Virus record (IMG/VR): IMGVR_UViG_3300040781_000109
Location: 1 to 64,000 of that record
From: a virus
Reading direction: 5' to 3' (one strand)
DNA length: 64,000 nt
Shown here: piece by piece, positions 1 through 64,000 of the stretch
Position numbering within the stretch: the stretch's first letter is position 1
Layout: each line of letters starts with the position of its first letter
The notes under the pieces: generated by a model
Told to the model about the DNA's origin: nothing
The model's database searches: none
Seen by the model: the letters and a program-made list of their open reading frames with translations, nothing else
Translations under genes and position numbers: made by a program

Positions 1-16
1 GACTGCCGTTCTTCTT

Positions 17-478
17 TTAAACTAATGGCCCAATAAAGTTTTTACATATTTTTATTTGTTCTTTCGTATTATTGAACATGTCTTTCCAGACTATCCTTAA
101 TACTTTCCATCCTTGTATTTCAAGGAAACTATCCTTTCTTTCATCTCGGAGTTTGTATTCTTCAAACCTTTGATGTTGATCACCATCAATTTCAATTGCT
201 AATTTTTTATCAACCCAAGCAAAATCAATTGAGTATATTCCAACAGGATATTCATTAATATAATTTTTATCATTAAACTCATTTTCAATTACTTTCATAA
301 AAAATTTTTCAGGATAAGAAGGTTCGTTATTCCACCTCGATTTACCTATATTCCATGCTGGTTTCGACACAACTCTTTTTATTTTGTTTGGGTTGTTATC
401 ACATCCCCTTTGATGCTGCCCTTTTCCGCAAGCTGTTGTAAACACTCTTACACAAAATTCGCATTTATGCACCAACAT
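17..478 (-). CDS. Vsr/DUF559-like (EDxHD-type) homing endonuclease
   Basis: 153 residues. The N-terminal third is basic with a possible metal knuckle (C6, C9, H22, C26). The C-terminal half has the DUF559/Vsr-like nuclease core: IDFAW, then AIEIDGDQHQ, then a basic helix and GWKVLRIVW. The E-x-D-G-x-Q-H signature is that of the Vsr-like homing endonucleases known from phage genomes with split inteins, so a free-standing mobile nuclease is inferred. ATG is preceded by AGAGG. It lies just downstream of a structured RNA (497-637) and an early promoter (666-694). It could be a general phage nuclease instead; its target is unknown. Confidence 0.7.
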   Translation of the reverse strand: MLVHKCEFCVRVFTTACGKGQHQRGCDNNPNKIKRVVSKPAWNIGKSRWNNEPSYPEKFFMKVIENEFNDKNYINEYPVGIYSIDFAWVDKKLAIEIDGDQHQRFEEYKLRDERKDSFLEIQGWKVLRIVWKDMFNNTKEQIKICKNFIGPLV

Positions 479-496
479 TATTACCTCTTTAAAACA

Positions 497-637
497 TTTT
501 CAGGACGCCACTCGAATCTAACGAGCTACTAGGTAACCAGCCTAGCTTATCCAATACATTATGTTCCATTGCGGTTACAACGGTAAATATATTTTCTCGA
601 AATAGTCATTTAAACTACTCCTTTGACGTCCTGAAAA
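497..637 (-). ncRNA. 141-nt structured RNA closed by an 11-bp stem
   Basis: A perfect 11-bp inverted repeat (497-507 with 627-637) closes a domain holding four further hairpins: 511-514/522-525, 529-533/541-545, 566-571/578-583 and 603-606/614-617. Three of these loops are 7 nt. In one stem the minus strand gives a G-U pair where the plus strand would have an A-C mismatch, which favours minus-strand transcription. It begins about 20 nt below an early promoter (666-694) and ends 18 nt before the endonuclease start. It also holds a 16-codon ORF (559-609) with a good ribosome site. I do not recognise the family; a leader controlling the endonuclease is an alternative. Confidence 0.6.
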
Positions 638-665
638 TATTCTCCTTTCCTTAATTTATGTATCT

Positions 666-694
666 ATTATATCAAACCTATTTGCTAATGTCAA
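666..694 (-). promoter_or_regulatory. Early sigma70-type promoter
   Basis: TTGACA (689-694), 17-bp spacer, TATAAT (666-671). It drives the structured RNA and the endonuclease gene below. Confidence 0.85.
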
Positions 695-702
695 CAATTA
701 TT

Positions 703-777
703 TCATTTATCTTTTAATCTTTTTAAAACTGGGATCAAGATATCTTTATATTTTTCACAAAAATCAATAGGATCCAT
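703..777 (-). CDS. 24-residue microprotein, copy 1
   Basis: Short ORF with ATG preceded by AGGAAT at normal spacing, directly below an early promoter (810-838) and ending 9 nt before the next one. The product has an acidic-aromatic start (DPIDFCEKYKD) and a basic amphipathic end (LKRLKDK). A clear homologue of identical length sits at 5128-5202; 15 of 24 residues match and most changes are conservative. That conservation is the evidence that it is translated. Function unknown. Confidence 0.65.
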   Translation of the reverse strand: MDPIDFCEKYKDILIPVLKRLKDK

Positions 778-809
778 TTAATTTATTCCTTTCCTTAATT
801 TATGTATCT

Positions 810-838
810 ATTATATCAATGTTGGAAGAGAATGTCAA
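810..838 (-). promoter_or_regulatory. Early sigma70-type promoter
   Basis: TTGACA (833-838), 17-bp spacer, TATAAT (810-815). It overlaps the stop codon of the 835-1335 gene and drives microprotein copy 1. Confidence 0.85.
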
Positions 839-1335
839 CAACTTTTTTCAATATTTTTAATTTTGTTTACAGTGATTGAATTTTCAATCAGAGCTTCATA
901 TGCATCATTAAGATCATCAAAAAATAATACATTATAAAAATCACAAGTAACTTCCACATTCGTGTATCTATAAAATTCTTTAGGACAATACACTACAATG
1001 TTATCGGATTTATGTAATCCTAATTCCAATAATGATATCGGTGAAAGACTATCAGGTGCAAAACAGAGGAATATAATATCGCACATTTCCAATCTATTTA
1101 GTTCCCATTCAATCTGTCTAACTAATTCATCACCAGCACAATCTTTATCCCAATAATCTCTACGAGGATTATAGACTTCGTAGTCAACTCCAATTAAATC
1201 TGAAGTTTTATTTAATCTTTTAATTAAAGTTTTTTGCCATTCTTCAGCGGTCCCATTATCAATTGAACCGGCAAGGAATATGCTAACAGCTAAATTCTTT
1301 TCATTTTCTGTTACTGGTGTATGTACTGTAATCAT
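835..1335 (-). CDS. Nucleoside 2-deoxyribosyltransferase-like protein
   Basis: 166 residues. The N-terminal IFLAGSIDNG followed by EEWQ, then YNPRRDYWD and a later E-L-G-L segment, fit the nucleoside 2-deoxyribosyltransferase-like (Nuc_deoxyri_tr2/DUF4406) fold. Family members transfer or hydrolyse the deoxyribose-base bond, so a role in salvage or base turnover is inferred, not shown. It lies downstream of tRNA-Ala and a structured RNA, apparently in the same transcript. Confidence 0.7.
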   Translation of the reverse strand: MITVHTPVTENEKNLAVSIFLAGSIDNGTAEEWQKTLIKRLNKTSDLIGVDYEVYNPRRDYWDKDCAGDELVRQIEWELNRLEMCDIIFLCFAPDSLSPISLLELGLHKSDNIVVYCPKEFYRYTNVEVTCDFYNVLFFDDLNDAYEALIENSITVNKIKNIEKSC

Positions 1336-1368
1336 AATATAGTTTCCTTAATTTATTTGAAAATATAA

Positions 1369-1594
1369 CTTAAAGACGTGGAATCGAACCACTGAGTCAC
1401 CAAGACGATTGAGGAATCGAACCCCGTATTTTACATCCCTGCCGGCTAGTTGAGATGGCTTCCAGCTCTTTAAATTATATTATGGTCGGAATCCTCTATG
1501 CACGAGGTAGAAATGATCAGTTCCTATTGAATAAACGATTCCTCTATTAAATGTGGAGGTGCACAATGTTTATTCAAATTCCGACATAATATAA
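1369..1594 (-). ncRNA. Tandem tRNA-like structured RNA, copy 1
   Basis: Part A (1475-1594) is a four-way cloverleaf: closing stem 1475-1492/1578-1594 with one bulge, a 10-bp arm 1527-1536/1568-1577, an anticodon-like arm 1509-1513/1521-1525 with a 7-nt loop, and a T-arm-like hairpin 1493-1507. Part B (1369-1474) has a 7-bp acceptor-like stem (1369-1375 with 1468-1474) and two hairpins with T-loop sequence TTCGATT (1378-1392, 1411-1425). A second copy lies at 4619-4861, with paired changes in several stems. It starts 3 nt after the tRNA-Ala CCA end, so it is probably processed from the same transcript. No known family recognised. Confidence 0.7.
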
Positions 1595-1597
1595 CTT

Positions 1598-1672
1598 TGG
1601 TGGAGATATGCGGGATCGAACCGCAAACTCTGGAATGCAAATCCAGTGTATTCCCAATTATACTATATCCCC
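1598..1672 (-). tRNA. tRNA-Ala (anticodon TGC)
   Basis: Full cloverleaf with encoded CCA. The acceptor GGGGATA pairs with TATCTCC and contains G3-U70, the alanine identity pair. Anticodon loop TTTGCAT, T loop TTCGATC. Confidence 0.93.
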
Positions 1673-1713
1673 AAATTCTGTTTGGATGCTTCAGTTTTTA
1701 ACGTGGGGTGCTA

Positions 1714-1902
1714 CTACCGCCACTTCATAAATTTAATCTTTTCTTCTATCAAACTTTTTTGATTTAAATGATTACAATATTTAGCATGTGTGCAATCAGC
1801 TAATAAATTATAATCATACTTATCGCAAATACCAGTATGTTTACCTTTGAAACTTTTTATTCTCACAAATAACTGACATTGTCCACAAGTTTTTGAACTC
1901 AT
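1714..1902 (-). CDS. Small cysteine-rich protein
   Basis: 62 residues with a CGQC pair near the N-terminus and further cysteines at about 27, 37 and 43 plus histidines, compatible with a small zinc-binding fold. It overlaps the end of the 1841-2119 gene by 62 nt in another frame, unusually long for this genome. The start at 1902 could be wrong, but no later ATG keeps the CGQC. Function unknown. Confidence 0.5.
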   Translation of the reverse strand: MSSKTCGQCQLFVRIKSFKGKHTGICDKYDYNLLADCTHAKYCNHLNQKSLIEEKIKFMKWR

Positions 1903-2119
1903 TACGTTTAGCCTTATATTGCGTATTCCTAAATGACTTCCAAGAACGTTGTGGTTTACTGCTATATGGATAATCCCACCATATACCTTCTTTTAAAACG
2001 TTATAATGAGTTTTTGGCCTTACACGTTTAACACCAAATTCTATATACTCTCTATTAGATTCTTTTACTTGTTTTAAAAGTCTAACCCAATTTTTATTAC
2101 TTCTTCTTTTTCTATGCAT
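1841..2119 (-). CDS. Small basic protein, unknown
   Basis: 92 residues, strongly basic, rich in R, K, W and Y (MHRKRRSNKNW at the start; GIWWDYPYSS in the middle). No family recognised; nucleic-acid binding is only a guess from charge. Its ribosome site (GGGGAT) lies inside a hairpin at 2123-2154. The gene sits between tRNA-Glu and tRNA-Ala. Confidence 0.55.
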   Translation of the reverse strand: MHRKRRSNKNWVRLLKQVKESNREYIEFGVKRVRPKTHYNVLKEGIWWDYPYSSKPQRSWKSFRNTQYKAKRNEFKNLWTMSVICENKKFQR

Positions 2120-2122
2120 TTT

Positions 2123-2154
2123 GATATCCCCATGTAATTACATGATCGGATATC
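2123..2154 (-). promoter_or_regulatory. Hairpin covering a ribosome binding site
   Basis: Inverted repeat GATATCC/GGATATC (2123-2129 with 2148-2154) encloses the 14-nt palindrome at 2131-2144. On the minus-strand RNA the GGGGAT ribosome site of the 1841-2119 gene falls in the 3' half of this structure, immediately before ATG. Translational masking is inferred. Confidence 0.5.
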
Positions 2155-2187
2155 TAATTCAAAATAAAACATATTAAATCCTTAAAA

Positions 2188-2265
2188 TGGCGTCCCCATC
2201 CGGTTTCGAACCGGAGTTTCCGCCTTGAAAGGGCGGCGTCCTAAGCCAATCTAGACGATAGGGAC
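2188..2265 (-). tRNA. tRNA-Glu (anticodon TTC)
   Basis: Cloverleaf with acceptor GTCCCTA, anticodon stem CCGCC/GGCGG with loop CTTTCAA, T loop TTCGAAA and encoded CCA. Confidence 0.92.
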
Positions 2266-2272
2266 AAAAAAT

Positions 2273-2348
2273 TGGAACGGGTAACCAGATTCGAACTGGT
2301 ACCTAAAGGGTGGAAACCTTGTATGCTACCGTTAAACACCATACCCGC
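2273..2348 (-). tRNA. tRNA-Gly (anticodon TCC)
   Basis: Acceptor GCGGGTA, discriminator T as expected for glycine, anticodon loop TTTCCAC, T loop TTCGAAT, encoded CCA. Confidence 0.9.
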
Positions 2349-2356
2349 ATTAATTT

Positions 2357-2431
2357 TGGTGGGTCCGGGAGGTAACGATCCTCCTTCAGTAGATTAAAAG
2401 TCTACTGCATCACCATTAATGCTTCGAACCC
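2357..2431 (-). tRNA. tRNA-Lys (anticodon TTT)
   Basis: Acceptor GGGTTCG with CGGACCC, anticodon arm AGTAGA-CTTTTAA-TCTACT, encoded CCA. The T loop reads ATCGTTA rather than the usual TTCRANY. Its 5' sixteen bases overlap the 3' end of the HNH gene. Confidence 0.88.
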
Positions 2432-3075
2432 GTATTTCCTCTTCCTGTGTCTTTCTTAACAAAATCAAAATGTTTTACCATTTTGTTGTAAAGAGAAACA
2501 TAAGAATACTTATAATCATTTGCTATATTTTGTAAAGCTTCACCATTTACATATCTTTCATATAAAGGTTTCAATTCTTTTATTTCATCAATTTCTTTCT
2601 GTATTTTCTTTTTTCTATTATTGTCTTTTTTCTTTTCAGAAAAAGACATGCCAAAATTAATTTTTCTGCCTTCAATCCAATTTTCTGGTAAAATAGCATT
2701 TTTCTTTATTTTTTTAGATTGTTCTAAAATAGTATTGTGTATCCATCTTGTACCAAATTGAGAGTTTCCTTCTCCTGTTTGATCTTGACTCATTGCTATT
2801 GAGTGTCTTTTACGAACCCAACCATATATTTTGTTATTAGTTCTTTTTACTGTCATCATAAGAACGGCTTTTGCTATTCCCATATTGTCTGGATACATTT
2901 TACATAACAGCTGATGAGCAACATAATGTTCTTCAGGAGTTAATCTAACCAGATTTTCTTTATTATCACCACCTCCCATACATCTAGGAACAATATGGTG
3001 ATTTTCAGTATAACTATCTAATAATCTGTTTTGACCTCTTTCAATTAAAAGATCGTAATGCTTTTTATAATTCAT
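2416..3075 (-). CDS. HNH homing endonuclease
   Basis: 219 residues. An N-terminal HNH core (ENHHIVPRCMGG, then NLVRLTPEEH and AHQLL at about 24-57) is the form found in T4 mob-type enzymes. A G-N-S-Q-F-G-T-R-W motif (about 105-113) and a C-terminal helix-turn-helix-like region (ALQNIANDYKYS) would recognise DNA. It lies between tRNA-Pro and tRNA-Lys and its last codons run into tRNA-Lys, as expected of a mobile gene inserted in a tRNA cluster. A weak late-promoter match (TATATATA) lies 31 nt upstream. Confidence 0.85.
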   Translation of the reverse strand: MNYKKHYDLLIERGQNRLLDSYTENHHIVPRCMGGGDNKENLVRLTPEEHYVAHQLLCKMYPDNMGIAKAVLMMTVKRTNNKIYGWVRKRHSIAMSQDQTGEGNSQFGTRWIHNTILEQSKKIKKNAILPENWIEGRKINFGMSFSEKKKDNNRKKKIQKEIDEIKELKPLYERYVNGEALQNIANDYKYSYVSLYNKMVKHFDFVKKDTGRGNTGSKH

Positions 3076-3105
3076 TTAGTTTTAACTTTTTTATTTAGTA
3101 TATAC

Positions 3106-3113
3106 TATATATA
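3106..3113 (-). promoter_or_regulatory. Possible late promoter (variant TATATATA)
   Basis: One mismatch to TATAAATA, placed 31 nt before the HNH gene start like the other late promoters here, and next to the palindrome AGTATATACT (3097-3106). Confidence 0.3.
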
Positions 3114-3137
3114 AATTATTAAAGCCCACGATAAACT

Positions 3138-3212
3138 TGGTCGGAATAGAGAATTTCGAAATCTCAGCCTCACCGCCCCAAACGGTGCGCTCTGCCTTTG
3201 AGCTATATTCCG
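3138..3212 (-). tRNA. tRNA-Pro (anticodon TGG)
   Basis: Acceptor CGGAATA/TATTCCG, anticodon stem CACCG/CGGTG with loop TTTGGGG, T loop TTCGAAA, encoded CCA. Confidence 0.93.
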
Positions 3213-3219
3213 TAACTTT

Positions 3220-3295
3220 TGGTGGCCCTGTCTGGGCTCGAACCAGAAACAAGCGATTATGAGTCGCACGTGTTAACCAATTACACCACAGGGCC
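3220..3295 (-). tRNA. tRNA with anticodon CAT (Met, or Ile if lysidine-modified)
   Basis: Acceptor GGCCCTG/CAGGGCC, anticodon loop CTCATAA, T loop TTCGAGC, encoded CCA. Whether it is elongator Met or the AUA-reading Ile form cannot be decided by eye. Confidence 0.9.
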
Positions 3296-3305
3296 ATCAT
3301 TATTT

Positions 3306-3381
3306 TGGTACCGATTGCTGGGCTCGAACCAGCGACCTTTCGATTATCGATCAAATGCTCTTCCAACTGAGCTAAACCGGT
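3306..3381 (-). tRNA. tRNA-Ile (anticodon GAT)
   Basis: Acceptor ACCGGTT/AATCGGT, discriminator A, encoded CCA, T loop TTCGAGC. The anticodon loop TCGATAA has C rather than T at position 33, which is unusual. Confidence 0.82.
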
Positions 3382-3396
3382 ACATTTAAAACTCTC

Positions 3397-3450
3397 AGGG
3401 GAACTACATTTCCCCTTTCCTTGCTCGTCTATGTGTAGTAACGAAACAAG
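3397..3450 (-). ncRNA. Two-hairpin element between tRNA-Ile and tRNA-Asp
   Basis: Hairpin 1 is AGGGGAA/TTCCCCT (3397-3403 with 3410-3416, loop CTACAT). Hairpin 2 is CTTG plus TCGT pairing with ACGA plus CAAG (3420-3428 with 3441-3450). The loop of hairpin 2 contains ATGTGTAG, complementary to the loop of hairpin 1, so a kissing contact is possible. It may be an RNA spacer that guides tRNA processing. Confidence 0.4.
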
Positions 3451-3457
3451 AGTACTC

Positions 3458-3533
3458 TGGCGGATGCGACGGGAACCGAACCCGCTTCCTTCTCATAGAC
3501 AGTGAGACATGCAACCATTTACACCTCGCATCC
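3458..3533 (-). tRNA. tRNA-Asp (anticodon GTC)
   Basis: Acceptor GGATGCG/CGCATCC, discriminator G typical for Asp, anticodon loop CTGTCTA, T loop TTCGGTT, encoded CCA. It is the first tRNA of the cluster in transcription order. Confidence 0.93.
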
Positions 3534-3539
3534 AAATTT

Positions 3540-3611
3540 TTATTTAACTTCTTTCTTTTTGTAATACTTAATTATTCTATTAAATTCTTCAACTGAATTA
3601 AATTCTTTCAT
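3540..3611 (-). CDS. Possible 23-residue ORF
   Basis: ATG to TAA, product basic at its C-terminus (YYKKKEVK). No convincing ribosome site precedes it and there is no homologue in the window. It fills the space between the gene at 3617-3730 and tRNA-Asp. Confidence 0.25.
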   Translation of the reverse strand: MKEFNSVEEFNRIIKYYKKKEVK

Positions 3612-3616
3612 ATCTG

Positions 3617-3730
3617 TTAAGATAAAGCACGTTGTAAACAATATTCATCAATATAAGAAACAATTGAACCACATGAGTCTTCTTCATTAAAATACATTCT
3701 TAACGTTAGTTCAGCCAAATGATATTTAAT
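3617..3730 (-). CDS. 37-residue protein with a likely ATT start
   Basis: Directly below a strong early promoter, GAGG stands 6 nt before ATT-AAA, which opens a frame reading (M)KYHLAELTLRMYF and then an acidic stretch. No ATG, GTG or TTG gives a comparable start; the first ATG would drop a third of the protein. A second ATT-AAA start in this window (12401) makes it less likely to be chance. Function unknown. Confidence 0.45.
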   Translation of the reverse strand: MKYHLAELTLRMYFNEEDSCGSIVSYIDEYCLQRALS

Positions 3731-3753
3731 TACTTTCCTCAATTTATGTATCT

Positions 3754-3782
3754 ATTATATCAAGGTTGGATTAGAATGTCAA
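3754..3782 (-). promoter_or_regulatory. Early sigma70-type promoter
   Basis: TTGACA (3777-3782), 17-bp spacer, TATAAT (3754-3759). It probably drives the whole tRNA transcript. Confidence 0.87.
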
Positions 3783-3795
3783 TAGTTATTTTAAA

Positions 3796-4065
3796 TTATT
3801 TACTCGCTGCATCTAAATATCTCTGAATGCCTAATTGAGTAAGATGGTACTTGTAGTTTTCTTTTGAATAACTCAAAACACCATTATCAGATAATCCTCT
3901 GAAACAAACTGAATAATAACCTCTTAAACGTTGTTTAGAACCTTCAAGACCCAAACCTTCAGTAAGACATTCATATTTTGTTGCACCATTTTTTACAGCA
4001 ATAGTATTCAAAATTTTAAAGATTTGCGAATTTTTGTTGATTCTTGTTGCGTTTGCGTTATACAT
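3796..4065 (-). CDS. Small protein, possibly winged-helix-like
   Basis: 89 residues, basic at the N-terminus (KNSQIFKILNTIA). The G-L-S-D-N-G-V-L-S-Y-S pattern followed by Y-H-L-T-Q-L-G suits the wing and last helix of a winged helix, but this is only a visual impression. The ATG has AAGGAATT upstream and its own early promoter at 4097-4125. Confidence 0.6.
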   Translation of the reverse strand: MYNANATRINKNSQIFKILNTIAVKNGATKYECLTEGLGLEGSKQRLRGYYSVCFRGLSDNGVLSYSKENYKYHLTQLGIQRYLDAASK

Positions 4066-4096
4066 AATTTAATTCCTTATTTCAATTTATAGATCT

Positions 4097-4125
4097 ATTA
4101 TATCATCTAGTCATTAGAATGTCAA
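4097..4125 (-). promoter_or_regulatory. Early sigma70-type promoter
   Basis: TTGACA (4120-4125), 17-bp spacer, TATAAT (4097-4102), upstream of the 3796-4065 gene. Confidence 0.85.
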
Positions 4126-4156
4126 TAGGAATATGAAACTTTTTTCATCAAATACT

Positions 4157-4188
4157 AAAAAAGGTTTAACCTTTCGATTAAACCTTTT
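4157..4188 (-). terminator. Rho-independent terminator
   Basis: 11-bp stem AAAAGGTTTAA/TTAAACCTTTT (4159-4169 with 4178-4188), 8-nt loop, followed on the minus strand by a run of T. It ends the transcript that carries the 43-residue late ORF, the DUF1737-like gene and RNA copy 2. Confidence 0.85.
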
Positions 4189-4216
4189 ATGAGAATGCTT
4201 TTATTTTACATTTTAT

Positions 4217-4348
4217 TCATGAAAGGTTCAACCAATTTTTCTTCGGCGAATTTAATCTAATATCACTACGTATCCCAGAGCATGCCGGCATGCTGAAGGC
4301 CGTGCCTTCAGCTTGCATGTTGAGTGTATGTGGATATCGTAAATTCAT
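4217..4348 (-). CDS. 43-residue late ORF with palindromic core
   Basis: ATG with AAAGGAAAC upstream, and TATAAATA 28 nt further up, so it has all the signals of a late gene. The product starts MNLRYPHTLN, has one cysteine and a basic end, and resembles nothing I know. Its middle third is a GC-rich pair of perfect palindromes (4280-4312) that may matter as RNA or DNA rather than as protein. Confidence 0.5.
   Translation of the reverse strand: MNLRYPHTLNMQAEGTAFSMPACSGIRSDIRLNSPKKNWLNLS
4280..4312. repeat. Adjacent perfect palindrome and 9-bp hairpin
   Basis: A 14-bp palindrome GCATGCCGGCATGC (4280-4293) abuts a hairpin GCTGAAGGC/GCCTTCAGC with a 3-nt loop (4292-4312). The block is GC-rich in an AT-rich surrounding. 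Confidence 0.8.
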
Positions 4349-4375
4349 TTTTTGTTTCCTTTATTGTTATAGTTT

Positions 4376-4383
4376 TATTTATA
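4376..4383 (-). promoter_or_regulatory. T4-type late promoter (TATAAATA)
   Basis: Exact TATAAATA 28 nt before the start of the 43-residue ORF. Confidence 0.7.
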
Positions 4384-4412
4384 ATGAGAATTTGCAAAAC
4401 TCGAAATTAATT

Positions 4413-4583
4413 TCATTTATTTTCAGTTTTTACCATTGCTTGATAAAATTCTAAATCTCTTCGATGTACGCTTGCTAATATAGCAGATACACCACCAACT
4501 AATTCGTAACCCTGTTCTAGTTTTTCGTTAACTCTTTTTTCAAGATCACCATAGTGATCGCAATTCACAATAATATATTTCAT
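4413..4583 (-). CDS. DUF1737-like small protein
   Basis: 56 residues: MKYIIVN, then a helix LEKRVNEKLEQGYELVGGVS, the pattern of the DUF1737 family found in phages and bacteria. The ATG follows a short A/T-rich leader downstream of RNA copy 2. Function unknown in the family. Confidence 0.7.
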   Translation of the reverse strand: MKYIIVNCDHYGDLEKRVNEKLEQGYELVGGVSAILASVHRRDLEFYQAMVKTENK

Positions 4584-4618
4584 AATATAAATCTCATTTT
4601 AAAGTAAAATAAATATAA

Positions 4619-4861
4619 TTCGAAGCCATGGAATCAAACCAATTTAGTCTCACCAAGACAACTTATAGGAATCGAACCTCTAGTTTTACATCCTAACCAC
4701 CATTAAGGGCTAAGATGGTATCAGCTCTTCAAATTATATTATGGTCGGAACCCTCTGTACGCGAGGTAGAAACGATCAGTTTCTATTTAATGAACGTTTC
4801 CTTAATTAAATTTGAAGGTGCACAGTGTTCATTAAAATTCTAAAATTCCGACATAATACAA
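4619..4861 (-). ncRNA. Tandem tRNA-like structured RNA, copy 2
   Basis: Same plan as 1369-1594. Part A: closing stem 4734-4750/4846-4861, a 10-bp arm 4786-4795/4827-4836, an anticodon-like arm 4768-4772/4780-4784 with a 7-nt loop, and hairpin 4752-4766. Part B: acceptor-like stem 4619-4625/4727-4733. The 10-bp arm differs from copy 1 at two positions and both changes are matched on the other strand. The acceptor-like stem changes A-T to G-C, and the anticodon-like stem changes G-U to A-U. It begins 7 nt after the stop of the gene at 4868. Confidence 0.7.
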
Positions 4862-4867
4862 CTTTCG

Positions 4868-5059
4868 TTATATCAATGACTCAAAAGCATTTTCTTGAGC
4901 AACTTCAGGATAATTATCATTTAAATAATCCAGCTCTGTTTCAGTCAATGGAGTTCCATTTGCATGCTCTGCGTAATCAACAAAAGCATCTACAAAATCA
5001 GGATAATCCTTTGGATTTACTCCGTCTAATCCAATATTTTTCAATTCATTTATATTCAT
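4868..5059 (-). CDS. Small acidic protein
   Basis: 63 residues, MNINELK start, acidic throughout, with motifs PKDYPDFVDAF and PLTETELDYLN. I recall similar short acidic proteins in T4-like phages but no function. It has its own early promoter (5090-5118) and is followed at once by RNA copy 2. Confidence 0.75.
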   Translation of the reverse strand: MNINELKNIGLDGVNPKDYPDFVDAFVDYAEHANGTPLTETELDYLNDNYPEVAQENAFESLI

Positions 5060-5089
5060 AATTTATTCCTTAATTCATTTTATGAGACT

Positions 5090-5118
5090 ATTATAATACA
5101 AAATGAATTAACTGTCAA
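5090..5118 (-). promoter_or_regulatory. Early sigma70-type promoter
   Basis: TTGACA (5113-5118), 17-bp spacer, TATAAT (5090-5095). Drives the 63-residue gene and RNA copy 2. Confidence 0.87.
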
Positions 5119-5127
5119 CACTTATTT

Positions 5128-5202
5128 TCATTTATTTTTCAATCTTTTTAAAATAGGTATCAAAACTTCTTTGTACTTTTCAGTAAAATCGTCAGGAGAC
5201 AT
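5128..5202 (-). CDS. 24-residue microprotein, copy 2
   Basis: Same length and pattern as 703-777: an S-P-D-D-F-T-E-K-Y-K start and LIPILKRLKNK end. ATG is preceded by AAAGGAAAC. It sits between two early promoters exactly like copy 1, ending 9 nt before the next TTGACA. Confidence 0.65.
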   Translation of the reverse strand: MSPDDFTEKYKEVLIPILKRLKNK

Positions 5203-5230
5203 TTGGTTTCCTTTATTAATTTAAGTGACT

Positions 5231-5259
5231 ATTATATCACAGTGGAATCCAAATGTCAA
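5231..5259 (-). promoter_or_regulatory. Early sigma70-type promoter
   Basis: TTGACA (5254-5259), 17-bp spacer, TATAAT (5231-5236). Drives microprotein copy 2. Confidence 0.87.
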
Positions 5260-5278
5260 CCTTTATTTTCCTTTTATT

Positions 5279-6100
5279 TTATCTTAATAAACCTAATAGC
5301 ATTTGTGGCATTGAGTTTGTTATAGAAAGCATCTGCGTTTGGATCTGCATTTTAATTTGCAGTTCCGCAAGCTCTGCTGATAACTTCGGAATATCAGCAT
5401 CTTCTATTCTAGATACAGCAGATTCGATATTGATTGAAGTATTTTCAGCTAGTTTCTGTAGTGACTCTAAACCTGACTGTTGTGAGCCAATGGTTGATTG
5501 TGAAACAGCAACCGTACCTACTGCTAAATCAAGTGCTGTCATTGCCGCTTCCGCACCAGCTACAGTATTAAGATTTAATGTTGCCGCATCAGCGCCAAGT
5601 GTAGCACCATCTGACGCTGACGCAGTTAGTGTAAACTTATTGCCAGAGTTTATGCCAGACTGTATCTCGACATCGGCAGCCGCCGCTCCTGTTAAGTTTT
5701 GTCCAAACAGTGTTGCTTCGTCTGCTACGTTATCAAGCTGTGCTTGTAACTCAACAAATTGTGCTTGAACTGCGCTACGCTGATCTGCTGTTAGTAAGCC
5801 AGATGCCGCTTGTGTAGCTAGTCCTTTAAGTTCTGTAAGGATACCCTGTTGGCTGCTCAATGCTGTAGACGCAACGTTTAACAGTGATAAGCCACCGTCT
5901 ATGTTTTTTGTCACTACATCGTAAGACATCTTTTGGGTTTTCATTGTAGATACAATGCCTACACCGGCAGGATCATCTTTAGCAGATAAGATTCTTTTAC
6001 CAGATGATAACATCTGAGTAACGTCGTCTAAACGGTTTTGTGTTTGGTTAAAGTTATTTGCTCCGAAAAGCGATGGGATGTTTGTGTTTAGTGATAACAT
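5279..6100 (-). CDS. Flagellin
   Basis: 273 residues with both conserved flagellin ends. The N-terminal D0/D1 region has LNTNIPSLFG, L-S-S-G-K-R-I-L-S-A-K-D-D-P-A-G and later Q-G-I-L-T-E-L-K-G-L-A-T-Q-A. The C-terminal D1/D0 region has SRIEDADIPKLSAELAELQ and ends MLLGLLR like bacterial flagellins. The surface-exposed middle domain is short. The gene is visibly richer in G and C than its neighbours, suggesting recent capture from a bacterium. GGAG precedes ATG and a TATAAATA late promoter lies 72 nt up. Bacterial flagellin builds the filament; what a phage gains is unknown (decoy, host motility change or virion part). Confidence 0.93.
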   Translation of the reverse strand: MLSLNTNIPSLFGANNFNQTQNRLDDVTQMLSSGKRILSAKDDPAGVGIVSTMKTQKMSYDVVTKNIDGGLSLLNVASTALSSQQGILTELKGLATQAASGLLTADQRSAVQAQFVELQAQLDNVADEATLFGQNLTGAAAADVEIQSGINSGNKFTLTASASDGATLGADAATLNLNTVAGAEAAMTALDLAVGTVAVSQSTIGSQQSGLESLQKLAENTSINIESAVSRIEDADIPKLSAELAELQIKMQIQTQMLSITNSMPQMLLGLLR

Positions 6101-6171
6101 TGTGTTTCTCCGTTGATTTATTTAACTCTTATTACAGAGTGAAGCTTAGGAGAGTTAGCCTCTAACAGTTT

Positions 6172-6179
6172 TATTTATA
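6172..6179 (-). promoter_or_regulatory. T4-type late promoter (TATAAATA)
   Basis: Exact TATAAATA, 72 nt before the flagellin start, further than the 24-42 nt seen at most other sites here. It overlaps the stop region of the upstream gene. Confidence 0.65.
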
Positions 6180-6489
6180 CAACTACTTCTTTTAAGACTC
6201 GTATGAATCCAATTTCATCGTCAATATTTCTGAGTTCGTTTGTGTTCATAAGACAATAAGTTAAACTTTCGTTAACCTTAATCAAACCAGTAACCAGAAC
6301 TTTTTCTTCAGACGTATCATATACCATTATGATATATTCGATTAATTCTTTTGCCGCAAGTGCAGACTGCAACCTATCACCTTTCTTAATAGACGTATTC
6401 TTATACGTTAACATGTGTGATAGGATAGACTCAACTAAACGTGTTGGACTATTCGTAGTCTGGCTATATGGTTTTGTTCTCATCATCAT
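6175..6489 (-). CDS. Hypothetical protein
   Basis: 104 residues. The middle and C-terminal part (KVLVTGLIKVNESLTYCLM, then two acidic residues and GFIRVLKEVVV) reads like a small alpha/beta protein. No family recognised. It starts 4 nt after the stop of the interrupted gene at 6493-6777 and may be translated with it. Confidence 0.55.
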   Translation of the reverse strand: MMMRTKPYSQTTNSPTRLVESILSHMLTYKNTSIKKGDRLQSALAAKELIEYIIMVYDTSEEKVLVTGLIKVNESLTYCLMNTNELRNIDDEIGFIRVLKEVVV

Positions 6490-6492
6490 CTC

Positions 6493-6777
6493 TTAATTCA
6501 ATTTATTTGCAAAATCTTTCCATACACTATATGGAATTGAATCATTAGGGAAAGACTTTTCGATAAACTTGTATATGTCTCTCGTATCCCAACCAGTAGT
6601 GTTAACTGTTTTGCCCTTGTGTCTTGCTGAAAACGTTTTCTCGCCTCTATTTTACAACACAGAAAAAGAATTATTGTTATCAATGATGTTGCCTAGAGCA
6701 ACATCATGTTTGTTTGACAATACAGCCCAATTAGTAGATGCTTCTTTTTTCTTCAGAAACTCTTTTAAAGTTTTCAT
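6493..6777 (-). pseudogene. Head-targeting-like protein interrupted by an in-frame TAA
   Basis: From ATG at 6777 the frame reads MKTLKEFLKKKEAST and runs 41 codons to TAA at 6652-6654. The same frame then continues for another 52 codons (NRGEKTFSARHKGK ... VWKDFANKLN) before its final stop. The second part looks coding, so a sense codon has probably become TAA, or read-through occurs. The start resembles the N-terminal head-targeting tags of T4 internal proteins (M-K-x-x-x-E-F-L). Confidence 0.55.
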
Positions 6778-6778
6778 G

Positions 6779-7336
6779 TTATTTGCCAAATAATACTTTA
6801 GTTTCTAATTTGCCACCAAGTTCTCGTTGATACATATATGGGACAAGTTCAGGGAATTTCTTAACGTGGCTATCACTAGCAGGAACATCAAATAATTCCT
6901 TTTTAAGTTTCTTAGCTGCTTCTTCTTTTGTCCAAGCATTCTTAACTAAGAAATCAATACCAAGAGTCTTTGCAGAAAAACCTAAAGCAGACTTGGACAT
7001 TTCAAAATATGCTCTGCTAAAGTCTTCTTTTTTGATCATCATAAGACCTTGTTTACCTTCAGGCGTACCGTTAGTAAAAGATGCAACACCTTTACGACCA
7101 TCTTTATCTTTGTACATAGAACCTGCTACTATTTCGCCATTACGACGTACGAGTTTCCACATTGGGATGTTTTTAACCATATCTTCTTTTGATCTAAACC
7201 CGCTTCCTTTTATCCCACCGATAGACTCGTATGATTTTTGTAGCATATCCCATACTACATCTGCGTATTGTTCTTTATCATTTGGTTTAAAAAGGTTCAC
7301 AAACCTTTCGGTCATATATTCTTTAAAGTTTTGCAA
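6779..7336 (-). CDS. Hypothetical protein, possibly packaged in the head
   Basis: About 186 residues from a TTG at 7336 preceded by GGAG, which gives a start QNFKEYMTE like the tags of internal head proteins. An ATG at 7315 avoids overlap with the upstream gene but has a weak ribosome site, and a TTG at 7357 is also possible. The core (KLVRRNGEIVAGSMYKDKDG, then GKQGLMMIKKEDF) could be a beta-sheet domain of the acetyltransferase type, but key residues are not certain. It ends 2 nt before the start of the interrupted gene. Confidence 0.6.
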   Translation of the reverse strand: MQNFKEYMTERFVNLFKPNDKEQYADVVWDMLQKSYESIGGIKGSGFRSKEDMVKNIPMWKLVRRNGEIVAGSMYKDKDGRKGVASFTNGTPEGKQGLMMIKKEDFSRAYFEMSKSALGFSAKTLGIDFLVKNAWTKEEAAKKLKKELFDVPASDSHVKKFPELVPYMYQRELGGKLETKVLFGK

Positions 7337-7562
7337 TTTCGTCGGCTCCGTAAGCAAATGTTTTCCCGTTTACACTAACATAGTATATAAATGCATCACC
7401 AAACATTATTCTATTAAACGCAGTTTCTTTTGTTATTTTTTCTACTGTACCTGTTTTACCATTATGAGTATCAATGGCTGATCTGACAACTACCTTGTCA
7501 CCTATATTAAATTGCTGTTTTGTAGACTTAGCTTCATTTAAGATTTGTTTAAAAGATTTCAT
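7323..7562 (-). CDS. Small KOW/SH3-like protein with head-targeting tag
   Basis: 79 residues. MKSFKQILNEAKS matches the capsid-targeting sequence of T4 internal proteins, including an L-N-E/A site for the prohead protease. The rest (FNIGDKVVVRSA, then HNGKTGTVEKI) is a small KOW/SH3-like barrel. TATAAATA lies 40 nt upstream, so late expression fits packaging into the prohead. Packaging is inferred. Confidence 0.7.
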   Translation of the reverse strand: MKSFKQILNEAKSTKQQFNIGDKVVVRSAIDTHNGKTGTVEKITKETAFNRIMFGDAFIYYVSVNGKTFAYGADEIAKL

Positions 7563-7572
7563 GTTTTCCTAT

Positions 7573-8061
7573 TTAACCAATTATTATGTAGTTTCTGCAA
7601 GTATTTATAAAATCGCGTAATTTATCCTGGAACTCAATCCGGTGGTGACCACCTGGGACTTCGAGAATACTTGTAGTACCTTCAAAGTAGTTAACTATTT
7701 CAACAGCATCAAGTCTTTCGTCACCCATTTCAACATAAAGGAATCGGTGTCCTCTATTTACTGCATCTTCTTCAGTGTTTGGTGGATAGTAGTAATTTTC
7801 GACAATGGTCGGTGCAATTGCTGGATTAACCAATACAGTTGGAATGTTATATTTGTTACCCATCCGTAATGCCCAGTACCCACCTAGGCTATGACCAACG
7901 AGCATTTCAAAATCACCTTCTTCGATAATTTTGCTATAGAATGTTTCAACTTCTTTGCAACTGTGAATATCATAGTCAATAGTGTGACATACCATTTCTG
8001 GCAATAAGCTTGCCTTAGGGGTTTGAGCACTACTACCATGACCGTGTAAATATAAAATCAT
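7573..8061 (-). CDS. YqiA-like alpha/beta-hydrolase
   Basis: 162 residues. ILYLHGHGSS at the start forms the oxyanion region, GHSLGG (nucleophile S58) is the elbow, GDERLD supplies an acid and GGHHRIE the histidine, in the order of the UPF0227/YqiA esterase family. Substrate unknown. It has its own early promoter and is the only hydrolase among small unknown genes. Confidence 0.82.
   Translation of the reverse strand: MILYLHGHGSSAQTPKASLLPEMVCHTIDYDIHSCKEVETFYSKIIEEGDFEMLVGHSLGGYWALRMGNKYNIPTVLVNPAIAPTIVENYYYPPNTEEDAVNRGHRFLYVEMGDERLDAVEIVNYFEGTTSILEVPGGHHRIEFQDKLRDFINTCRNYIIIG
7602..7609 (-). promoter_or_regulatory. T4-type late promoter (TATAAATA)
   Basis: Exact match inside the 3' end of the hydrolase gene and 40 nt before the 7323-7562 gene. 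Confidence 0.6.
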
Positions 8062-8085
8062 AGTAACTCCTTAATTTAGATATCC

Positions 8086-8114
8086 ATTATAACAAAATAT
8101 AAGAGATATGTCAA
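8086..8114 (-). promoter_or_regulatory. Early sigma70-type promoter
   Basis: TTGACA (8109-8114), 17-bp spacer, TATAAT (8086-8091), before the hydrolase gene. Confidence 0.85.
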
Positions 8115-8158
8115 TAGTTTATTTGAGATGATCTGAGAGAATATTTTCATATTCCTCT

Positions 8159-8356
8159 TTAATCAATTAATTTTTTGCCAAGATGCTCTTCAGTGACCAT
8201 AATCGTATCACATAATAACATATATGCTTCTAAACGAGTGTCACCATACTCAATGACGTCAGGCAAGTATTTGCTTGTTGCTTCAAACCATTCATTGCCA
8301 TTAACAACTTTTATGCTATACTTAATGATCATGTGATTATATTTTGAAATATTCAT
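8159..8356 (-). CDS. HicB-like small protein
   Basis: 65 residues. The order beta strand, Y-L-P-D-V-I-E-Y-G-D-T-R-L-E-A-Y, helix matches the HicB antitoxin core (PDLPG...GDTxEEA). A related protein lies two genes upstream (8556-8798). No HicA toxin is visible beside it, so a toxin-antitoxin role is not claimed. Confidence 0.6.
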   Translation of the reverse strand: MNISKYNHMIIKYSIKVVNGNEWFEATSKYLPDVIEYGDTRLEAYMLLCDTIMVTEEHLGKKLID

Positions 8357-8559
8357 TACTTAGATTCTTCAATGATATCATGATACCAAATCATAGAATA
8401 CACGAAGCAAAGTATATTTACGATTATTACAGCAACTAACCAAAGTAAAAAACTCTCAGGATCATAAGCTTTATCAACTGTCATAAAAGCAAACGCTGAT
8501 AATATCGCAGTAGTGAGTACATATCCAAAAAGCAAAAACGGTATTAAAAGATTTTTCAT
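8356..8559 (-). CDS. Small membrane protein, two helices
   Basis: 67 residues with two hydrophobic segments (about 4-27 and 36-58) and a charged tail. Start and stop overlap its neighbours by 1 and 4 nt, so it is translated in the same operon. Function unknown. Confidence 0.65.
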   Translation of the reverse strand: MKNLLIPFLLFGYVLTTAILSAFAFMTVDKAYDPESFLLWLVAVIIVNILCFVYSMIWYHDIIEESK

Positions 8560-8798
8560 TTTTTAAATTCCTTCATATTATATAACAGTTTTCCACCATA
8601 AAACTTTTCAGTTACTTTAATTGAATTGCAAATCGCCTTCATAACCATGTCTTCAGAGTTTCCGTATTCTATTACGCCAGGCATAAACTTTGTTTTTGCA
8701 GAATAGCCATTCGCGATCTTAGTTATAACTACTTCATATGATAGTCGCACCATCGCGTAAAACACGGCAGATTTTTCTGAAAATTTTTCATTAGGCAT
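8556..8798 (-). CDS. HicB-like small protein, paralogue
   Basis: About 80 residues from ATG at 8798; a TTG 6 nt earlier is less likely. F-M-P-G-V-I-E-Y-G-N-S then a helix and VTEKFYGGKLL parallel the 8159-8356 protein (YLPDVIEYGDT, VTEEHLGKKL), so the two are duplicates that have diverged. Confidence 0.6.
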   Translation of the reverse strand: MPNEKFSEKSAVFYAMVRLSYEVVITKIANGYSAKTKFMPGVIEYGNSEDMVMKAICNSIKVTEKFYGGKLLYNMKEFKK

Positions 8799-9027
8799 GA
8801 TCAAGCTCTCTTATTTTATTGTATACTGCATTACGAATCATAGAAATTTCCATATCAGAAATTTCTTCAAATGGGGCTTTAGTCAAGTCTCTGATGACTG
8901 CTCGTACACAAGCTGAAACATCAGATGAACCACATTCAGCATCTTTATCTCCGAAGAACCAATCAACCTGATCTTCAACAGCATACACGATAGTGTTTAA
9001 TTCAATCACGCCAAAAATATTATTCAT
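8791..9027 (-). CDS. Hypothetical protein
   Basis: 78 residues, acidic, with VYAVEDQVDWFFG and a C-terminal helix MEISMIRNAVYNKI. It has AAGGAATT before ATG and overlaps the next gene by 8 nt. No family recognised. Confidence 0.6.
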   Translation of the reverse strand: MNNIFGVIELNTIVYAVEDQVDWFFGDKDAECGSSDVSACVRAVIRDLTKAPFEEISDMEISMIRNAVYNKIRELDHA

Positions 9028-9038
9028 AATTTAATTCC

Positions 9039-9257
9039 TTATGGTCTGTATTTTAATAAATCTATAGCGGTTTTGACTAGATCAGAATATTCTTTAGATT
9101 GAATTACGAATTCTGCAATTGCTAATTTGAGTTTTATTTCATATTCATCTCCAAGATAGAATCTTAGCAACTTATATGCTTCAGAATATTCTACATTCTT
9201 TTCTGTAATAGCAATAATAAACATTGTTATCGTTTCTACGTTTTTACAATCAATCAT
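9039..9257 (-). CDS. Hypothetical helical protein
   Basis: 72 residues, mostly helical by composition (YSEAYKLLRFYLG, KLKLAIAEFVIQ). First gene of an early operon under the promoter at 9299-9327. Function unknown. Confidence 0.6.
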   Translation of the reverse strand: MIDCKNVETITMFIIAITEKNVEYSEAYKLLRFYLGDEYEIKLKLAIAEFVIQSKEYSDLVKTAIDLLKYRP

Positions 9258-9298
9258 TATTAGTTTCCTTTGGTTGTATTATTATCGGACATAAGTCT

Positions 9299-9327
9299 AT
9301 TATACACAGTTCTTATCTAACTGTCAA
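9299..9327 (-). promoter_or_regulatory. Early sigma70-type promoter
   Basis: TTGACA (9322-9327), 17-bp spacer, TATAAT (9299-9304), before the 9039-9257 gene. Confidence 0.85.
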
Positions 9328-9330
9328 TAG

Positions 9331-9537
9331 TTATTTTGCATAATACACAAATAAATATTCTGCACTAAAAACTATTGATAAAATGATACATATGATAAGA
9401 CAAAGCCATAATATTAAATGTAATAAATTTTTTAATCCATCAAGAATTCTTAGTGGTATGGTTTCACTTTCTCCTAGCGCATGCAAACAAAATATAAAAA
9501 ATAAGATTATTACAGACCAACTAAATATTAATGCCAT
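9331..9537 (-). CDS. Small membrane protein, two helices
   Basis: 68 residues with hydrophobic stretches at about 2-20 and 38-62, separated by a short polar loop (GESETIPLR). Follows the next gene by 5 nt. No family recognised. Confidence 0.6.
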   Translation of the reverse strand: MALIFSWSVIILFFIFCLHALGESETIPLRILDGLKNLLHLILWLCLIICIILSIVFSAEYLFVYYAK

Positions 9538-9542
9538 TCGTC

Positions 9543-9758
9543 TTATCCTTGGTTATTTTCTTTTTGAATAAAATAGACGGCATCTCTTTCCAAATTTGCT
9601 ATCACACGTTTAGCATCTTCAATTTCATTTAATCTAGCTTCATAATAATATTGTCGTGTATATGGGTGATATTTTTCGAGTTGCCAACCACCGTATGGAG
9701 TTGGCGCAACACGATATTTTGGTTTACTCTTAAATAGACTCTTTATAAAATTTATCAT
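9543..9758 (-). CDS. Small basic-aromatic protein
   Basis: 71 residues. N-terminal FIKSLFKSK, then PYGGWQLEKYHPYTRQYYYEARL and a helix. Rich in tyrosine. Function unknown. Confidence 0.6.
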   Translation of the reverse strand: MINFIKSLFKSKPKYRVAPTPYGGWQLEKYHPYTRQYYYEARLNEIEDAKRVIANLERDAVYFIQKENNQG

Positions 9759-9767
9759 TTGTATTCC

Positions 9768-9938
9768 TTATTTAATTCTAAAGTTCTTACCGAGATCTTG
9801 TAAATCGGTGTTTACGAAATGCACAACAGCAGCCCACTTTTCATCAGATTGCATTGCCGTGGCGACAGGATAGCGCAACTCGTCGCATACCGTTTGAATT
9901 AGTGCATCAATTAGTTTCTGTTGGGATTTCTTAGTCAC
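9768..9938 (-). CDS. 56-residue protein with GTG start
   Basis: GTG is preceded by AGGAATACAA. The product starts TKKSQQKLIDALIQ, then CDELRYPVATAMQS and KWAAVVHFV, a plausible two-helix protein. It fills the gap below the promoter at 9970 and ends 9 nt before the next gene. Not recognised. Confidence 0.55.
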   Translation of the reverse strand: MTKKSQQKLIDALIQTVCDELRYPVATAMQSDEKWAAVVHFVNTDLQDLGKNFRIK

Positions 9939-9969
9939 ATTTGTATTCCTTATTTCAATTTATAGATCT

Positions 9970-9998
9970 ATTATAATCTAATCATAAGGAAATGTATA
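9970..9998 (-). promoter_or_regulatory. Early promoter with weak -35
   Basis: TATAAT (9970-9975) with TATACA instead of TTGACA 17 bp away, inside the same conserved leader seen at the strong promoters. Confidence 0.6.
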
Positions 9999-10043
9999 TA
10001 GCTTATTTAGAATAAAAAGGAATAAAGAGGGAGTTTGATATAA

Positions 10044-10075
10044 CAAAAAAAGCCGCTAACGGATAAGCTAGCGGC
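10044..10075 (-). terminator. Rho-independent terminator after glyA
   Basis: GCCGCTA/TAGCGGC stem (10052-10058 with 10069-10075) followed by seven T on the minus strand. Confidence 0.92.
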
Positions 10076-10088
10076 GAGTGGGGAGGGT

Positions 10089-11243
10089 TTAATCGAGGAT
10101 GTTTATGATCGTTTGGGTAATATTTTTAAAGTCTTCTACTGTCTTTCCACGTGTAGTTTCAGCTGCAGTACCTATTCTTATTCCAGAAGTTTCGACAAAA
10201 CTACGTGTATCATTTGGAATACTATTCTTATTTACGGTGATTCCGTTTTCTTCCAATAAGTCCGCTGCTTGTCTTCCACTATATTTGTGGTCAGATAAAT
10301 TTAATAGAACAAGGTGACTATCAGTTCCATCAGTTTGAACTTTATATCCATTTTCTATAAATGATTTAGACATTGCCTTTGCATTATCGACTACAGATTG
10401 AGCGTATTCTTTAAAAGAAGGTTCAAGAGCTTCAATAAAGCATTGCGCCTTTGCAGCAACAATATGCATCAATGGTCCACCTTGAGTCCCTGGGAATATT
10501 GCAGAATTGATTCTTTTAGTGAATGCGTCTTCATTCCATAATATGATACCTCCACGAGGTCCTCTAAGGGTCTTATGTGTTGTTGATGTAACAACATCCG
10601 CATACGGTAATGGATTGTCGTATACACCGCCTGCTATAAGCCCAGCATAATGAGCCATATCAACCAATAATAATGCACCAACTGAGTTGGCAATATCTCT
10701 AAACTTTTTCCAATCAATTTGTCTCGGATAAGCAGACCCACCAGCTATAATCATTTTGGGTTCATATTCAGTTGCAAGATATTGTATGCGATCGTAATCC
10801 AATAAACCATTTTCATCAACGCCATAAGAAAATGCGTTAAACCAATCACCTGAAATATTCACACTAGATCCGTGACTCAAATGACCACCTGCAGCAAGAT
10901 CCATACCAAGTATAACGTCACTTGGTTTTAGGAATGCTTTAAACACCGCAAGGTTTGCATTTGCTCCACTATGCGGTTGAACATTTGCATACTTGCATTT
11001 AAATAACCTAGTTACAGAGTCTATTGCTAATTGTTCAATTTCGTCAGCATGTTCGCATCCATTATAATATCGTTTTCCAGGATATCCTTCGGCATATTTG
11101 TTTGTAAATTCAGAACCTGCTAATACCATAACAGATTCACTTGCAAAGTTTTCACTTGCAATTAATTCTAATGTGTTATCTTGTCTTTCGCATTCTTTCA
11201 TTAGAATATTTGCTATTCTCAAATCCAATTTGTTCTCCTTCAT
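10089..11243 (-). CDS. glyA: Serine hydroxymethyltransferase
   Basis: 384 residues, a little shorter than the roughly 417 of E. coli GlyA. It converts serine plus tetrahydrofolate to glycine plus methylene-tetrahydrofolate, using pyridoxal phosphate. Visible motifs are LIASENFAS, EGYPGKRYYNG, HSGANANLAV, VDMAHYAGLI and STTHKTLRGPRGG, with K224 holding the cofactor. The window also encodes ThyA and DHFR, so the phage carries all three steps of the thymidylate cycle. The start overlaps the upstream gene by 4 nt, and a strong terminator follows. Confidence 0.97.
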   Translation of the reverse strand: MKENKLDLRIANILMKECERQDNTLELIASENFASESVMVLAGSEFTNKYAEGYPGKRYYNGCEHADEIEQLAIDSVTRLFKCKYANVQPHSGANANLAVFKAFLKPSDVILGMDLAAGGHLSHGSSVNISGDWFNAFSYGVDENGLLDYDRIQYLATEYEPKMIIAGGSAYPRQIDWKKFRDIANSVGALLLVDMAHYAGLIAGGVYDNPLPYADVVTSTTHKTLRGPRGGIILWNEDAFTKRINSAIFPGTQGGPLMHIVAAKAQCFIEALEPSFKEYAQSVVDNAKAMSKSFIENGYKVQTDGTDSHLVLLNLSDHKYSGRQAADLLEENGITVNKNSIPNDTRSFVETSGIRIGTAAETTRGKTVEDFKNITQTIINILD

Positions 11244-11464
11244 TTTATCAATTTTTTTAGCCTAGAGATGAGGCCAGTTTTAATAGCTTTTTCAGACCAA
11301 AAACTTGGCTCATCGATAAGTGCTACAACTATGTCTCGGTATGTATTTATCGTTTTTTTCAGATCTTCGTTTTCGAGCCACAATTCTGACTTTTCCCTTT
11401 TCAATTGAGCCATCTGCTTTTGTAGAAGGGCTGCCGAATCTTCGTTAACTTTTCTTTTTACCAT
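11240..11464 (-). CDS. Coiled-coil protein
   Basis: 74 residues from the ATG at 11464, which has GGAG 7 nt upstream; an upstream start at 11524 would overlap the previous gene by 80 nt. A predicted coiled coil (LLQKQMAQLKREKSELWLE) is followed by a basic tail. It overlaps glyA by 4 nt. Function unknown. Confidence 0.6.
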   Translation of the reverse strand: MVKRKVNEDSAALLQKQMAQLKREKSELWLENEDLKKTINTYRDIVVALIDEPSFWSEKAIKTGLISRLKKLIK

Positions 11465-11678
11465 ATTCAAACTCCAATCCGTATAACTCCAGTACAGATT
11501 CAACGGCTTCAATTTTTTCTTCAATACATTGAATGTCCTTTATAGGATCGTCGTCATAATAAGGAATACCTTTACCTTCAGCTCTACGAGTAACTGATTC
11601 TCTTAAGTAAGACAGTGTATCACGTAAGCTTTGACCTACAATATCATTCATCGTACATTCGTTTAGTTCAACTTTCAT
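11445..11678 (-). CDS. Hypothetical helical protein
   Basis: 77 residues with L-R-D-T-L-S-Y-L-R-E-S and a C-terminal helix rich in glutamate. Overlaps the following gene by 20 nt and the preceding one by 11 nt. No family recognised. Confidence 0.6.
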   Translation of the reverse strand: MKVELNECTMNDIVGQSLRDTLSYLRESVTRRAEGKGIPYYDDDPIKDIQCIEEKIEAVESVLELYGLEFEYGKKKS

Positions 11679-11901
11679 TTTTCACTTCCTCTTTATGGGG
11701 CCTACTAAAATATAATCGTACTGCAGTTTTACGAACAAGAGCGAAAATAGTAAAAAGTATTGTTAGCAGTATACTCGTAACAAGCGCAGTTAATTCAAAA
11801 TGAAAGGCTATAGAGATGAAGAAGAAATTTAACGGAGCGTTAATCACAAGACCAATACTCGTATCTACAACTGCTTCTTTAAAAGCCTTTCTTTTACTCA
11901 C
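11668..11901 (-). CDS. DUF7220-like two-helix membrane protein
   Basis: 77 residues: MSKRKAFKEAVVDTSIGL, two hydrophobic segments (about 17-35 and 38-56), then VRKTAVRLYF. The N-terminal signature and layout are those of a small membrane family found in many T4-like phages. Function unknown. Confidence 0.7.
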   Translation of the reverse strand: MSKRKAFKEAVVDTSIGLVINAPLNFFFISIAFHFELTALVTSILLTILFTIFALVRKTAVRLYFSRPHKEEVKNES

Positions 11902-11902
11902 T

Positions 11903-12193
11903 TTACGCTCCTATGATTCCGCCATTGTTTGGAACCATTATCTGTCCAGTGAATTCGCGATAAGCATCTGCGACTTCAGGCATTGTCGGCGTAACGAAAA
12001 TAAAATTTGAGAATTCTGCCTTTTGCGGTTTCTCTGCTCCTGTCATTGCAATACCATTCGCAAACCCCATCCCACCTTGTTCGTTCATTACGACCATTCT
12101 TGGATCTTTAAGAGTGACACCTGTCTCGCTATTTGAAACTAACACGCCTACATACTCGCCAGTTGGTGTCATTACCGTTACTATCTTATTCAT
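11903..12193 (-). CDS. LSm/SH3-like conserved phage protein
   Basis: 96 residues. VTVMTPTGEYVGVLVS then GVTLKDPRMVV is the strand pattern of Sm-like barrels found in T4-like marine phages. The C-terminal part (FTGQIMVPNNGGI) is flexible. Likely RNA- or protein-binding by fold only. Confidence 0.6.
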   Translation of the reverse strand: MNKIVTVMTPTGEYVGVLVSNSETGVTLKDPRMVVMNEQGGMGFANGIAMTGAEKPQKAEFSNFIFVTPTMPEVADAYREFTGQIMVPNNGGIIGA

Positions 12194-12401
12194 ATATTTC
12201 TTCTCCTATTTTTTTAAATTTACGTCGAGATTTGCTAAATTTTTTCATTGGTGTCTTAAATAAATTCTTTTCCTTTCCTATTGGTTGATGCGCTATTAAC
12301 CAACCAGTCTTTTTCTCGACCCAATATATACCATTACATTTATTCATCCATGGGCAATTCTCCCAATTAGTGACTTCTTGTAATATTTCAACAGTTTTAA
12401 T
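12186..12401 (-). CDS. Hypothetical protein with a likely ATT start
   Basis: 71 residues if it starts at ATT-AAA at 12401, 2 nt after the stop of the upstream gene, with GGAG 6 nt before it. The only other start is a GTG at 12419 inside the upstream gene without a good ribosome site. The protein has W-E-N-C-P-W-M-N-K-C and a strongly basic end. Function unknown. Confidence 0.5.
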   Translation of the reverse strand: MKTVEILQEVTNWENCPWMNKCNGIYWVEKKTGWLIAHQPIGKEKNLFKTPMKKFSKSRRKFKKIGEEIYE

Positions 12402-12402
12402 A

Positions 12403-12675
12403 TTATTCTCCGTTAACACTATAACTAATTAATGAATCTACTCTAAATGAACGCCATCCGTCATTTTCTAAATCGAAACATTTTACTATATCGAGATTTT
12501 CGGTGTTTGTTGATTTACTATCTTTTGGCTGATGAACTATTGGGATTAGTTCGTTTGAACGAGTAGCTAACATTTTACGAATTGAACCATCTGCTTTTGT
12601 AAATTGTAGTTCAACTTCACCTTTAGATAGATGTTCAATTATAGATTCTCTTAATACGCTTTGCATATCAGACAT
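12403..12675 (-). CDS. DUF2693-like SH3-barrel protein
   Basis: 90 residues. ELQFTKADGSIRKMLATR, then ELIPIV and a final W-R-S-F-R-V-D-S-L match the conserved pattern of DUF2693 phage proteins. Function of the family unknown. Confidence 0.75.
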   Translation of the reverse strand: MSDMQSVLRESIIEHLSKGEVELQFTKADGSIRKMLATRSNELIPIVHQPKDSKSTNTENLDIVKCFDLENDGWRSFRVDSLISYSVNGE

Positions 12676-12904
12676 GTTGTCTCTCCTTTATTTCATTAAA
12701 AATTTGTTTTAAATTTTGGGTATCGCACGCGATTGTGTTTGCACAATCCATAGCTTCGATACAGTTTTCTTGCTCAACACTCCTAAAATAGTCATAAAGA
12801 TATTCTCGTGTCTTATTAAATATCGTCTTTTTATCATCTTTAGGGTTCAAGTCATATTGATTAATTAAGTTATCAACGACTATGTATGGGTCAATCTGTA
12901 TCAT
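12668..12904 (-). CDS. Hypothetical acidic protein
   Basis: 78 residues from the ATG at 12904, which has AGGAAACTT upstream; a longer start at 12934 would overlap the previous gene. Contains NKTREYLYDYFRSV and a cysteine-containing helix. No family recognised. Confidence 0.6.
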   Translation of the reverse strand: MIQIDPYIVVDNLINQYDLNPKDDKKTIFNKTREYLYDYFRSVEQENCIEAMDCANTIACDTQNLKQIFNEIKERQHV

Positions 12905-12915
12905 AAGTTTCCTAA

Positions 12916-13158
12916 TTAGTAAGCTTGCAACCAATCTTCATTATTGAATTTGATCATTTCAATGATAGTTTTTTTACCATTTTCATATGCAACATCAACC
13001 ATTGCCTTTAGAACAATATCATCATTTTCGCGGATAGTTGCTGTGACATGAACAACTTTATTTACTTTAGCAAATTTCTTTGCCCAACGAACACCGCGGC
13101 AAGCATGTTTGATGACTTCTATATTTTGCAGATCTTTTTTCATTTCACGAATATTCAT
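12916..13158 (-). CDS. Hypothetical protein
   Basis: 80 residues. A basic helix (RWAKKFAKVNK) is followed by strands VVHVTATIRENDDIVLKAMV. First gene after the promoter at 13190. Function unknown. Confidence 0.6.
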   Translation of the reverse strand: MNIREMKKDLQNIEVIKHACRGVRWAKKFAKVNKVVHVTATIRENDDIVLKAMVDVAYENGKKTIIEMIKFNNEDWLQAY

Positions 13159-13189
13159 AATTTAATTCCTTATCTCAATTTATGTAGCT

Positions 13190-13218
13190 ATTATATCATG
13201 TTAAGAAGAATATGTCAA
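13190..13218 (-). promoter_or_regulatory. Early sigma70-type promoter
   Basis: TTGACA (13213-13218), 17-bp spacer, TATAAT (13190-13195). It stands just after the terminator at 13239-13260 and starts the operon leading to glyA. Confidence 0.87.
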
Positions 13219-13238
13219 TAGGTAAATGAAAAAGTTTG

Positions 13239-13260
13239 AAAAAGGGGAGAATTTCTCCCC
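13239..13260 (-). terminator. Rho-independent terminator
   Basis: GGGGAGAA/TTCTCCCC inverted repeat (13244-13251 with 13253-13260) followed by five T on the minus strand, ending the DUF932 gene transcript. Confidence 0.85.
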
Positions 13261-13267
13261 AGTTAGA

Positions 13268-14224
13268 TTATGCAGCTTCGGCAAATTTGATTGCAGTATC
13301 AAGAGCATCTAATTTGCGTTTTGCATTGTAACCGAACCAAGCAGATTCAGCTCGAGCATCATCAGTACGACCCAACTCGTGGTCAGTCATAAAGGTGACT
13401 GCGTTGTATGCTTGCCACCATGAACCGCGTTGGAATTCAGCACCTGGTTGAGTTTCAACGATATCCATTGCACGTTGAGCAGTGCGAGATAATACATCTT
13501 TGTCTTTAGCAGTTACACCAAATACTTTACCAAGGAACGCTTTAAAATCATTAGGATTAACAGTTTTGCTACCTAGGAATTCAGCACGTTCTTTAAAAGC
13601 TTGTACTGTTTGTTGTGAAAGGCCAAGTAGTTGTTTAACTTTGCTTGGATCAAATTCGCTACGGTGAGACATACGAACAGCAGGTTGATTCTTTTCAGCT
13701 AACGCAATTGATAGTGTGTTGTTACAGACAACACGAGTCATAATGAATTTAACATCAATTGACTTGCCATAACGATGCGGATTTGAAAACATTAAATAAC
13801 CTTTCACTTCGTCACCGCCAAATAATGAGAAACCGTCTTTTATATCAGCAGCAGCCCAGATCATTTCACCGTCTTTAATCGAACCAGCTGTATCCATGAC
13901 CATATCTCCTGCGGAAACGAATTCATTAAAGAATTCAAATGCTTCTTCGTTTTGAACAGGATTCCAATCTTTACCAACGTTGGTTAGGATTCTACCATCA
14001 GTTTCTCGGACTAAGGATTGTTGACCAGTTTTGATAATTTCACCATTTAAATTGATGAAGTTATCGTGTTTTTCTACACGCCAATCAAGACCTGCCGCAA
14101 CCATCATTTCACGTGGTGTCATATCGTCAGAGACTGGAGTGCCAAGGCCGTGCCAAGGTAGACCTGCAGATTCGCGATAAGCCATTTGGGCTTGACCTTT
14201 AACCATTTCTAATTCATGAGACAT
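13268..14224 (-). CDS. DUF932-family protein (TIGR03299-like)
   Basis: 318 residues. WHGLGTPVSDDMTP, LVRETDGRILTNVGKDW, W-A-A-A-D-I and M-T-R-V-V-C-N-N-T-L-S-I-A-L follow the phage/plasmid-like DUF932 pattern. These proteins are common in phages and plasmids and their function is unknown. It is a single-gene unit with its own promoter and terminator. Confidence 0.88.
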   Translation of the reverse strand: MSHELEMVKGQAQMAYRESAGLPWHGLGTPVSDDMTPREMMVAAGLDWRVEKHDNFINLNGEIIKTGQQSLVRETDGRILTNVGKDWNPVQNEEAFEFFNEFVSAGDMVMDTAGSIKDGEMIWAAADIKDGFSLFGGDEVKGYLMFSNPHRYGKSIDVKFIMTRVVCNNTLSIALAEKNQPAVRMSHRSEFDPSKVKQLLGLSQQTVQAFKERAEFLGSKTVNPNDFKAFLGKVFGVTAKDKDVLSRTAQRAMDIVETQPGAEFQRGSWWQAYNAVTFMTDHELGRTDDARAESAWFGYNAKRKLDALDTAIKFAEAA

Positions 14225-14265
14225 AATATATTTCCTTTAGTTTGTATTAATTTGATTGAGTAGCT

Positions 14266-14294
14266 ATTATAATCTAATAAGAAGATGATGTCAA
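14266..14294 (-). promoter_or_regulatory. Early sigma70-type promoter
   Basis: TTGACA (14289-14294), 17-bp spacer, TATAAT (14266-14271), before the DUF932 gene. Confidence 0.87.
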
Positions 14295-14314
14295 TAGTTA
14301 TTTTAAAATATTTT

Positions 14315-14623
14315 TTACTCATCACCAAATTCCAATTCTTCGGTTTTTAATTCATAAGAACCGAGATACACATGATTAACCGTTATTTTTCTTAATGGTA
14401 GATTATTTGTTAGCCACCTCGCACAATCACGAGTATGAAAATATTCTTCAGTACCATTGAAATTTCTTTGCGTACGGACTTCCCCTTTATATTTTTCAAT
14501 ACTCTTGACGAGATCAAACGGTTCAAGTATTTTATACATTGCAGTCTGGTCAAAATCTGACCATTCACCAAATGAGAATTCTATTCTATCACCCGGTGAA
14601 TAGTATCTTTTAATTGCTGCCAT
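14315..14623 (-). CDS. Hypothetical protein
   Basis: 102 residues: YYSPGDRIEFSFGEWSDF, then Y-F-H-T-R-D-C-A-R-W-L and an acidic end. Overlaps the upstream gene by 14 nt. No family recognised. Confidence 0.6.
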   Translation of the reverse strand: MAAIKRYYSPGDRIEFSFGEWSDFDQTAMYKILEPFDLVKSIEKYKGEVRTQRNFNGTEEYFHTRDCARWLTNNLPLRKITVNHVYLGSYELKTEELEFGDE

Positions 14624-14909
14624 CGTTAATACTCCAAACTTTAATCACTTCATCAGCTTGACTTGCTCTTGCCCATTGCTCACAATAAAACTCAGCAAGT
14701 CTATGATCTTTATATGTAATAAACGTGTATTCATAATCGAGCATTTTTTTAAAATAAATATATCCAAAACTATTTTTATGCATATAAAATTTTTCCCAGA
14801 CCCATTCATTTTGGCGAAACCATCTCTTTTTGAGCACGTGTCTTTCAGCGTGATAGAATGTACCACTTACTGCTTCGTATTTTACGATTCGGCAGATTTC
14901 ATTATTCAT
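14610..14909 (-). CDS. Hypothetical protein rich in W, Y and K
   Basis: 99 residues, several aromatic strands (FRQNEWVWEKFYMHK, LDYEYTFITY). Could be a small beta protein. Shares an 8-nt overlap with the membrane protein gene upstream. Confidence 0.55.
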   Translation of the reverse strand: MNNEICRIVKYEAVSGTFYHAERHVLKKRWFRQNEWVWEKFYMHKNSFGYIYFKKMLDYEYTFITYKDHRLAEFYCEQWARASQADEVIKVWSINDGSN

Positions 14910-15066
14910 TTTTGGATTTCACTTCTTCTAGCCAATATGTAAAATGAAAACCAAGCGCAAATGAATGTAATACAACCCAATGCGTAGTTTCGCCCAGATC
15001 GCCTATATAAGATAATCGAAAAAGTGCCAAAATATTAAATATAATCATCATGAAATTAAATAGCAT
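14902..15066 (-). CDS. 54-residue membrane protein
   Basis: ATG with AAAGGAAAAA upstream. Hydrophobic segments at about 3-18 and 29-44 around a short polar loop (GDLGETTH). No family recognised. Confidence 0.6.
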   Translation of the reverse strand: MLFNFMMIIFNILALFRLSYIGDLGETTHWVVLHSFALGFHFTYWLEEVKSKNE

Positions 15067-15091
15067 TATTTTTCCTTTGTAAAGCTGAAAA

Positions 15092-15367
15092 TTAAACCTT
15101 ATTTAAAAGGTTAGGAGAAACGGTCCAACGAGTATGACCTGCGCGAAGAACAATATTAACTTTATTGATTTTTTCAATTTTGCCTTCAACATAACCACGC
15201 TTTCCGTTAAACGAAACCTTATCACCAACTGAGAATTGAGATTTAGCTGCCATGCGAGTTGCACGAGCCTGTGTATTGATTGCATCAACGACGATGCAAT
15301 TTAAAGCATGTAACTCTTCTTTATTCATTTTAGCAATGGCGTTTAAAACAGTTTTTGAGATTTTCAT
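15092..15367 (-). CDS. KOW/SH3-like protein
   Basis: 91 residues from ATG at 15367, preceded by AGGAAAC; an in-frame TTG upstream lies before the ribosome site. A helical N-terminus is followed by FSVGDKVSFNGKRGYVEGKI, a KOW-like barrel pattern similar to the 7323-7562 protein but without the targeting tag. Confidence 0.65.
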   Translation of the reverse strand: MKISKTVLNAIAKMNKEELHALNCIVVDAINTQARATRMAAKSQFSVGDKVSFNGKRGYVEGKIEKINKVNIVLRAGHTRWTVSPNLLNKV

Positions 15368-15419
15368 AATATAGTTTCCTATCAAGTTTAATTAAAAGTT
15401 TTTATCAATTTATGTATCT

Positions 15420-15448
15420 ATTATAATCTAGTCAGAAGATAATGTCAA
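15420..15448 (-). promoter_or_regulatory. Early sigma70-type promoter
   Basis: TTGACA (15443-15448), 17-bp spacer, TATAAT (15420-15425), overlapping the stop of the 15445-15651 gene. Confidence 0.87.
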
Positions 15449-15651
15449 TAGTTATTTTGCAATTTTTCATATTTCTTTACGATTTCAATTACCATTTCTA
15501 ATACCCAAGCATTTTCTTTAGCGAATTCAATTAAGTTTTCAGCAGTAACATATTCTTCATGAGCATTGAATGGAATCTTAGATTCATCGCGCAAAACATC
15601 TTCTAAGAAATCGGTGTCTTTAACAATTTCTCTCATTAACTGTATATTCAT
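15445..15651 (-). CDS. Small acidic helical protein
   Basis: 68 residues, helices REIVKDTDFLEDVL and NAWVLEMVIEIVKKYEKL. No family recognised. Second gene of the operon starting at 16028. Confidence 0.6.
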   Translation of the reverse strand: MNIQLMREIVKDTDFLEDVLRDESKIPFNAHEEYVTAENLIEFAKENAWVLEMVIEIVKKYEKLQNNY

Positions 15652-15665
15652 TTTAATTCCTCATT

Positions 15666-16028
15666 TTAAACAAATGTTATTTTTGTAAAACCAAACCCGG
15701 CGACAATATGGGATTCTTTTGTTTCTTTGTTCACAATGATATCGCCAACACTTACTGAATGCATCTTGTTAAGTCTTTTTATTTTTTCTTCTGGCCCCAT
15801 ATTCCCAATATGGAAAACATCATCTAAAGAATTGGCATCAATTTCACAAACTTTTTTATAAAAGCATGCCTCGTCAACAGTAAGACCATCTTCTGCGAAA
15901 TCGCGAAATGATGAATCTAATTTGTATTTCCATATTGGATATTTGTTACATGTAGCCTCATGGCCAATGGCATTAACTTCGTCATATACCCAACTTGGTA
16001 TATCTAACTGATGAACTTCGTATTTCAT
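15666..16028 (-). CDS. YodL-like protein
   Basis: 120 residues. D-D-V-F-H-I-G-N-M-G-P-E-E-K-I-K-R-L-N followed by S-V-S-V-G-D-I-I-V is the YodL-like signature seen in plasmid and phage proteins. Function unknown. Promoter at 16060. Confidence 0.72.
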   Translation of the reverse strand: MKYEVHQLDIPSWVYDEVNAIGHEATCNKYPIWKYKLDSSFRDFAEDGLTVDEACFYKKVCEIDANSLDDVFHIGNMGPEEKIKRLNKMHSVSVGDIIVNKETKESHIVAGFGFTKITFV

Positions 16029-16059
16029 ATTTGTATTCCTTATTTCAATTTATAGATAT

Positions 16060-16088
16060 ATTATAATCTATTCATAATGAAATGTCAA
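16060..16088 (-). promoter_or_regulatory. Early sigma70-type promoter
   Basis: TTGACA (16083-16088), 17-bp spacer, TATAAT (16060-16065). Confidence 0.87.
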
Positions 16089-16091
16089 CAA

Positions 16092-16361
16092 TTATTTTAA
16101 GTTTTGTGAAATGAATTTTATTCCGTTTTCAACAGCATCCGTAGGTGACGTGCCATTTAAAGAAAGATATACTTCGTGGTCACTTTCAAAACAATGAACA
16201 GAAACCTCGGCATTGATATTGTCTATTGTATTTACGGAGATACAGAAGTCGTCAGTAAGAAAACGAAAGCAGCCACAATATTCAAACTCATCATCTACAA
16301 TTCCATCATTTAAGACAACAGAGCGAGCGAGGATGGATTTGGCAATATCAGTGCTATTCAT
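16092..16361 (-). CDS. Hypothetical protein
   Basis: 89 residues: an N-terminal helix, cysteine pair YCGCF, strands FCISVNTID and AEVSVHCFE, and a final helix. The layout faintly resembles HicB folds but the motif is absent. Promoter at 16392. Confidence 0.6.
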   Translation of the reverse strand: MNSTDIAKSILARSVVLNDGIVDDEFEYCGCFRFLTDDFCISVNTIDNINAEVSVHCFESDHEVYLSLNGTSPTDAVENGIKFISQNLK

Positions 16362-16391
16362 AATTTATTTCCTTTTTTAATTTATGATACA

Positions 16392-16420
16392 ATTATAATC
16401 TATTCATAAGGAAATGTATA
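16392..16420 (-). promoter_or_regulatory. Early promoter with weak -35
   Basis: TATAAT (16392-16397), TATACA in place of TTGACA at 17-bp spacing. Confidence 0.6.
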
Positions 16421-16482
16421 TAGTAATGTTCCCTTCAGTTAGAATCAAAAAAAGTATGGTATAACTAAAAGGAATATAGGGA

Positions 16483-16851
16483 TTAGTGAACGGTGTTGTT
16501 GTGTGGTTTAAGATTCATTAGCATGTCATATGTATAAGATTCGTAACCGCTTTTGATTACTTCAACTAATGTTGCGTATTCTTCTGATGCATCAATTGGC
16601 GCAGGTTCTGCTCTATGCATATTTTCATCGAACATATAATTTTCAATATATTCGTTTACTTCAGTAATGGAATTAAAAGTTGGGACATGGGCTGTCATAA
16701 ATGGATTCGTACAAGCATAAAACATGTATATTCTGTATTTACCTTTATCAACATAGAGTTCATTTGCCAATTCGTTTTCATTTTTAGATAAAGGAACAGA
16801 GTAACTACCTAAGAACACTCCACGATGTTTATCAACTATAATATATTTCAT
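16483..16851 (-). CDS. Hypothetical protein
   Basis: 122 residues: MKYIIVDKHRGVFLGSYS, then KYRIYMFYACTNPFMTAHVP. No family recognised. It starts 8 nt after the RecB-like nuclease gene and is probably cotranscribed. Confidence 0.6.
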   Translation of the reverse strand: MKYIIVDKHRGVFLGSYSVPLSKNENELANELYVDKGKYRIYMFYACTNPFMTAHVPTFNSITEVNEYIENYMFDENMHRAEPAPIDASEEYATLVEVIKSGYESYTYDMLMNLKPHNNTVH

Positions 16852-16859
16852 AATTCACC

Positions 16860-17579
16860 TTATTCTTTAAGTTCTTTAAATTTCTTTCTTACAGCCAGAA
16901 AGTGTGGAAAATAATCGTAAATATCAAAGATGAATTCCTGCGGTTCTTCATTCTCAACTGCTATTAATATTGCTCCTTGCTTAATCGCAACACCTGTCAT
17001 TTCAAAAAAGGCTGCAGCGTAAAACGTAACTTGAATGAAATAATTTAGAATATCTTCTACTGTCTTTGGGCGACGAGCAGTCTTAAAATCAATGACACTT
17101 AGTACACCTCTGTATTCTCCGATACAGTCGACTTGGCCAGCTGTTCTTAATTTATCACTGTATAAGAATTCTTCTTGGAACCATATATTGTTTACTTTTT
17201 CGTCAAGGATTTTTCGTAAAGGTTTAAACATATGCAGATTTGCTGGCTGCGCTTTACCTTTCCAATCTTCAACATTGTCTAAATAATCTTCTGCTAATTT
17301 GTGTACCGCTGTTCCGCGTCTTGCTGATTGTGCTGTAATACGAGCAGCTTCTGCTTTACCAACACGAGCTTGCCATTCAAACAACCACTTCTTGTCGTCA
17401 GTTACACCAAGCACAGTTGTGATGGAAGGATACGCATTACCAGTTGGTGTTGAATACATTCTCCCTTTTGGAGTATTTTCTCTTGTTAGTTTTGGTAAGA
17501 CGATACCGTGGGGGTGATGTTTAAAAGTTGGTTTTGGATCTAAATTCATTGGTTCATGTAACCTCATAATATATTTCAC
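16860..17579 (-). CDS. RecB/Cas4-type PD-(D/E)XK nuclease
   Basis: 239 residues. RGTAVHKL (H93), E137, G-Q-V-D-C-I-G (D151) and VIDFKTA (D164, K166) follow the RecB-nuclease metal-site order. In phages such nucleases act in DNA processing or host DNA breakdown; the exact role here is inferred. It lies upstream of 16483 and just after the PAAR gene. Confidence 0.85.
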   Translation of the reverse strand: MKYIMRLHEPMNLDPKPTFKHHPHGIVLPKLTRENTPKGRMYSTPTGNAYPSITTVLGVTDDKKWLFEWQARVGKAEAARITAQSARRGTAVHKLAEDYLDNVEDWKGKAQPANLHMFKPLRKILDEKVNNIWFQEEFLYSDKLRTAGQVDCIGEYRGVLSVIDFKTARRPKTVEDILNYFIQVTFYAAAFFEMTGVAIKQGAILIAVENEEPQEFIFDIYDYFPHFLAVRKKFKELKE

Positions 17580-17587
17580 TCATTTAC

Positions 17588-17890
17588 TTAGCCACCAATA
17601 AAAACGTTCGGCGAACCTGTAATAATTTTGCCAAGATCGGCATCATCACCTAGTCTTGCCGCGGGTATACCACCCATTGTGACCTTTGTAGACGCGGTAG
17701 TCACAATACCTGCGTGTGGAACACAGGTAGATCCTGCGTCAATTGAATGTGGTTCTAATGCAGCACCTAGTACTACTGCATCAATATTATTAATTGTCAC
17801 TAATGATTGCGGTGTTGATATTAGTGGTACTATAATTGAACACAAGTGTCCTGTATAAACTTTATCTTGTAAACGAACTGCAGCTTTCAC
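17588..17890 (-). CDS. PAAR-domain spike tip protein (gp5.4-like)
   Basis: 100 residues. Repeated short glycine-proline segments with PHSIDAGSTCVPHAG and PAARLGDDADLG ending in SPNVFIGG are the PAAR fold, which sharpens the membrane-piercing spike of contractile tails. In T4 the equivalent is gp5.4. It sits in an otherwise non-structural region between a nuclease and a putative virion gene. Confidence 0.88.
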   Translation of the reverse strand: MKAAVRLQDKVYTGHLCSIIVPLISTPQSLVTINNIDAVVLGAALEPHSIDAGSTCVPHAGIVTTASTKVTMGGIPAARLGDDADLGKIITGSPNVFIGG

Positions 17891-17899
17891 GTGTTTTCC

Positions 17900-18424
17900 T
17901 TATATGTCTGCTAAGATATCTTCGAAAATACCAAAACCTTCATCTGGTGACCAAAAATAATCTTGCGTATACGATATAACATTGTTAGTGTTATTTATTA
18001 TAAACTCATATGTACCTACCTCAACTGCATTTGAATTTGCGGTTTCGTCAGGAGGAGTTTCCCAAGCAATCATCAAGTTATTATCTATATTATAATCTAA
18101 AACTTCAGTAATGTTAACTGTTTCTTGTGTTTGAGTTTCGGGATCTGTAAATGCAAATCCTTCTTCAAATAGAGAAGTATTTGCAACCTTTGAAATCTTA
18201 ATCGTACTTGGACTAACACCTTCGATAGTGACATAACTTGGGGCAGACTGAACAAACACGTCGCTCGCTGGAGAATCGACAAGTCCAATATTAGTAAAGA
18301 ACGTAACGAAAAACTCAAAATCTTTGTTGCCGAATATATGAGGGAATGTATTCGCCAGATCCGGTTGGATATCTGGCGAAGTGAAGTTTACAGTGTTGCC
18401 TATTTCATAACGAATAGTACTCAT
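17900..18424 (-). CDS. Putative tail/baseplate-associated protein
   Basis: 174 residues, acidic, beta-rich by composition (FVTFFTNIGLVD, YVTIEGVSPSTIKISK, YEFIINNTNNVISYTQDYFW). No motif recognised. Placement between PAAR and PhoH genes suggests, but does not prove, a structural role. Confidence 0.6.
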   Translation of the reverse strand: MSTIRYEIGNTVNFTSPDIQPDLANTFPHIFGNKDFEFFVTFFTNIGLVDSPASDVFVQSAPSYVTIEGVSPSTIKISKVANTSLFEEGFAFTDPETQTQETVNITEVLDYNIDNNLMIAWETPPDETANSNAVEVGTYEFIINNTNNVISYTQDYFWSPDEGFGIFEDILADI

Positions 18425-18426
18425 AG

Positions 18427-19170
18427 TTAGGCAGCCATCGACTCATATTTTTCTTTTTCAATTATGTATTCTTTAACCAAACCAGATCTTACAATATCGT
18501 CGCGGTTAAATTCTACAAACTCAAAAGAATTCATATTTTCTAATATATTTAAAAACATTGGCAATCCAGAAACATCGGCTCTATTACGAGATGACTTTAA
18601 ATCATCTTGTTTCGTATCACCACAGAATATAATTTTTGTATTCTTTCCTGCTCGAGTTATAACGGTATCCAATTCATGGAATGTTAATGATTGACATTCA
18701 TCTGATATTATGATTGCATTATCTAAAGTGATCCCCCTAATGAATGATGTTGTTGTGAATACTATTTGTCCTTTCTTTAACAATATTTCCCATGCGTCTC
18801 CACGCTGGAATAGTTCGTTGACGATTGCCGAATAAGGTGTACTAAACTCAGCCTCCTTTTGTTGTTTGGTTCCAGGTGTGAAACCCATATCTCTTGTTTG
18901 TACTGCGGAACGAACAATAACAATACGTTTATATTCAGTATTAGCTAATACGTCACTTAATCCCAAATACATTGCACACATTGTTTTTCCTGTACCTGCT
19001 GAACCCACTGCTACAATATTGCGATCTTCATAATACGCGTCAAACATATCCTCTTGATGTTCAGTTAATGGCTGAATTTCTGCCATAGCGAATCTCGTGT
19101 TTAAATGAGGGTTATGATCTCTTGCTTGTTTGCGTTTATCACGATAGTTAGTGCGGCGTTGTTTTCCCAT
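18427..19170 (-). CDS. phoH: PhoH-like ATPase
   Basis: 247 residues. Walker A GSAGTGKT (56-63), Walker B IIISDECQS and the following G-D-T-K-Q-D-D motif fit PhoH. A basic N-terminal 25 residues precedes the ATPase core. PhoH is frequent in marine phages; it is an RNA helicase-like ATPase of uncertain role. Confidence 0.93.
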   Translation of the reverse strand: MGKQRRTNYRDKRKQARDHNPHLNTRFAMAEIQPLTEHQEDMFDAYYEDRNIVAVGSAGTGKTMCAMYLGLSDVLANTEYKRIVIVRSAVQTRDMGFTPGTKQQKEAEFSTPYSAIVNELFQRGDAWEILLKKGQIVFTTTSFIRGITLDNAIIISDECQSLTFHELDTVITRAGKNTKIIFCGDTKQDDLKSSRNRADVSGLPMFLNILENMNSFEFVEFNRDDIVRSGLVKEYIIEKEKYESMAA

Positions 19171-19182
19171 TAGTACCCCTTA

Positions 19183-19425
19183 TTAGAAGTCGTTGATGTT
19201 GTTTATCTTATGGTGAGATTTTATTTTTTTAAGGACATCACGAAATCCAGCATCAGGTCTTGCTTTACCTAAGCCAGCATTCATAGGATCAATTAGTGAA
19301 GCAGTTTTTCTATGAATTTGTTCAATTTCTGGATTTTCTTCGAGGTAGGTTTCGCGCTCTGACATTTTTAGGAATTTGTCGAATTCTTCGAGCGTTTCTT
19401 TGTTTCTGAAACTGTATGTTGGCAT
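19183..19425 (-). CDS. Conserved small T4-like marine phage protein
   Basis: 80 residues: MPTYSFRNKETLEEFDKF, then SERETYLEENPEIEQIH. Late promoter TATAAATA 38 nt upstream, so it belongs to the late class together, perhaps, with phoH and the PAAR gene downstream. Function unknown. Confidence 0.7.
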   Translation of the reverse strand: MPTYSFRNKETLEEFDKFLKMSERETYLEENPEIEQIHRKTASLIDPMNAGLGKARPDAGFRDVLKKIKSHHKINNINDF

Positions 19426-19462
19426 ATATGTTCCGAAGTTAGTATATCATTGTGTATAATCT

Positions 19463-19470
19463 TATTTATA
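19463..19470 (-). promoter_or_regulatory. T4-type late promoter (TATAAATA)
   Basis: Exact match 38 nt before the 19183-19425 gene. It would give late transcripts over phoH and the PAAR spike gene. Confidence 0.72.
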
Positions 19471-19481
19471 ATGGAAAGAGA

Positions 19482-20072
19482 TTATCCAGTGATAATCTCA
19501 TAAATTTCTTTCCAATTATTAACCTTACGAGCGTCGACTGGTTCATCATATAAATTAAACGGATGTTTCATTAATATTGGATCTAAACCAAGATCGTAAC
19601 CTAATTGAGCATTACTTGACTTATCCTCAACCCAAAAACAGCCAGTATCTTTATACGGCAATAAAGCTTCATCTTTAGGACCACAAGTATCTAAATAAGT
19701 GAACCTTTCAAATACGGTGCTACCAAATAAATCAATAAGATTTTTAGTACGCAAGCTTTGTACGTATGGATCATTACTCAACGAAGTAATTGCATGAAAT
19801 ACATATCCATGATCTTGGTGTAATTTCTTAACATATTTAATGGAATCTCGTAAAGGAGTTAATTTTCTTATCCATGCGGATTCATTAAATATTCTAATAA
19901 GTTTAAGGCCTTCACCTTCCTTTAATTGATATTGTGTTGTGATATCATAATAGATTTTACCATCTTTCATTTTTGGTTTTCCATACCCATGCCGTTCCAT
20001 CCATTGGGTAAAAGAATAATACCAATCTAATAATACGCCATCGCAGTCGACCAAAATAACTTTATCTTTCAT
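19482..20072 (-). CDS. HAD-family 5'(3')-deoxyribonucleotidase-like phosphatase
   Basis: 196 residues. VDCDGVLLDW (nucleophile D9, D11), a threonine/serine strand (AITSLS) and the C-terminal CFWVEDKSSN acid motif fit the HAD 5'-nucleotidase group. It may recycle or adjust nucleotide pools during infection; substrate inferred only from family. Confidence 0.8.
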   Translation of the reverse strand: MKDKVILVDCDGVLLDWYYSFTQWMERHGYGKPKMKDGKIYYDITTQYQLKEGEGLKLIRIFNESAWIRKLTPLRDSIKYVKKLHQDHGYVFHAITSLSNDPYVQSLRTKNLIDLFGSTVFERFTYLDTCGPKDEALLPYKDTGCFWVEDKSSNAQLGYDLGLDPILMKHPFNLYDEPVDARKVNNWKEIYEIITG

Positions 20073-20104
20073 TATATAATCCCGTATTCAATTTTAAAAA
20101 GAAT

Positions 20105-20133
20105 ATTATATCACACCCTTGTGATAAAGTCAG
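20105..20133 (-). promoter_or_regulatory. Probable early promoter, weak -35
   Basis: TATAAT (20105-20110) with CTGACT 17 bp away, in front of the HAD gene and overlapping the end of the 20130-20273 ORF. Confidence 0.45.
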
Positions 20134-20273
20134 TCGTCGAATGCAGAAAACTTTTCAGATTCTTTACGTTTGCGTTTGGTTTTTAATCTTGTTTTCTTTT
20201 CCTTTTCGCGAAGACGATCTTCATTATCATCGCCCCATTCATCATCGTCTTTAAACTTTTTGAAACTTTTCAT
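20130..20273 (-). CDS. 47-residue highly charged protein
   Basis: ATG to TGA. MKSFKKFKDDDEWGDD, then a long basic stretch (KKTRLKTKRKRK) and an acidic end. The MKSFKKF start resembles the head-targeting tags in this genome, but no L-x-E site follows. It starts 3 nt after the DUF6433-like gene's stop. Function unknown. Confidence 0.55.
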   Translation of the reverse strand: MKSFKKFKDDDEWGDDNEDRLREKEKKTRLKTKRKRKESEKFSAFDD

Positions 20274-20276
20274 ATA

Positions 20277-20702
20277 TTAACCTACTTTCATCTCAAATAA
20301 ATCAGGGAATACTTTTTCTAAAGTTTTAAGAGATAGCCCTTTAAATGGTTTTTGTGTAATCATTTTACATAACAACTCTGCGTCACCATTATCTACATCT
20401 TCTAATAATGATATAAACAAAGCTTCTCTTTTTACTTGGTTAAGTGTGTCATACCCTCCGCCTTTAATAAAAATTCGTAGTCTTCGAGCTTCGTTATATA
20501 GCATACCTTCAACACCAATGTATGCGTTTTTCTTCCAAGGCGGTGGAGTGTTTGGTATTAAAAACTCAATATTTTTATCGTAAGTTAATCTCAAGACAGT
20601 TTTAAGTGGTATTGATTCGTGCTTTTTCAACCAATCAATTTTCTCTTGAACGTTTTTAATATCCGATAATTTGTTAATTATCTCTGAAATAGAAAGTCTC
20701 AT
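20277..20702 (-). CDS. DUF6433-like conserved T4-like phage protein
   Basis: 141 residues: IDWLKKHESIPLKTVLRLTYD, I-P-N-T-P-P-P-W-K and P-F-K-G-L-S-L-K-T-L-E-K-V-F-P are the pattern of a family widespread in T4-like marine phages. Gene order directly after RNase H is also typical. Function unknown. Confidence 0.75.
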   Translation of the reverse strand: MRLSISEIINKLSDIKNVQEKIDWLKKHESIPLKTVLRLTYDKNIEFLIPNTPPPWKKNAYIGVEGMLYNEARRLRIFIKGGGYDTLNQVKREALFISLLEDVDNGDAELLCKMITQKPFKGLSLKTLEKVFPDLFEMKVG

Positions 20703-21563
20703 TTAAAAATCCTGTAAATCTGTTATTAAGTGTTTAAGTTTTTTCTCTACGAAGAAGTTAAATAGCTTTTCTTTACCTACTTCGCTTTCCTTCGCAAATT
20801 CAATAAGAATTTTATCTTTATATTCTTGCGGAATTTCGGACAAATCAATCATGCGTTTATTTCTTAGGTAACGTAGTTTAGTTTCTTCATCCATCTTGTC
20901 AACACCTTGCATATACAACTCAAGGCGTTTAGCAGTCATTGGTTTTTGACGATCTCCAACTGCAAGGCAATTGTCGGGAGATAGTATATTAGGAACTCCA
21001 TCACCCACATCTCCTCTAAGAATATGTTCTTGGAGGAATAGTTCCGGATTTGCGTGTTTCAACCAACGTTTACGAATTGGGTCGTATTGGTCAACGTTTG
21101 CGTATTTTAATAATTGTTGATAATCTTTATCCGCAGATAATACAAGATATCTTTCAGAACCAGTATTTAACACTGTTCCAACGTGATGTATTACTACGCC
21201 AATGATATCATCAGCTTCTGTGCGGTCAACTTTGACGACCTTGTAGGGAAAGTATTCAGTTAATTCTTTACGAATCATATCCATAATTTCAAATAGTGCT
21301 TTCCAATCTAAATCTGATTCGCCTTTTGCTTTACGACGATTTGCTTTATAATAAGGATATACATCTCTACGCCAAACATCTTGACTGTCTACGCATATGA
21401 CAATTTCACCGTATTCTTTACCAAACTTTTTCTTATTTGAACGTATGGAATTCAAAAACATATGGCGAACGAGATTTTCATCTAAGTCGACATTGTGATG
21501 ATTTCCAATACTTGCAAATAGAGACGCAATTATTACCTGATTGTAGTCTACTAATATAGCCAT
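20703..21563 (-). CDS. rnh: Ribonuclease H (T4 rnh, FEN-1 family)
   Basis: 286 residues, close to T4 RNase H (305). VDYNQVIIAS, CVDSQDVWRRDVYP, D-R-T-E-A-D-D-I-I-G-V and S-A-D-K-D-Y-Q-Q-L supply the acidic metal site, and GDVGDGVPN is the helix-hairpin-helix region. It removes RNA primers from lagging-strand fragments. Neighbouring genes overlap by none, so translation is probably coupled by proximity. Confidence 0.92.
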   Translation of the reverse strand: MAILVDYNQVIIASLFASIGNHHNVDLDENLVRHMFLNSIRSNKKKFGKEYGEIVICVDSQDVWRRDVYPYYKANRRKAKGESDLDWKALFEIMDMIRKELTEYFPYKVVKVDRTEADDIIGVVIHHVGTVLNTGSERYLVLSADKDYQQLLKYANVDQYDPIRKRWLKHANPELFLQEHILRGDVGDGVPNILSPDNCLAVGDRQKPMTAKRLELYMQGVDKMDEETKLRYLRNKRMIDLSEIPQEYKDKILIEFAKESEVGKEKLFNFFVEKKLKHLITDLQDF

Positions 21564-21599
21564 GCTTATTTACCATTGTTTATATTTAATTGATTAGCC

Positions 21600-21628
21600 A
21601 TTGTATCATATTGAAGTTACAATGTCAA
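21600..21628 (-). promoter_or_regulatory. Early sigma70-type promoter
   Basis: TTGACA (21623-21628), 17-bp spacer, TACAAT (21600-21605), before rnh. Confidence 0.75.
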
Positions 21629-21637
21629 CCACTATTT

Positions 21638-22594
21638 TCATTTATTTTCTATTACGTTTAAAAGCACAGAATTCCAAAGTGAAGTAAATGAACTTATGTT
21701 ATTTTTCACTAACGAATATCGGTCAGATAGTGTCACACCATTAAAATATTTTTCATTATCTTTCATTACGTTAAGAATTGCATTTGTAACACTGTACGCG
21801 TAATTTACATGATCTTGTATGTTTTCAGTATATTCGTACATTACAGACGCCGCAGCGGAAGTCTCAGGTAATGCCCCATAGTTAGGATGAATACAAAGAA
21901 CTTGGCTCTTTATTGCTTCGATTAATGCAATACAAGATGTTTCTTTCCATATACATGGATATAAAAAAATATGAGCTTCATCTAATGCTTTAAGCACCTT
22001 TTCATTACTCACTGTACCAAAGTAATTCATATTTGGATGATCTTTTATTTTACGAAATAATTCCTGATATGGTTCATCTCTTTCAGGCCAACCATAAATA
22101 TCAAATGAAGAATATACGTCAAGCTCAATATTATCATGTTTTTTACATAATGCATCAAACACGTGATATAACAATTCTAACCCTCTATGTGGAGTTGTAT
22201 GATATATAAATTTGATTTTATCAGTTTTCTTTTCAACAGGATCGTAGATTTTTTCGATTGCATTATGGACAACAGTACATCTTGAATGTGGTATGCCATA
22301 TTTTACAATAAACTGATCTCGTTGCCATGCTGATACAAATACGATATGATCAAACTTAGACCAACCTTCATTTTCTAAAATTTTATTTTCAGGATCTTCT
22401 GCTAAATCGTGACAATACAAAATATTTGGAACATCATCGTATAATTGCCTTGGCCTAGAAAAATGAACAGCAACTTTACTAAGCAGTTCTGAGTCTGCGT
22501 TTCGTATTAAACGATCACGCATCATTTCAGTTCCACCTCTTGCATTCGTTGAAACAGACGTCTCAATTATTTTACCTTTATATACTACACTCAT
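21638..22594 (-). CDS. GT4-type glycosyltransferase
   Basis: 318 residues of GT-B fold. GGTEMMRDR near the start, IVFVSAWQRD, VVHNAI and the C-terminal E-T-S-C-I-A-L-I-E-A donor-sugar site are the GT4 signature. Could modify phage DNA, the virion or host surface; the sequence does not decide. Overlaps the dNMP kinase gene by 17 nt. Confidence 0.85.
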   Translation of the reverse strand: MSVVYKGKIIETSVSTNARGGTEMMRDRLIRNADSELLSKVAVHFSRPRQLYDDVPNILYCHDLAEDPENKILENEGWSKFDHIVFVSAWQRDQFIVKYGIPHSRCTVVHNAIEKIYDPVEKKTDKIKFIYHTTPHRGLELLYHVFDALCKKHDNIELDVYSSFDIYGWPERDEPYQELFRKIKDHPNMNYFGTVSNEKVLKALDEAHIFLYPCIWKETSCIALIEAIKSQVLCIHPNYGALPETSAAASVMYEYTENIQDHVNYAYSVTNAILNVMKDNEKYFNGVTLSDRYSLVKNNISSFTSLWNSVLLNVIENK

Positions 22595-23231
22595 AATTTT
22601 TACCTTCTTCTAATAACATGAATAATATGTAATGTACATTACGATGAAAGTTTTTTAATGTACTATTATTATATATTTTAAATGTCTCAACATTCATAGT
22701 GGTTTCTAGAAACTCCGTATAATATTTTGGCCTTTTATTTACGTCAAAAACCACAGGAAGAACTTCAGCGTTTACATTACCAACATATCTGCGTCGATCG
22801 CATGCAAAATCATACCCTTCTCTTTCGATTTGAACTACCTTTACGTTTTCTTCGCCAACTTTATTTACTACTGCCTCAAGTTCTTCAACATAACCGAGGT
22901 CTGATATGCAATAGTTTTTTGTAGGATCTATCTGATTTGCTACTTGTCTTCCGTAATAACCTTTACCGTGAGTCGGTTTAATGTGTTCTTCAGCAACATA
23001 TATCATTGCTTGACGGCGGGTTTTCCAACCTAAGGATTGTTCTCTTTTATTTTCTTTGATATCCCTAATAGCGTAACCTTTCATAAACCAGTCATAGTTA
23101 ACATTATAAAATTCACATACGGATTTATATAACGCGTGTTTAAAGGATAGGTGTGTAAATTTATATTTTTCTAAAAGTTCGCACGCATCATCTTTACCAG
23201 ATCCAGGCGGTCCATTAAACAGTATTATCAT
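22578..23231 (-). CDS. Deoxynucleoside monophosphate kinase (T4 gp1-like)
   Basis: 217 residues. P-loop GPPGSGKD (7-14), then K-T-R-R-Q-A-M-I-Y-V-A-E and C-I-S-D-L-G-Y match T4 gp1, which phosphorylates dNMPs for phage DNA synthesis. It overlaps both neighbours by a few nt. Together with NrdA/B and ThyA it completes precursor supply. Confidence 0.85.
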   Translation of the reverse strand: MIILFNGPPGSGKDDACELLEKYKFTHLSFKHALYKSVCEFYNVNYDWFMKGYAIRDIKENKREQSLGWKTRRQAMIYVAEEHIKPTHGKGYYGRQVANQIDPTKNYCISDLGYVEELEAVVNKVGEENVKVVQIEREGYDFACDRRRYVGNVNAEVLPVVFDVNKRPKYYTEFLETTMNVETFKIYNNSTLKNFHRNVHYILFMLLEEGKNYECSI

Positions 23232-23569
23232 ACTTCATTTGCCTTTGTATGTTTTGCGACAACGGCCATACAGATTGCTTTATTGTGACTATGATCGTCA
23301 GTTCTAAATCTTTCAAGAGATATTCCAGATTTTTCCAATTCGCCCATATCATAATAACCATAACTCCATCCTAAAAAGTCATATGGTTCGTATTCGTATG
23401 ATATGTATTCTTCTCTCATCAAGTTGATACAAAACAAGGTTGGATTTTTATGTGAGTCGTTGAATATTTCTAAACCGTACGATTCTATTGTGTCTTTCAG
23501 TTTTGGTAATATTTTACACAACTTTTCAAGTATTTCTTCATCACTCAATTGGTACATGTATCTTTTCAT
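23228..23569 (-). CDS. Hypothetical protein
   Basis: 113 residues, acidic and tyrosine-rich (YISYEYEPYDFLGWSYGYYD). No family recognised. Overlaps the dNMP kinase start by 4 nt, so translated with it. Confidence 0.6.
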   Translation of the reverse strand: MKRYMYQLSDEEILEKLCKILPKLKDTIESYGLEIFNDSHKNPTLFCINLMREEYISYEYEPYDFLGWSYGYYDMGELEKSGISLERFRTDDHSHNKAICMAVVAKHTKANEV

Positions 23570-23572
23570 AAT

Positions 23573-24121
23573 TTATTTTACCTTTTGCGCAAATGCATAC
23601 TTTGCTATATAATACGCGTCAACGATATCTGACACAGGATTCCAAGATTTATTAGGAATGTCAATTGCCTTTCTGACATCAACACCAGTTTCTTCAATAA
23701 AAGATGCATGCATCTTTTCTTTGTTTGCATTACCTTTTCCAGTTGCGAATTTTTTAATTGTTGTTGGTGGGACCACGTCCATTGGAATTCCACTCATCCA
23801 TATTTTATGTTTAAGTATCCCACCATTTTCTGCCATATTAAAAACTAAACCTGAAGCGCCGAAAGCATACCCTTCAATATATACAACATCTACATTATGA
23901 CTCGTGAGTATATTGATTGACCAACTACCAAGATTATCAAACCTCTGAATGTTTGTATCCCATTCAGGGTACAAACAACTTTTATATTGATCTTTTTCTA
24001 TTAACAATTTTTCTTTATTTACGATATAGAAAAACTTACAATTATCGTAATACCATTCATCACCATCATGTATACAAATCGCAGGACTTGTCATACTATA
24101 ATCTATTCCAGCAACAACCAC
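23573..24121 (-). CDS. RuvC-like Holliday junction resolvase
   Basis: 182 residues. GIDYSMTSPAI (first acid D7), V-Y-I-E-G-Y-A-F-G (E), a K-x-x-x-x-G-K-G-N-A-N-K-E stretch and D-I-V-D-A-Y-Y-I-A-K-Y (last acids) form the RuvC/RNase H-fold active site. It would cut branched DNA before packaging, a task done by gp49 in T4. Confidence 0.85.
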   Translation of the reverse strand: MVVAGIDYSMTSPAICIHDGDEWYYDNCKFFYIVNKEKLLIEKDQYKSCLYPEWDTNIQRFDNLGSWSINILTSHNVDVVYIEGYAFGASGLVFNMAENGGILKHKIWMSGIPMDVVPPTTIKKFATGKGNANKEKMHASFIEETGVDVRKAIDIPNKSWNPVSDIVDAYYIAKYAFAQKVK

Positions 24122-24166
24122 ATTAAATACCTCATCTATTATAATAAGGTATTTATTAGAATGTTA

Positions 24167-24469
24167 TTAGAATCTGCCGAATTCCGTTAATACACTATTT
24201 TCTACATTGGCGTTATACTGCCAATTAACTGAATCATAGTCAGGTCGGCTTAAATCATTAATACTATCAGTTTCACGAATATCTTGATGCGAGGTAGTTG
24301 TACAAGATTCTTGTTCTTGTAAACCAACACGATCATTTTTATAAAAACTAATAAGAATTTCGCACGATTTTACGACCGATTCATCATCAGAATATTTCAT
24401 TTGGCATTCTAAGTCTTCAATGATTACTTCATTCAATTTTTCATCAGATATTTCTACTAACACTTCCAT
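24167..24469 (-). CDS. Hypothetical acidic protein
   Basis: About 100 residues. The ATG at 24469 has GAGG 9 nt upstream; the ATG at 24478 abuts the ribosome site. Acidic helix LVEISDEKLNEVIIEDLE, then a polar tail. Function unknown. Confidence 0.55.
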   Translation of the reverse strand: MEVLVEISDEKLNEVIIEDLECQMKYSDDESVVKSCEILISFYKNDRVGLQEQESCTTTSHQDIRETDSINDLSRPDYDSVNWQYNANVENSVLTEFGRF

Positions 24470-24635
24470 TTCTAACATTCCTCTTTTTAGTTTTTTTACC
24501 TATTGGGTTGTGATAGAAGTCTTCATCAACACAACACTGCCTACCGTAGTCCTTACTGTTCAAATTAGTTCTCCGTTCATGTTTATTGAATATGGATAAA
24601 AACTGAACAATCTTTGACAAGGTTATCATAATCAT
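24444..24635 (-). CDS. Hypothetical basic protein
   Basis: 63 residues, basic with RQCCVDEDFYHNPIGKKTKK. Overlaps both neighbours (4 nt upstream and about 26 nt downstream). No family recognised. Confidence 0.5.
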   Translation of the reverse strand: MIMITLSKIVQFLSIFNKHERRTNLNSKDYGRQCCVDEDFYHNPIGKKTKKRNVRNGSVSRNI

Positions 24636-25054
24636 CTCCTCATATTTGCGTGATCTTTCATTTCTTGTTCATTAATAACAGGCACTGCATTACTTTTATG
24701 TGTCTGAGAGATTCCTTTAATTAATATACCGGTGTATTTTTGTGGCTCGACCTTTATACAAGAATATTCTTTTCCTTGATGCGACGGAATATCATTTACA
24801 CTGCCGCGACGAGGAGTTTTTGTTTCAAATGTGTATGAACCTTCTGGTTCATTAGAAGTCTTTTGTTGTACCGGCAATTTACCATGTATGATACTAATGT
24901 AATCCTCTAAAGTCACTCTATCTGCTTTAGAAAGATTTCTGTTGTAATCCACCCGATCTTTAGACCATTTAGCCATGTTAGCTTTTGTTCTTTTAGGTGC
25001 CTTAGGAACTTTCTTATTGAGAGAGTTCACACCCTGGATCATATGCATTGTCAT
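24632..25054 (-). CDS. Hypothetical basic protein
   Basis: 140 residues. Basic first half (KKVPKAPKRTKANMAKW, VDYNRNLSKADR), then HGKLP and a C-terminal Y-T-G-I-L-I-K-G-I-S-Q-T-H-K-S-N-A-V-P-V-I motif that I associate with T4-like phage proteins. Function unknown. Confidence 0.62.
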   Translation of the reverse strand: MTMHMIQGVNSLNKKVPKAPKRTKANMAKWSKDRVDYNRNLSKADRVTLEDYISIIHGKLPVQQKTSNEPEGSYTFETKTPRRGSVNDIPSHQGKEYSCIKVEPQKYTGILIKGISQTHKSNAVPVINEQEMKDHANMRR

Positions 25055-25059
25055 TATTT

Positions 25060-25344
25060 TTATTCACCTGATAATAATAAATCTTGATGTGTATTAGTAA
25101 AAGCAAGAAGTGCCTGTTCAAACGTATCACAGTAAGCGTACGCGTCATATCTAAAGTCTTGTTTTGAAACATCCCAGTTACTTACAATCCATGAGTCGTT
25201 TTGAAAGTCATAAACTACAAATAACAAGATATTATCAAGCTGGGCAACAAGCGGATAATGTTCTGTTTCATTGTCATGATAACCAGCACCATCAAGTTGT
25301 TGAATTAAAGTCTCTGTGAGAATTGGAGTAAGTATCTTTTGCAT
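25060..25344 (-). CDS. Hypothetical protein
   Basis: 94 residues, acidic and aromatic, with VVYDFQNDSWIVSNWDVSKQ. First gene below the promoter at 25375. Function unknown. Confidence 0.6.
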   Translation of the reverse strand: MQKILTPILTETLIQQLDGAGYHDNETEHYPLVAQLDNILLFVVYDFQNDSWIVSNWDVSKQDFRYDAYAYCDTFEQALLAFTNTHQDLLLSGE

Positions 25345-25374
25345 AATATATGTTCCTTTTCAATTTGTGATACC

Positions 25375-25402
25375 ATTATAACAAATCTATAGAGAATGTC
25401 AA
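25375..25402 (-). promoter_or_regulatory. Early sigma70-type promoter, 16-bp spacer
   Basis: TTGACA (25397-25402), 16-bp spacer, TATAAT (25375-25380). Confidence 0.78.
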
Positions 25403-25453
25403 CAATTATTTTTATTCATTATTTGTATATCATAACAATCATCTTCAGTTGCT

Positions 25454-25633
25454 TTATTTTTTCCAAACAGTGTCACATAACAGAATATATTCTTCACCGA
25501 CATTTTCATAAAATAACTCTTTTAAATCTATAGTAGATTGTTGGTAAAAGTTTTCTCTAAATCTAGCTTCTAATAATTCTTGTTCTGTTAAAAAATCAAT
25601 TAAAGAGTTGGAGACCTTAACAAGATCTCCTAC
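25454..25633 (-). pseudogene. Open frame without a start codon
   Basis: A coding-like frame of about 60 codons (LKNWVGDLVKVSNSLIDFL ... LLCDTVWKK) runs to TAA at 25454 but has no ATG, GTG or TTG. A strong ribosome site (AAGGAGG) stands at the right distance upstream in another frame, so a small deletion near the start is the simplest reading. Confidence 0.45.
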
Positions 25634-25665
25634 CCAGTTTTTTAGTTCTTATGATATTTGCCTCC

Positions 25666-26040
25666 TTATTTCGTGAAAGAAATTATGTGATGTTTTTCAT
25701 CTGAGTGTTTATTATGTTTTTCAGGATCAAGAACAGTTCTCACAATAAACCTAGAATCATCACCAGACTCAAATCCAACTGCCAAAATTATATACGCTGT
25801 TCTTATATCAAAAGAGTAAAATGGTCTATCCAATTTAGTATAATACACTAACTGACATAATTTTTCAGACATCAAGTTTAACGCCGTCATAACATCAACT
25901 GGTGGAATATTCCTCTCAATTAACCTATCTATTACATGATGATGCCTAACTATGATTTTCGTATTAATATGTTTAAGATCTCTATTCATTTCATCAATTA
26001 CAGGATTTACTAAGTGGTGATAATATTCACGAATACACAT
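25666..26040 (-). CDS. Hypothetical protein
   Basis: 124 residues with VRHHHVIDRLIERNIPP and later AYIILAVGFESG, an order reminiscent of small BrnT/DUF4258-type proteins but without clear catalytic residues. Starts 3 nt after the RNA ligase gene. Confidence 0.6.
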   Translation of the reverse strand: MCIREYYHHLVNPVIDEMNRDLKHINTKIIVRHHHVIDRLIERNIPPVDVMTALNLMSEKLCQLVYYTKLDRPFYSFDIRTAYIILAVGFESGDDSRFIVRTVLDPEKHNKHSDEKHHIISFTK

Positions 26041-26042
26041 AT

Positions 26043-27203
26043 CTAATACCCCAAAAGTTCAACCAATTTGTTGATTGGCAATTTATCAGACATTTCAACA
26101 AAAGACATATCGCGATTCTTTTTCTTTTGAAACATGAAACCTTGGTATTGTTTGCAGTCCTTCATAACTTCTAACGCATATTCCTTTTGGTCTTGGATAT
26201 ATTGAAACTTGTCATACCAAAGAGAAGATAAATCATCAATCATTCCTTCAAACCTAATAGCAACTTCACCAAACGCTTCAGCATCTTCAGGGAAGATTGC
26301 AAGGTATTCAGCATCTTCACCAATGCGGTACATTTCTAAGATGCGCTTTGGAGTTAACACAGATTCACCACGAAGACGATGAGCAGCAACATATGCAGGT
26401 GATTTGATTTTCATAACTGGAACATCAAATTTGTTATACATCACGTAACCTTCTTCAAGGTTTGGCAACTCAGTAGAAGATTTTAAGCAATCTTCCATTG
26501 TTTTAAACTTGTAAATGTGTGGAATTAATATATCTTTAAGTGAAATTGCAGCAACTCTTGCAAGAGATTTGTAACATGCGTATCTGCCACTTTTATTGTT
26601 GCGCATTGCTAACAAGTATGCTTGGTCACCATCATAACGAGTTACTACGCGATTGTCACGAGAAACAACTTCAAAGATATATGTCGCGTCAGTATTTGTA
26701 AGACAATCACGGTTAATAGTCGACTCAATCAATTCTTTCCATGAGCGACCTGAAGTCATTTGCATTTCAGCAGCAGGCATCAACATTGACTTTGTGCGAT
26801 ATAACCATTCACCATTATAATTGAATACTGAGACTAATGAACCATCAACTTTTTCATAAGCAATTAATTCGTTAATGTTTTCGTATTCATCATTTGCCAT
26901 TTCACCGTAGTTGAAGAAACGATCAAACGCACGAGATGCGATACGCCATTCTAAATCAACATATTCAACAACTAATGAACGACATTGAACTACAACAGGG
27001 TGATCCTTGAATTTAGCAGAATCAATTTGGTGGTAGTTTAACACGTATAGGTTAGGGTAGTTTTCGTTTTGAGAAACTTTGATACCGTATCTTTCAGTCA
27101 GGCCGTCAGTACCAATTGCATTAAGAGCATCGATAACGTCGGTGAAGTCTGCAGCTGCTGATTCTTTTACATAGTCGGCAGCATTTGTCATTTTTAAATC
27201 CAT
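26043..27203 (-). CDS. rnlA: RNA ligase 1 (T4 RnlA-like)
   Basis: 386 residues (T4 Rnl1 has 374). Motif I YEKVDGSL puts the adenylated lysine at K118. QCRSLVVE and RAFDRFFNYGE upstream, TYIFEVVSRDNRVV (motif IIIa) and LEEGYVMY with VMKIKSPAY (motifs IV and V) follow. It seals broken RNA; in T4 it repairs tRNA cut by host anticodon nuclease. A phage with its own tRNAs and this ligase would resist such defence. Confidence 0.93.
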   Translation of the reverse strand: MDLKMTNAADYVKESAAADFTDVIDALNAIGTDGLTERYGIKVSQNENYPNLYVLNYHQIDSAKFKDHPVVVQCRSLVVEYVDLEWRIASRAFDRFFNYGEMANDEYENINELIAYEKVDGSLVSVFNYNGEWLYRTKSMLMPAAEMQMTSGRSWKELIESTINRDCLTNTDATYIFEVVSRDNRVVTRYDGDQAYLLAMRNNKSGRYACYKSLARVAAISLKDILIPHIYKFKTMEDCLKSSTELPNLEEGYVMYNKFDVPVMKIKSPAYVAAHRLRGESVLTPKRILEMYRIGEDAEYLAIFPEDAEAFGEVAIRFEGMIDDLSSLWYDKFQYIQDQKEYALEVMKDCKQYQGFMFQKKKNRDMSFVEMSDKLPINKLVELLGY

Positions 27204-27205
27204 AA

Positions 27206-27283
27206 TTAAAATCCTATTTCATTTAATCTTTTATAGACGTACATGCCCTTAAACAAATAGTACACATCATAGATATTTTTCAT
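27206..27283 (-). CDS. 25-residue truncated copy of the 27536-27856 protein
   Basis: MKNIYDVYYLFKGMYVYKR matches the start of the protein at 27856 (MRNLYDMCYAFKRMYVYKR) and then stops. It lies 2 nt before the RNA ligase start, so it may act as a translated leader. It could equally be the remains of a duplication. Confidence 0.5.
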   Translation of the reverse strand: MKNIYDVYYLFKGMYVYKRLNEIGF

Positions 27284-27290
27284 AATATAA

Positions 27291-27473
27291 TTATCCGTAA
27301 GGAGTTTGATTTACTCTATCACGACCAGTTTCATGGTAACCAGTCATTGGTTTTTCTTTAAGCTTAGTACCACGAGCTTCGCGTATATTTTCGATCTGAT
27401 TATCAATCAAAGCAATTTTTGCATGATATTCTTCAAGTAGTCTTTCTTTTTCTTTCTGAAGTTGTCTGATCAT
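27291..27473 (-). CDS. Coiled-coil protein
   Basis: 60 residues; the first 35 form a charged coiled coil (QLQKEKERLLEEYHAKI), the rest is polar and ends PYG. Promoter at 27504. Function unknown. Confidence 0.6.
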   Translation of the reverse strand: MIRQLQKEKERLLEEYHAKIALIDNQIENIREARGTKLKEKPMTGYHETGRDRVNQTPYG

Positions 27474-27503
27474 TTTTATTTCCTTTCCTCATTTGATAAG
27501 ACT

Positions 27504-27532
27504 ATTATAACATAATCGAAACGAAATGTCAA
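27504..27532 (-). promoter_or_regulatory. Early sigma70-type promoter
   Basis: TTGACA (27527-27532), 17-bp spacer, TATAAT (27504-27509). Confidence 0.87.
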
Positions 27533-27535
27533 CAC

Positions 27536-27856
27536 TTATTTTGAGTTTTTTAACTTTATTTGCATTTGTCTGACTTTACGCAATTGTGAACGTGCATATA
27601 CTTGGGTTTTATACCTTACCATCATTCTACGTGAATACTCGAATGGATCTTCGATTGCGGTTGGTCTATCCCAGACGCAGTAATTATCGTTGAAAACAGT
27701 TTTCCAGAATGGAATGATTCCAAACAGTTTAACTTTATATTGGAGGCGGGCTTCAGGATTACTCATGTTAGGATGGTCAAATTCAACACGAACGTTTTGT
27801 CTTTTGTAAACATACATGCGCTTAAACGCATAGCACATATCATATAAATTTCTCAT
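27536..27856 (-). CDS. Hypothetical basic protein
   Basis: 106 residues, basic, with KLFGIIPFWKTVFNDNYCVW and a lysine/arginine-rich C-terminus. It shares its first 19 residues with the 27206-27283 ORF. Overlaps the upstream gene by 4 nt. Confidence 0.6.
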   Translation of the reverse strand: MRNLYDMCYAFKRMYVYKRQNVRVEFDHPNMSNPEARLQYKVKLFGIIPFWKTVFNDNYCVWDRPTAIEDPFEYSRRMMVRYKTQVYARSQLRKVRQMQIKLKNSK

Positions 27857-28056
27857 AATGTATAATCCAAAGTTAGTGTGTTATCCAAATCACTAAATAC
27901 CATATCAGTAATGATATCTTTTTTATAACAAAATTCGTTAATTTCAATTGCCAGAAATTCTCTATCTATTTCATCATCACACTTGACGACGATACAGTTT
28001 TCATATTTAGTAACTTCACGGTTTCCTGTTAATTTTTTAAAAATATTTTTCATCAT
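27853..28056 (-). CDS. Hypothetical protein
   Basis: 67 residues: IFKKLTGNREV, then CIVVKCDDEIDREFLAIEI. Small alpha/beta pattern. Promoter at 28087. Confidence 0.58.
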   Translation of the reverse strand: MMKNIFKKLTGNREVTKYENCIVVKCDDEIDREFLAIEINEFCYKKDIITDMVFSDLDNTLTLDYTL

Positions 28057-28086
28057 AATTTATTCCTTTTCTCAATTTATGATATA

Positions 28087-28115
28087 ATTATAATCTAATC
28101 ATAAGGATATGTCAA
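28087..28115 (-). promoter_or_regulatory. Early sigma70-type promoter
   Basis: TTGACA (28110-28115), 17-bp spacer, TATAAT (28087-28092), overlapping the stop of the 28112-28546 gene. Confidence 0.87.
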
Positions 28116-28546
28116 CAGTTTTCTTTTAAAAAGTTAAATTTATTTTCTATATCAACATCAGGAATAGGATCTGAACCCCAATGAAGTAAAGCCTGTCGTT
28201 GTTTTAGTCTTTTTGTAAGATCGCCGTTACCGTTTTTCTTAACTTGTGCAGAGTGTCTTGCGGTGAATGATCTCCAACGTTTTATTTGCCAATCGTCTAA
28301 TTTTGGAATGCGCCGGCCATGATAATAACGAGTATACCATTGAAACCATCCAAGAGGATCTTCTTCAGTTATCCATCCTTTTTCCAACCAAACTGACATT
28401 GGTTGAGATGCTTTTTCTTTAAAAAGATTTGTAGATTTAACTTTAACTTCGTTTATGAAGTCAGAATGATCACCTTTGAAATAGGTACCATCAAAGACAC
28501 CTAGTTCAAGCATTTGGTAGGGGGAGAGAAGTGGTTTAAAATCCAT
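28112..28546 (-). CDS. Conserved phage protein with DPLGWFQWY motif
   Basis: 144 residues from ATG at 28546 (an in-frame start 15 nt earlier is less likely). D-P-L-G-W-F-Q-W-Y-T-R-Y-Y-H-G-R-R and DDWQIKRW resemble a protein found in many phages and bacteria whose role is unknown. Basic in the second half, so nucleic-acid contact is possible. Confidence 0.7.
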   Translation of the reverse strand: MDFKPLLSPYQMLELGVFDGTYFKGDHSDFINEVKVKSTNLFKEKASQPMSVWLEKGWITEEDPLGWFQWYTRYYHGRRIPKLDDWQIKRWRSFTARHSAQVKKNGNGDLTKRLKQRQALLHWGSDPIPDVDIENKFNFLKENC

Positions 28547-28581
28547 AATATATAGTAGCATGCTTATTAATTTATAAATCT

Positions 28582-28610
28582 ATTATAATCTATTCATAAA
28601 GAACTGTCAA
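28582..28610 (-). promoter_or_regulatory. Early sigma70-type promoter
   Basis: TTGACA (28605-28610), 17-bp spacer, TATAAT (28582-28587). Confidence 0.87.
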
Positions 28611-28639
28611 TGGTTATTTGTGATTATCTTCTAATAAAA

Positions 28640-29014
28640 TTATTCTGCGTGGAACGTTCCATATACACAATGAGCTAATTCGTGCCCCCACGTTTCTAAT
28701 TGCTCGTTATCGTTTGCGTGGCGTGGTTTTACAACATACAGATTGCACCCATACATTCTACTCATATCGGTATTTACAATCCACTTCGCGAAGCCTAAGC
28801 GTTCATCTCTTGGTTCATTTGGAAATAAGTCTGCTAACGATTCATTTAGTTGAGCTTCACTATCGTATACATGCACGGTTATAATAAATTCTCTATTGTT
28901 ATAGTCATGTGTACCAGCTATTCCACTGCTGCCATCTTCACTACAGCTACCTAAGAAAATTATAGATAATAATATTAGTGCGGCCACAACCGATAATTTA
29001 AGAATGAGTTTCAT
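28640..29014 (-). CDS. Lipoprotein with HExxH zinc-protease motif
   Basis: 124 residues. A hydrophobic signal peptide ends in the lipobox LGSC with C24 as the lipidated cysteine. The C-terminus has W-G-H-E-L-A-H with H111, E112 and H115, the classic zinc-metalloprotease HExxH, and a further H122. So the protein is predicted to sit in the envelope, facing the periplasm, as a small metalloprotease or a relic of one. It is too short for most known peptidase families. Spanin-like lysis or superinfection roles are only guesses. Confidence 0.65.
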   Translation of the reverse strand: MKLILKLSVVAALILLSIIFLGSCSEDGSSGIAGTHDYNNREFIITVHVYDSEAQLNESLADLFPNEPRDERLGFAKWIVNTDMSRMYGCNLYVVKPRHANDNEQLETWGHELAHCVYGTFHAE

Positions 29015-29037
29015 GATTTCCTCTTTAATTATTAATT

Positions 29038-29343
29038 TTATTTAATCTTCCATTTATTTATCAAATTCATTTTTTTATCGTCATCCCAGTCTTTTGCGTA
29101 TTCATTCACTTTATCAAATTTGGCTAAAGTATCTTCTTTATTCAATATAAGGCTATTCACAATTTGCTCGCCTAGATAAGATTGCCCAATTTCATTCACT
29201 TCTTCACATACAACAGAATCGCTTGCGTATTCGATAGCGGTTTTATCTGAAAGTTCTTCATCACTAAGATCTTCAACCGGTATTGCATATTGCATCTTAA
29301 ATGTTGCGACTGTTTCTATAATAACGTACTTTTTATCACTCAT
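29038..29343 (-). CDS. Hypothetical acidic protein
   Basis: 101 residues; KYVIIETVATFKMQYAIPVED resembles the start of several T4-like phage proteins of unknown role. Lies between the membrane protein (29346) and the lipoprotein. Confidence 0.6.
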   Translation of the reverse strand: MSDKKYVIIETVATFKMQYAIPVEDLSDEELSDKTAIEYASDSVVCEEVNEIGQSYLGEQIVNSLILNKEDTLAKFDKVNEYAKDWDDDKKMNLINKWKIK

Positions 29344-29345
29344 AA

Positions 29346-29738
29346 TTACTTCCTATTTCGTTTTTTCCATTCTTCTTCGGATCCAGGCAATTGCCAGGCC
29401 CATATTGCCCCGGCTGCCATAAATAATGCAGCCCAGAAACAAGCCATTACATTATATGTCATAAACCACATCAATGCTAAACTACTTGACATCATTATAA
29501 TCATGCTATATTTTGCTTTCGTTGGGAATATTTTCTTTTCTTTAAAATTTGTAAGGAAAGGTCCAAAGTGTTTATGATTATATAGCCATGCATGCATCTT
29601 GTCACTACTTTTTGCGAAACAATATGCAGACCCAACTAAAGGAATACTAAAAGGAATACCTGGCATAACAACACCAATATATGCTAAACCTAGCAGAAAT
29701 ATTCCTGCTACGAACCATAACTTTTTACGTATATTCAT
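29346..29738 (-). CDS. DUF454 (YbaN-like) inner membrane protein
   Basis: 130 residues. K-x-L-W-x-V-A-G-I-F-L-L-G-L-A-Y-I-G-V-V-M-P-G-I-P and a second helical region (about 78-115) follow the YbaN/DUF454 pattern: two or three membrane segments around a KMHAWLYNH loop. Function unknown in bacteria; uncommon in phages. Overlaps the 2H phosphoesterase gene by 4 nt. Confidence 0.8.
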   Translation of the reverse strand: MNIRKKLWFVAGIFLLGLAYIGVVMPGIPFSIPLVGSAYCFAKSSDKMHAWLYNHKHFGPFLTNFKEKKIFPTKAKYSMIIMMSSSLALMWFMTYNVMACFWAALFMAAGAIWAWQLPGSEEEWKKRNRK

Positions 29739-30304
29739 TCTTTATCCGCCGACCAGTTTTCGTCAAGTTCTGTAAACACCTCTTGGCCAAATACTAACTC
29801 ACCAGTGTACGGTTCAACTTTTGATAGATCGATATCGGTTCCTTTATATGTAATTGTAACATGAGGAGTATAACCTTCATAATCCCAGCTTGCGCCGGCA
29901 TCCTTTATTTCTTGCCATCTTTTAGGCAGAAATGTAGATTTAAATTTAAGTACAACTGCGCCTTCATCACCGAGAGGTTCAACTAATCTCTTACCACCAG
30001 CGACTGTCATAATCTCAGTTTGTGGTTCTAATTTATCCCAATCAATCTTTTCTCTTGAAAATGCAATCGTCACGTGGAATTGATCTTCCTCAATAGTTTT
30101 CTTAAAACCTTGTTTAGCCGCCCAATCCATTAAAACTTCTGCGTTTTTTAATGGTCTGCTTACATATAGTGTTTTCATACTTTCCTTTTCGATCATTTTC
30201 ATTATAGTAATAGATGTGTTTACGAATACATCAGCATCTCTAAATTCGCCATAATTATACTCTTCACTATCTTTTAGTTTAAAATAATGTCTCATCAATA
30301 TCAA
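29735..30304 (-). CDS. Acb1-like anti-CBASS 2H phosphoesterase
   Basis: 189 residues. Two H-x-T motifs, H77-V-T79 and H148-V-T150, plus G-A-S-W-D before the second one, place it in the 2H family. The flanks (TLYVSRPL, KNAEVLMDWAAKQGF, GDEGAVVLKF) resemble phage Acb1, which destroys the cyclic nucleotides used by CBASS defence. The ATG at 30178 has an excellent AAGGA site and begins at MKTLYV, so the real protein may be 147 residues (T4 Acb1 has 152). The first 42 residues may be a separate small gene. Confidence 0.68.
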   Translation of the reverse strand: MILMRHYFKLKDSEEYNYGEFRDADVFVNTSITIMKMIEKESMKTLYVSRPLKNAEVLMDWAAKQGFKKTIEEDQFHVTIAFSREKIDWDKLEPQTEIMTVAGGKRLVEPLGDEGAVVLKFKSTFLPKRWQEIKDAGASWDYEGYTPHVTITYKGTDIDLSKVEPYTGELVFGQEVFTELDENWSADKE

Positions 30305-30357
30305 ATATTGTAAGACCTTTACCTCGGGTGTTTTTCTATGTTATAGATGACTTGAAA

Positions 30358-30504
30358 TTAATCATCGCCTAATCTCTCTTTTAGTATTTTTATTTCTTGT
30401 TCTAATTGTTCTATATATTCTTTTACTACAGATGAAATACATAAAGTCTGACAGCAAGAATTTATCTCGTTATCAGACTCTTCTTTTAGTATCGGTTTTT
30501 CCAT
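30358..30504 (-). CDS. 48-residue coiled-coil protein after nrdB
   Basis: Starts by TAATG overlap with the nrdB stop. Product MEKPILKEESDNE, two cysteines (SCCQTLC), then a coiled coil (EYIEQLEQEIKILKERLG). Translation is coupled to nrdB. Function unknown; a small partner of ribonucleotide reductase is possible but unproven. Confidence 0.6.
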   Translation of the reverse strand: MEKPILKEESDNEINSCCQTLCISSVVKEYIEQLEQEIKILKERLGDD

Positions 30505-31643
30505 TACAAAGATAGTTCCGATAATTTATCATCAGTCATATCTTGGTTTACTCCGCCAATAACATAGCTAGATATTTCTGTTTCTTGTGGAGCTACCTGC
30601 ACATTACCACCACCAATATATTTTTCAGTCCACGGTAATGGATTTGCTTGTTGAACCGTATAAGGAGATTGATAACCTAAAGTCCTCATACGCCTCGTAG
30701 CAATCCATTCAATATATTGCACTAAAATATTTTCGTTTAGACCCAAGATACTTCCATCTTTAAATAAATATTTTGCCCAATCTCGTTCCTGATCTACTGC
30801 TTCGATAAACATGTTAATAATGTCTTCTTTTGATTCTTCTGCGATTTTTGCAAAGTCAGTATCTTCCTTCACTAAAAGTTTAATTATTGTTTGTGATGCA
30901 GCTAAGTGCACATTTTCATCACGTGCAATGAACTTAATAATTTTAGAGTTACCTTCCATTTTCTTGTTTTCAGCAAATGCCCAAGAACATGCGAATGAAA
31001 CATAAAACCGAACACCTTCTAATACATTGATTGAATTGAGTGCATACCACAATTTCTTTTTTATTTCGTAAAGATTTACATTAACAAATGTTTCTTCTTG
31101 AGTTACTTTATTAAGAATTTTATATCGGCCTTCACCTAATAGCTGATACCATTTGCACGCTTCAATAAAATCGTCATAGTACTTTGATATACTGTTAGAA
31201 CAGTCAACTATTTCTTTTATATCCAGCATTGTGTCAAAAACTGCGCTAGGATTAGGGTAGATATTTCTTATAATATGAGTGTATGATCTTGAATGTATTG
31301 TCTCCATAAACGCCCAAGTTTGAACTAAAGGTTCTATTTCTGGTAATGAAGCGATAGGCATAAAGGTTTCAGTTGGACCTCTACCTTGTACACTATCTAA
31401 TAATATCTGTCTTTTCAAATTCGCAGTGAAGATGTGTTTTTCTCTATTAGAAAGTTTTGCAAAATCTGATTTATCTCTTGTGATATCTACTTCTTCTGGG
31501 CGCCAAAAAAATCCTAGCATGGTAGAAGTTAACCTTTCAAGGGATGGATACTTAACTTGGTCGTACCTGGCAATGTCAACTCCCTCACCAAAAAACATAT
31601 TTGATGAGAGATGAGATTCTGTCCTTTTTGTAAATACAGACAT
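30504..31643 (-). CDS. nrdB: Ribonucleotide reductase class Ia small subunit
   Basis: 379 residues. FMETIHSRSYTHII carries iron ligands and the radical tyrosine in the E. coli order (E-x-x-H-S-R-S-Y), and A-R-D-E-N-V-H-L-A gives the last pair. It makes the radical that NrdA uses. Follows the nrdA C-terminal piece by 14 nt. No intein in this subunit. Confidence 0.97.
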   Translation of the reverse strand: MSVFTKRTESHLSSNMFFGEGVDIARYDQVKYPSLERLTSTMLGFFWRPEEVDITRDKSDFAKLSNREKHIFTANLKRQILLDSVQGRGPTETFMPIASLPEIEPLVQTWAFMETIHSRSYTHIIRNIYPNPSAVFDTMLDIKEIVDCSNSISKYYDDFIEACKWYQLLGEGRYKILNKVTQEETFVNVNLYEIKKKLWYALNSINVLEGVRFYVSFACSWAFAENKKMEGNSKIIKFIARDENVHLAASQTIIKLLVKEDTDFAKIAEESKEDIINMFIEAVDQERDWAKYLFKDGSILGLNENILVQYIEWIATRRMRTLGYQSPYTVQQANPLPWTEKYIGGGNVQVAPQETEISSYVIGGVNQDMTDDKLSELSL

Positions 31644-31657
31644 TTATGTTCCTTACG

Positions 31658-32161
31658 TTAAATTTTGCAAGCACCGTCTGGGCAATCATCGTCGCCCGTA
31701 TCTATTTCACCGGCACCATCAAATGTGTTGTTATAATATAGTTGCTTCCCACCATGTTTATAAAATGTAACAATGTCCTTTATTAGACGTGACATTGGAA
31801 CTTTACCATCTGGAAATTTTGCAGGATTGTAGCTCGTATTTACAGAAATACCCTGGTCAATCCATTTTTGCAATACTGCACAAATCTCTAAATAACCAGT
31901 AGGATCTTCCTGGTCCCATAGTAAATCATATTTATTCTTTAACTTATGATAGCCAGGGACAACTTGAGCCATGACACCATCTTTACTTTGTTTGTAACTT
32001 ATAAACCCCCTAGGTGGTTCAATTCCATTCGTGCTATTGGAAATTTGAGCAGACGTGTTATGACTGATGCACCCGTTTGATAGTGCATACTGTTCAGTAT
32101 CTGTCGATATGTCCCAGGTATGTTCCTTTGTGATATTTCTTTTGATTTTATTGATTTTCAT
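31658..32161 (-). CDS. nrdA: Intein-C fragment plus C-terminal NrdA
   Basis: 167 residues. Residues 1-35 are the C-terminal half of a split intein (TWDIST ... GCISHN). N35 is the splice asparagine and T36 the first extein residue. From T36 the sequence is the E. coli-like NrdA C-terminus (TSAQISNSTNGIEPPRG, then SGKVPM-like and LYYNNT). It ends DCPDGACKI, keeping the two cysteines that reduce the active site. It must be joined to the 33339-34328 product to function. Confidence 0.93.
   Translation of the reverse strand: MKINKIKRNITKEHTWDISTDTEQYALSNGCISHNTSAQISNSTNGIEPPRGFISYKQSKDGVMAQVVPGYHKLKNKYDLLWDQEDPTGYLEICAVLQKWIDQGISVNTSYNPAKFPDGKVPMSRLIKDIVTFYKHGGKQLYYNNTFDGAGEIDTGDDDCPDGACKI
32057..32161 (-). 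mobile_element. Split intein 2, C-terminal half
   Basis: 35 residues ending N-T junction, with a beta-strand and HN ending but lacking the usual H-N-F in the F block (EQYALSNG instead). Partner N-half at 33342-33674. Confidence 0.88.
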
Positions 32162-33266
32162 TTAATTCCTCTATTGTTATAGAACATTTTGATTGTTTCT
32201 TTACGTTTTCCAACCACGGTATAAATTCCAAATTTGGTAAAGAACCTATTACTTCTGGTGGTACACTATTAATATATCCTGTAAGTATCGAATATTTGTG
32301 GTCTAATTGGTAGGCACCTTCAACTCCAGCCAAACCTCTTTTTTCAAAATTTTTGAGCTCGCATAATTCATTTTGATTTGTAAAGAACCAAACACTCTTA
32401 CGATATAATTCATAGTCTGACATATCTTCAAGAGGTATCCATCTACCATTCAATTCAAATGTATTTCTAATTTTAGATAATATTTCCTCAAATTTGTCAT
32501 CGCCTAATTTTATTCTGGTGAAGTAACCTTTAGAATCTTTTATTATATCATTAATTTCTAAAGATGTCAACCCGTCTTTTTCTAATTTTTGTCTATAAGA
32601 ATCGATTCCTATTTTTTTGTCATGTATTTTACGGATCTTTTTTCTTGCTGAATCAATATCCAAACCGCGGAGAGTGTAATATTCAATGTGAAGCGGGCTA
32701 TTCTGGTATTGATATTGATTGGCCATTTCTATTGATTCACACTCACTAAAACCGCGTTTTAAATAATAATGTTTTGAAAATTTGGATTTAATTTTATTTA
32801 GACTAGGGTCGTGACCTTTCTTTAAAGATTTACTATACCACATGTCGTATTTTTTCAATCCTTCTTCTTCACCGTATCTTTTGATAAAATTAGCTAAAGA
32901 TGTTGACTTATTATTTTTGTATTTTTCTATATAAATTTCCGCTTCGCTAAAAGTAATTCCTTCACGTCTGGAAATGTATTCTGGATCATATACATTCCTG
33001 CGTATTTTCTTTTTTACATTAACACCATAATGTTCTGCAATTTTATTACTATTTGATGTAATTGGGCGTGATAGAAATTTTTCTATCGTTACTTTATCAC
33101 CAAAGCGAGTGTAATGCTCAAAATACTTTCTGTAGTTTTTTATCTTTTTAGAAATTTCTCTAACATAACTAGGATCCAATTTAATTAGATCACAATATAT
33201 TTCTATTTCTTCATCAGTCGCATTTTTATATTGGAATATTTTTTTACCGAGTGATATCTTGTTCAT
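32148..33266 (-). CDS. HNH homing endonuclease inside nrdA (intein 2)
   Basis: 372 residues. The N-terminal two thirds are basic helical and seem DNA-recognising, with repeated R-x-G/S-x-x-E units (SRREGITFSEAE, KRGFSECES, LRGLDIDSAR). The C-terminus has YQLDHKYSI, N-S-V-P-P-E and N-L-E-F-I-P-W-x-E-N-V-K-K-Q-S-K-C, an HNH nuclease of the phage type. It is free-standing, between the two halves of the split intein, not fused to either. A hairpin plus late promoter precedes it. Confidence 0.87.
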   Translation of the reverse strand: MNKISLGKKIFQYKNATDEEIEIYCDLIKLDPSYVREISKKIKNYRKYFEHYTRFGDKVTIEKFLSRPITSNSNKIAEHYGVNVKKKIRRNVYDPEYISRREGITFSEAEIYIEKYKNNKSTSLANFIKRYGEEEGLKKYDMWYSKSLKKGHDPSLNKIKSKFSKHYYLKRGFSECESIEMANQYQYQNSPLHIEYYTLRGLDIDSARKKIRKIHDKKIGIDSYRQKLEKDGLTSLEINDIIKDSKGYFTRIKLGDDKFEEILSKIRNTFELNGRWIPLEDMSDYELYRKSVWFFTNQNELCELKNFEKRGLAGVEGAYQLDHKYSILTGYINSVPPEVIGSLPNLEFIPWLENVKKQSKCSITIEELNENQ

Positions 33267-33285
33267 ATTAATTTAACCTATATAG

Positions 33286-33329
33286 CTGTTATGCAATTAT
33301 TTATAAAAATATGTTATTTGGCATAACAG
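33286..33329 (-). promoter_or_regulatory. Hairpin with late promoter in its loop (endonuclease control)
   Basis: Perfect 9-bp inverted repeat CTGTTATGC/GCATAACAG (33286-33294 with 33321-33329). Its loop contains TATAAATA (33298-33305). Late transcripts starting just past TATAAATA would lack the 5' arm, while read-through transcripts from nrdA would form the hairpin close to the ribosome site. This is the logic known for T4 I-TevI. Confidence 0.72.
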
Positions 33330-33338
33330 ATAATACAG

Positions 33339-34328
33339 TTAGATTACAATCACATCGTCAGTTTCAAGTAAATTGTCTACAGTAACCCAAATTTCTTTAC
33401 CTTCTCTTATAACCTTCAATTGATGGTTACCTGTGAATTTATAAACATTACCATCTTCAAACTCAATCTCAGTTAATTCTTGGTAACCATTATAATAGCA
33501 TTCATACGCAGTAGACCCGTCGCCAAGTTTAACAGGTTTTCTAAATTCAAATCTTTGTCCTGGTATACCAGTTTCGTGCACTTTGTTGATATCTATATTA
33601 GAATTTAATGTAATAAATTCACCTAGCATGACACCACCATCTTCAGTTAAAATTTTATTATATAAAGATTGGCATTCAGCAGGCATAAGAGCCATCAAAG
33701 TACTGTTACGAATACCAGTTTCTTTTAATTGATTGCGTAACCCTTCCCAATCCATTCTTTCAATACGTTGAGTTAAATCGTCAACATCTTTCTTATATGT
33801 ATCAATTGGAAGAATACCATGACCGTATTTCGTTTCATGATTAAGAGGAATTTTACCTTTTTCGGCTGCAAGGTTTGCACTTGTCTTAATCAGATAATAA
33901 GACCATGCTTCCGCGTATTCATCAATTGTCGCTAATGCCTCAGAATCGTATTTAAGCCCGCGCTTTGCAAGAAAATAAGCAAGGTTGATTATACCAACCC
34001 CAAGTGGACGTCTATTCATTGTTGAATTTTCAGCAGCAAGAACAGGATACTTTTGATAATCCAGCAATTCGTCTAAAGCGCGAACAGCTAAGTCACAGTA
34101 CTTTTCAAATTCGGAAGGATCATTTATTAAACCCCAATTTATTGCTGAAAGCGTACATAAACTGATTTCGGAGTCGGGATCATTAATATCGCTTAATGGT
34201 TTAGTTGGCAAGTCAACTTCAGCACAGTTGTGTACTAATATATTATTTGCAAAGAAGTTATGTGTACCTTCAACTGTTATGTCAAATACATCTTCTCTGC
34301 GTGTTAATTTCGTAATTTTTATTCCCAT
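33339..34328 (-). CDS. nrdA: Intein-C1, middle NrdA, intein-N2
   Basis: 329 residues from ATG at 34328 (an in-frame ATG 21 nt earlier is less likely). Three parts, numbered from the earlier ATG: 8-41 intein-C of the first split intein (FDITVEGTHNFFANNILVHN), 42-225 NrdA, 226-336 intein-N of the second split intein. The extein starts at C42 (NLC-AE in the spliced protein, the thiyl-radical cysteine), contains the redox cysteine of ISLCTLSAIN and ends NSTLMALMPAE. Confidence 0.94.
   Translation of the reverse strand: MGIKITKLTRREDVFDITVEGTHNFFANNILVHNCAEVDLPTKPLSDINDPDSEISLCTLSAINWGLINDPSEFEKYCDLAVRALDELLDYQKYPVLAAENSTMNRRPLGVGIINLAYFLAKRGLKYDSEALATIDEYAEAWSYYLIKTSANLAAEKGKIPLNHETKYGHGILPIDTYKKDVDDLTQRIERMDWEGLRNQLKETGIRNSTLMALMPAECQSLYNKILTEDGGVMLGEFITLNSNIDINKVHETGIPGQRFEFRKPVKLGDGSTAYECYYNGYQELTEIEFEDGNVYKFTGNHQLKVIREGKEIWVTVDNLLETDDVIVI
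33342..33674 (-). mobile_element. Split intein 2, N-terminal half
   Basis: 111 residues starting at C226 (CQSLYNKIL) right after MPAE, with block B FTGNHQLKV. It ends at the TAG/TAA stop with no endonuclease domain. Confidence 0.9.
34227..34328 (-). mobile_element. Split intein 1, C-terminal half
   Basis: 34 residues with typical FDITVEGTHNF and NNILVHN blocks F and G, followed by C as extein +1. Confidence 0.93.
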
Positions 34329-35038
34329 GTAATTCGTCCTAGTTTCCACTCATTGTTTGGTGGAGTTAAAAATTGTTTATTAGTTTTAGTTTGATCATTA
34401 TAGTACCAATGTTTACCAGTACCAGCAGTAGACAAACTTTCCTTGTGTTCTTTTGTTTTAACATATCTTATTTCTTTAGGGTCAATATTATATTTTTCAC
34501 AATAAGATTCTTTTAGAGTTTTTCCACCAAATCGATTTTTTGAAAAGGACTTTGGTATTGAATGATTTTCATTACCCCAATCCATAAACTTTTTAATACC
34601 CATTTGATGACCGTATTCTAAATAATATTCTCTAGCAAGTTCAAGTATTTTATCATCGCTTATACCAGACCACCTACTATTATTTTCCATTGTACTCGTT
34701 TCAGATATTTTCTGAACCCAAGAATCGTATTTTTCATCAGGAACAACCCAACCACCATCTCCACCCTTTGTCATATTGTAACCTTCTTTAAAAGAATTAC
34801 ATTCTTCGATATAGCGAATTTCGTTAGTCTTTGCTTCTTCCCTTGTAAGATATTCACCAATTATTTTAGATTCAAAAACACCCAAACCATATTTGCGTAT
34901 TGCTTTATAAAAATGATTATCCATTCCGCCCATTGCATTTGTATAATGTTTGTGTAATCTTTCGCTAATAGTTTTTGACGTATATCCCACGTATTTTTTA
35001 CCGTTAATAGAATTAGTATGTTCGTATACAATAAACAT
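34319..35038 (-). CDS. GIY-YIG homing endonuclease inside nrdA (intein 1)
   Basis: 239 residues. N-terminal FIVYEHTNSINGKKYVGYTS (the GIY-YIG strands), then arginine in S-E-R-L-H-K-H and N-E-I-R-Y-I-E with the catalytic glutamate. The C-terminus would bind DNA. It lies between the halves of split intein 1 and overlaps the next piece by 10 nt. It has its own late promoter inside a hairpin. Confidence 0.88.
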   Translation of the reverse strand: MFIVYEHTNSINGKKYVGYTSKTISERLHKHYTNAMGGMDNHFYKAIRKYGLGVFESKIIGEYLTREEAKTNEIRYIEECNSFKEGYNMTKGGDGGWVVPDEKYDSWVQKISETSTMENNSRWSGISDDKILELAREYYLEYGHQMGIKKFMDWGNENHSIPKSFSKNRFGGKTLKESYCEKYNIDPKEIRYVKTKEHKESLSTAGTGKHWYYNDQTKTNKQFLTPPNNEWKLGRITWE

Positions 35039-35048
35039 TTAGTTGCCT

Positions 35049-35108
35049 CGTAAGTAGATTTATTTCGTTATAATTTTATTTATAATTTATGAAATTTCTC
35101 TACCTACG
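35049..35108 (-). promoter_or_regulatory. Hairpin with late promoter in its loop (endonuclease control)
   Basis: 10-bp inverted repeat with one G-U pair (35049-35058 with 35099-35108). TATAAATA (35077-35084) lies in the loop. The 3' arm runs into the GAGG ribosome site of the GIY-YIG gene, so long nrdA transcripts would hide the site and late transcripts would not. Confidence 0.75.
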
Positions 35109-35120
35109 AAACATAATTAA

Positions 35121-36752
35121 TTATTGTAACAAAAGTTCATCAGTCTCAACTAATTTACCTGCTTCAACATAACCACGATTTTTTGTGTATACTAAATGGC
35201 AAGGTGTACAAGTAATTTTATAACCACTCGCCTCATCTTCAATTTCAAGCAATTCACGATTTTGTCCAGTCATTTTACCATCGGTAACTGACTTATAAAC
35301 ATAAGTGTCACTGTCAATATCGTATGAACTAATCTTAACGTATTTTAGTCCTTTAACATATTCAATAACTTCTGTAATAGGAATTCCCCACATCGGAACA
35401 TCATCTACCATTATATCACACTTTGTGTCAGATGTCAAACAAAGGTTACTCATGCGAATTGGTGCAAGGTTAGGCAAAAAAGAACCATGGTCATTCGCAT
35501 GGTCAACGTTTTGCAAATAGATGCGGCCAGTGTCTTTACGTTCTGATATGTACTGAACAAATACATCCATTGCTTTCATTGTCTTTTTATCAATTGATTT
35601 ATCTTTTTCATACTTAACATAAAGCTTTGCAAATAACTCTTGGTCGGCATAAAACGCGTCATATAGGTCAGGAACATCATTAGGACAGAATAATGTAATA
35701 TCACCACCTGATAATAAACGTTCATACATTAGTTTATTGAATTGAAAACCATAATCCATTTGACGAACTCGACTTTCATCAGTACCTTTGTTATTCTTTA
35801 ATACGACAAGGTTTTCAAATTCTTTATGCCATATTGGGAAATACGTAGTTGCTGCGCCACCACGAACGCCACCCTGACTGCAACTCTTAACTGCCGATTG
35901 AAAATATTTTAAGAATGGTATTTGTCCAGTATGTATCGTTGAACCGTCGCCAATACTTGAACCAATCGCGCGAATGCGACCTGCTCCTATGCCAATACCT
36001 GCTTTCTTTGAAATATATTTAACGATAGCTGACGCAGTTGCATTAATTGAATCAAGACTATCACCGGATTCAATTAATACACAAGAACTAAACTGACGAA
36101 TAGATGTACGAACGCCGGCCATGATAGGTGTAGGTAAAGATATAAAAAACTGCGATGTTGCATCATAGAAATCTTTAACATATCGTATTCTTGTTTCTCG
36201 CGGGTATTCTGAAAACAATGTTGCCGCAACCATCATATAAAGAACCTGTGGTGTCTCATATGTAGTTTCAGTTTTGCGATTCTGTACTAAATATTTACCA
36301 CGCATTTGCTCCATTGCAACATAAGTAAATTCTGCATCACGATCATGTTTAATATAAGAATCTAACTTTTCTATTTCTTCTTGAGTATATTTTTCTAATA
36401 TCTGGTCATCATATACCCCAATCTGAACATTGAAATCTATAATCTGTGATAAAGACCACGGTTCATACTGGCCGTATACCTCTTTACGTAGTTTATAATT
36501 AATTAACCTTGCAGCAAGATATTGATAGTTTGGAGTACTTTCTAATATTAATTCAGCTGCGCTTTTTATCAATACTTCATGGATATCGTATGCTGGTATC
36601 CCATCATATAATTGTAGATTTGCTCTCAGTTCTACTTCTGATATAGAAACACCAGTAAGACCTTCGGCAGCCCATTCAAGTACTTTATGCACTTTTTCAA
36701 TATCAAAAGGCTCTTGATGCCCTGCCCGTTTCGTTACTTTTATTGTACTCAT
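35121..36752 (-). CDS. nrdA: N-terminal NrdA plus intein-N1
   Basis: 543 residues. 1-437 are NrdA: ATP-cone region (1-90), F-S-S-C-V-L-I-E-S-G-D-S-L with redox C224, G-I-G-I-G-A-G-R-I-R and T-G-R-I-Y-L-Q-N-V. 438-543 are intein-N (C438 LTSDTKC, then TCTPCHLVYT block B). The break falls exactly at the thiyl-radical cysteine that E. coli numbers C439, which is supplied by the next piece. Joined to the other two pieces the protein would have 753 residues (E. coli NrdA has 761). Confidence 0.95.
   Translation of the reverse strand: MSTIKVTKRAGHQEPFDIEKVHKVLEWAAEGLTGVSISEVELRANLQLYDGIPAYDIHEVLIKSAAELILESTPNYQYLAARLINYKLRKEVYGQYEPWSLSQIIDFNVQIGVYDDQILEKYTQEEIEKLDSYIKHDRDAEFTYVAMEQMRGKYLVQNRKTETTYETPQVLYMMVAATLFSEYPRETRIRYVKDFYDATSQFFISLPTPIMAGVRTSIRQFSSCVLIESGDSLDSINATASAIVKYISKKAGIGIGAGRIRAIGSSIGDGSTIHTGQIPFLKYFQSAVKSCSQGGVRGGAATTYFPIWHKEFENLVVLKNNKGTDESRVRQMDYGFQFNKLMYERLLSGGDITLFCPNDVPDLYDAFYADQELFAKLYVKYEKDKSIDKKTMKAMDVFVQYISERKDTGRIYLQNVDHANDHGSFLPNLAPIRMSNLCLTSDTKCDIMVDDVPMWGIPITEVIEYVKGLKYVKISSYDIDSDTYVYKSVTDGKMTGQNRELLEIEDEASGYKITCTPCHLVYTKNRGYVEAGKLVETDELLLQ
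35124..35441 (-). mobile_element. Split intein 1, N-terminal half
   Basis: 106 residues from C438 to the stop, with T-x-x-H block B (TPCH). No endonuclease fused. Confidence 0.93.
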
Positions 36753-36768
36753 TTATTCTCCAATTTGT

Positions 36769-37659
36769 TTATACCGCCATTGGTGCTTTTATTGCTGGAT
36801 GGCTATTATAATCTATTAACTTAAACATGTCAACTGTTTTATTGCTAAACCCTTTACTTAATCCAGTTTGCAAATCGAAGTTTTTGTCAATTTGTAATGT
36901 TGGTATGTCGTAAGGTACTCGTTTTAATTGCTCTTGTACTTGTTCAACATGATTACTATATATATGCGCATCACCTATTGAATAGACAAGTTCACCAACT
37001 TCAAATCCACATTCTCTTGCTAGGATATGAGTCAATAATGCATATCCTGCTATATTAAAAGGTGCTCCTAAAAATAGATCGTTAGATCTCATATTAAGTT
37101 TACAGCTTAGTTTATTATTCATAACATGAAATTGGCACACGAAGTGACACGGTGGTAATGCCATTTGGTCAATTTCACCAACGTTCCAGCTCGTTAATAT
37201 ATGTCTCCTAGAACGTGGATCATTTTTAAGATTCCAAATTAAGTCTTTAATTTGGTCATAATAATTGTTTGTTTCGCCATTATACCAATTACGCCATTGT
37301 GAGCCGTAAACTGGGCCTAATCCTTTTTCAAGTTCGTTATTTGCGTAACCAAGCTCTTTACCCTGTTTATCGGCGTTTTCTGTCCATATTGTTTTCTTAT
37401 TTGATAATAATGAACGTGGTTCACCATATAAAAGTTCAGCAAGTCTTCTTTCGTTTTGTGAACCTTCTAACATCCAAAGTAATTCACTTACAACAGATTT
37501 CCATGCTAATTTTTTAGTTGTAACTGCAGGGAATCCTTTACTTAAATCGAATCTTGTTTCATATCCGAATACACTAATTGTGCCAACACTAGTTCGGTCT
37601 TTTCTATAATCGCCATTGTGTAGCACGTATGCTAACATTTCTTTATATTGTCTATCCAT
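36769..37659 (-). CDS. thyA: Thymidylate synthase
   Basis: 296 residues. DRTSVGTISVFGYETRF, then L-P-P-C-H-F-V-C with the catalytic cysteine, NMRSNDLFLGAPFNIAGYALL and GDAHIYSNHVEQ. It makes dTMP from dUMP and methylene-tetrahydrofolate. Genes on both sides (nrdA and DHFR) act in the same pathway; DHFR ends 1 nt before it. Confidence 0.97.
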   Translation of the reverse strand: MDRQYKEMLAYVLHNGDYRKDRTSVGTISVFGYETRFDLSKGFPAVTTKKLAWKSVVSELLWMLEGSQNERRLAELLYGEPRSLLSNKKTIWTENADKQGKELGYANNELEKGLGPVYGSQWRNWYNGETNNYYDQIKDLIWNLKNDPRSRRHILTSWNVGEIDQMALPPCHFVCQFHVMNNKLSCKLNMRSNDLFLGAPFNIAGYALLTHILARECGFEVGELVYSIGDAHIYSNHVEQVQEQLKRVPYDIPTLQIDKNFDLQTGLSKGFSNKTVDMFKLIDYNSHPAIKAPMAV

Positions 37660-38169
37660 CTATTTCACCTTTGAATATGTTAAGAAGGAATAATCTTCAA
37701 AGTTATTCTCTCTGACTAACATAAAATTATCATATAACTTTTCAGTATCAAAAAATGTATCACACTGATGTGTATTGTTAATTAAAGTCAAATGAACTTT
37801 ATCAACGTACGGCAACATTTCATTGTATAGAGTTGCACCACCAATAACCCATACTGGTTTTCCAATGTCTTTTAGAGATGCAATTATTCGCGGCATTTCA
37901 ATAGGATCACATTCTAAAATTCCGTCGATATGCTGTGGTTCTATTACGGTATCACGATCTCTTGCAAAAACAAAAGTGAGTCTATCTTTTAATGGTTTAG
38001 GAAACTTTGGATCATTCCATGTTTTCTTGCCCATTACAACAACACTATCTTTTGTTAATGTTTTAAATCTTTTTAAGTCTTCTGAGTAGTGCCAAGGTAA
38101 TGTACCATCTTTACCAATACCACCTTCAAGGTCCATTGCTAATATCATACTAATCATGTTTTTCTCCAT
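37660..38169 (-). CDS. Dihydrofolate reductase
   Basis: 169 residues. MILAMDLEGGIGKDGTLPWH at the start, V-V-V-M-G-K-K-T-W and WVIGGATLYNEML fit DHFR. It regenerates tetrahydrofolate for ThyA. Overlaps the primase gene by 16 nt. Confidence 0.95.
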   Translation of the reverse strand: MEKNMISMILAMDLEGGIGKDGTLPWHYSEDLKRFKTLTKDSVVVMGKKTWNDPKFPKPLKDRLTFVFARDRDTVIEPQHIDGILECDPIEMPRIIASLKDIGKPVWVIGGATLYNEMLPYVDKVHLTLINNTHQCDTFFDTEKLYDNFMLVRENNFEDYSFLTYSKVK

Positions 38170-39176
38170 TCTGTAAATTTTAATTGTGCTTCTAAACCTT
38201 TAAATGTATTTTCTTTTATTAATTTTCGTGGATTTTCCACACCTGCTAAAATCATTTCGTTCACATCTTTCGCAAGAACATCTTTTGGCCATATGCATAT
38301 TTTATATCCAGCCTTTATAATCCTTTCCATTCTTTTATGTATTTCTTTATTACGTGGTTCTGCATCAAATACATACACTGCATTTTCCATGTTTTGAAAT
38401 CCACCGATATTACCATCAGCTCCGGCCATTGCAACTGAATTCTCTATAAACATACTATCCAACGCGCCCTCAAGAATAAAATATTCTCTATTAAAGTCAA
38501 CTGTATCTATACCAAATACTTTCGGCCTTTCATCAAACATTATAGTTATATATCTTAATCCGTTCGGATTAAATCCACGAGCAGATACACCAAACATTTT
38601 TCCATTTTCGTCAAAGAAAAGGATGACTAATCTAGGTTCATCTTTTTTAATATTAGGAAATTTGTCTGGTATAATCGTATTAATCCAAGTCATAAACTTG
38701 TTTGCAAAATACATTCTATAATGTTGTTTTGGTGGTATTTTTCTTCGTTCTACGTATTTTTTAATGGGATGATCCCATTCGAGCTGACTTACCTTTTTGA
38801 GTTTTTTTAGTGGATGATCTTTTTTATTAAATATAGGTGAGGTGAACATGTCCTTTGTTATTTCTCTTTTTATTTCTGTATTCGCTATCTCATTTTTGCT
38901 AAGGAACTTTTCGGCAATATATTCATTATGTAACATAACATCTTGGCTTTTCAAAAAATCATAAAAAGAATGACTTTCACCACAATTGTGGCAAAAATAA
39001 TGAAATTTATTTTTCCTTTCTAAGAGCCATCCACGAGACTTAGATCGGCTCTTGTCAGAGTCACCGCATAAAGGACACCTAAAATTGATTCTGTATGGGC
39101 TTGTTGATTTAATTCTGAAATTATCTAAACGTCCTGCTAGCATCTGAGCGAACTTTACTTCTACAAAGTCAATCAT
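38154..39176 (-). CDS. 61: DNA primase (T4 gp61-like)
   Basis: 340 residues. Zinc ribbon C34-x2-C37 and C62-x2-C65, then the TOPRIM-type core with E-G-A-L-D-S-M-F and V-Y-V-F-D-A-E-P. It makes RNA primers in complex with gp41. Two early promoters precede it. Confidence 0.92.
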   Translation of the reverse strand: MIDFVEVKFAQMLAGRLDNFRIKSTSPYRINFRCPLCGDSDKSRSKSRGWLLERKNKFHYFCHNCGESHSFYDFLKSQDVMLHNEYIAEKFLSKNEIANTEIKREITKDMFTSPIFNKKDHPLKKLKKVSQLEWDHPIKKYVERRKIPPKQHYRMYFANKFMTWINTIIPDKFPNIKKDEPRLVILFFDENGKMFGVSARGFNPNGLRYITIMFDERPKVFGIDTVDFNREYFILEGALDSMFIENSVAMAGADGNIGGFQNMENAVYVFDAEPRNKEIHKRMERIIKAGYKICIWPKDVLAKDVNEMILAGVENPRKLIKENTFKGLEAQLKFTEWRKT

Positions 39177-39212
39177 GCATTACTTCTCAATTAATTAATA
39201 TTATAATAGACT

Positions 39213-39241
39213 ATTATATCAAATACAACTGTACATGTCAA
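39213..39241 (-). promoter_or_regulatory. Early sigma70-type promoter (proximal of a tandem)
   Basis: TTGACA (39236-39241), 17-bp spacer, TATAAT (39213-39218), 37 nt before the primase start. Confidence 0.87.
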
Positions 39242-39291
39242 TAATTAATTAACTTATTTTCTATATAATATTTGATTCTTTTGTTGTACTT

Positions 39292-39320
39292 ATTATAATA
39301 CAGTTAGACTAGTATGTCAA
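39292..39320 (-). promoter_or_regulatory. Early sigma70-type promoter (distal of a tandem)
   Basis: TTGACA (39315-39320), 17-bp spacer, TATAAT (39292-39297). Only non-coding DNA lies between it and the proximal promoter. Confidence 0.87.
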
Positions 39321-39324
39321 CTTA

Positions 39325-39816
39325 TTATTTCATCATCATTGTTTTTTCACTACTTGAGCGAGTAGTTCCAACCCAATACGCAATAGAGTCACCCCATTTC
39401 GCTAGTAAAGTACCAAACAACAGGTATGATATTTGTCTATTTGTGTCTGGTATTTCAAGAGTAAATAATAAATATGCGCCAGCTCCTACCATGAGTGTTA
39501 AAGCACAACATATTATCATTGGCATAGGATTATGTTTATGTGCTATTCTAGCGCTCTGCTTATCTTTTAGTTCAACATCAAGAACTTTAAACGCATGCTC
39601 TCTAATATCAGCTTCATTATCGAGCTCAAATTTGCGCAATTTGATTGCAGCTTCCGGGTCAGTTTTTAATGCTTGCGCAACTGCACTAGGAGTATTATCA
39701 ACACCTAATGCATTTGAGACCATTGCGCCTATTGCTGCACCGGCAGGACCACCGACGGCTGTTCCTACTAATGGCGCAAATTTACCAACTACATCTTTAA
39801 TATCAGACCATTGCAT
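39325..39816 (-). CDS. Three-helix holin-family protein
   Basis: 163 residues. WSDIKDVVGKFAPLVGTAVG, G-P-A-G-A-A-I-G and the order of T-P-S-A-V-A-Q-A-L with D-P-E-A-A-I match the holin family with three membrane segments (Holin_3TMs). Hydrophobic stretches lie at about 12-35, 96-117 and 128-150. Holins time membrane permeabilisation. Next to PAS and lysozyme genes it forms a lysis group. Confidence 0.8.
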   Translation of the reverse strand: MQWSDIKDVVGKFAPLVGTAVGGPAGAAIGAMVSNALGVDNTPSAVAQALKTDPEAAIKLRKFELDNEADIREHAFKVLDVELKDKQSARIAHKHNPMPMIICCALTLMVGAGAYLLFTLEIPDTNRQISYLLFGTLLAKWGDSIAYWVGTTRSSSEKTMMMK

Positions 39817-39819
39817 TTT

Positions 39820-40473
39820 TTATTTTTCCTCACTATATGAATTACTGGCAGATTCAATATCAATTGCGACACCAGCTATACCAATAGAACCATCGTGCAA
39901 ATAAATTATAAACTTATACACATACAGATATTTTTTTATACCAAAAGCATTTACTACACTTTGGTGAGAAATATTAGGCAAACCGGATCTCAAAACTTTT
40001 AGATCAGCTTTCATGAAGCTTTCAGCAAGGTCTGCGTTATGTATATCAAAATCACTCTTACCTATATATTGATTTTCAGTATACCCAAAACTTGCCGTAT
40101 ACTGTTGATTTAATAAAATCATAATAAACTGGCCACTCTCTTCATCATACCGTTTAACCCACGCAGGGAAAGGTAAAACGTCTAAAAATTCTCCTAATAA
40201 TTCTTTCGCATTAACATTTGATCTTAATTGCGATTCAAGATCAATTATTTTTATTTGTGCACTCAACAATAAACCCCTAAGTTCAACAATTTCTTTACTT
40301 TGTTGTTGAACTTGGTTTAGTGTTGTTTGGACAAAGGCCGTCTGTGTTTGATCATTATTGGATTTAAAAGCCAAAAAAGATCCAGATAGCGTTACGATGT
40401 TTGTTATAATAATAGTAAATATTGTTACAAAATCCAATTTCATTGTATTTTGATCTAAGTTATTATTCGACAA
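39820..40473 (-). CDS. Membrane-anchored PAS-domain protein
   Basis: 217 residues. An N-terminal membrane helix (about 13-37), a coiled coil (about 45-92, LNQVQQQSKEIVELR) and a C-terminal PAS domain (about 93-210: LDVLPFPAWVKRYDEESG, F-G-Y-T-E-N-Q-Y-I-G-K, and a final I-A-G-V-A-I-D-I). No kinase, GGDEF or other output domain is attached. PAS domains usually sense small molecules or redox state. It is unusual for one to stand between a holin and a lysozyme gene; it might time lysis. Confidence 0.75.
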   Translation of the reverse strand: MSNNNLDQNTMKLDFVTIFTIIITNIVTLSGSFLAFKSNNDQTQTAFVQTTLNQVQQQSKEIVELRGLLLSAQIKIIDLESQLRSNVNAKELLGEFLDVLPFPAWVKRYDEESGQFIMILLNQQYTASFGYTENQYIGKSDFDIHNADLAESFMKADLKVLRSGLPNISHQSVVNAFGIKKYLYVYKFIIYLHDGSIGIAGVAIDIESASNSYSEEK

Positions 40474-40650
40474 TTTAACTTCCTTAAACTATTATTATAT
40501 AGTTACTACTCTTTTCCTTTTATTACAGCTCGACTCACTGGCTTCATCGTCTCCTTCATATAGAACTAATATGCATATTTCGTAATCATCTACCGTAGCT
40601 TCTGAATAAGACGACCATCTCGCTTATCCATAGTTTAAACTAATACTTTA
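40474..40650. other. Gap of 177 nt with no startable ORF
   Basis: A minus-strand frame of about 40 codons (SSYSEATVDDYEI ... RKRVVTI) runs through it without a start codon. No promoter or RNA recognised. Confidence 0.5.
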
Positions 40651-40836
40651 TTAGCATTCTTCATCTTCATCTTCTTCATCTTCTTCATCTTCTTCTTCAT
40701 CTTCTTTCTTCATCATTTTCTTATATTTTTCTTCTAGAGCGTCTCTTACTCTTTCGGTAATTTCTTCTTCGAATGCTTCTTGCATTTGAATGGCGTCATT
40801 GTTAATTGCGCATTGTATTATTTTTTCTAAAGACAT
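40651..40836 (-). CDS. Acidic prohead core protein (gp67-like)
   Basis: 61 residues. MSLEKIIQCAINNDA, then an amphipathic helix QEAFEEEITERVRDALEEKY and a long Asp/Glu tail ending in C. Size, charge and the A-x-E-x-x-I-x-x-R-V core fit gp67, the acidic core peptide of T4 proheads. A late promoter lies 29 nt upstream, overlapping the lysozyme stop. Confidence 0.6.
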   Translation of the reverse strand: MSLEKIIQCAINNDAIQMQEAFEEEITERVRDALEEKYKKMMKKEDEEEDEEDEEDEDEEC

Positions 40837-40864
40837 ATTGTTCTCCTAATTAATTTTAATTGAT

Positions 40865-40872
40865 TATTTATA
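40865..40872 (-). promoter_or_regulatory. T4-type late promoter (TATAAATA)
   Basis: Exact match overlapping the lysozyme stop codon and 29 nt before the acidic protein. Confidence 0.72.
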
Positions 40873-41323
40873 CAGATTCTAATCGAGACATTAGTCTCTC
40901 GGCCCTGTTTGTTACTTGATTATACCAAAGACTATCTCTTCCTTCTTTAGCTGCATTTTTCCAATCAAGACTAAAAATTGCTTTATTCATTTTCTTAAAT
41001 TTTGATAATCTCGTTCTACCTAAATTAAATATCATGTTCACTAGAATCTCTTTTACTTCTTCAGGCAGTGTATCAAAAAAGAACGTTCCATATAAAATAT
41101 TGCATTCAGAAATATATAAGTCTAAATCCTTATTAAATAATTCAAACGTTCTTTCTTCTGTAATTGGTGTTCCTACAGGCAACCCATATTCATCATCACC
41201 TTCAACAATTAAATGCCCAACCCCGCATGTTTTATATCCTAAGTGATCTAGGTATATTTCATGGACAACACCTTCATCTAGTTTCAACTGTTCATATATA
41301 TTTTTGCGCGTTTGCTCGTTCAT
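40868..41323 (-). CDS. e: T4-type lysozyme (GH24)
   Basis: 151 residues (T4 lysozyme has 164). The catalytic triad E17, D26 and T32 is present at the spacing of E11, D20 and T26 in T4 (LKLDEG, Y-L-D-H, K-T-C-G-V-G-H). WYNQVTNRAERLM matches the T4 C-terminal region. It degrades peptidoglycan. No signal peptide, so a holin is needed. Overlaps the 41320 gene by 4 nt. Confidence 0.92.
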   Translation of the reverse strand: MNEQTRKNIYEQLKLDEGVVHEIYLDHLGYKTCGVGHLIVEGDDEYGLPVGTPITEERTFELFNKDLDLYISECNILYGTFFFDTLPEEVKEILVNMIFNLGRTRLSKFKKMNKAIFSLDWKNAAKEGRDSLWYNQVTNRAERLMSRLESV

Positions 41324-41874
41324 TTTCTACTCATTAGATCTTTTAGATTCTTTTTCCTATATTTATGTTGTTGAATCTTCGTAAACACTGGTTCTCCATC
41401 AGGGTCAACACCAGCAATATTACCAGATCCAACGTTGTTTACAACAGGTTCTTCTTCGATATACTTTTTTTCATTTAGATCAAAAAAACTATTGACATTT
41501 TTTTGATCTGTGATATAATTACCATATCGGTTATTGAATATAGTAACTGATTCTTCTATCTGTTTATCTGTCACTTCTTCAGTTAATAATGTTCCATTCG
41601 TAAAGTGATTCCATTCTCGTATTAACCATAGAGCAGACGCATAACTAGCTAATTTAGATTGCCCGCCAGGTACCTTTGATAACAGTTTCTTTAAATTGAG
41701 AATCATTAAATCAAATACACCAAAAGCATCTTTCTGTTTTCTTGTTTTTAATTTTTTACGACTTATAAGTATATTACCGTTTTTGTCGATAATTCCTTCT
41801 TTAAACGCATCCCATTTAATGAATGGTTCTGCAAGTCTTCGAATAAATTTATAGACTAAAAATAGATCTATCAT
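41320..41874 (-). CDS. Conserved T4-like structural-region protein
   Basis: 184 residues. MIDLFLVYKFIRRLAEPF, then F-D-L-M-I-L-N-L-K-K-L-L-S-K-V-P-G-G and a flexible end recall a family present near the structural genes of many T4-like phages. Function unknown. Confidence 0.72.
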   Translation of the reverse strand: MIDLFLVYKFIRRLAEPFIKWDAFKEGIIDKNGNILISRKKLKTRKQKDAFGVFDLMILNLKKLLSKVPGGQSKLASYASALWLIREWNHFTNGTLLTEEVTDKQIEESVTIFNNRYGNYITDQKNVNSFFDLNEKKYIEEEPVVNNVGSGNIAGVDPDGEPVFTKIQQHKYRKKNLKDLMSRK

Positions 41875-41875
41875 T

Positions 41876-42250
41876 TTATATTCCTTTTAGTATATTTACA
41901 ATATATTCGTCAGGTACAATTGATTCCGCTGCAATTTGTATATTATCATAACTAACAACATTAGGCATAAAGTTTAAATATTCTATAAATGGTCTCAAGA
42001 ATTCATGATATTCGTGTAATCTAAAAAATAACATTTCAGTTGCCTCGTGTCCAAATACATTGTAAATAACTATAAGATGGTTAAGAATCAACCTTTCCTT
42101 TAAATCGTTTTCCTGCCTATACCGACCAAAGAGTTTCCTAATATATTGAAATCTTTTTAGATCATCTTCAAATTCTGAAATATCGGTACAATGAGGATTA
42201 TCGTAATGCTTCATTGCGTATAAAAGAAAGGTATCATCCGTCAAATTCAT
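41876..42250 (-). CDS. Conserved T4-like protein (DUF7207-like)
   Basis: 124 residues. FLLYAMKHYDNPHC, then DDLKRFQYIRKLF and ERLILNHLIVIYNVFG are a pattern shared by many T4-like phages of marine bacteria. It is placed among virion genes. Function unknown. Confidence 0.72.
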   Translation of the reverse strand: MNLTDDTFLLYAMKHYDNPHCTDISEFEDDLKRFQYIRKLFGRYRQENDLKERLILNHLIVIYNVFGHEATEMLFFRLHEYHEFLRPFIEYLNFMPNVVSYDNIQIAAESIVPDEYIVNILKGI

Positions 42251-42285
42251 ATTTATTATCTTATCGCTTTATCATAGTTTATTTA

Positions 42286-42579
42286 TTAACTATCAGCCAC
42301 AATAGAATCTTCATCAATTGTGTTTCCTGTTACACCAAGATCACCTGCGTCTACGGCAGCAACCTTCATCACGACAAGATTTTCGACCTTTCTGCGTGTG
42401 TTACCGTTTTGGTCAGTATATTCAGTATAAGTATTCCAACCAGGAGTTTTAATTCCCTTTGATCTATTCGAAGCAACTTTTGCCTCAGTAGTGTCAACGA
42501 ATATTGCATCAGCTGCCTCAGCGCTAGTTAAATATTTTGGTGTGTCTGCAAGTGTATCTGTTTTACCCCAAGATGCCAT
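42286..42579 (-). CDS. Small virion-associated protein
   Basis: 97 residues from the ATG at 42579, which has GAGG 8 nt upstream (the ATG 6 nt before abuts the site). MASWGKTDTLADTPKYLT is seen at the start of proteins in T4-like marine phages, and the rest is beta-like with V-V-M-K-V-A-A. A GATAAATA late promoter variant lies 33 nt up. Confidence 0.68.
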   Translation of the reverse strand: MASWGKTDTLADTPKYLTSAEAADAIFVDTTEAKVASNRSKGIKTPGWNTYTEYTDQNGNTRRKVENLVVMKVAAVDAGDLGVTGNTIDEDSIVADS

Positions 42580-42611
42580 TAGCATTTCCTCTTTTTGTTA
42601 TTATTAATTAC

Positions 42612-42619
42612 TATTTATC
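42612..42619 (-). promoter_or_regulatory. Probable late promoter variant (GATAAATA)
   Basis: One mismatch to the TATAAATA box, 33 nt before the 42286-42579 gene. Confidence 0.5.
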
Positions 42620-42628
42620 AATTGAATG

Positions 42629-42662
42629 ATCCGAAGAAGATTAAACATCGTCTTCTTCGGAT
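42629..42662 (-). terminator. Hairpin over the adhesin stop codon
   Basis: Perfect 12-bp stem (42629-42640 with 42651-42662), 10-nt loop holding the stop codon. No T run follows, so this is a 3'-protecting hairpin or weak terminator. Confidence 0.6.
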
Positions 42663-45600
42663 TGGCCTAGTGTATATGATATGATCGCGTGAATTGACCC
42701 ATTCGCACTACTTCTTATTTCAAGCAAATCTCCAGATTTGAAAAATTGTCCGTTCATTGGAATTGGTATAGTATCAAAACCTGGAATGGCCAATCCAGAT
42801 ACGAATCCGTATCTTGTATCTTCTGCTAACCTGTAAACTTCAACATCAACGGTTTCGGTATTAGCTGTTATATTGCAACACATAAGTGGACTTATAACTT
42901 CACCAACGCCTGTTTCTACTGTTGTTGAACCACCAAATATTAACTCAGGAACTTCGTAGTTTGGAACTGATATTAATACATCCCAATCTTCACCAACAAC
43001 TATACTTGTCGCTACTGGCTTGGCGTCTGGAGCCTGTGATGTAACAATTGTTTGAACCGGTGATTCAAGAACTCTAACAGCTCTAAGCACAGATGGAAAC
43101 GCAGCGTTTCCAGATCTATCAGTTACGTCAAACTGTAAAATATAAACACCCGGTGTATTCATATCTACAAATCCAGTCACGACAACTCTATCTGATATAT
43201 CACCATCAACTTCATCAATCGCGGTTGCTACGAATTGGGGTTCATCTTCTTTAGCAAAAACTTCAATTATATTTGTGGTCGGAGTCACAGTAAGGGTTGG
43301 CCTAGTAACATCGAGGACATTTACTATTCTTATGTACTGTGCGCTATTTCCAGCGACATCTGTTACACTATATAATACTTCATACGTGCCTACAATATCT
43401 GTATTAATATCGTTAAGACCAGATTCTTGTATTCTGTCACTTATTATATTATCAACATTATCAAACGCACCCAATTCAAACGGTGGAATATTTCCAAATT
43501 GTTCAACGTTAACAGGGTTTTGCCCTGATATGACAAAAAATTCAGGTTGTGTTATATCGTTAACAATTAACGTTAAAGTAATAGGGTCCGATTGATTACC
43601 GTCAGAATCTGAAACTGTAAAAGTTATTGGATATGAATTTGGCGTATTTACATCAACTAAGGATAATCCATCAACTACAATATCATTGGTTATGTCGCCA
43701 TCTTCTTCATCAAAAGCTTGTGCATTGAAATCAGGTATTGGATCACCTTCGTCAATGTTTACTACATCACCAAACTCAGGTGGTAAAGTTATAATTGGTA
43801 CAGATCTATCTCTTACTATAACAGTTCTTACAACCTCATCGGCAGCGTTATTTGCACTGTCCGAAACATTAAATGTTAATATATATGTGCCAGGAACTGT
43901 GGTATTAACCGTATCACCGCCAACTATAACGTTTGCACTGATATCGCCATCAACGTCGTCAAACGCGGTTGGTATAAATGGTACGAATGTTGATCCTTCG
44001 CGAATTATCGTAGTTTCTTTACCATTCACTTCAAGTGTAGGTTTAGTTACATCACGTATTATAACTGTTCGTATTGTAACACCAACATTTCCTGCTGAAT
44101 CTGTTACACTATAAATTACTTGATATTCACCTACTTGATTTGTGTCAATTTCGTTAAATCCACTAACACTTACATTGGCAGTGATATTACCATCAATATT
44201 GTCAAAAGCCTCATAACCAAATTCTGCTAAAGTATCTCCTTCATTTATAACAGTCGGTTCGTTACCAAAAACAGTGATAGTTGGCGCCTGCGCGTCAAGA
44301 ACTATAACTTCTCTAGAAATTTCTTCAGAAAAATTACCAGAAGAATCTGCCACTATAAAGGTTACAGTATATGTACCAGCCACGTTTACATTTAAATTTC
44401 CACCTATAATAACTTCAGATGTGGCAATTGCCCCATCATAGTCATCATTTGCAATTATAATCCATTCTGGTGGAGACTCAAACTGTCTTATAGTCTGTGT
44501 TGTTTGTGGTAGTATAGTTAAATTAGGGCCTATCGTATCTATTACTTGTATTGTCCTAATTTGGGTTGGAGCTTGATTACCAGCTAAATCGCTTACATCA
44601 AATCTTACCTCATAAGATCCAATAACATTCATATTAACATCGTCGTACCCAGTGACTTGTATTCTGCTAGTTATTTCAGCATCATCATCTATATCATCTG
44701 TCGCGAGTGCGTTTATAATAGGTTTAGGTGAACCAAACTCTCTTACAATAACTGGGTTATTTTCAAATTCTACAATTAATTCAGGCGGTGTTATATCTGT
44801 AATAACAACAGTTCTAATGACTTCTTGAGCTTGATTACCAACTATATCACTTACATTATATCTTATTATATAAGAACCAACGACATTAGTATTAACTAAT
44901 TCTTCGCCAGTAATTACAACTCTACTAGTTATTTCAGCATCATCATCAAAATCGTCAGTTGCGGAGAACGTGAAAGGTGTAAACGACCCAAATTGACCAA
45001 TAAAGGTGATTGGGTCACCTGATACTGTAATCACTGGTGGTGTTCTATCAAACGCGTCTTCTGGTGCTGAATTTACAGACCAAAATGTTGATGGTGAAAG
45101 TATATTAGCTGATTCTACTTCTATGTATTCAATAGGTTTTGAAATACCAGACAATATCTCTGCGTCAAATACTTCTCCAGCAAAATCATCTTCACTCCCT
45201 GGATTACTACCGTCCTGAAATCCTCTAGATCCCAAATAATAATCAGTGTTTCCTATGCCGCCAACCGACATAAGTCTTGAATCTGTCTGATTTATATCTA
45301 ACACACCATTCACGTATGTTTTGTAAGCAGAGCCATCGTATACGAAATCAACTTTATGAGTGACATTATCCGTAAGAGATATTGTACCAGTCTCTTGTAT
45401 TATTATACTACTGCCAGACCACACAATAATACTAATAAAATTTGTATCAGTTAAGAACCATTGCCAAAATCTATCTGTAATTGCCACTGAATTGTCAGAA
45501 CTCAATATTTGTCTGTTTAATAGAGACGAATTTGGTCTTATAGTTGCAGAAAAAGTAAACTGTGATGTATTTAAATTATCGTTTGATCCAAGATTTATGA

Positions 45601-48600
45601 CACCGCTATCCCCAGATTCTGGTATGAATAACTGGCCTTGGTTTGGACCTAATCTTGGTAATGGTAAATTGAAAGTTGCATCATTTGTTCCTGTGCTACT
45701 ACTAGCAATTACGCCTGAAGTTTCGTCTAAATTGAATCTTTGGTATCTTTCCTGCCAAACTTCGTATTTGCCGTATTGTGCATTAGGTAAAGGTTGTACA
45801 CTACCTTCTCTTCCATAGAATAGCCATATATTTCTATCAATTGTTGAATATGTTGGAAATCTTACCCAAATCTCAGCGGTGCGATTAATTGTGTTAAATT
45901 TAACTATATCTATCGGCAGTCTTCTTGTGCCATCTCTATTTTCGCATATACGTAAATCGCCACCGCCTTCGCTCTGAAATAAGTACTGCTGTTGCTCAAA
46001 TCCTGGGAATGCAGTTAGTGCAATATTAGCATTTCCGGCAACATCAACTAAAGTTTGATTAGTTGATACGGCTGGATCATAGTCTTTTAATAGATTATTT
46101 AATAGTCCGCCGCTTACTGTGTATACATTAAGCCTGTATAAATCTGCGTCAGAAATACTATAAGTAAGTGAACCATTAGACGTGCTTAAAGCATTAAGGT
46201 GCCAGGCGTTAATAAGATTCCATTGAGGGTCAAGAACATTACCAATATTAGCGCTGTTTAGAACTAAAATATTGTTTAAATATAACTCATAACTTGTTTG
46301 TGTATCAAATGAAAGGCGAAAATCTACTGTTATTTTCTCACCAGCTGTAAAAAGTCCAGTTGATGACGTTATATCATATGAAGTACCATCTAAAAGAGAT
46401 GTAACTCGAAAACTACCGTTACTGTTTATACTTAATTGTATAAATGTGTAGACAGATGAAGCTTGACTGGTCGTAAATACCAAATCTGACGTATTAATCT
46501 TAAGATCAAATATATATGCAACATTAGTTGATCTAGTTTCTTTCTCTATACGTATACCAGATCCTGCACCAAACTGTAGATAATTTTCACCAGATTCAGT
46601 AATATCCCAAAATTCTGATGGTAAATTATCTTCGGTAATTAATACAGGCAATCCTTCTACTGAGTTGCTAGGTGCTATGCCTTCTAATTCAAATCTTCTT
46701 AAGAATTCGCTTAATTGTATTCCAGTTAGCGAAGTTGATTCTGGCGTAGATGAAACCCAAAAACTAGCTGGATCCGATTGGTTTTTATATTCCTCTAATA
46801 TTTGAACGTCACTTTTAGTGTAATTCCTTACATCCAAATCACTTATAGATCCAATTAAATCTCTACTTAGCGCAGTGTTATTTCCTATAGAAAGATTTTC
46901 ACTTAGCGACGTAAATGGGCTACTTAAACCAAATCCAACCAAATTACCATTTACGTATATTGAATATGTGCCATCATTGCTATGGGTAAATGCATAATGA
47001 TTGTATTCTTGTTTGACTATTAAACCGTTAAAGTCTGAAGATACTACTGTTGTACCGGTACCAATTGAGCTGCTTATACCATCTGGTAAAAATTCAGCAA
47101 AAATGTTATTAACGTTTGCGCCATCTGTAAAAATATATCCTGTCGAGTTTGAATCTTGTGTTCGAACCCATAACGATATTGAGAAATTTCTTGATGAAAC
47201 TACTTCTGACGGGTACGTTACTACGCCGTTTTCTATATATGCGCCTAAGGTAAACTTGCCATCGGTTACAGTTACGTTACCTGTAACTGATGGTGCATAC
47301 GTCGCAGTTGAATCTATTTCTTCTAATATAGGGCCAGATCTTAAAACAGAATCTTGCCATACATTATTCTCACCATATGTATCCCAAGGTTTAAACCCAG
47401 TTATACCAATATTACCGTAAAAAATCCAAAATGATTTCCCATTTGATAGTTCATCAAATCTTGTCCAAATTGTCGCCTTTCTGGTAACTGTATTAAATTC
47501 GGCTATTTCTATTGGTAACTGCCCTGTACCGTCGCGATTTAAACATAATCTTATATCACTACCAGTGTTAGTGCTCCTTAAGCTACTAGCAGAATAAGCT
47601 GGCTGTGGTAATGGGAAACTTGTATTACTTACACTATCTATTAAAGCTACATTATTAGCATCGAAGTCTCCAGCACTTATTCTCGATACCAAAACATCAT
47701 CATAGTATATCTCGCAATAATAAAAATTAAAATTTCTTGACCTGCCACTAAAATCACCGCCTAAACTAAGAGTGACTGGGGCACCAAAAACAGAATTTGT
47801 ATAGTCTTCTACCGCAAATATACCGCCTTCGTTTCTGGTGAGTTCTGTTAGTGTTATATCTGCTGCATTTGGTTCTCTCACGACGGAAATTTCATATACG
47901 TCAGATGAAGTAATAGTAGAATTCTCAAGGATATTATTGTGTTCAGCAAAACGTATATATGGTGCTGAATCTTGTATAGTACAAGATGTACCCCACTCAA
48001 AACCTTTTGAAGTATCGCCTACAGTTATCAATCTTGCGTTAGAAAAAACACCAGGATAATCGAATACCGGTTCATCAAATCCTATTTTATATTTAACTTC
48101 TACCTTTTGATTCGCGAGTGGACTTGATAAACCTGTGTCTATAAATATATTAGCACTAGTATTATTAGGATTAACTTTAAGATATACATCAGACTGTTCT
48201 GCTAAGTCAAAGATCTCTCCTGGCAAATCTTTTTCAGTTACGACAGCCGTAAAACTATTAATAGATGATGACGGTGATCTTTTTGTTATTTCGGCTCGTT
48301 TTGGCCAGTTTAATACATCAAGATCAAACGCGCCGAGTACCCACTTACTATCATCGCTTGGAATTGAATTTAGTATTAATATATTACTATTGCCAGTTGA
48401 GTCAAAAAGTATATCACCCGTCGCTGCAGATAACGATGGTTGCCAATCATTCAATAATACGCCATTTTTAGTAATTGAAAACCCGTATAAATCGCACAAG
48501 GCGCTTCCGTTAGATGTATTACCAAGTCTTAATAAAGAATTAACACTATCTGTTTGGAATGGTATGTTAGACACAACTATATTGCCATCAACTCTTATAG

Positions 48601-48913
48601 TAATTAATGAGTTACTTGCTGATATTTCAATTGTTCTTCTAACTGATAAATCTACAGTTGTATTTAAATCATATGTAGTATTGGTGTAACCAATTCTGAC
48701 AGAATTGATGTTTGTGACGGATAAAGAAGAAGAAATGAACTGCAATCCGCTAATAGAAGTGTTTGAAGCACATATTACTGGGTAAGTGCTACCATTCTCG
48801 TAGAATAAGCCATCTAATACAATATTAAAAGTGTCGCTATTTATAGCACTTAAAGTAGTGGATGCTATATCTAATACTGAATTACCACCTCTTAACTTTA
48901 AATAATATTCCAT
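42641..48913 (-). CDS. Large adhesin with LamG, DUF2341 and Ig-like repeats
   Basis: 2090 residues. The N-terminal two thirds alternate concanavalin/LamG-like sandwiches (about 1-200, 550-700, 1080-1280) with two DUF2341-type modules (L-P-I-E-I-A-E-F-N-T and L-P-I-D-I-V-K-F-N-T, each followed by W-I/L-F-Y-G). Residues 1289-1949 are eight Ig-like repeats of about 83 residues. The last 141 residues have no repeats. This is a cell-surface-binding type of protein, here probably the tail fibre or long receptor-binding protein. It is read in one operon with 48919-49548. Confidence 0.85.
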   Translation of the reverse strand: MEYYLKLRGGNSVLDIASTTLSAINSDTFNIVLDGLFYENGSTYPVICASNTSISGLQFISSSLSVTNINSVRIGYTNTTYDLNTTVDLSVRRTIEISASNSLITIRVDGNIVVSNIPFQTDSVNSLLRLGNTSNGSALCDLYGFSITKNGVLLNDWQPSLSAATGDILFDSTGNSNILILNSIPSDDSKWVLGAFDLDVLNWPKRAEITKRSPSSSINSFTAVVTEKDLPGEIFDLAEQSDVYLKVNPNNTSANIFIDTGLSSPLANQKVEVKYKIGFDEPVFDYPGVFSNARLITVGDTSKGFEWGTSCTIQDSAPYIRFAEHNNILENSTITSSDVYEISVVREPNAADITLTELTRNEGGIFAVEDYTNSVFGAPVTLSLGGDFSGRSRNFNFYYCEIYYDDVLVSRISAGDFDANNVALIDSVSNTSFPLPQPAYSASSLRSTNTGSDIRLCLNRDGTGQLPIEIAEFNTVTRKATIWTRFDELSNGKSFWIFYGNIGITGFKPWDTYGENNVWQDSVLRSGPILEEIDSTATYAPSVTGNVTVTDGKFTLGAYIENGVVTYPSEVVSSRNFSISLWVRTQDSNSTGYIFTDGANVNNIFAEFLPDGISSSIGTGTTVVSSDFNGLIVKQEYNHYAFTHSNDGTYSIYVNGNLVGFGLSSPFTSLSENLSIGNNTALSRDLIGSISDLDVRNYTKSDVQILEEYKNQSDPASFWVSSTPESTSLTGIQLSEFLRRFELEGIAPSNSVEGLPVLITEDNLPSEFWDITESGENYLQFGAGSGIRIEKETRSTNVAYIFDLKINTSDLVFTTSQASSVYTFIQLSINSNGSFRVTSLLDGTSYDITSSTGLFTAGEKITVDFRLSFDTQTSYELYLNNILVLNSANIGNVLDPQWNLINAWHLNALSTSNGSLTYSISDADLYRLNVYTVSGGLLNNLLKDYDPAVSTNQTLVDVAGNANIALTAFPGFEQQQYLFQSEGGGDLRICENRDGTRRLPIDIVKFNTINRTAEIWVRFPTYSTIDRNIWLFYGREGSVQPLPNAQYGKYEVWQERYQRFNLDETSGVIASSSTGTNDATFNLPLPRLGPNQGQLFIPESGDSGVINLGSNDNLNTSQFTFSATIRPNSSLLNRQILSSDNSVAITDRFWQWFLTDTNFISIIVWSGSSIIIQETGTISLTDNVTHKVDFVYDGSAYKTYVNGVLDINQTDSRLMSVGGIGNTDYYLGSRGFQDGSNPGSEDDFAGEVFDAEILSGISKPIEYIEVESANILSPSTFWSVNSAPEDAFDRTPPVITVSGDPITFIGQFGSFTPFTFSATDDFDDDAEITSRVVITGEELVNTNVVGSYIIRYNVSDIVGNQAQEVIRTVVITDITPPELIVEFENNPVIVREFGSPKPIINALATDDIDDDAEITSRIQVTGYDDVNMNVIGSYEVRFDVSDLAGNQAPTQIRTIQVIDTIGPNLTILPQTTQTIRQFESPPEWIIIANDDYDGAIATSEVIIGGNLNVNVAGTYTVTFIVADSSGNFSEEISREVIVLDAQAPTITVFGNEPTVINEGDTLAEFGYEAFDNIDGNITANVSVSGFNEIDTNQVGEYQVIYSVTDSAGNVGVTIRTVIIRDVTKPTLEVNGKETTIIREGSTFVPFIPTAFDDVDGDISANVIVGGDTVNTTVPGTYILTFNVSDSANNAADEVVRTVIVRDRSVPIITLPPEFGDVVNIDEGDPIPDFNAQAFDEEDGDITNDIVVDGLSLVDVNTPNSYPITFTVSDSDGNQSDPITLTLIVNDITQPEFFVISGQNPVNVEQFGNIPPFELGAFDNVDNIISDRIQESGLNDINTDIVGTYEVLYSVTDVAGNSAQYIRIVNVLDVTRPTLTVTPTTNIIEVFAKEDEPQFVATAIDEVDGDISDRVVVTGFVDMNTPGVYILQFDVTDRSGNAAFPSVLRAVRVLESPVQTIVTSQAPDAKPVATSIVVGEDWDVLISVPNYEVPELIFGGSTTVETGVGEVISPLMCCNITANTETVDVEVYRLAEDTRYGFVSGLAIPGFDTIPIPMNGQFFKSGDLLEIRSSANGSIHAIISYTLGQSEEDDV
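43067..45049 (-). repeat. Eight Ig-like repeats (DUF5011/HYR type)
   Basis: Each unit begins D-x-x-x-P, has an acidic patch such as D-D-x-D-G-D-I and ends with V-x-D-x-x-G-N-x-A and R-T-V-x-V. All eight are close in length but diverged in DNA. Confidence 0.88.
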
Positions 48914-48918
48914 TATAA

Positions 48919-49548
48919 TTATGTCACTACATTAAAAGCGTTATCTACATATAGTGTCTGACCCTTATATTCATTTGGTATTACCTGAGTATAAAACCCT
49001 ACTTTCGAAACATTAAAAAATCTCGTAATCATAGTACCAGCTTGATTAGTTATTCTAGGAGAATGTAATTCGCACTCTGCTGATGTTTGAATTATAACAG
49101 AGTCACCGTTTGCCGTCTTTGTTAATACAACTCTATCCACTGTGCCTTTCGCAATAGCAAAATCATACTCTGTTTTATTAGCAAACGGATATGTAACTGT
49201 CTCTCCTATACCAAAGAAAGCATCAACTAAACCTTGTGAAATAATACCTTCATTTACAAGAATAGCTGCACCTGCTCTATTTAAATCCCCTTCAGGAGTA
49301 TTCGGGTCAATAGCGAAACCAATGGTTTCAGAACTCTTTATAATAGTTCGACATAATTCGCCAACTGTAGTTGGCGGTAAAGAAGGTAAAAGTTGCACTA
49401 ACGTTGGATTAGTAAATTCTGCTTCTATTTTTGATAACATCCCAGTCGTTCCAAAAAACTGCCCAGCCTTCCCAGGACTAATTGGACTATATTTGATTTG
49501 TGTTTCACCGCGAGCAATAGCAAGGGTATCGAAATCTTGTAAATTCAT
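48919..49548 (-). CDS. Virion-associated protein upstream of the adhesin
   Basis: 209 residues. MNLQDFDTLAIARGE, then GKAGQFFGTTGMLSKIEAEFT and a beta-like end (GFYTQVIPNEYKGQTLYV). Not recognised. Its position 5 nt before the adhesin suggests a fibre connector or chaperone. Confidence 0.6.
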   Translation of the reverse strand: MNLQDFDTLAIARGETQIKYSPISPGKAGQFFGTTGMLSKIEAEFTNPTLVQLLPSLPPTTVGELCRTIIKSSETIGFAIDPNTPEGDLNRAGAAILVNEGIISQGLVDAFFGIGETVTYPFANKTEYDFAIAKGTVDRVVLTKTANGDSVIIQTSAECELHSPRITNQAGTMITRFFNVSKVGFYTQVIPNEYKGQTLYVDNAFNVVT

Positions 49549-49554
49549 TTTCTT

Positions 49555-49941
49555 TTATCTCCAAAAATATGAATAGTGTTCTTCATCTGCTTCGAACGAT
49601 TCGTCGCAGTGGTTATCCTGTCCTGCCAGCTTCTTAAAACCAAAATCAATGAATTTCTCCATTGCTCTTGCAGTCATGGATGGCGTATTACTGTGTTTTC
49701 CGAATTTATTTGATAAGTATCCAACTTTACTAGAAACAGTCACGTCAGGATTTCCACCTAACGTCCTATTTACCAATTGATCTTGTCCAATCCATATACC
49801 CCACACGTATCTTTTATATTCTTTATCTTTTTTCCATAAAAGTGCAATGGTACATGGTATTGTTTCTACTTCGGCTAAGATTAATCTTAACCACAATAAA
49901 GCAATTGCTAATAAAAATAGTTTAGACTTAATACTATTCAT
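49555..49941 (-). CDS. Membrane or secreted protein
   Basis: 128 residues with a hydrophobic N-terminus (about 7-23) and T-I-A-L-L-W-K-K after it. The remaining 90 residues are polar with a cysteine at about 112. Late promoter at 49972. Function unknown; 8 nt overlap with the upstream gene. Confidence 0.6.
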   Translation of the reverse strand: MNSIKSKLFLLAIALLWLRLILAEVETIPCTIALLWKKDKEYKRYVWGIWIGQDQLVNRTLGGNPDVTVSSKVGYLSNKFGKHSNTPSMTARAMEKFIDFGFKKLAGQDNHCDESFEADEEHYSYFWR

Positions 49942-50299
49942 AAAATTCTCTCATTTGTTTTGCATTGTTTTTATTTATAACAATTTTTCTAGTTTTACCA
50001 TTTAACGATCTTTTAAAGTATATTATATCAAAATTAAGACACTCAAAAAGACTTTTCATATATATCATTCTTTTAATACCATCCTTAGGTTTGCATGTAT
50101 CCTCCTTCGTTAGCGCATGCGCCGAGCACGAGCCATTACCTTCATCTCTTACGAGACAACTCATCAAAAGATTATCTTTATCGGCAATACCTTCTTCTAT
50201 AATCCTGAATACATATATACCATCTACCAATTCATCAATTGAGACAGATTTGTTATTTTCAACTTTAATATCATATATTATTTTGTTTAACGTTACCAT
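49934..50299 (-). CDS. Hypothetical protein
   Basis: 121 residues, KIIYDIKVENNKSVSIDELVDGIY, then a lysine-rich end (RSLNGKTRKIVINKNNAK). No family recognised. Confidence 0.58.
   Translation of the reverse strand: MVTLNKIIYDIKVENNKSVSIDELVDGIYVFRIIEEGIADKDNLLMSCLVRDEGNGSCSAHALTKEDTCKPKDGIKRMIYMKSLFECLNFDIIYFKRSLNGKTRKIVINKNNAKQMREFYE
49972..49979 (-). promoter_or_regulatory. T4-type late promoter (TATAAATA)
   Basis: Exact match 31 nt before the 49555-49941 gene, inside the 3' end of the upstream coding region. Confidence 0.65.
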
Positions 50300-50364
50300 G
50301 TTTATTCTTCTTAGTTATTATTATTATTTAATACTTAGAAAAAATCAGAACGCTATCATAATAA

Positions 50365-50496
50365 TTATTTCTCTTTCCTAACTGCAGTATTTCGGCTACT
50401 GTGTCCACTGTTGTGAGTAGCCTTCTTTTCATTATCTTTAGCTTTTTTATCTAAACCAAATATCTTTTTAAATAAATTTATTATTTTTATTATCAT
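50365..50496 (-). CDS. 43-residue basic protein
   Basis: ATG preceded by GGAG. Product: hydrophobic-basic start (INLFKKIFGLDKK), then polar and histidine-rich. Function unknown. Confidence 0.5.
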   Translation of the reverse strand: MIIKIINLFKKIFGLDKKAKDNEKKATHNSGHSSRNTAVRKEK

Positions 50497-50511
50497 TGGA
50501 GTTTCTCCCAT

Positions 50512-51852
50512 TTAAATGTACGATTTTACTATATCAGCTGGGTACGAATCCATGCCATTTAGGTGCTTTTCGAACGCGGCTTTATCACCTTTTGCCATGA
50601 GTGCTGCGGCTTTTAGCATATCACCTTTATCAGCTCCACCGCCAGAATTAGCAAATTTAATCAGCTCTTTATAATCACCGATTGCCCCTTCAAATAAATT
50701 AACTTCTTCCGCAATTAAATCTTTTTTATCGACTGTCATTGAACCTGTACCAACCTTGACTTGTACCCTATCACCGTCCATACGAATAACTGTACCTGAC
50801 ACTTCATCTTTGGATAATGCGTTATATGACTTTGCGTTTTTGATTTTAACAGAATCGCCTTTTGTAAAACTTTCAGAAATATTAAAAGATTCGTTTTTCA
50901 TTCTATTGTATGCTGAAACAGTATCACTAACAAAATCGTCGTCATTCATTAAGCGTGTTACTTTAATTCTTGAGTTATTTTTATCAGCGGAAAGCATCTT
51001 ATTCATTGCACCTAAAATACCTTTTTGATCTAACTTGTTGTTAGATTTATAAATTGATTTGGCTAGTTCCACAGATTCAGATTCTGAAAGATTATCTTCT
51101 TTCTTAATAGCCTTGCTTATTTCTTTACGGCGATTTTTAAGATACTTATCTGAATCATCAACATCCCCGTCGTTGTCAATATCGGCATCGCCTTTACCAA
51201 CTGGATCCATTCCATCACCGTCATCAAGCTTTTTTGTTACTGGTGCTTTTTTGCCTTCATAAAGTTCTGGGAAAAAATCTTTAATATCATCTGTGTCCAT
51301 GTCATATTCTGGACCCTTTAGAAACGCTAATAAACTTTTCTTATCGCCGGTTATAAATGCTTGATTTTTACCATTGTGTTTGATTTTAATACCATATTTT
51401 CTTTCGGCGTTTTTAATACCATCGCCTGTGTGGTCAACATCAATAGTTAACTTTTGTTCAGTTAGAGCGTTGTTTACGAATAAGTCGACTAACTCACTCA
51501 TTGATTTATTTAACATCTTTGTTTCCTTAAGTTCTTTATTATTTGTTGTATTTATATTATCAAGATCAACTTCTGTAGCTTCCTTGACGAAATAATATGG
51601 AATCGAACCAAATCTTTTCTTTAGTTCTCGTCCAATGACCTTTATTTGAAATTCTCTTGTACTACCAGATCCGCCTACTTCATAATCCGGTATACCAGTT
51701 TTTGCTAATTTTTTTAGTTGGTCGTCACTCAAAGAACTAATTTTTTTTTGAATGTCTCTTGGTTTACCATAGCCTGAAAACTTCCACGAAAATTTATTTA
51801 ATCTTCTGTCGATACCGTCAGACATAGCTTCTTCTATATTATGTTTATTCAT
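50512..51852 (-). CDS. Modular late protein with DxDxDG calcium-like loop
   Basis: 446 residues. Several short modules: RDIQKKISSLSDDQLKKL (about 33-50), an EF-hand-like ADIDNDGDVDDSDKY (about 222-236), and a KOW-like barrel (FTKGDSVKIKN, about 330-390). Like its neighbour it is built of domains joined by acidic helical linkers (LSESES, FNISES), some with L-x-E sites for the head protease. It overlaps the 51845 gene by 8 nt. Role inferred as prohead cargo or scaffold. Confidence 0.62.
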   Translation of the reverse strand: MNKHNIEEAMSDGIDRRLNKFSWKFSGYGKPRDIQKKISSLSDDQLKKLAKTGIPDYEVGGSGSTREFQIKVIGRELKKRFGSIPYYFVKEATEVDLDNINTTNNKELKETKMLNKSMSELVDLFVNNALTEQKLTIDVDHTGDGIKNAERKYGIKIKHNGKNQAFITGDKKSLLAFLKGPEYDMDTDDIKDFFPELYEGKKAPVTKKLDDGDGMDPVGKGDADIDNDGDVDDSDKYLKNRRKEISKAIKKEDNLSESESVELAKSIYKSNNKLDQKGILGAMNKMLSADKNNSRIKVTRLMNDDDFVSDTVSAYNRMKNESFNISESFTKGDSVKIKNAKSYNALSKDEVSGTVIRMDGDRVQVKVGTGSMTVDKKDLIAEEVNLFEGAIGDYKELIKFANSGGGADKGDMLKAAALMAKGDKAAFEKHLNGMDSYPADIVKSYI

Positions 51853-54800
51853 TAGTTAATCCTATAATACTTTCAGAATTAGCATCGTCTTCATTAAGTG
51901 ATTCAGTTACTAATCTAAATTGTTTACCTTTATTAAAAGATTTATTCATCATAGTTCGTGCAGCTTTTTTAGCAGAATCAGACGTAAACCAAGTCATTGG
52001 GTCACCAGCCTTATTCTTAAGTACTTTGCCATCAATAGTAAGTTTGAATACACTTTTTGCTTTTCTATTCGCAATTGGTATAAAATTAGGATCATTCTCT
52101 TTTTCTAATCCAGTATTGCGTTCTCTGTTTCTTAGACTATTTTGACTCCATCGGCCTTTGCCAAACGACTCTTTAATTTTACTAAATGTTTTTTTGCCTT
52201 CTCCAGGAGTAGAGTCTTTATAATTGTTTACTAGTTTATTAGTCCCGATATCACCAGCACCTCCTTCCTCATTCATTGATTTGAATTTATCTTCAATCCA
52301 ATCTGAAGACCCCATAATATAATCCTGTGGATTTTTATTTACTATTTTTTGAGCTGCATTCCTTGTAAGTTTAACGTTAATAATTTTTTTATTCTTTATA
52401 TCTAATACGCTATACCTAAACCCGGGTTTACGACTTTCAGTTTGCGTTTTGTCTTTAATTTCATCATACATATTTCTCAGACGTCTAACGTTAACATCCC
52501 ATACACCAGCAGCTTTCACAAGGTTTCGGCTAAAATCTTTTGGATTTTTAGCGTTCATATTAAATAATGTTTTTAGAGCTTGTTCATAATTTTTTCTAAA
52601 TATTGCTTTATCTAAAAACTTTGAAATAGTAGGAGCATAAAAACTAATTGCACCATCGAAGAATCGTTTTTCTTCTAAAGATTCTTCTATTCTTTTTATT
52701 ACCTTTGTTTCTTGAGAATATGCGACAGCTTCATTACCGTCTTCAAGATCTAAGTAAAATTTGCGCGCGGTAGGATTGCCATACTCCCCACGTCGAATAG
52801 AACGAATGGTGCCACGCTTTCCTTTATATGGGCCTTTTGTTATTTCAACATATGTCCCAATCTTTTTTGTTTCGTTAAGAGATGGTCTGCTTTCTTCTAA
52901 TGATTCGTTATATAAAACCTTAAGACGTTTAGTACCATGTCTATCACGTAAAATGGTTGCAATGATATCTGCTTTACCACCAAGATCCATTCCACTCGTA
53001 TCTAAACGGTTATTTTGTTGATAGATTCTTCTTAGATCTTTGACTGATTTAGATTTAAGTCCTTCGTATTCTTTATATAAAGGAGAATCTTTATTGATTG
53101 CTTCGTCTAAAGATTCTTTTGGTACACAATTTGGTACTAACTTTCCACCTTTCAGTTTCTTGCCAACCATTTCATGACTATCCCAGCATGGATCATCGTC
53201 CATTTTCTTTGCTTCTGATAGACCGCGTTTTTTCATTTCGTCAGCAACAAGCTTAGATTGTAATTTTGCAATCTTAGAACCAAAACGCCCAACTGAGTCT
53301 TTTGCCCATATCTGCAGTGTCTTATCAGTTAATCCCTTTACTTGGTCAACTATTTCTTTTTCAGTACGACTATCACCCACGCCAAAGAAAGACTTTTCGT
53401 ATGGCTTATCACCTTTAGCTTCGTTCTGTTTAGTATCTTTCATTCTCTGAATCATTAAACCTTGTGCTTTAGAACGGCTTAAGCCATATTTAGCATCCAT
53501 AATTTGAACGCCATTTTCAAAATCCTTCATGGTTCTAATAATAAGATCAACGTCTTTATCGGTTGGGCCTTTAGCTTCGTCTAGTGATTCTTCAATGTAT
53601 TTACTTTTTACCCAATAACTATCAGGATAATCTTGAGTTGAACCGAATCCTTGGTTAACACTAATCTTTCCACCAAAGCCAACGTGTACATTGTCCTTTT
53701 CAATAGCGGTTACTGTTCCGTATTTACCTTTATTTCTGCCATTATTAACTTTTACTTTAGATCCAATTTTGATAGCTTCGTCTAAAGATTCAGCAACACC
53801 TTGAGTTGACTTTTTGCATTTAGGACAAACATCGTCGTTCTTAGCCCATGCCTTTGCAGTCGATACTTCATCACATTTTAAACATGCAATCTTAGCAACT
53901 TCGACTAAATCTTCAACGCTTTCTGCTAATTCAATTATATCTTTAAAATTTAACACACCATCTCCTGTACTTTCGCAAACTTCTTGTTCTTTGTCTAATA
54001 TATCAGCAACTTCTTTATTACGTGCTTTATACATTTTAAAGCGCTTGTCGTATTTTACTGCACCGTCTTTTGTCAATAACAAATGTGGTCTTTTCATAAC
54101 TTTACTAATATCTGTACAACCTTCTGATATTTCTCTTTCTTCTAAAAAATTCTCAAACGCAATATTAATGTTCTCTTTCTTTGTTCTATTACTAAATCTT
54201 TCTTTTTCTTTTTTCTTTACAGAAGGTAACAGTTTCTTTGCGAGATTATCAATTTTACTTGTTGGCATTTTTTTAATTTTATCATCTATTTGCTGTCTTT
54301 GCGCATATCCTAACTCACTAAAGGATTTTTCTTTCGCAAATTTATCTTTCATCACGTTTATCGCCTGTTTACGAGCTCGGTCTTTCAATTTAGAGCCAGT
54401 TGCCAATTTCTTAGCAGCTCTTTCTCGACCTCGCTTTATTTTAGGTGCAGCCTTTCTCATAATAATTGCACGTTTTCTACGCTGTGCATTCGTTAGCGCT
54501 TCATATATAACTTCTTCATTAATATTCATACCTTTACGTATAGTGACTAAAATCTCTTCTGCACTTGACTGTAATTTTCTAGGAAGACCTTTAGTAAATT
54601 CTTCAAGGTTATTATCAACAGCCAATGCTCTCATTTTAGACGCAGACACGCCAGATACGCCTTCTGCGTCAGGATCACGTTCACCTGCTGACACAACTTC
54701 AATTGAATCGTATGTATAATCTTTTCCATTATAGTTGTTTAGCAAATCATCAAACGCATCTACACGGTCGGAACCAGCAACGAATATGATATTCTTATAC

Positions 54801-55159
54801 TTGGATTGAAGTTCCACCAAAACCTGTATAGGAGTCTTTGCCTTTGATTTAGTAATAATGATTCCGAACGCACGTTGTGCATACTTTATTTTTTGGTCAT
54901 ACGTTAATGGATTTTTCTTAGCATCGTTACTATGCGATAAGAATATCATAGGAGTAGCATTTTCTTTACCAGCAATGCTAATTATTTTATTCACGAGTTT
55001 TTCATGACCGATTGTGATAGGATTCATACGACCAAAACTAATAACAGCAAGGTCTTGCTTCTTTGCTTCGTTTAGTCTAGGTTCAGTATTAATATATTTT
55101 TTAGGATCAAATTCTTTACGAGATATAGACTTTTTATTATTTGGTTTTTTGTCGTCCAT
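51845..55159 (-). CDS. Giant modular protein with nucleotidyltransferase domain and L-x-E linkers
   Basis: 1104 residues. At the N-terminus, after RLNEA (29-32), a nucleotidyltransferase of the HxGH family: FGRMNPITIGHEKL (42-55) and V-S-A-S-K-M-R (171-177). Then a basic part, a zinc ribbon (C426, C429, C445, C448), KOW-like modules (about 463-500 and 767-800) and helical modules. Between them recur SLDEA (about 458-462, 525-529, 683-687), SLEE, SLNE and GLSEA, which fit the (L/I)-x-E cut site of the T4-type prohead protease. A late promoter precedes it. The picture is a polyprotein packed in the head and cut into several peptides. Confidence 0.72.
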   Translation of the reverse strand: MDDKKPNNKKSISRKEFDPKKYINTEPRLNEAKKQDLAVISFGRMNPITIGHEKLVNKIISIAGKENATPMIFLSHSNDAKKNPLTYDQKIKYAQRAFGIIITKSKAKTPIQVLVELQSKYKNIIFVAGSDRVDAFDDLLNNYNGKDYTYDSIEVVSAGERDPDAEGVSGVSASKMRALAVDNNLEEFTKGLPRKLQSSAEEILVTIRKGMNINEEVIYEALTNAQRRKRAIIMRKAAPKIKRGRERAAKKLATGSKLKDRARKQAINVMKDKFAKEKSFSELGYAQRQQIDDKIKKMPTSKIDNLAKKLLPSVKKKEKERFSNRTKKENINIAFENFLEEREISEGCTDISKVMKRPHLLLTKDGAVKYDKRFKMYKARNKEVADILDKEQEVCESTGDGVLNFKDIIELAESVEDLVEVAKIACLKCDEVSTAKAWAKNDDVCPKCKKSTQGVAESLDEAIKIGSKVKVNNGRNKGKYGTVTAIEKDNVHVGFGGKISVNQGFGSTQDYPDSYWVKSKYIEESLDEAKGPTDKDVDLIIRTMKDFENGVQIMDAKYGLSRSKAQGLMIQRMKDTKQNEAKGDKPYEKSFFGVGDSRTEKEIVDQVKGLTDKTLQIWAKDSVGRFGSKIAKLQSKLVADEMKKRGLSEAKKMDDDPCWDSHEMVGKKLKGGKLVPNCVPKESLDEAINKDSPLYKEYEGLKSKSVKDLRRIYQQNNRLDTSGMDLGGKADIIATILRDRHGTKRLKVLYNESLEESRPSLNETKKIGTYVEITKGPYKGKRGTIRSIRRGEYGNPTARKFYLDLEDGNEAVAYSQETKVIKRIEESLEEKRFFDGAISFYAPTISKFLDKAIFRKNYEQALKTLFNMNAKNPKDFSRNLVKAAGVWDVNVRRLRNMYDEIKDKTQTESRKPGFRYSVLDIKNKKIINVKLTRNAAQKIVNKNPQDYIMGSSDWIEDKFKSMNEEGGAGDIGTNKLVNNYKDSTPGEGKKTFSKIKESFGKGRWSQNSLRNRERNTGLEKENDPNFIPIANRKAKSVFKLTIDGKVLKNKAGDPMTWFTSDSAKKAARTMMNKSFNKGKQFRLVTESLNEDDANSESIIGLTNE

Positions 55160-55196
55160 AAGATAATGCCTCTTTAATTACTTTATTATATTTGAT

Positions 55197-55919
55197 CTAT
55201 TTATAATTTTGAAGAAAGGATGGAATGAAAGGATAATTTCTATTTGCTGATTTATCCCATATTGTCGATTCTCTTAACCATCCGACTGCTGGAGTGGGAG
55301 ATACGATCGCTAAAGGAACTTTCGTTTTGCGTTGATTAAGTATGAAATACGCGTTATCAACACAACCCAGTCTGCCAATTGTTTCTATTTCATGTATTAA
55401 AAAACGTGCAGTTCCTTTAGTCATTGCATATGCATGAGCACCTTCATGCCCTCTTAGACCGATAAGTTCTTTGGGCCTGCCTGCTAACTTATGATCATAA
55501 CGATTTGGATCATTTGTTTTGTATCCTAACACAACGATGACACCGTCTGGTATTTTAATGTCATTTATATTATAATACATATAAGCATCATGTTCTAATA
55601 CAACGCCAACATCAAGATCACTTTCTGCTATTCTTTTCCAAATGGCAGCATGTCCTGCACTGCAACATTCTGCCTTTTCTCTGGCATGTGGATTTTCAAT
55701 TCTTGGTATATTCTTTACATCTGGTAAACGAATAGGCCGACCCTCACTTCTTGTTAGATTAATTCCTGTTAATGCCCAAGCATGTTTGCCAGACGTTTTA
55801 GAATATCCATTAAAGTATTCCCAATCTAAACCAACATCATCACAGGAGTCTGAACATACCTTTGCATACTCATTTGATAGTTTATCATCGATCTTTAATA
55901 TGAATGCTTTTGTTTTCAT
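55197..55919 (-). CDS. GT25-type glycosyltransferase
   Basis: 240 residues from ATG at 55919 (18 codons shorter than the longest frame). VVLEHDAYMYY-like acidic motif (E-H-D) in the centre, A-Y-A-M-T-K-G-T-A and P-V-like C-terminal part follow the family-25 LPS glycosyltransferases. It lies downstream of a GT32-like gene under a late promoter, so it may sugar-coat virion or host surface late. Confidence 0.78.
   Translation of the reverse strand: MKTKAFILKIDDKLSNEYAKVCSDSCDDVGLDWEYFNGYSKTSGKHAWALTGINLTRSEGRPIRLPDVKNIPRIENPHAREKAECCSAGHAAIWKRIAESDLDVGVVLEHDAYMYYNINDIKIPDGVIVVLGYKTNDPNRYDHKLAGRPKELIGLRGHEGAHAYAMTKGTARFLIHEIETIGRLGCVDNAYFILNQRKTKVPLAIVSPTPAVGWLRESTIWDKSANRNYPFIPSFLQNYK
55200..55207 (-). 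promoter_or_regulatory. T4-type late promoter (TATAAATA)
   Basis: Exact match, overlapping the GT25 gene stop and 41 nt before the giant modular protein. Confidence 0.72.
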
Positions 55920-55921
55920 CA

Positions 55922-56584
55922 CTATACACCATCCGAATATTTTTTCAACCATGCAAACCCAGTTGATCCCCAATATTGTTCTGCGTATACCTTACCTGGG
56001 CCATCATATCGTTTTGATCCTTTTGCATACCATTGAGGTATTAGTGTATAAGAAGGCCATCTTGTCAATTTATTATCAATGTCAGGTATTTTCTTCCACA
56101 ATTCAGATAAGAAATGGTTTCCTGTGAATAGATACGGATGTGATGTATTTAGTCGGTTTGCGGGTAATTTATTTAGAATTGAAATAATTATTCTTAGTAT
56201 TTCATTATCTTTATTTGCAGCAAGGATTGGTGACGTGTACCCAGGTTTTGCTTTTTCATTTTCAAACACTGTGTATGCGTGATTAGGTGGACTTGTAAAT
56301 AACTCGTCAACTGGTTCCAAACAAATAGAATCAGCTGATGGCCAAAATCCACCACGTTCATTAATGAGCTCGTAACGAATAACATCGTGAGCACCTGCAT
56401 AACAACCTGCGTTATAATACTTATCAACTAAATGCTGATTAATCCAAGTTCGTTCTTTTAACATTTTATCTGTAAAAATGTTATATTCCCAATCAGGGTG
56501 TTTATCTTTCCACGTATTCATCCATTTGGTTGGCGCAGGTTTTGGGCCAATCCAAATATGAGTTATCTTTTTCTCTATATTCAT
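55922..56584 (-). CDS. GT32-like glycosyltransferase with changed DxD
   Basis: 220 residues. KITHIWIGPKPAP, D-V-I-R-Y-E-L-I-N-E-R-G-G-F-W followed by PSADSICLEP. In the family the last segment carries a DxD; here it is A-D-S, so the metal site differs. The rest (GYTSPILAANKD, FLSELWKKIP) fits a sugar-transferring enzyme. The GT25 gene follows 2 nt later. Late promoter 24 nt upstream. Confidence 0.72.
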   Translation of the reverse strand: MNIEKKITHIWIGPKPAPTKWMNTWKDKHPDWEYNIFTDKMLKERTWINQHLVDKYYNAGCYAGAHDVIRYELINERGGFWPSADSICLEPVDELFTSPPNHAYTVFENEKAKPGYTSPILAANKDNEILRIIISILNKLPANRLNTSHPYLFTGNHFLSELWKKIPDIDNKLTRWPSYTLIPQWYAKGSKRYDGPGKVYAEQYWGSTGFAWLKKYSDGV

Positions 56585-56607
56585 TATATACTCCCATTAT
56601 ATGGATT

Positions 56608-56615
56608 TATTTATA
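56608..56615 (-). promoter_or_regulatory. T4-type late promoter (TATAAATA)
   Basis: Exact match 24 nt before the GT32-like gene. Confidence 0.72.
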
Positions 56616-57101
56616 ACACAACTTGGTCAATGTGTATAAACACTGATGGTGAAGAAGGTGCAAATGTTGTTTGGGCGGCGGCTTCTAGCTCAACAGTATC
56701 ATTATCCGCCGCCCACATAAATTCAACATAATCACTAGCTTGTTCTATTTTAATATTGTAAGATACACTAAAATCAGTATATACTAAATTTCCATTCAAC
56801 GTTAGTGTTCTTCTAGTATTTTGTTCATCGACGCCATTTTTTCTTATCCAAAAATACACATTCTTTGCAGAAGAATTAGTGCTTAAAACTTGAGCGTTAA
56901 GGTTTATTGAGTACAAACCGGATTGTACGAATAAAACACGGGTATTGAAAACAGGGTCTATATCTATATTTAGATTATCTTGTGATGATGTTAATGCTAT
57001 TTCTTGAGCTGTATTTACTAGATTTAGTGTTTGAGTGTTTGAACTTATTATCGTACCATAGTCTAATCTTTGTTCTATAATTGGCCTAACGAAAATTTCC
57101 C
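56611..57101 (-). pseudogene. C-terminal domain of the 57075-58034 protein in the -1 frame
   Basis: About 160 residues continuing the fibre-like protein in the -1 frame: (G)EIFVRPIIEQ, then a beta-rich domain ending SVFIHIDQVVL. EIFVRP matches what such marine-phage virion proteins show after a THG-type turn. The two frames overlap at 57091-57101 (GGGAAATTTTC on the minus strand). No ATG or GTG start serves it; a TTG at 56916 would give only 101 residues. Confidence 0.6.
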
Positions 57102-58034
57102 GTGGGTCATGTCTGACCTTAGCACTGTTCCCATAGGAGTGACATTATTTGGTGTGGTTGGTTTTATATTAGTAAGACCACCCGAAATTGAAGGATCGCC
57201 ATAAAGTATATTTCCTACCGAATATTGCGAAGTATCAACGTTTCTTATTTTTCCCCAAACGGTAATACGCCCATCTTCATTTGGTAATATATCTTGTGTT
57301 GCAATACCTAAACCGTTTATAGATGAAGACGTTCCATCTGAGACCATAGGAAAAGCAAGTAATTTTGATTCGCCAGGCCCGCCATTACCAGCGCCGAAAA
57401 ACATTACACTAGTACCATTAGTTATCGTATTTGCTGTACCGTTTCTAACATAAGCATAAACTTCTTGACCGATTTGTTGGTTTACGCCATTTGGGTGCTG
57501 TAAATTTAATGTTTGGTCTTTAACATCCCAAGATAGTGTTCCAACTGCCTGCTCTATATTATCTGCATCTATTGTTTCGTCAAATCTTAAATACGTAATT
57601 GGGCCAACACGATCTGTAAACTTGGCAGACTTAGTTGCTGCATCATATTCTAATATATGACTATCATTATTAGGTAGCATTGAGTATCTATCTACATCAT
57701 CAAGACCTCTTAAGTTTACTTCACCGCCACCGCCAATGCTCGACATTTGTTGTTGTATTCTTTGAAGAAACGCGCCATAATGATCATTCATTTCTTTAAA
57801 CGTTACAAACTTTTTATCAACTGGAGTAAGAGGATCTTTCCATCGAGTCGATTCCGCATTTTCGCTAAATGTTTTCTTATTTAGCATTGAAGCAATTTTA
57901 TGAGCCGAAGATTCTTCTTGTGCTTCTAACGGTTTATTTAAAAACTGTACGTCTTCAACAATCGTTAACTTTCGTCTTTTCTCTTCTTGTACCGCCTCTT
58001 CAAGGAGTTTCTTTAGCTCATCCATCTTACTCAT
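57075..58034 (-). CDS. Virion fibre-like protein, first part
   Basis: 319 residues. Helical start MSKMDELKKLLEEAVQEEKRR, a linker, then beta-rich modules (IGGGGEVNLRGLDDVDRY; G-P-I-T-Y-L-R-F; V-M-F-F-G-A-G-N-G-G). It reads like the structural proteins of T4-like marine phages. It stops at TAG in the middle of what should continue as THG-EIFVRP (see the partner entry at 56611-57101). Overlaps the ligase-like gene by 4 nt. Confidence 0.72.
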   Translation of the reverse strand: MSKMDELKKLLEEAVQEEKRRKLTIVEDVQFLNKPLEAQEESSAHKIASMLNKKTFSENAESTRWKDPLTPVDKKFVTFKEMNDHYGAFLQRIQQQMSSIGGGGEVNLRGLDDVDRYSMLPNNDSHILEYDAATKSAKFTDRVGPITYLRFDETIDADNIEQAVGTLSWDVKDQTLNLQHPNGVNQQIGQEVYAYVRNGTANTITNGTSVMFFGAGNGGPGESKLLAFPMVSDGTSSSINGLGIATQDILPNEDGRITVWGKIRNVDTSQYSVGNILYGDPSISGGLTNIKPTTPNNVTPMGTVLRSDMTHGKFSLGQL

Positions 58035-59269
58035 TTTTGCCAGCCCTTAATATATTCGGATGAGAAGTTTGCTTTAGAGAATTGTAACCTATCAACCAGT
58101 TTTAATGAATTTTTACCGTAACGATCTATCGCAACGAATCCTTCTTGACCTGTGACTTCATAACCATTTTTCGTTTTTAGTAAAGTTTTAAGACCATCTA
58201 CTTTGTTTAATTTTTCAATGATGACTAATTTAATATCAACCAAGATGTTATATAATATAAAAACGTTTTCAATATCTCTTTGATTATATTTTTCAAACAT
58301 AGATAATACAGAATTCTTTTTATCCATCTGAGCATTTTTGCCTTTTGGAGTTTTTCTTTTATCGGCTTGTGCCTGATAATAATCTTCGATGAATCTTGTT
58401 AAACCCATTGTAAATGATCTTGGATCACTAACACGTTCACCGTCTCTTACCATCTTATTAATGTAAGTATTTACACGCAAATTCAATTCTTTATTATTCG
58501 CAAGCTCGGCCAATATAGGTTTTTTAATAGTTCTAAATACTTTACCTGCTTTTGATATTAAATCATTTACTTCATCAGTTTCTTGTTTCGTAAATGTAAC
58601 TGATCCTGATTTATCTTCAAATACAGCATCAACAGACCATACACTATTTACTGTTTCGAGATTTGACGCAATCGCCTTTCCAAAACTTGCTGACATTGTT
58701 TCAAAAGAATCTCCTCGGTATGTTGTGTGCCAAACCACACCGATCTTGGATCTGAGTATTGTTTTAGCGAGTTGGCTTTCTTTTGGTATCGCATAAACAA
58801 TCGTGTTAGGATGGAAAGTAATATGCGGTACTCCATCAATCGTATCTTCTTCAATATCATCGCTCGAATAGAGGAAATCACCTTGAACAACTCCTTGGAT
58901 ACCAAGTTTGCGTAGTTCTTTAAGGGCAAGCGTAAATTTATCACGAAGGCTGCCGCTTAAATCATCATCAATGTCTTGTTGGGTTTTATAAACCTTTGGG
59001 TTCTTATTAAATACGCCTTTCTTAGCGACAAAGAATTGACCGTCTGATGGGTCAATGCCGGCAAATATAGCTGGTGCGCCATCCCACTTAACACTCAAGT
59101 TAATAGGCGCACTTGCGTTTCCAGAAAGCATATCACGTAAGCTTCTAAAATAATTTATCACATTTCTTATACCGTTGACTCCACCATCAATAACGGAATC
59201 TTCAGCATGACGAAGGTGGGTATTTTTACCATTCTTGTTTTCGTTTAAATATTGTTTAAACCGAATCAT
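58031..59269 (-). CDS. DUF6267-like KxDG protein with head-targeting-like start
   Basis: 412 residues. MIRFKQYLNENK resembles the tags of head-packaged proteins (L-N-E site). K61-W-D-G-A-P-A-I-F is the nucleotidyl-transferase motif I of RNA/DNA ligases, and D-F-L-Y-S, VVWHTTYRG and later F-V-A-I-D-R are further candidate motifs. DUF6267 recalled for marine phages has this layout. If active it would transfer a nucleotide to its lysine. Predicted, not proven, to be in the virion. Confidence 0.68.
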   Translation of the reverse strand: MIRFKQYLNENKNGKNTHLRHAEDSVIDGGVNGIRNVINYFRSLRDMLSGNASAPINLSVKWDGAPAIFAGIDPSDGQFFVAKKGVFNKNPKVYKTQQDIDDDLSGSLRDKFTLALKELRKLGIQGVVQGDFLYSSDDIEEDTIDGVPHITFHPNTIVYAIPKESQLAKTILRSKIGVVWHTTYRGDSFETMSASFGKAIASNLETVNSVWSVDAVFEDKSGSVTFTKQETDEVNDLISKAGKVFRTIKKPILAELANNKELNLRVNTYINKMVRDGERVSDPRSFTMGLTRFIEDYYQAQADKRKTPKGKNAQMDKKNSVLSMFEKYNQRDIENVFILYNILVDIKLVIIEKLNKVDGLKTLLKTKNGYEVTGQEGFVAIDRYGKNSLKLVDRLQFSKANFSSEYIKGWQK

Positions 59270-59919
59270 TTTATTTTCCTTCCTCTAATAAACCCGTCGG
59301 GTTGAGTTCCTTCTGTAACATAAATCGTCTTAAAACCATTTGTGCACCATTTTAAGTTATTTTCTTTAACAGCAGACCTGCCATACATTGAATTATTTTT
59401 CCCTTTCCCTGTACGGTTTCTTTTAAATGTTTCTGCTGATTTTCTAGCACGTTCTTTACGATCTTCTTCACGATCTTCTTCACTATGGTTATCCCAAGAC
59501 TTTTTAACACTAGTGGACATATTTTTTCTATATTCTGGATTGTCATACCCTTCAAATTTATTATTGATAAAATGTCCATTCCAATTTCTAGCAGTCTTTC
59601 TTTCTTCTTCTGTCATGGATCCCTAATATTCTTTAAGAAGATTAGAGTTACCAGCCTTTCCACCTTTAGCTAAATTATAATAATTAGGAGATTCAACCGC
59701 TGAAAATTTTTCTATATAATACTCTTCTAATTCTAATAACTCGTCAAATGATTCAGATATTTCTAATATTTCTCGTTTAAAATTATTTTTGCCATATTTT
59801 GCTATTGCTTGTTTGAGCAACTTGCCTGATCCTAAATAATTGTCATCTTCTCTAGTACAAAGACCTATATATTGTTTATTATTAATTAAGTTCGTTGTTT
59901 TGTAAATAAACCCATGCAT
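59266..59919 (-). pseudogene. GIY-YIG endonuclease interrupted by an in-frame TAG
   Basis: 98 codons from ATG 59919 (GFIYKTTNLINNKQYIGLC, then Y-L-G-S-G-K-L-L-K-Q-A-I and E-Y-Y-I-E-K-F) end at TAG (59623-59625). The same frame goes on with GS and an ATG at 59616 into a C-terminal DNA-binding part with NUMOD3-like TGKGKNNSMYGR. Together they look like one GIY-YIG homing enzyme of about 217 residues, split by an amber codon. A suppressor or read-through would restore it; none of the eight tRNAs here has a CTA anticodon. Confidence 0.8.
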
Positions 59920-59921
59920 AG

Positions 59922-61244
59922 TTATCTTTTAACCTTCATTTTAAATCCCAATTTATTTTTGGCAGCATATCCAGCCCAGCCAAATTGAAATGATGCATCT
60001 TTAAATCTGTTGTTTTTAAACCTGATTTGTTTGCTTGTTACATCAACGTTAATCTGAATGAGCGCAACTTGCCTAGCAACTCGTGTTAAAGAATCTTTTA
60101 TTTCTTGATCATTATTAAGAATTTTCCAAATAGATTCACCTAAAGGAGATAAGACCAATCTCAATCTATCGTCACCTTGTTTAATTCTATCGGTAAGATT
60201 CATATTCAATAGTGACCAAAATGGTTCCAATGTTTTTATCAGATCTTCCTGTTCTTCAAAACTGTTTACAAAATCGAGAACAGTTTTTAAATTGATACTT
60301 GATACATCAATATCCATAATCTTAGCAAGTAATATTATTGCTTCGGTTTTCATATATTTGTGCAATTCAAACATCTGTTCTTTCATAGGCATATCATTTA
60401 CAATTTTAAATATTGCCAAAGAAGGTTCGTTTGTCAATTCAGCAGTTGTTGCAGTTTTTGATCTATTGTTAATTGAATCTATGATGTTCTGAACAGTAAC
60501 TTTACCACCAGCACCAGATTTTACTGATATTGGATACGGTATGCCTAAACGCATTCCATAAAAATCAATTAGAGCTTCATTGCTTGCTACAGGAAAGTAG
60601 CATGCTTTGAATGAAAGATTGGTTTCAGCCCAGATAGCAGAGAGTATTTCGCCAAAGTCAGCAGATACCTTTGCAAGATCTTTCTTGGAAAATGAGTTAG
60701 TATAATCAATTTTTGAACCAACTGATCTTGCAGCCTCTGCCATGCCAATTAATTCGTTTGCAACTTTTGCATCGTATTTATTTTGTAAGTATGGTGTAAT
60801 TTCAGCTATAATCTGAGAACTTTTTAAAGTTTTGCCAGCTAAACCTAAACTATCAGGATTAAGATCTTTGTTACCAAAAAGCTGCGCACCAGTAACGGCC
60901 GCAGCAGATGAGTTATTTACCCAAGGTATTTCAGTACCAGCTACAAGATCTGTTGAAATATTTTTAGTAAGTCTTAAGACTGAAGTTGGGAATTTAGATG
61001 ATATTGGCGCTTTATCATATTCAAGAATTTCCAAGTCATATTTTCTAAAAATATTTGCAAGTTCTAAATCCGTTCCATTCATTGGGAAACGTATATGATA
61101 CGCGCCTCGGCTTGAATTAGTGAACTTAACACCTTTCAGTTTTTTCTTTATATAGTTTTTTAGCTCTTGTTGATTTTTCCTTAAAGAGGCTTCTAACATG
61201 ATGTTTTGCGATGTCTCTTGTAAGTAGCCTTTAAAATTCATCAT
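59922..61244 (-). CDS. Late protein with head-targeting-like start, unknown
   Basis: 440 residues. The start MNFKGYLQETSQNIMLEASL (second of two adjacent ATGs) carries two L-x-E sites, YLQE and MLEA, as in packaged T4 proteins. The body has no recognised motif (Y-G-M-R-L-G-I-P-Y-P-I-S-V-K-S-G-A-G-G in the middle). Late promoter 42 nt upstream. The endonuclease gene follows 2 nt later. Packaging in the head is inferred. Confidence 0.62.
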   Translation of the reverse strand: MMNFKGYLQETSQNIMLEASLRKNQQELKNYIKKKLKGVKFTNSSRGAYHIRFPMNGTDLELANIFRKYDLEILEYDKAPISSKFPTSVLRLTKNISTDLVAGTEIPWVNNSSAAAVTGAQLFGNKDLNPDSLGLAGKTLKSSQIIAEITPYLQNKYDAKVANELIGMAEAARSVGSKIDYTNSFSKKDLAKVSADFGEILSAIWAETNLSFKACYFPVASNEALIDFYGMRLGIPYPISVKSGAGGKVTVQNIIDSINNRSKTATTAELTNEPSLAIFKIVNDMPMKEQMFELHKYMKTEAIILLAKIMDIDVSSINLKTVLDFVNSFEEQEDLIKTLEPFWSLLNMNLTDRIKQGDDRLRLVLSPLGESIWKILNNDQEIKDSLTRVARQVALIQINVDVTSKQIRFKNNRFKDASFQFGWAGYAAKNKLGFKMKVKR

Positions 61245-61285
61245 TCTAGGTATACCTTATCCTTTATGTTTAATATTCTAACATT

Positions 61286-61293
61286 ATTTATAA
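61286..61293 (-). promoter_or_regulatory. T4-type late promoter (TATAAATA)
   Basis: Exact match at the end of the helicase gene and 42 nt before the 59922-61244 gene. Confidence 0.72.
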
Positions 61294-62718
61294 AAGACCG
61301 TCGGTTTTAAACTGTCCTGTTTTTTTACCACCCATTCTTGAACCAAATGCACCTTTATCAAAAGCAGGACCGTCATCTTTTGGTTGTTTGTTTCCACCAT
61401 CCATCATATTTGTTTGGGCAGATTCTTCGAGATTATAAATTTTCATTTTTGCTCTATCAATTCCTACTAGAAATCTTCGATAATGTGCTAAGTCACCCCA
61501 ACGATTTTTCAATTGTTTAATCATAAGCTGCCCACGATCGTCAAGGTCTTCAGACGTAATCAAACCTAATATACAATCGGCGGTATGAGTAATGCCCATT
61601 GACTCAGACGTATTCGTCAAATCTACGTCGCTGTTTCCATAACCATCTCTATTGAATTGAGATGATGTAACAACTGCGCAATTAAACTCCATTGCAAGGC
61701 CACGGATTTCTTCGGCAATTGACTTAACTAACGTATATGAATTTGCTGCAGCTGCACCACGAACTCGAGCAGACGAACATATGTTCAAATAATCAACAAA
61801 TACTATATCTGGTGTAAAGTTTTTCTTCATTTTTAGTTCGTTTAATAGATGGCGAAAATGACCTGAGTGGGCAGAACCTGTAGGATATTCTTTAATAACT
61901 AACTTACCAGTCGTCTTACTCTTATATCTGTTAATACGCTTTTCATATACATCGCGTGGAATTTCTTTTACTTGGTCAATTGTAATATCCATCATATTTG
62001 CATCAATACGTTCAGCAATACGTTCTTCAGCCATCTCCATTGTAATATACAGAACATTTTTTCCGTACATCATATGATTCGCTGCCATGTGGCATTTAAG
62101 TAAACTTTTTCCTCCGCCTGTGGTAGCCAATAGGACTGTCATTGATTTGCGAGGTAGACCACCCTTGGTGATTGTATTAAGCAAGTCAATATCAAAAGGA
62201 ATGCGCTCTTCTTTCTTATGATAGAAATCATATCGGCTTTCAAATTCTTCAAGATAATCATGCCCAACACTGCTATCAAAGCTAATTCCTAAAGAATCTT
62301 GTAGCATCTTGGGTATTGAACCTTTACCTTCTGTACTCCCATCGTCGGTAGATTCAGAATTAAGAATGGTAATTGCTTTTCTTATTGAATTATATAAGTC
62401 TTTATCTTGGCAGAACTTTTCAGTTTCGTTAAATAAAAATTGAGTGTTTGTATCTTTATCTACCTTCAACTGACTTACAGCATCCATGACTTCAGAATAC
62501 AATGATTCATTTAAGTCAGTTCTTTTCTCCAAAGATAGTTTTAAAGCCTCCAATGAAGGAGGCGATTTGTACTGTATTACATAGTCCGCGTATGTATCAA
62601 ACACTTTGCGGTGGGAATTGTTTTCAAAATACTCATCTTTAATAAATGGGAATACCTTTGCATAATATTCCTTATTATAGACAAGATTAGATAATATCGT
62701 CGTTTCCATCATCTTCAA
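61288..62718 (-). CDS. 41: Replicative DNA helicase (T4 gp41-like)
   Basis: 476 residues. N-terminal primase-binding domain (1-150), then the RecA-like ATPase: Walker A ATTGGGKS (about 198-205), VFVDYLNI, T-S-S-Q-F-N-R-D and a C-terminal basic-glycine tail. It unwinds DNA at the fork and works with gp61. The order uvsX then gp41 matches T4. No intein here. Its start overlaps the uvsX stop by about 32 nt. Confidence 0.94.
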   Translation of the reverse strand: MKMMETTILSNLVYNKEYYAKVFPFIKDEYFENNSHRKVFDTYADYVIQYKSPPSLEALKLSLEKRTDLNESLYSEVMDAVSQLKVDKDTNTQFLFNETEKFCQDKDLYNSIRKAITILNSESTDDGSTEGKGSIPKMLQDSLGISFDSSVGHDYLEEFESRYDFYHKKEERIPFDIDLLNTITKGGLPRKSMTVLLATTGGGKSLLKCHMAANHMMYGKNVLYITMEMAEERIAERIDANMMDITIDQVKEIPRDVYEKRINRYKSKTTGKLVIKEYPTGSAHSGHFRHLLNELKMKKNFTPDIVFVDYLNICSSARVRGAAAANSYTLVKSIAEEIRGLAMEFNCAVVTSSQFNRDGYGNSDVDLTNTSESMGITHTADCILGLITSEDLDDRGQLMIKQLKNRWGDLAHYRRFLVGIDRAKMKIYNLEESAQTNMMDGGNKQPKDDGPAFDKGAFGSRMGGKKTGQFKTDGLL

Positions 62719-63229
62719 TTTTTCCAGGTATTGTCAATTTATATTTACGCTCAATGAATTTATTAAAGTCTGCATCTTTAACAAGACCTTCAAAAAATTC
62801 TTCATCAGCACCTAAATCTTTGGCACGACGTTTAGGCTCAATTAATTCACCGGTTTCGCGGTTCACGACATTATACCAACCCATTGTTGAACCTTTTGCT
62901 ATATGACCAGATTCTATTGCTAAATCGAATAATGCAGACCATTTTTGAATACCTGAATCATATAACACAGTGAAAGGTAATTTTGCTTTTTCACGAACGA
63001 ATCTTGACTTTTCAATATTAATAGTAAATTTCCAACCTGCCAAATCAGTACCTTCTTTTTCCTGGGCTTTACTGATAATGAAGATTTGATTTGCGGAATA
63101 GTAAATTCCAGTGTTATGCGTTACCACTCCGTTTTTAAGTACGTAATGCTGCTCATCATAATTTTCAGTAGCAATTGATAAATCATATACCGGGTTTCTG
63201 CCAACCGGTTTTACACTAACTATTTTCAT
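62687..63229 (-). CDS. uvsX: Intein-C fragment plus C-terminal UvsX
   Basis: 180 residues. Residues 1-39 are a split-intein C-half (VYDLSI ... NGVVTHN). T40 starts the extein, T-G-I-Y-Y-S-A-N-Q-I-F-I-I, the T4 UvsX region after the P-loop part. The C-terminal 140 residues contain N-I-E-K-S-R and G-W-Y-N-V-V. The N-terminal half of UvsX must lie upstream, beyond this window. It has its own early promoter (63274-63302). Confidence 0.9.
   Translation of the reverse strand: MKIVSVKPVGRNPVYDLSIATENYDEQHYVLKNGVVTHNTGIYYSANQIFIISKAQEKEGTDLAGWKFTINIEKSRFVREKAKLPFTVLYDSGIQKWSALFDLAIESGHIAKGSTMGWYNVVNRETGELIEPKRRAKDLGADEEFFEGLVKDADFNKFIERKYKLTIPGKIEDDGNDDII
63113..63229 (-). mobile_element. Split intein 3, C-terminal half (UvsX)
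   Basis: 39 residues ending H-N, with block F VYDLSIATENYDEQHYVL. Extein +1 is T. N-half not in the window. Confidence 0.87.
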
Positions 63230-63380
63230 TTTGTTTCCTTATGTCATTTACATATAGCTTTTTAGCTAACGCTATTATATCAATAAAAGTGTCTGATGTC
63301 AATCCATTATTAATCATATCCTCCGCTTTCATATAATAGCTTTCTTTAGTTGTTTCGGTTAAAGAATCAAAGTTTATCAT
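63216..63380 (-). CDS. 54-residue ORF before the UvsX fragment
   Basis: ATG to TAG. MINFDSLTETTKESYYMKAEDM, then an amphipathic helix DTFIDIIALAKKLYV. It overlaps the UvsX-C start by 14 nt and contains the early promoter at 63274-63302. Function unknown; it may be an accessory of the split intein element. Confidence 0.5.
   Translation of the reverse strand: MINFDSLTETTKESYYMKAEDMINNGLTSDTFIDIIALAKKLYVNDIRKQNENS
63274..63302 (-). promoter_or_regulatory. Early sigma70-type promoter for the UvsX-C fragment
   Basis: TTGACA (63297-63302), 17-bp spacer, TATAAT (63274-63279), inside the 54-residue ORF and about 45 nt before the UvsX-C start. It lets the C-half be transcribed on its own. Confidence 0.83.
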
Positions 63381-64000
63381 TTATTTCACCCACTCTTTCC
63401 ATCTTTCTGATGTTGAATTTAATCTCGTATTAATCATGGATCTAGTTAATCCTAAATCATCACACGCTTCTTTAATACTGCCATAAGCGACACCTTCTAT
63501 TGTTACGGAAACTGCGCCTGGGTTGTTAGAGCCTTGTCTTTCTTTAGAATAACGTTCAAATAAATGATCATGTTTACCAGTGGCCCAAACCTCCTGAATT
63601 TTCTTCTTTCTTCTTTCTTTTGCTTCCGGTGACATATTTAATCTTCTATTTCGTTGCTCTTTAGATATTTTTTCGGGATCTTCGTTAGCATATCTTTCTC
63701 TAACTTTAGCTGAAATATTTAAGTTTCTTTGTTTTATTTCAGCATCAGATAAAGAATTATACCAGCCGAACCACCCATCCCTAGTAATACCATCGTAATC
63801 ATAGCCAGTTTCTGGTATCAGATTTGCCCACTCACTACTTTCAACAACATCATATAAGGAAGAATAATATAATCCTTTATTTCTCAATTCTTCCTTACAT
63901 TCGGTTTCATATAGTAATTCAGTATCAATATATTCAGATCCATGTATTTTTAAATGATTCTTCCAATATAAACCGCTTCCCTTATATTTTTCATAATCTT
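63381..64000 (-). CDS. GIY-YIG/NUMOD homing endonuclease, incomplete at window edge
   Basis: At least 206 codons; the frame is open to the last base of the window, so the start is outside. The visible part reads DYEKYKGSGLYWKNHLK (second half of a GIY-YIG domain), then a basic K-K-rich linker with repeated R-x-N-x-S units, and a C-terminal S-V-T-I-E-G-V-A-Y-G-S-I-K-E-A-C-D-D-L-G-L-T, an IENR/NUMOD1-like DNA-binding helix-turn-helix. It lies on the N-terminal side of the UvsX-C fragment, as expected for the mobile gene inside a split intein. An internal TTG at 63887 is not the true start. Confidence 0.8.
   Translation of the reverse strand, partial: DYEKYKGSGLYWKNHLKIHGSEYIDTELLYETECKEELRNKGLYYSSLYDVVESSEWANLIPETGYDYDGITRDGWFGWYNSLSDAEIKQRNLNISAKVRERYANEDPEKISKEQRNRRLNMSPEAKERRKKKIQEVWATGKHDHLFERYSKERQGSNNPGAVSVTIEGVAYGSIKEACDDLGLTRSMINTRLNSTSERWKEWVK

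Follow-up and report, generated by a model that had tools for sequence, protein, structure and literature searches.

Why would a phage of the lytic type carry a complete flagellin gene? This question is raised by the window, the whole 64,000-nt stretch analysed here, which corresponds to bases 1-64000 of a partial IMG/VR contig of 79,632 bp; the remainder of the contig was read as L002. Nearly all genes of the window lie on the minus strand. The features discussed below are collected in Table 1.

A complete minimal flagellin gene in a T4-type phage

The phage to which the window belongs was identified from its conserved genes. PHROG matches on the contig include UvsX, gp32, a gp59-like helicase loader, a gp41-like helicase, a tail tube protein, PhoH and NrdA. 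The topoisomerase large subunit is 51% identical to that of the Vibrio phage nt-1/ValKK3 group, and the gp41-like (DnaB-like) helicase is about 51% identical to those of Stenotrophomonas phage DLP6, Sinorhizobium phage phiM12 and cyanophages. Judged from these sequences, the contig is that of a T4-type phage of the lytic type.

The flagellin open reading frame is unbroken from ATG to TAA. Residues 5-136 of its product match Flagellin_N (PF00669) with an E-value of 1e-24 (87.6 bits for a cut-off of 26.6), and residues 188-272 match Flagellin_C (PF00700) with an E-value of 3.6e-14 (53.3 bits for a cut-off of 23). The first-pass annotation had read this locus as a complete flagellin gene in a phage, and with both ends above the Pfam cut-offs, an intact frame and T4-type genes on the same contig this reading is borne out. 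An AF2 model calculated from a six-sequence alignment (pLDDT 74.5) contains the elements ND0, ND1a, ND1b, a single beta-hairpin, CD1 and CD0, while domains D2 and D3 are missing. The 20 best Foldseek matches of this model are all flagellar filaments (E-values of about 1e-12, around 3e-12), namely the short-flagellin filaments of Roseburia, Caulobacter and Shewanella. Filament formation is the role predicted for this protein from its sequence and model.

The gene had also been described as richer in G and C than its surroundings. Its G+C content is indeed 0.419, compared with 0.338 for the window, but its GC3 of 0.300 falls within the range of the neighbouring genes (0.20-0.31). The excess thus reflects amino-acid content and not a recent foreign origin, and we dismissed recent capture as judged from high G+C.

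Table 1. Coordinates of the features of the window, of its contig and of related or compared phage contigs (positions refer to the window unless a contig is named)
Feature	Position	Strand	Basis
Flagellin gene, 273 aa, D0-D1 only	5279..6100	minus	Pfam, AF2/Foldseek, phage-only clade
GGAG ribosome-binding site of flagellin gene	6108..6111	minus	sequence
TATAAATA, T4-type late-promoter-like motif	6172..6179	minus	sequence; overlaps stop codon of upstream gene
FliS-like flagellin chaperone gene (predicted), 104 aa, four-helix bundle	6175..6489	minus	AF2, Foldseek, synteny
Neighbour of unknown function	6779..7357	minus	40.5% identity over 111 aa to L008:6903-7493
UPF0227 (YqiA-like) esterase	7573..8061	minus	Pfam 1.6e-14; 31.6% over 98 aa to L008:7516-8103
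Loci on unrelated phage contigs with their own flagellin and FlaG or FliD	L016:9995-11253; L169:3460-4833; L170:2755-3681		
NrdA region, broken into pieces	31658-32161; 33339-34349; 34319-35038; 35121-36752		PHROG
Further intein-like/fractured gene coordinates	62687-63229; L002:1126-2034		
Serine hydroxymethyltransferase (GlyA)-like ORF	10089-11243		by eye from sequence
Probable tail fibre, 2090-aa ORF	42641-48913		size and position
Glycosyltransferase-like ORF	55922-56584		Caps_synth 5e-6, Gly_transf_sug 1.1e-5
Heme oxygenase gene	L002:5486-6061 (contig 68485-69060)		Pfam 3.4e-18

A FliS-like gene precedes the flagellin gene

Directly 5' of the flagellin gene, with a gap of 74 nt, lies a small open reading frame, a homologue of which immediately precedes flagellin in all eight lineages of the family described below. 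The product matches no Pfam family. AF2 modelled it as a confident four-helix bundle (pLDDT 83, pTM 0.76). When this model was compared with 350,542 PDB chains using Foldseek, the best eight matches were all FliS. The first of them is 6gow, the B. subtilis FliS-flagellin complex, with a probability of 1.00 and a TM-score of 0.74 for an E-value of only 0.29; further matches to the FliS fold include 3iqc and 3k1i from H. pylori, 1orj and 6lea. E-values of 0.29 and above are weak, as is usual with small helical bundles, which match loosely. A search with Pfam FliS (PF02561) gave no match in any family member examined, and a sequence-profile comparison with FliS using hhalign returned a probability of 1.7%. 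Given these negative sequence tests, we use the label FliS-like and do not place the protein in PF02561. It resembles FliS in being a small helical bundle that matches FliS structures best and whose gene adjoins flagellin, and differs from it in lacking a Pfam FliS match. On the basis of its model, the protein looks like a flagellin export chaperone, and as such would bind the flagellin C-terminus.

The flagellins form a virus-only family

Pattern scans that started from a single protein yielded no flagellin relatives in either viral or genome collections. Relatives were found by alignment-based scans of IMG/VR and are about 45-59% identical to the window flagellin. With the window included, the family comprises 12 contigs in 8 lineages (the window; L008; L009/L010; L011/L012; L096-098; L175; L178; L179). 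L008 is a 318-kb contig carrying a T4-type major head protein; L009/L010 measure 96 kb and L011/L012 94.5 kb. Several of the cassette arrangements recur in two or three separate metagenomes, which makes chimeric assembly less likely.

Six phage members that we compared are 49-59% identical to one another between lineages. In a joint alignment, identity between these six and the closest bacterial flagellins, drawn from a sample of about 770 Pseudomonadota genomes and a few other sequences, does not exceed 37%. The window protein shares with bacterial flagellins both conserved ends, the canonical D0-D1 fold and, at about 270 aa, the length of Caulobacter FljK or Shewanella FlaA; this low identity and its location in a phage genome set it apart. 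The first-pass annotation had suggested a phylogeny to find the donor. In an IQ-TREE reconstruction of 50 flagellins, the six phage sequences form a single clade (SH-aLRT 100) of their own on a long stem, so no bacterial donor emerged.

Other phage flagellins (L013, L016, L021-L024) are placed elsewhere in this tree, showing that flagellin was gained by phages more than once. The contigs L013, L016 and L022 carry a T4-type head protein. The flagellins of GenBank 'phage' records were dismissed as relatives because they are probable bacterial contamination, most of them being surrounded by flagellar operons; L004, L006 and L007 are bacterial flagellar operons deposited as phage, probably through contamination. 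In L005 (Bacillus phage EZ-2018a, CP027117), flagellin lies near a Rap-like TPR open reading frame in a deposited genome of 118 kb, and could be a real phage gene.

FlgK-like and FlaG-like partners

A FlgK-like gene is located directly 3' of flagellin in four lineages (L008, L011, L096-098 and L175). Its 340-aa product matches Flg_bb_rod, Flg_bbr_C and FlgK_D1, as well as FlgK in the PDB at 4e-14. In two further lineages a FlaG-like gene replaces it, the Pfam FlaG match being above cut-off in L179 (1.1e-5) and below it in L178 (0.009). A partner beyond the FliS-like gene is present in six of the eight lineages. Searches for a FlgK-like gene in the partial window contig and in L010 found none, and FliD was not detected in the window contig; no FlaG-like frame was seen among the frames neighbouring flagellin in the window and in L010. 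With neither FlgK nor FliD detected on the window contig, assembly would have to rely on host parts. A FliD match below cut-off in a coiled-coil frame of the L011 phage was discarded. The window and L008 also have in common the next two genes upstream of the cassette.

Filament genes also accompany unrelated phage flagellins. FlaG is the partner in the T4-type phage G014, which has a flagellin of its own; FliD is encoded alongside flagellin in G008 and G010. These sequences point to phages having acquired filament genes on separate occasions.

Selection and divergence of the cassette

The dN/dS ratio of flagellin is 0.20 (L096-L098), and the L096-L097 pair shows 11 synonymous and no replacement differences. 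Between close relatives, the ratio is 0.07-0.10 for the FlgK-like gene and 0.11 for the FliS-like gene. As judged from these substitution patterns, all three genes are under purifying selection. Between the L011 and L096 phages, ribonucleotide reductase is 80-85% identical, whereas flagellin is only 54% and the FlgK-like protein 31% identical. Divergence or exchange of the cassette is thus more rapid than that of the genes around it, which would be expected where genes must fit a changing host partner.

A late-promoter-like motif upstream of flagellin

The flagellin gene had been assigned to the late class from a TATAAATA motif, which lies 71 nt before its ATG and includes the stop codon (TAA) of the FliS-like gene. 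Of 113 genes of the window phage, 13 are preceded by TATAAATA at a distance of at most 130 nt; for the reverse complement of the motif, the figure is one gene. This shows that the motif is a genuine signal in this genome, even though its total count (20) is close to the 16.8 expected by chance. Most of the other sites lie 31-48 nt before the start codon, and the flagellin site is farther out; such a spacing is still possible, as head genes of the T4-type phage G014 carry the motif at 63-71 nt. Among the relatives checked, the motif is absent upstream of flagellin, save for a partial TATAAA at -15 in L010. The motif is thus present as claimed, but its overlap with the upstream stop codon, its unusual spacing and its lack of conservation make the late assignment no stronger than plausible. 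If functional, it would raise flagellin separately from its chaperone.

A predicted role in building host flagella

Our best explanation, which we consider probable, is that the cassette is a phage-borne set of flagellar-filament genes whose products build onto host flagella during infection. The recurrence of an intact flagellin with a FliS-like gene in at least eight uncultured lineages suggests that these phages rebuild or add to the flagella of their hosts. The scheme that we infer, from expression through chaperoning, export and assembly into host filaments to a benefit for the phage, would run as follows. In the infected cell, the phage would make a streamlined D0-D1 flagellin and a small FliS-like chaperone of its own; this chaperone would stop the flagellin from polymerising in the cytoplasm and hand it to the flagellar type III export gate of the host. 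The phage flagellin would pass the hook and polymerise under the host cap, giving a filament that is partly or wholly phage-made. In some relatives, the FlgK-like junction protein or FlaG would start or tune filaments of the phage type. The likeliest benefit is that a working filament would be kept or re-fitted after T4-type shut-off of host genes, allowing the doomed cell to swim on; the next most likely is that the refitted filament would be unusable by other flagellotropic phages. Besides the intact flagellin, its partners and their purifying selection, this explanation gains from the filament genes that accompany unrelated phage flagellins and from the behaviour of prophage FliCP (see below). 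Against it speak the window contig, on which neither FlgK nor FliD nor a Pfam FliS match was detected, and the dependence of the FliS-like label on a predicted fold. Competition with host filament growth, one of the functions proposed in the first-pass annotation, comes close to this explanation. According to a broader proposal, T4-type and jumbo phages of the lytic kind would possess a modular filament kit (chaperone, flagellin, and junction protein or FlaG), acquired several times independently, and would use it to rebuild the flagella of the cells that they infect; its probability seems to us evenly balanced.

The main rival, which we hold to be unlikely, is sabotage: the flagellin, the chaperone and the FlgK-like protein of the phage would jam or poison the export gate, the hook junction or the filament of the host, and so stop motility, save energy or block flagellotropic competitors. 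The FlgK-like proteins are short enough to fit such a role (340 aa, compared with 553-673 for the solved FlgK chains that they match), and the set of partners differs between phages. However, jamming would require neither intact polymerisation ends, nor a dedicated chaperone, nor the FlaG and FliD of relatives, and the genes of the cassette are kept by purifying selection.

Incorporation of flagellin into the virion, where it would form fibres or decorate the particle as a decoy or an adhesin, appears more doubtful still. The late-promoter-like motif would agree with it, as would the location of two unrelated phage flagellins (L013 and L016) near a T4-type major head gene, but this motif is missing in relatives. 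Moreover, flagellin is constantly accompanied by a protein with the predicted fold of FliS, an export chaperone, and variably by a FlgK-like or FlaG-like protein, a combination that argues for a role in flagellar assembly and not in virion decoration. Partners found in eight (FliS-like) and six (FlgK-like or FlaG-like) of the eight lineages have no obvious purpose in a virion, and we therefore do not favour the earlier suggestion of a virion decoration or of a decoy for receptors or antibodies.

Finally, a useless captured bacterial gene or a mis-assembled contig is very improbable: most GenBank 'phage' flagellin matches do resemble bacterial contamination, but here the conservation of the cassette already contradicts this explanation, the same cassette being found on contigs from different metagenomes, in a virus-only clade with a long stem, with dN/dS well below 1, GC3 as in neighbouring phage genes and T4-type genes on the same contigs.

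Comparison with known systems

Among the auxiliary genes of phages are some that keep a function of the host going, such as psbA of cyanophages. The cassette is similar in that a host-type protein is encoded by a lytic phage, and differs in concerning a motility organelle instead of metabolism.

A phage-encoded flagellin is known from the TldR-FliCP system of Enterobacter phage FRphi, a lambda-like prophage of the temperate type that encodes an RNA-guided repressor acting on the fliC of its host; the prophage FliCP assembles into host flagella and raises motility, and was termed by its authors the first known prophage-encoded flagellin (PMC13418256). Both systems encode a flagellin, and FliCP likewise diverges from that of the host. 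In contrast, FliCP has large variable outer domains and belongs to a temperate phage, whereas the window flagellin consists of D0-D1 only and belongs to a T4-type, lytic-like phage; the FliS-like and the FlgK-like or FlaG-like partners are features of the T4-type family described here. By inspection of the list of neighbouring open reading frames, no TnpB-like frame is apparent near the window flagellin. Our search of the open-access literature brought up the TldR work alone and no paper that describes flagellin in a T4-type phage or a jumbo phage, an absence that carries little weight. As far as this literature shows, the temperate TldR-FliCP prophages were the one earlier source of phage-encoded flagellin; the different type of phage, the minimal flagellin and the chaperone with junction partners are new.

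If our explanation is correct, virulent phages manipulate the motility organelle of their host by building parts of it, and swimming or flagellar identity would come under viral control during lytic infection. This makes testable the swimming of infected cells, the exclusion of flagellotropic rivals and the use of phage flagellin with foreign export machinery. The family also supplies natural minimal flagellins and chaperones.

Other genes of the window phage

Several further features of this phage were noted. Its NrdA gene is fragmented into pieces with intein-like ends, between which lies a GIY-YIG-type open reading frame. The break points of UvsX and of the gp41-like helicase also carry intein-like sequence, resembling genes fractured by split inteins. 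The probable tail-fibre frame has no PHROG match. The same phage also encodes GlyA-like and glycosyltransferase-like products, and a heme oxygenase.
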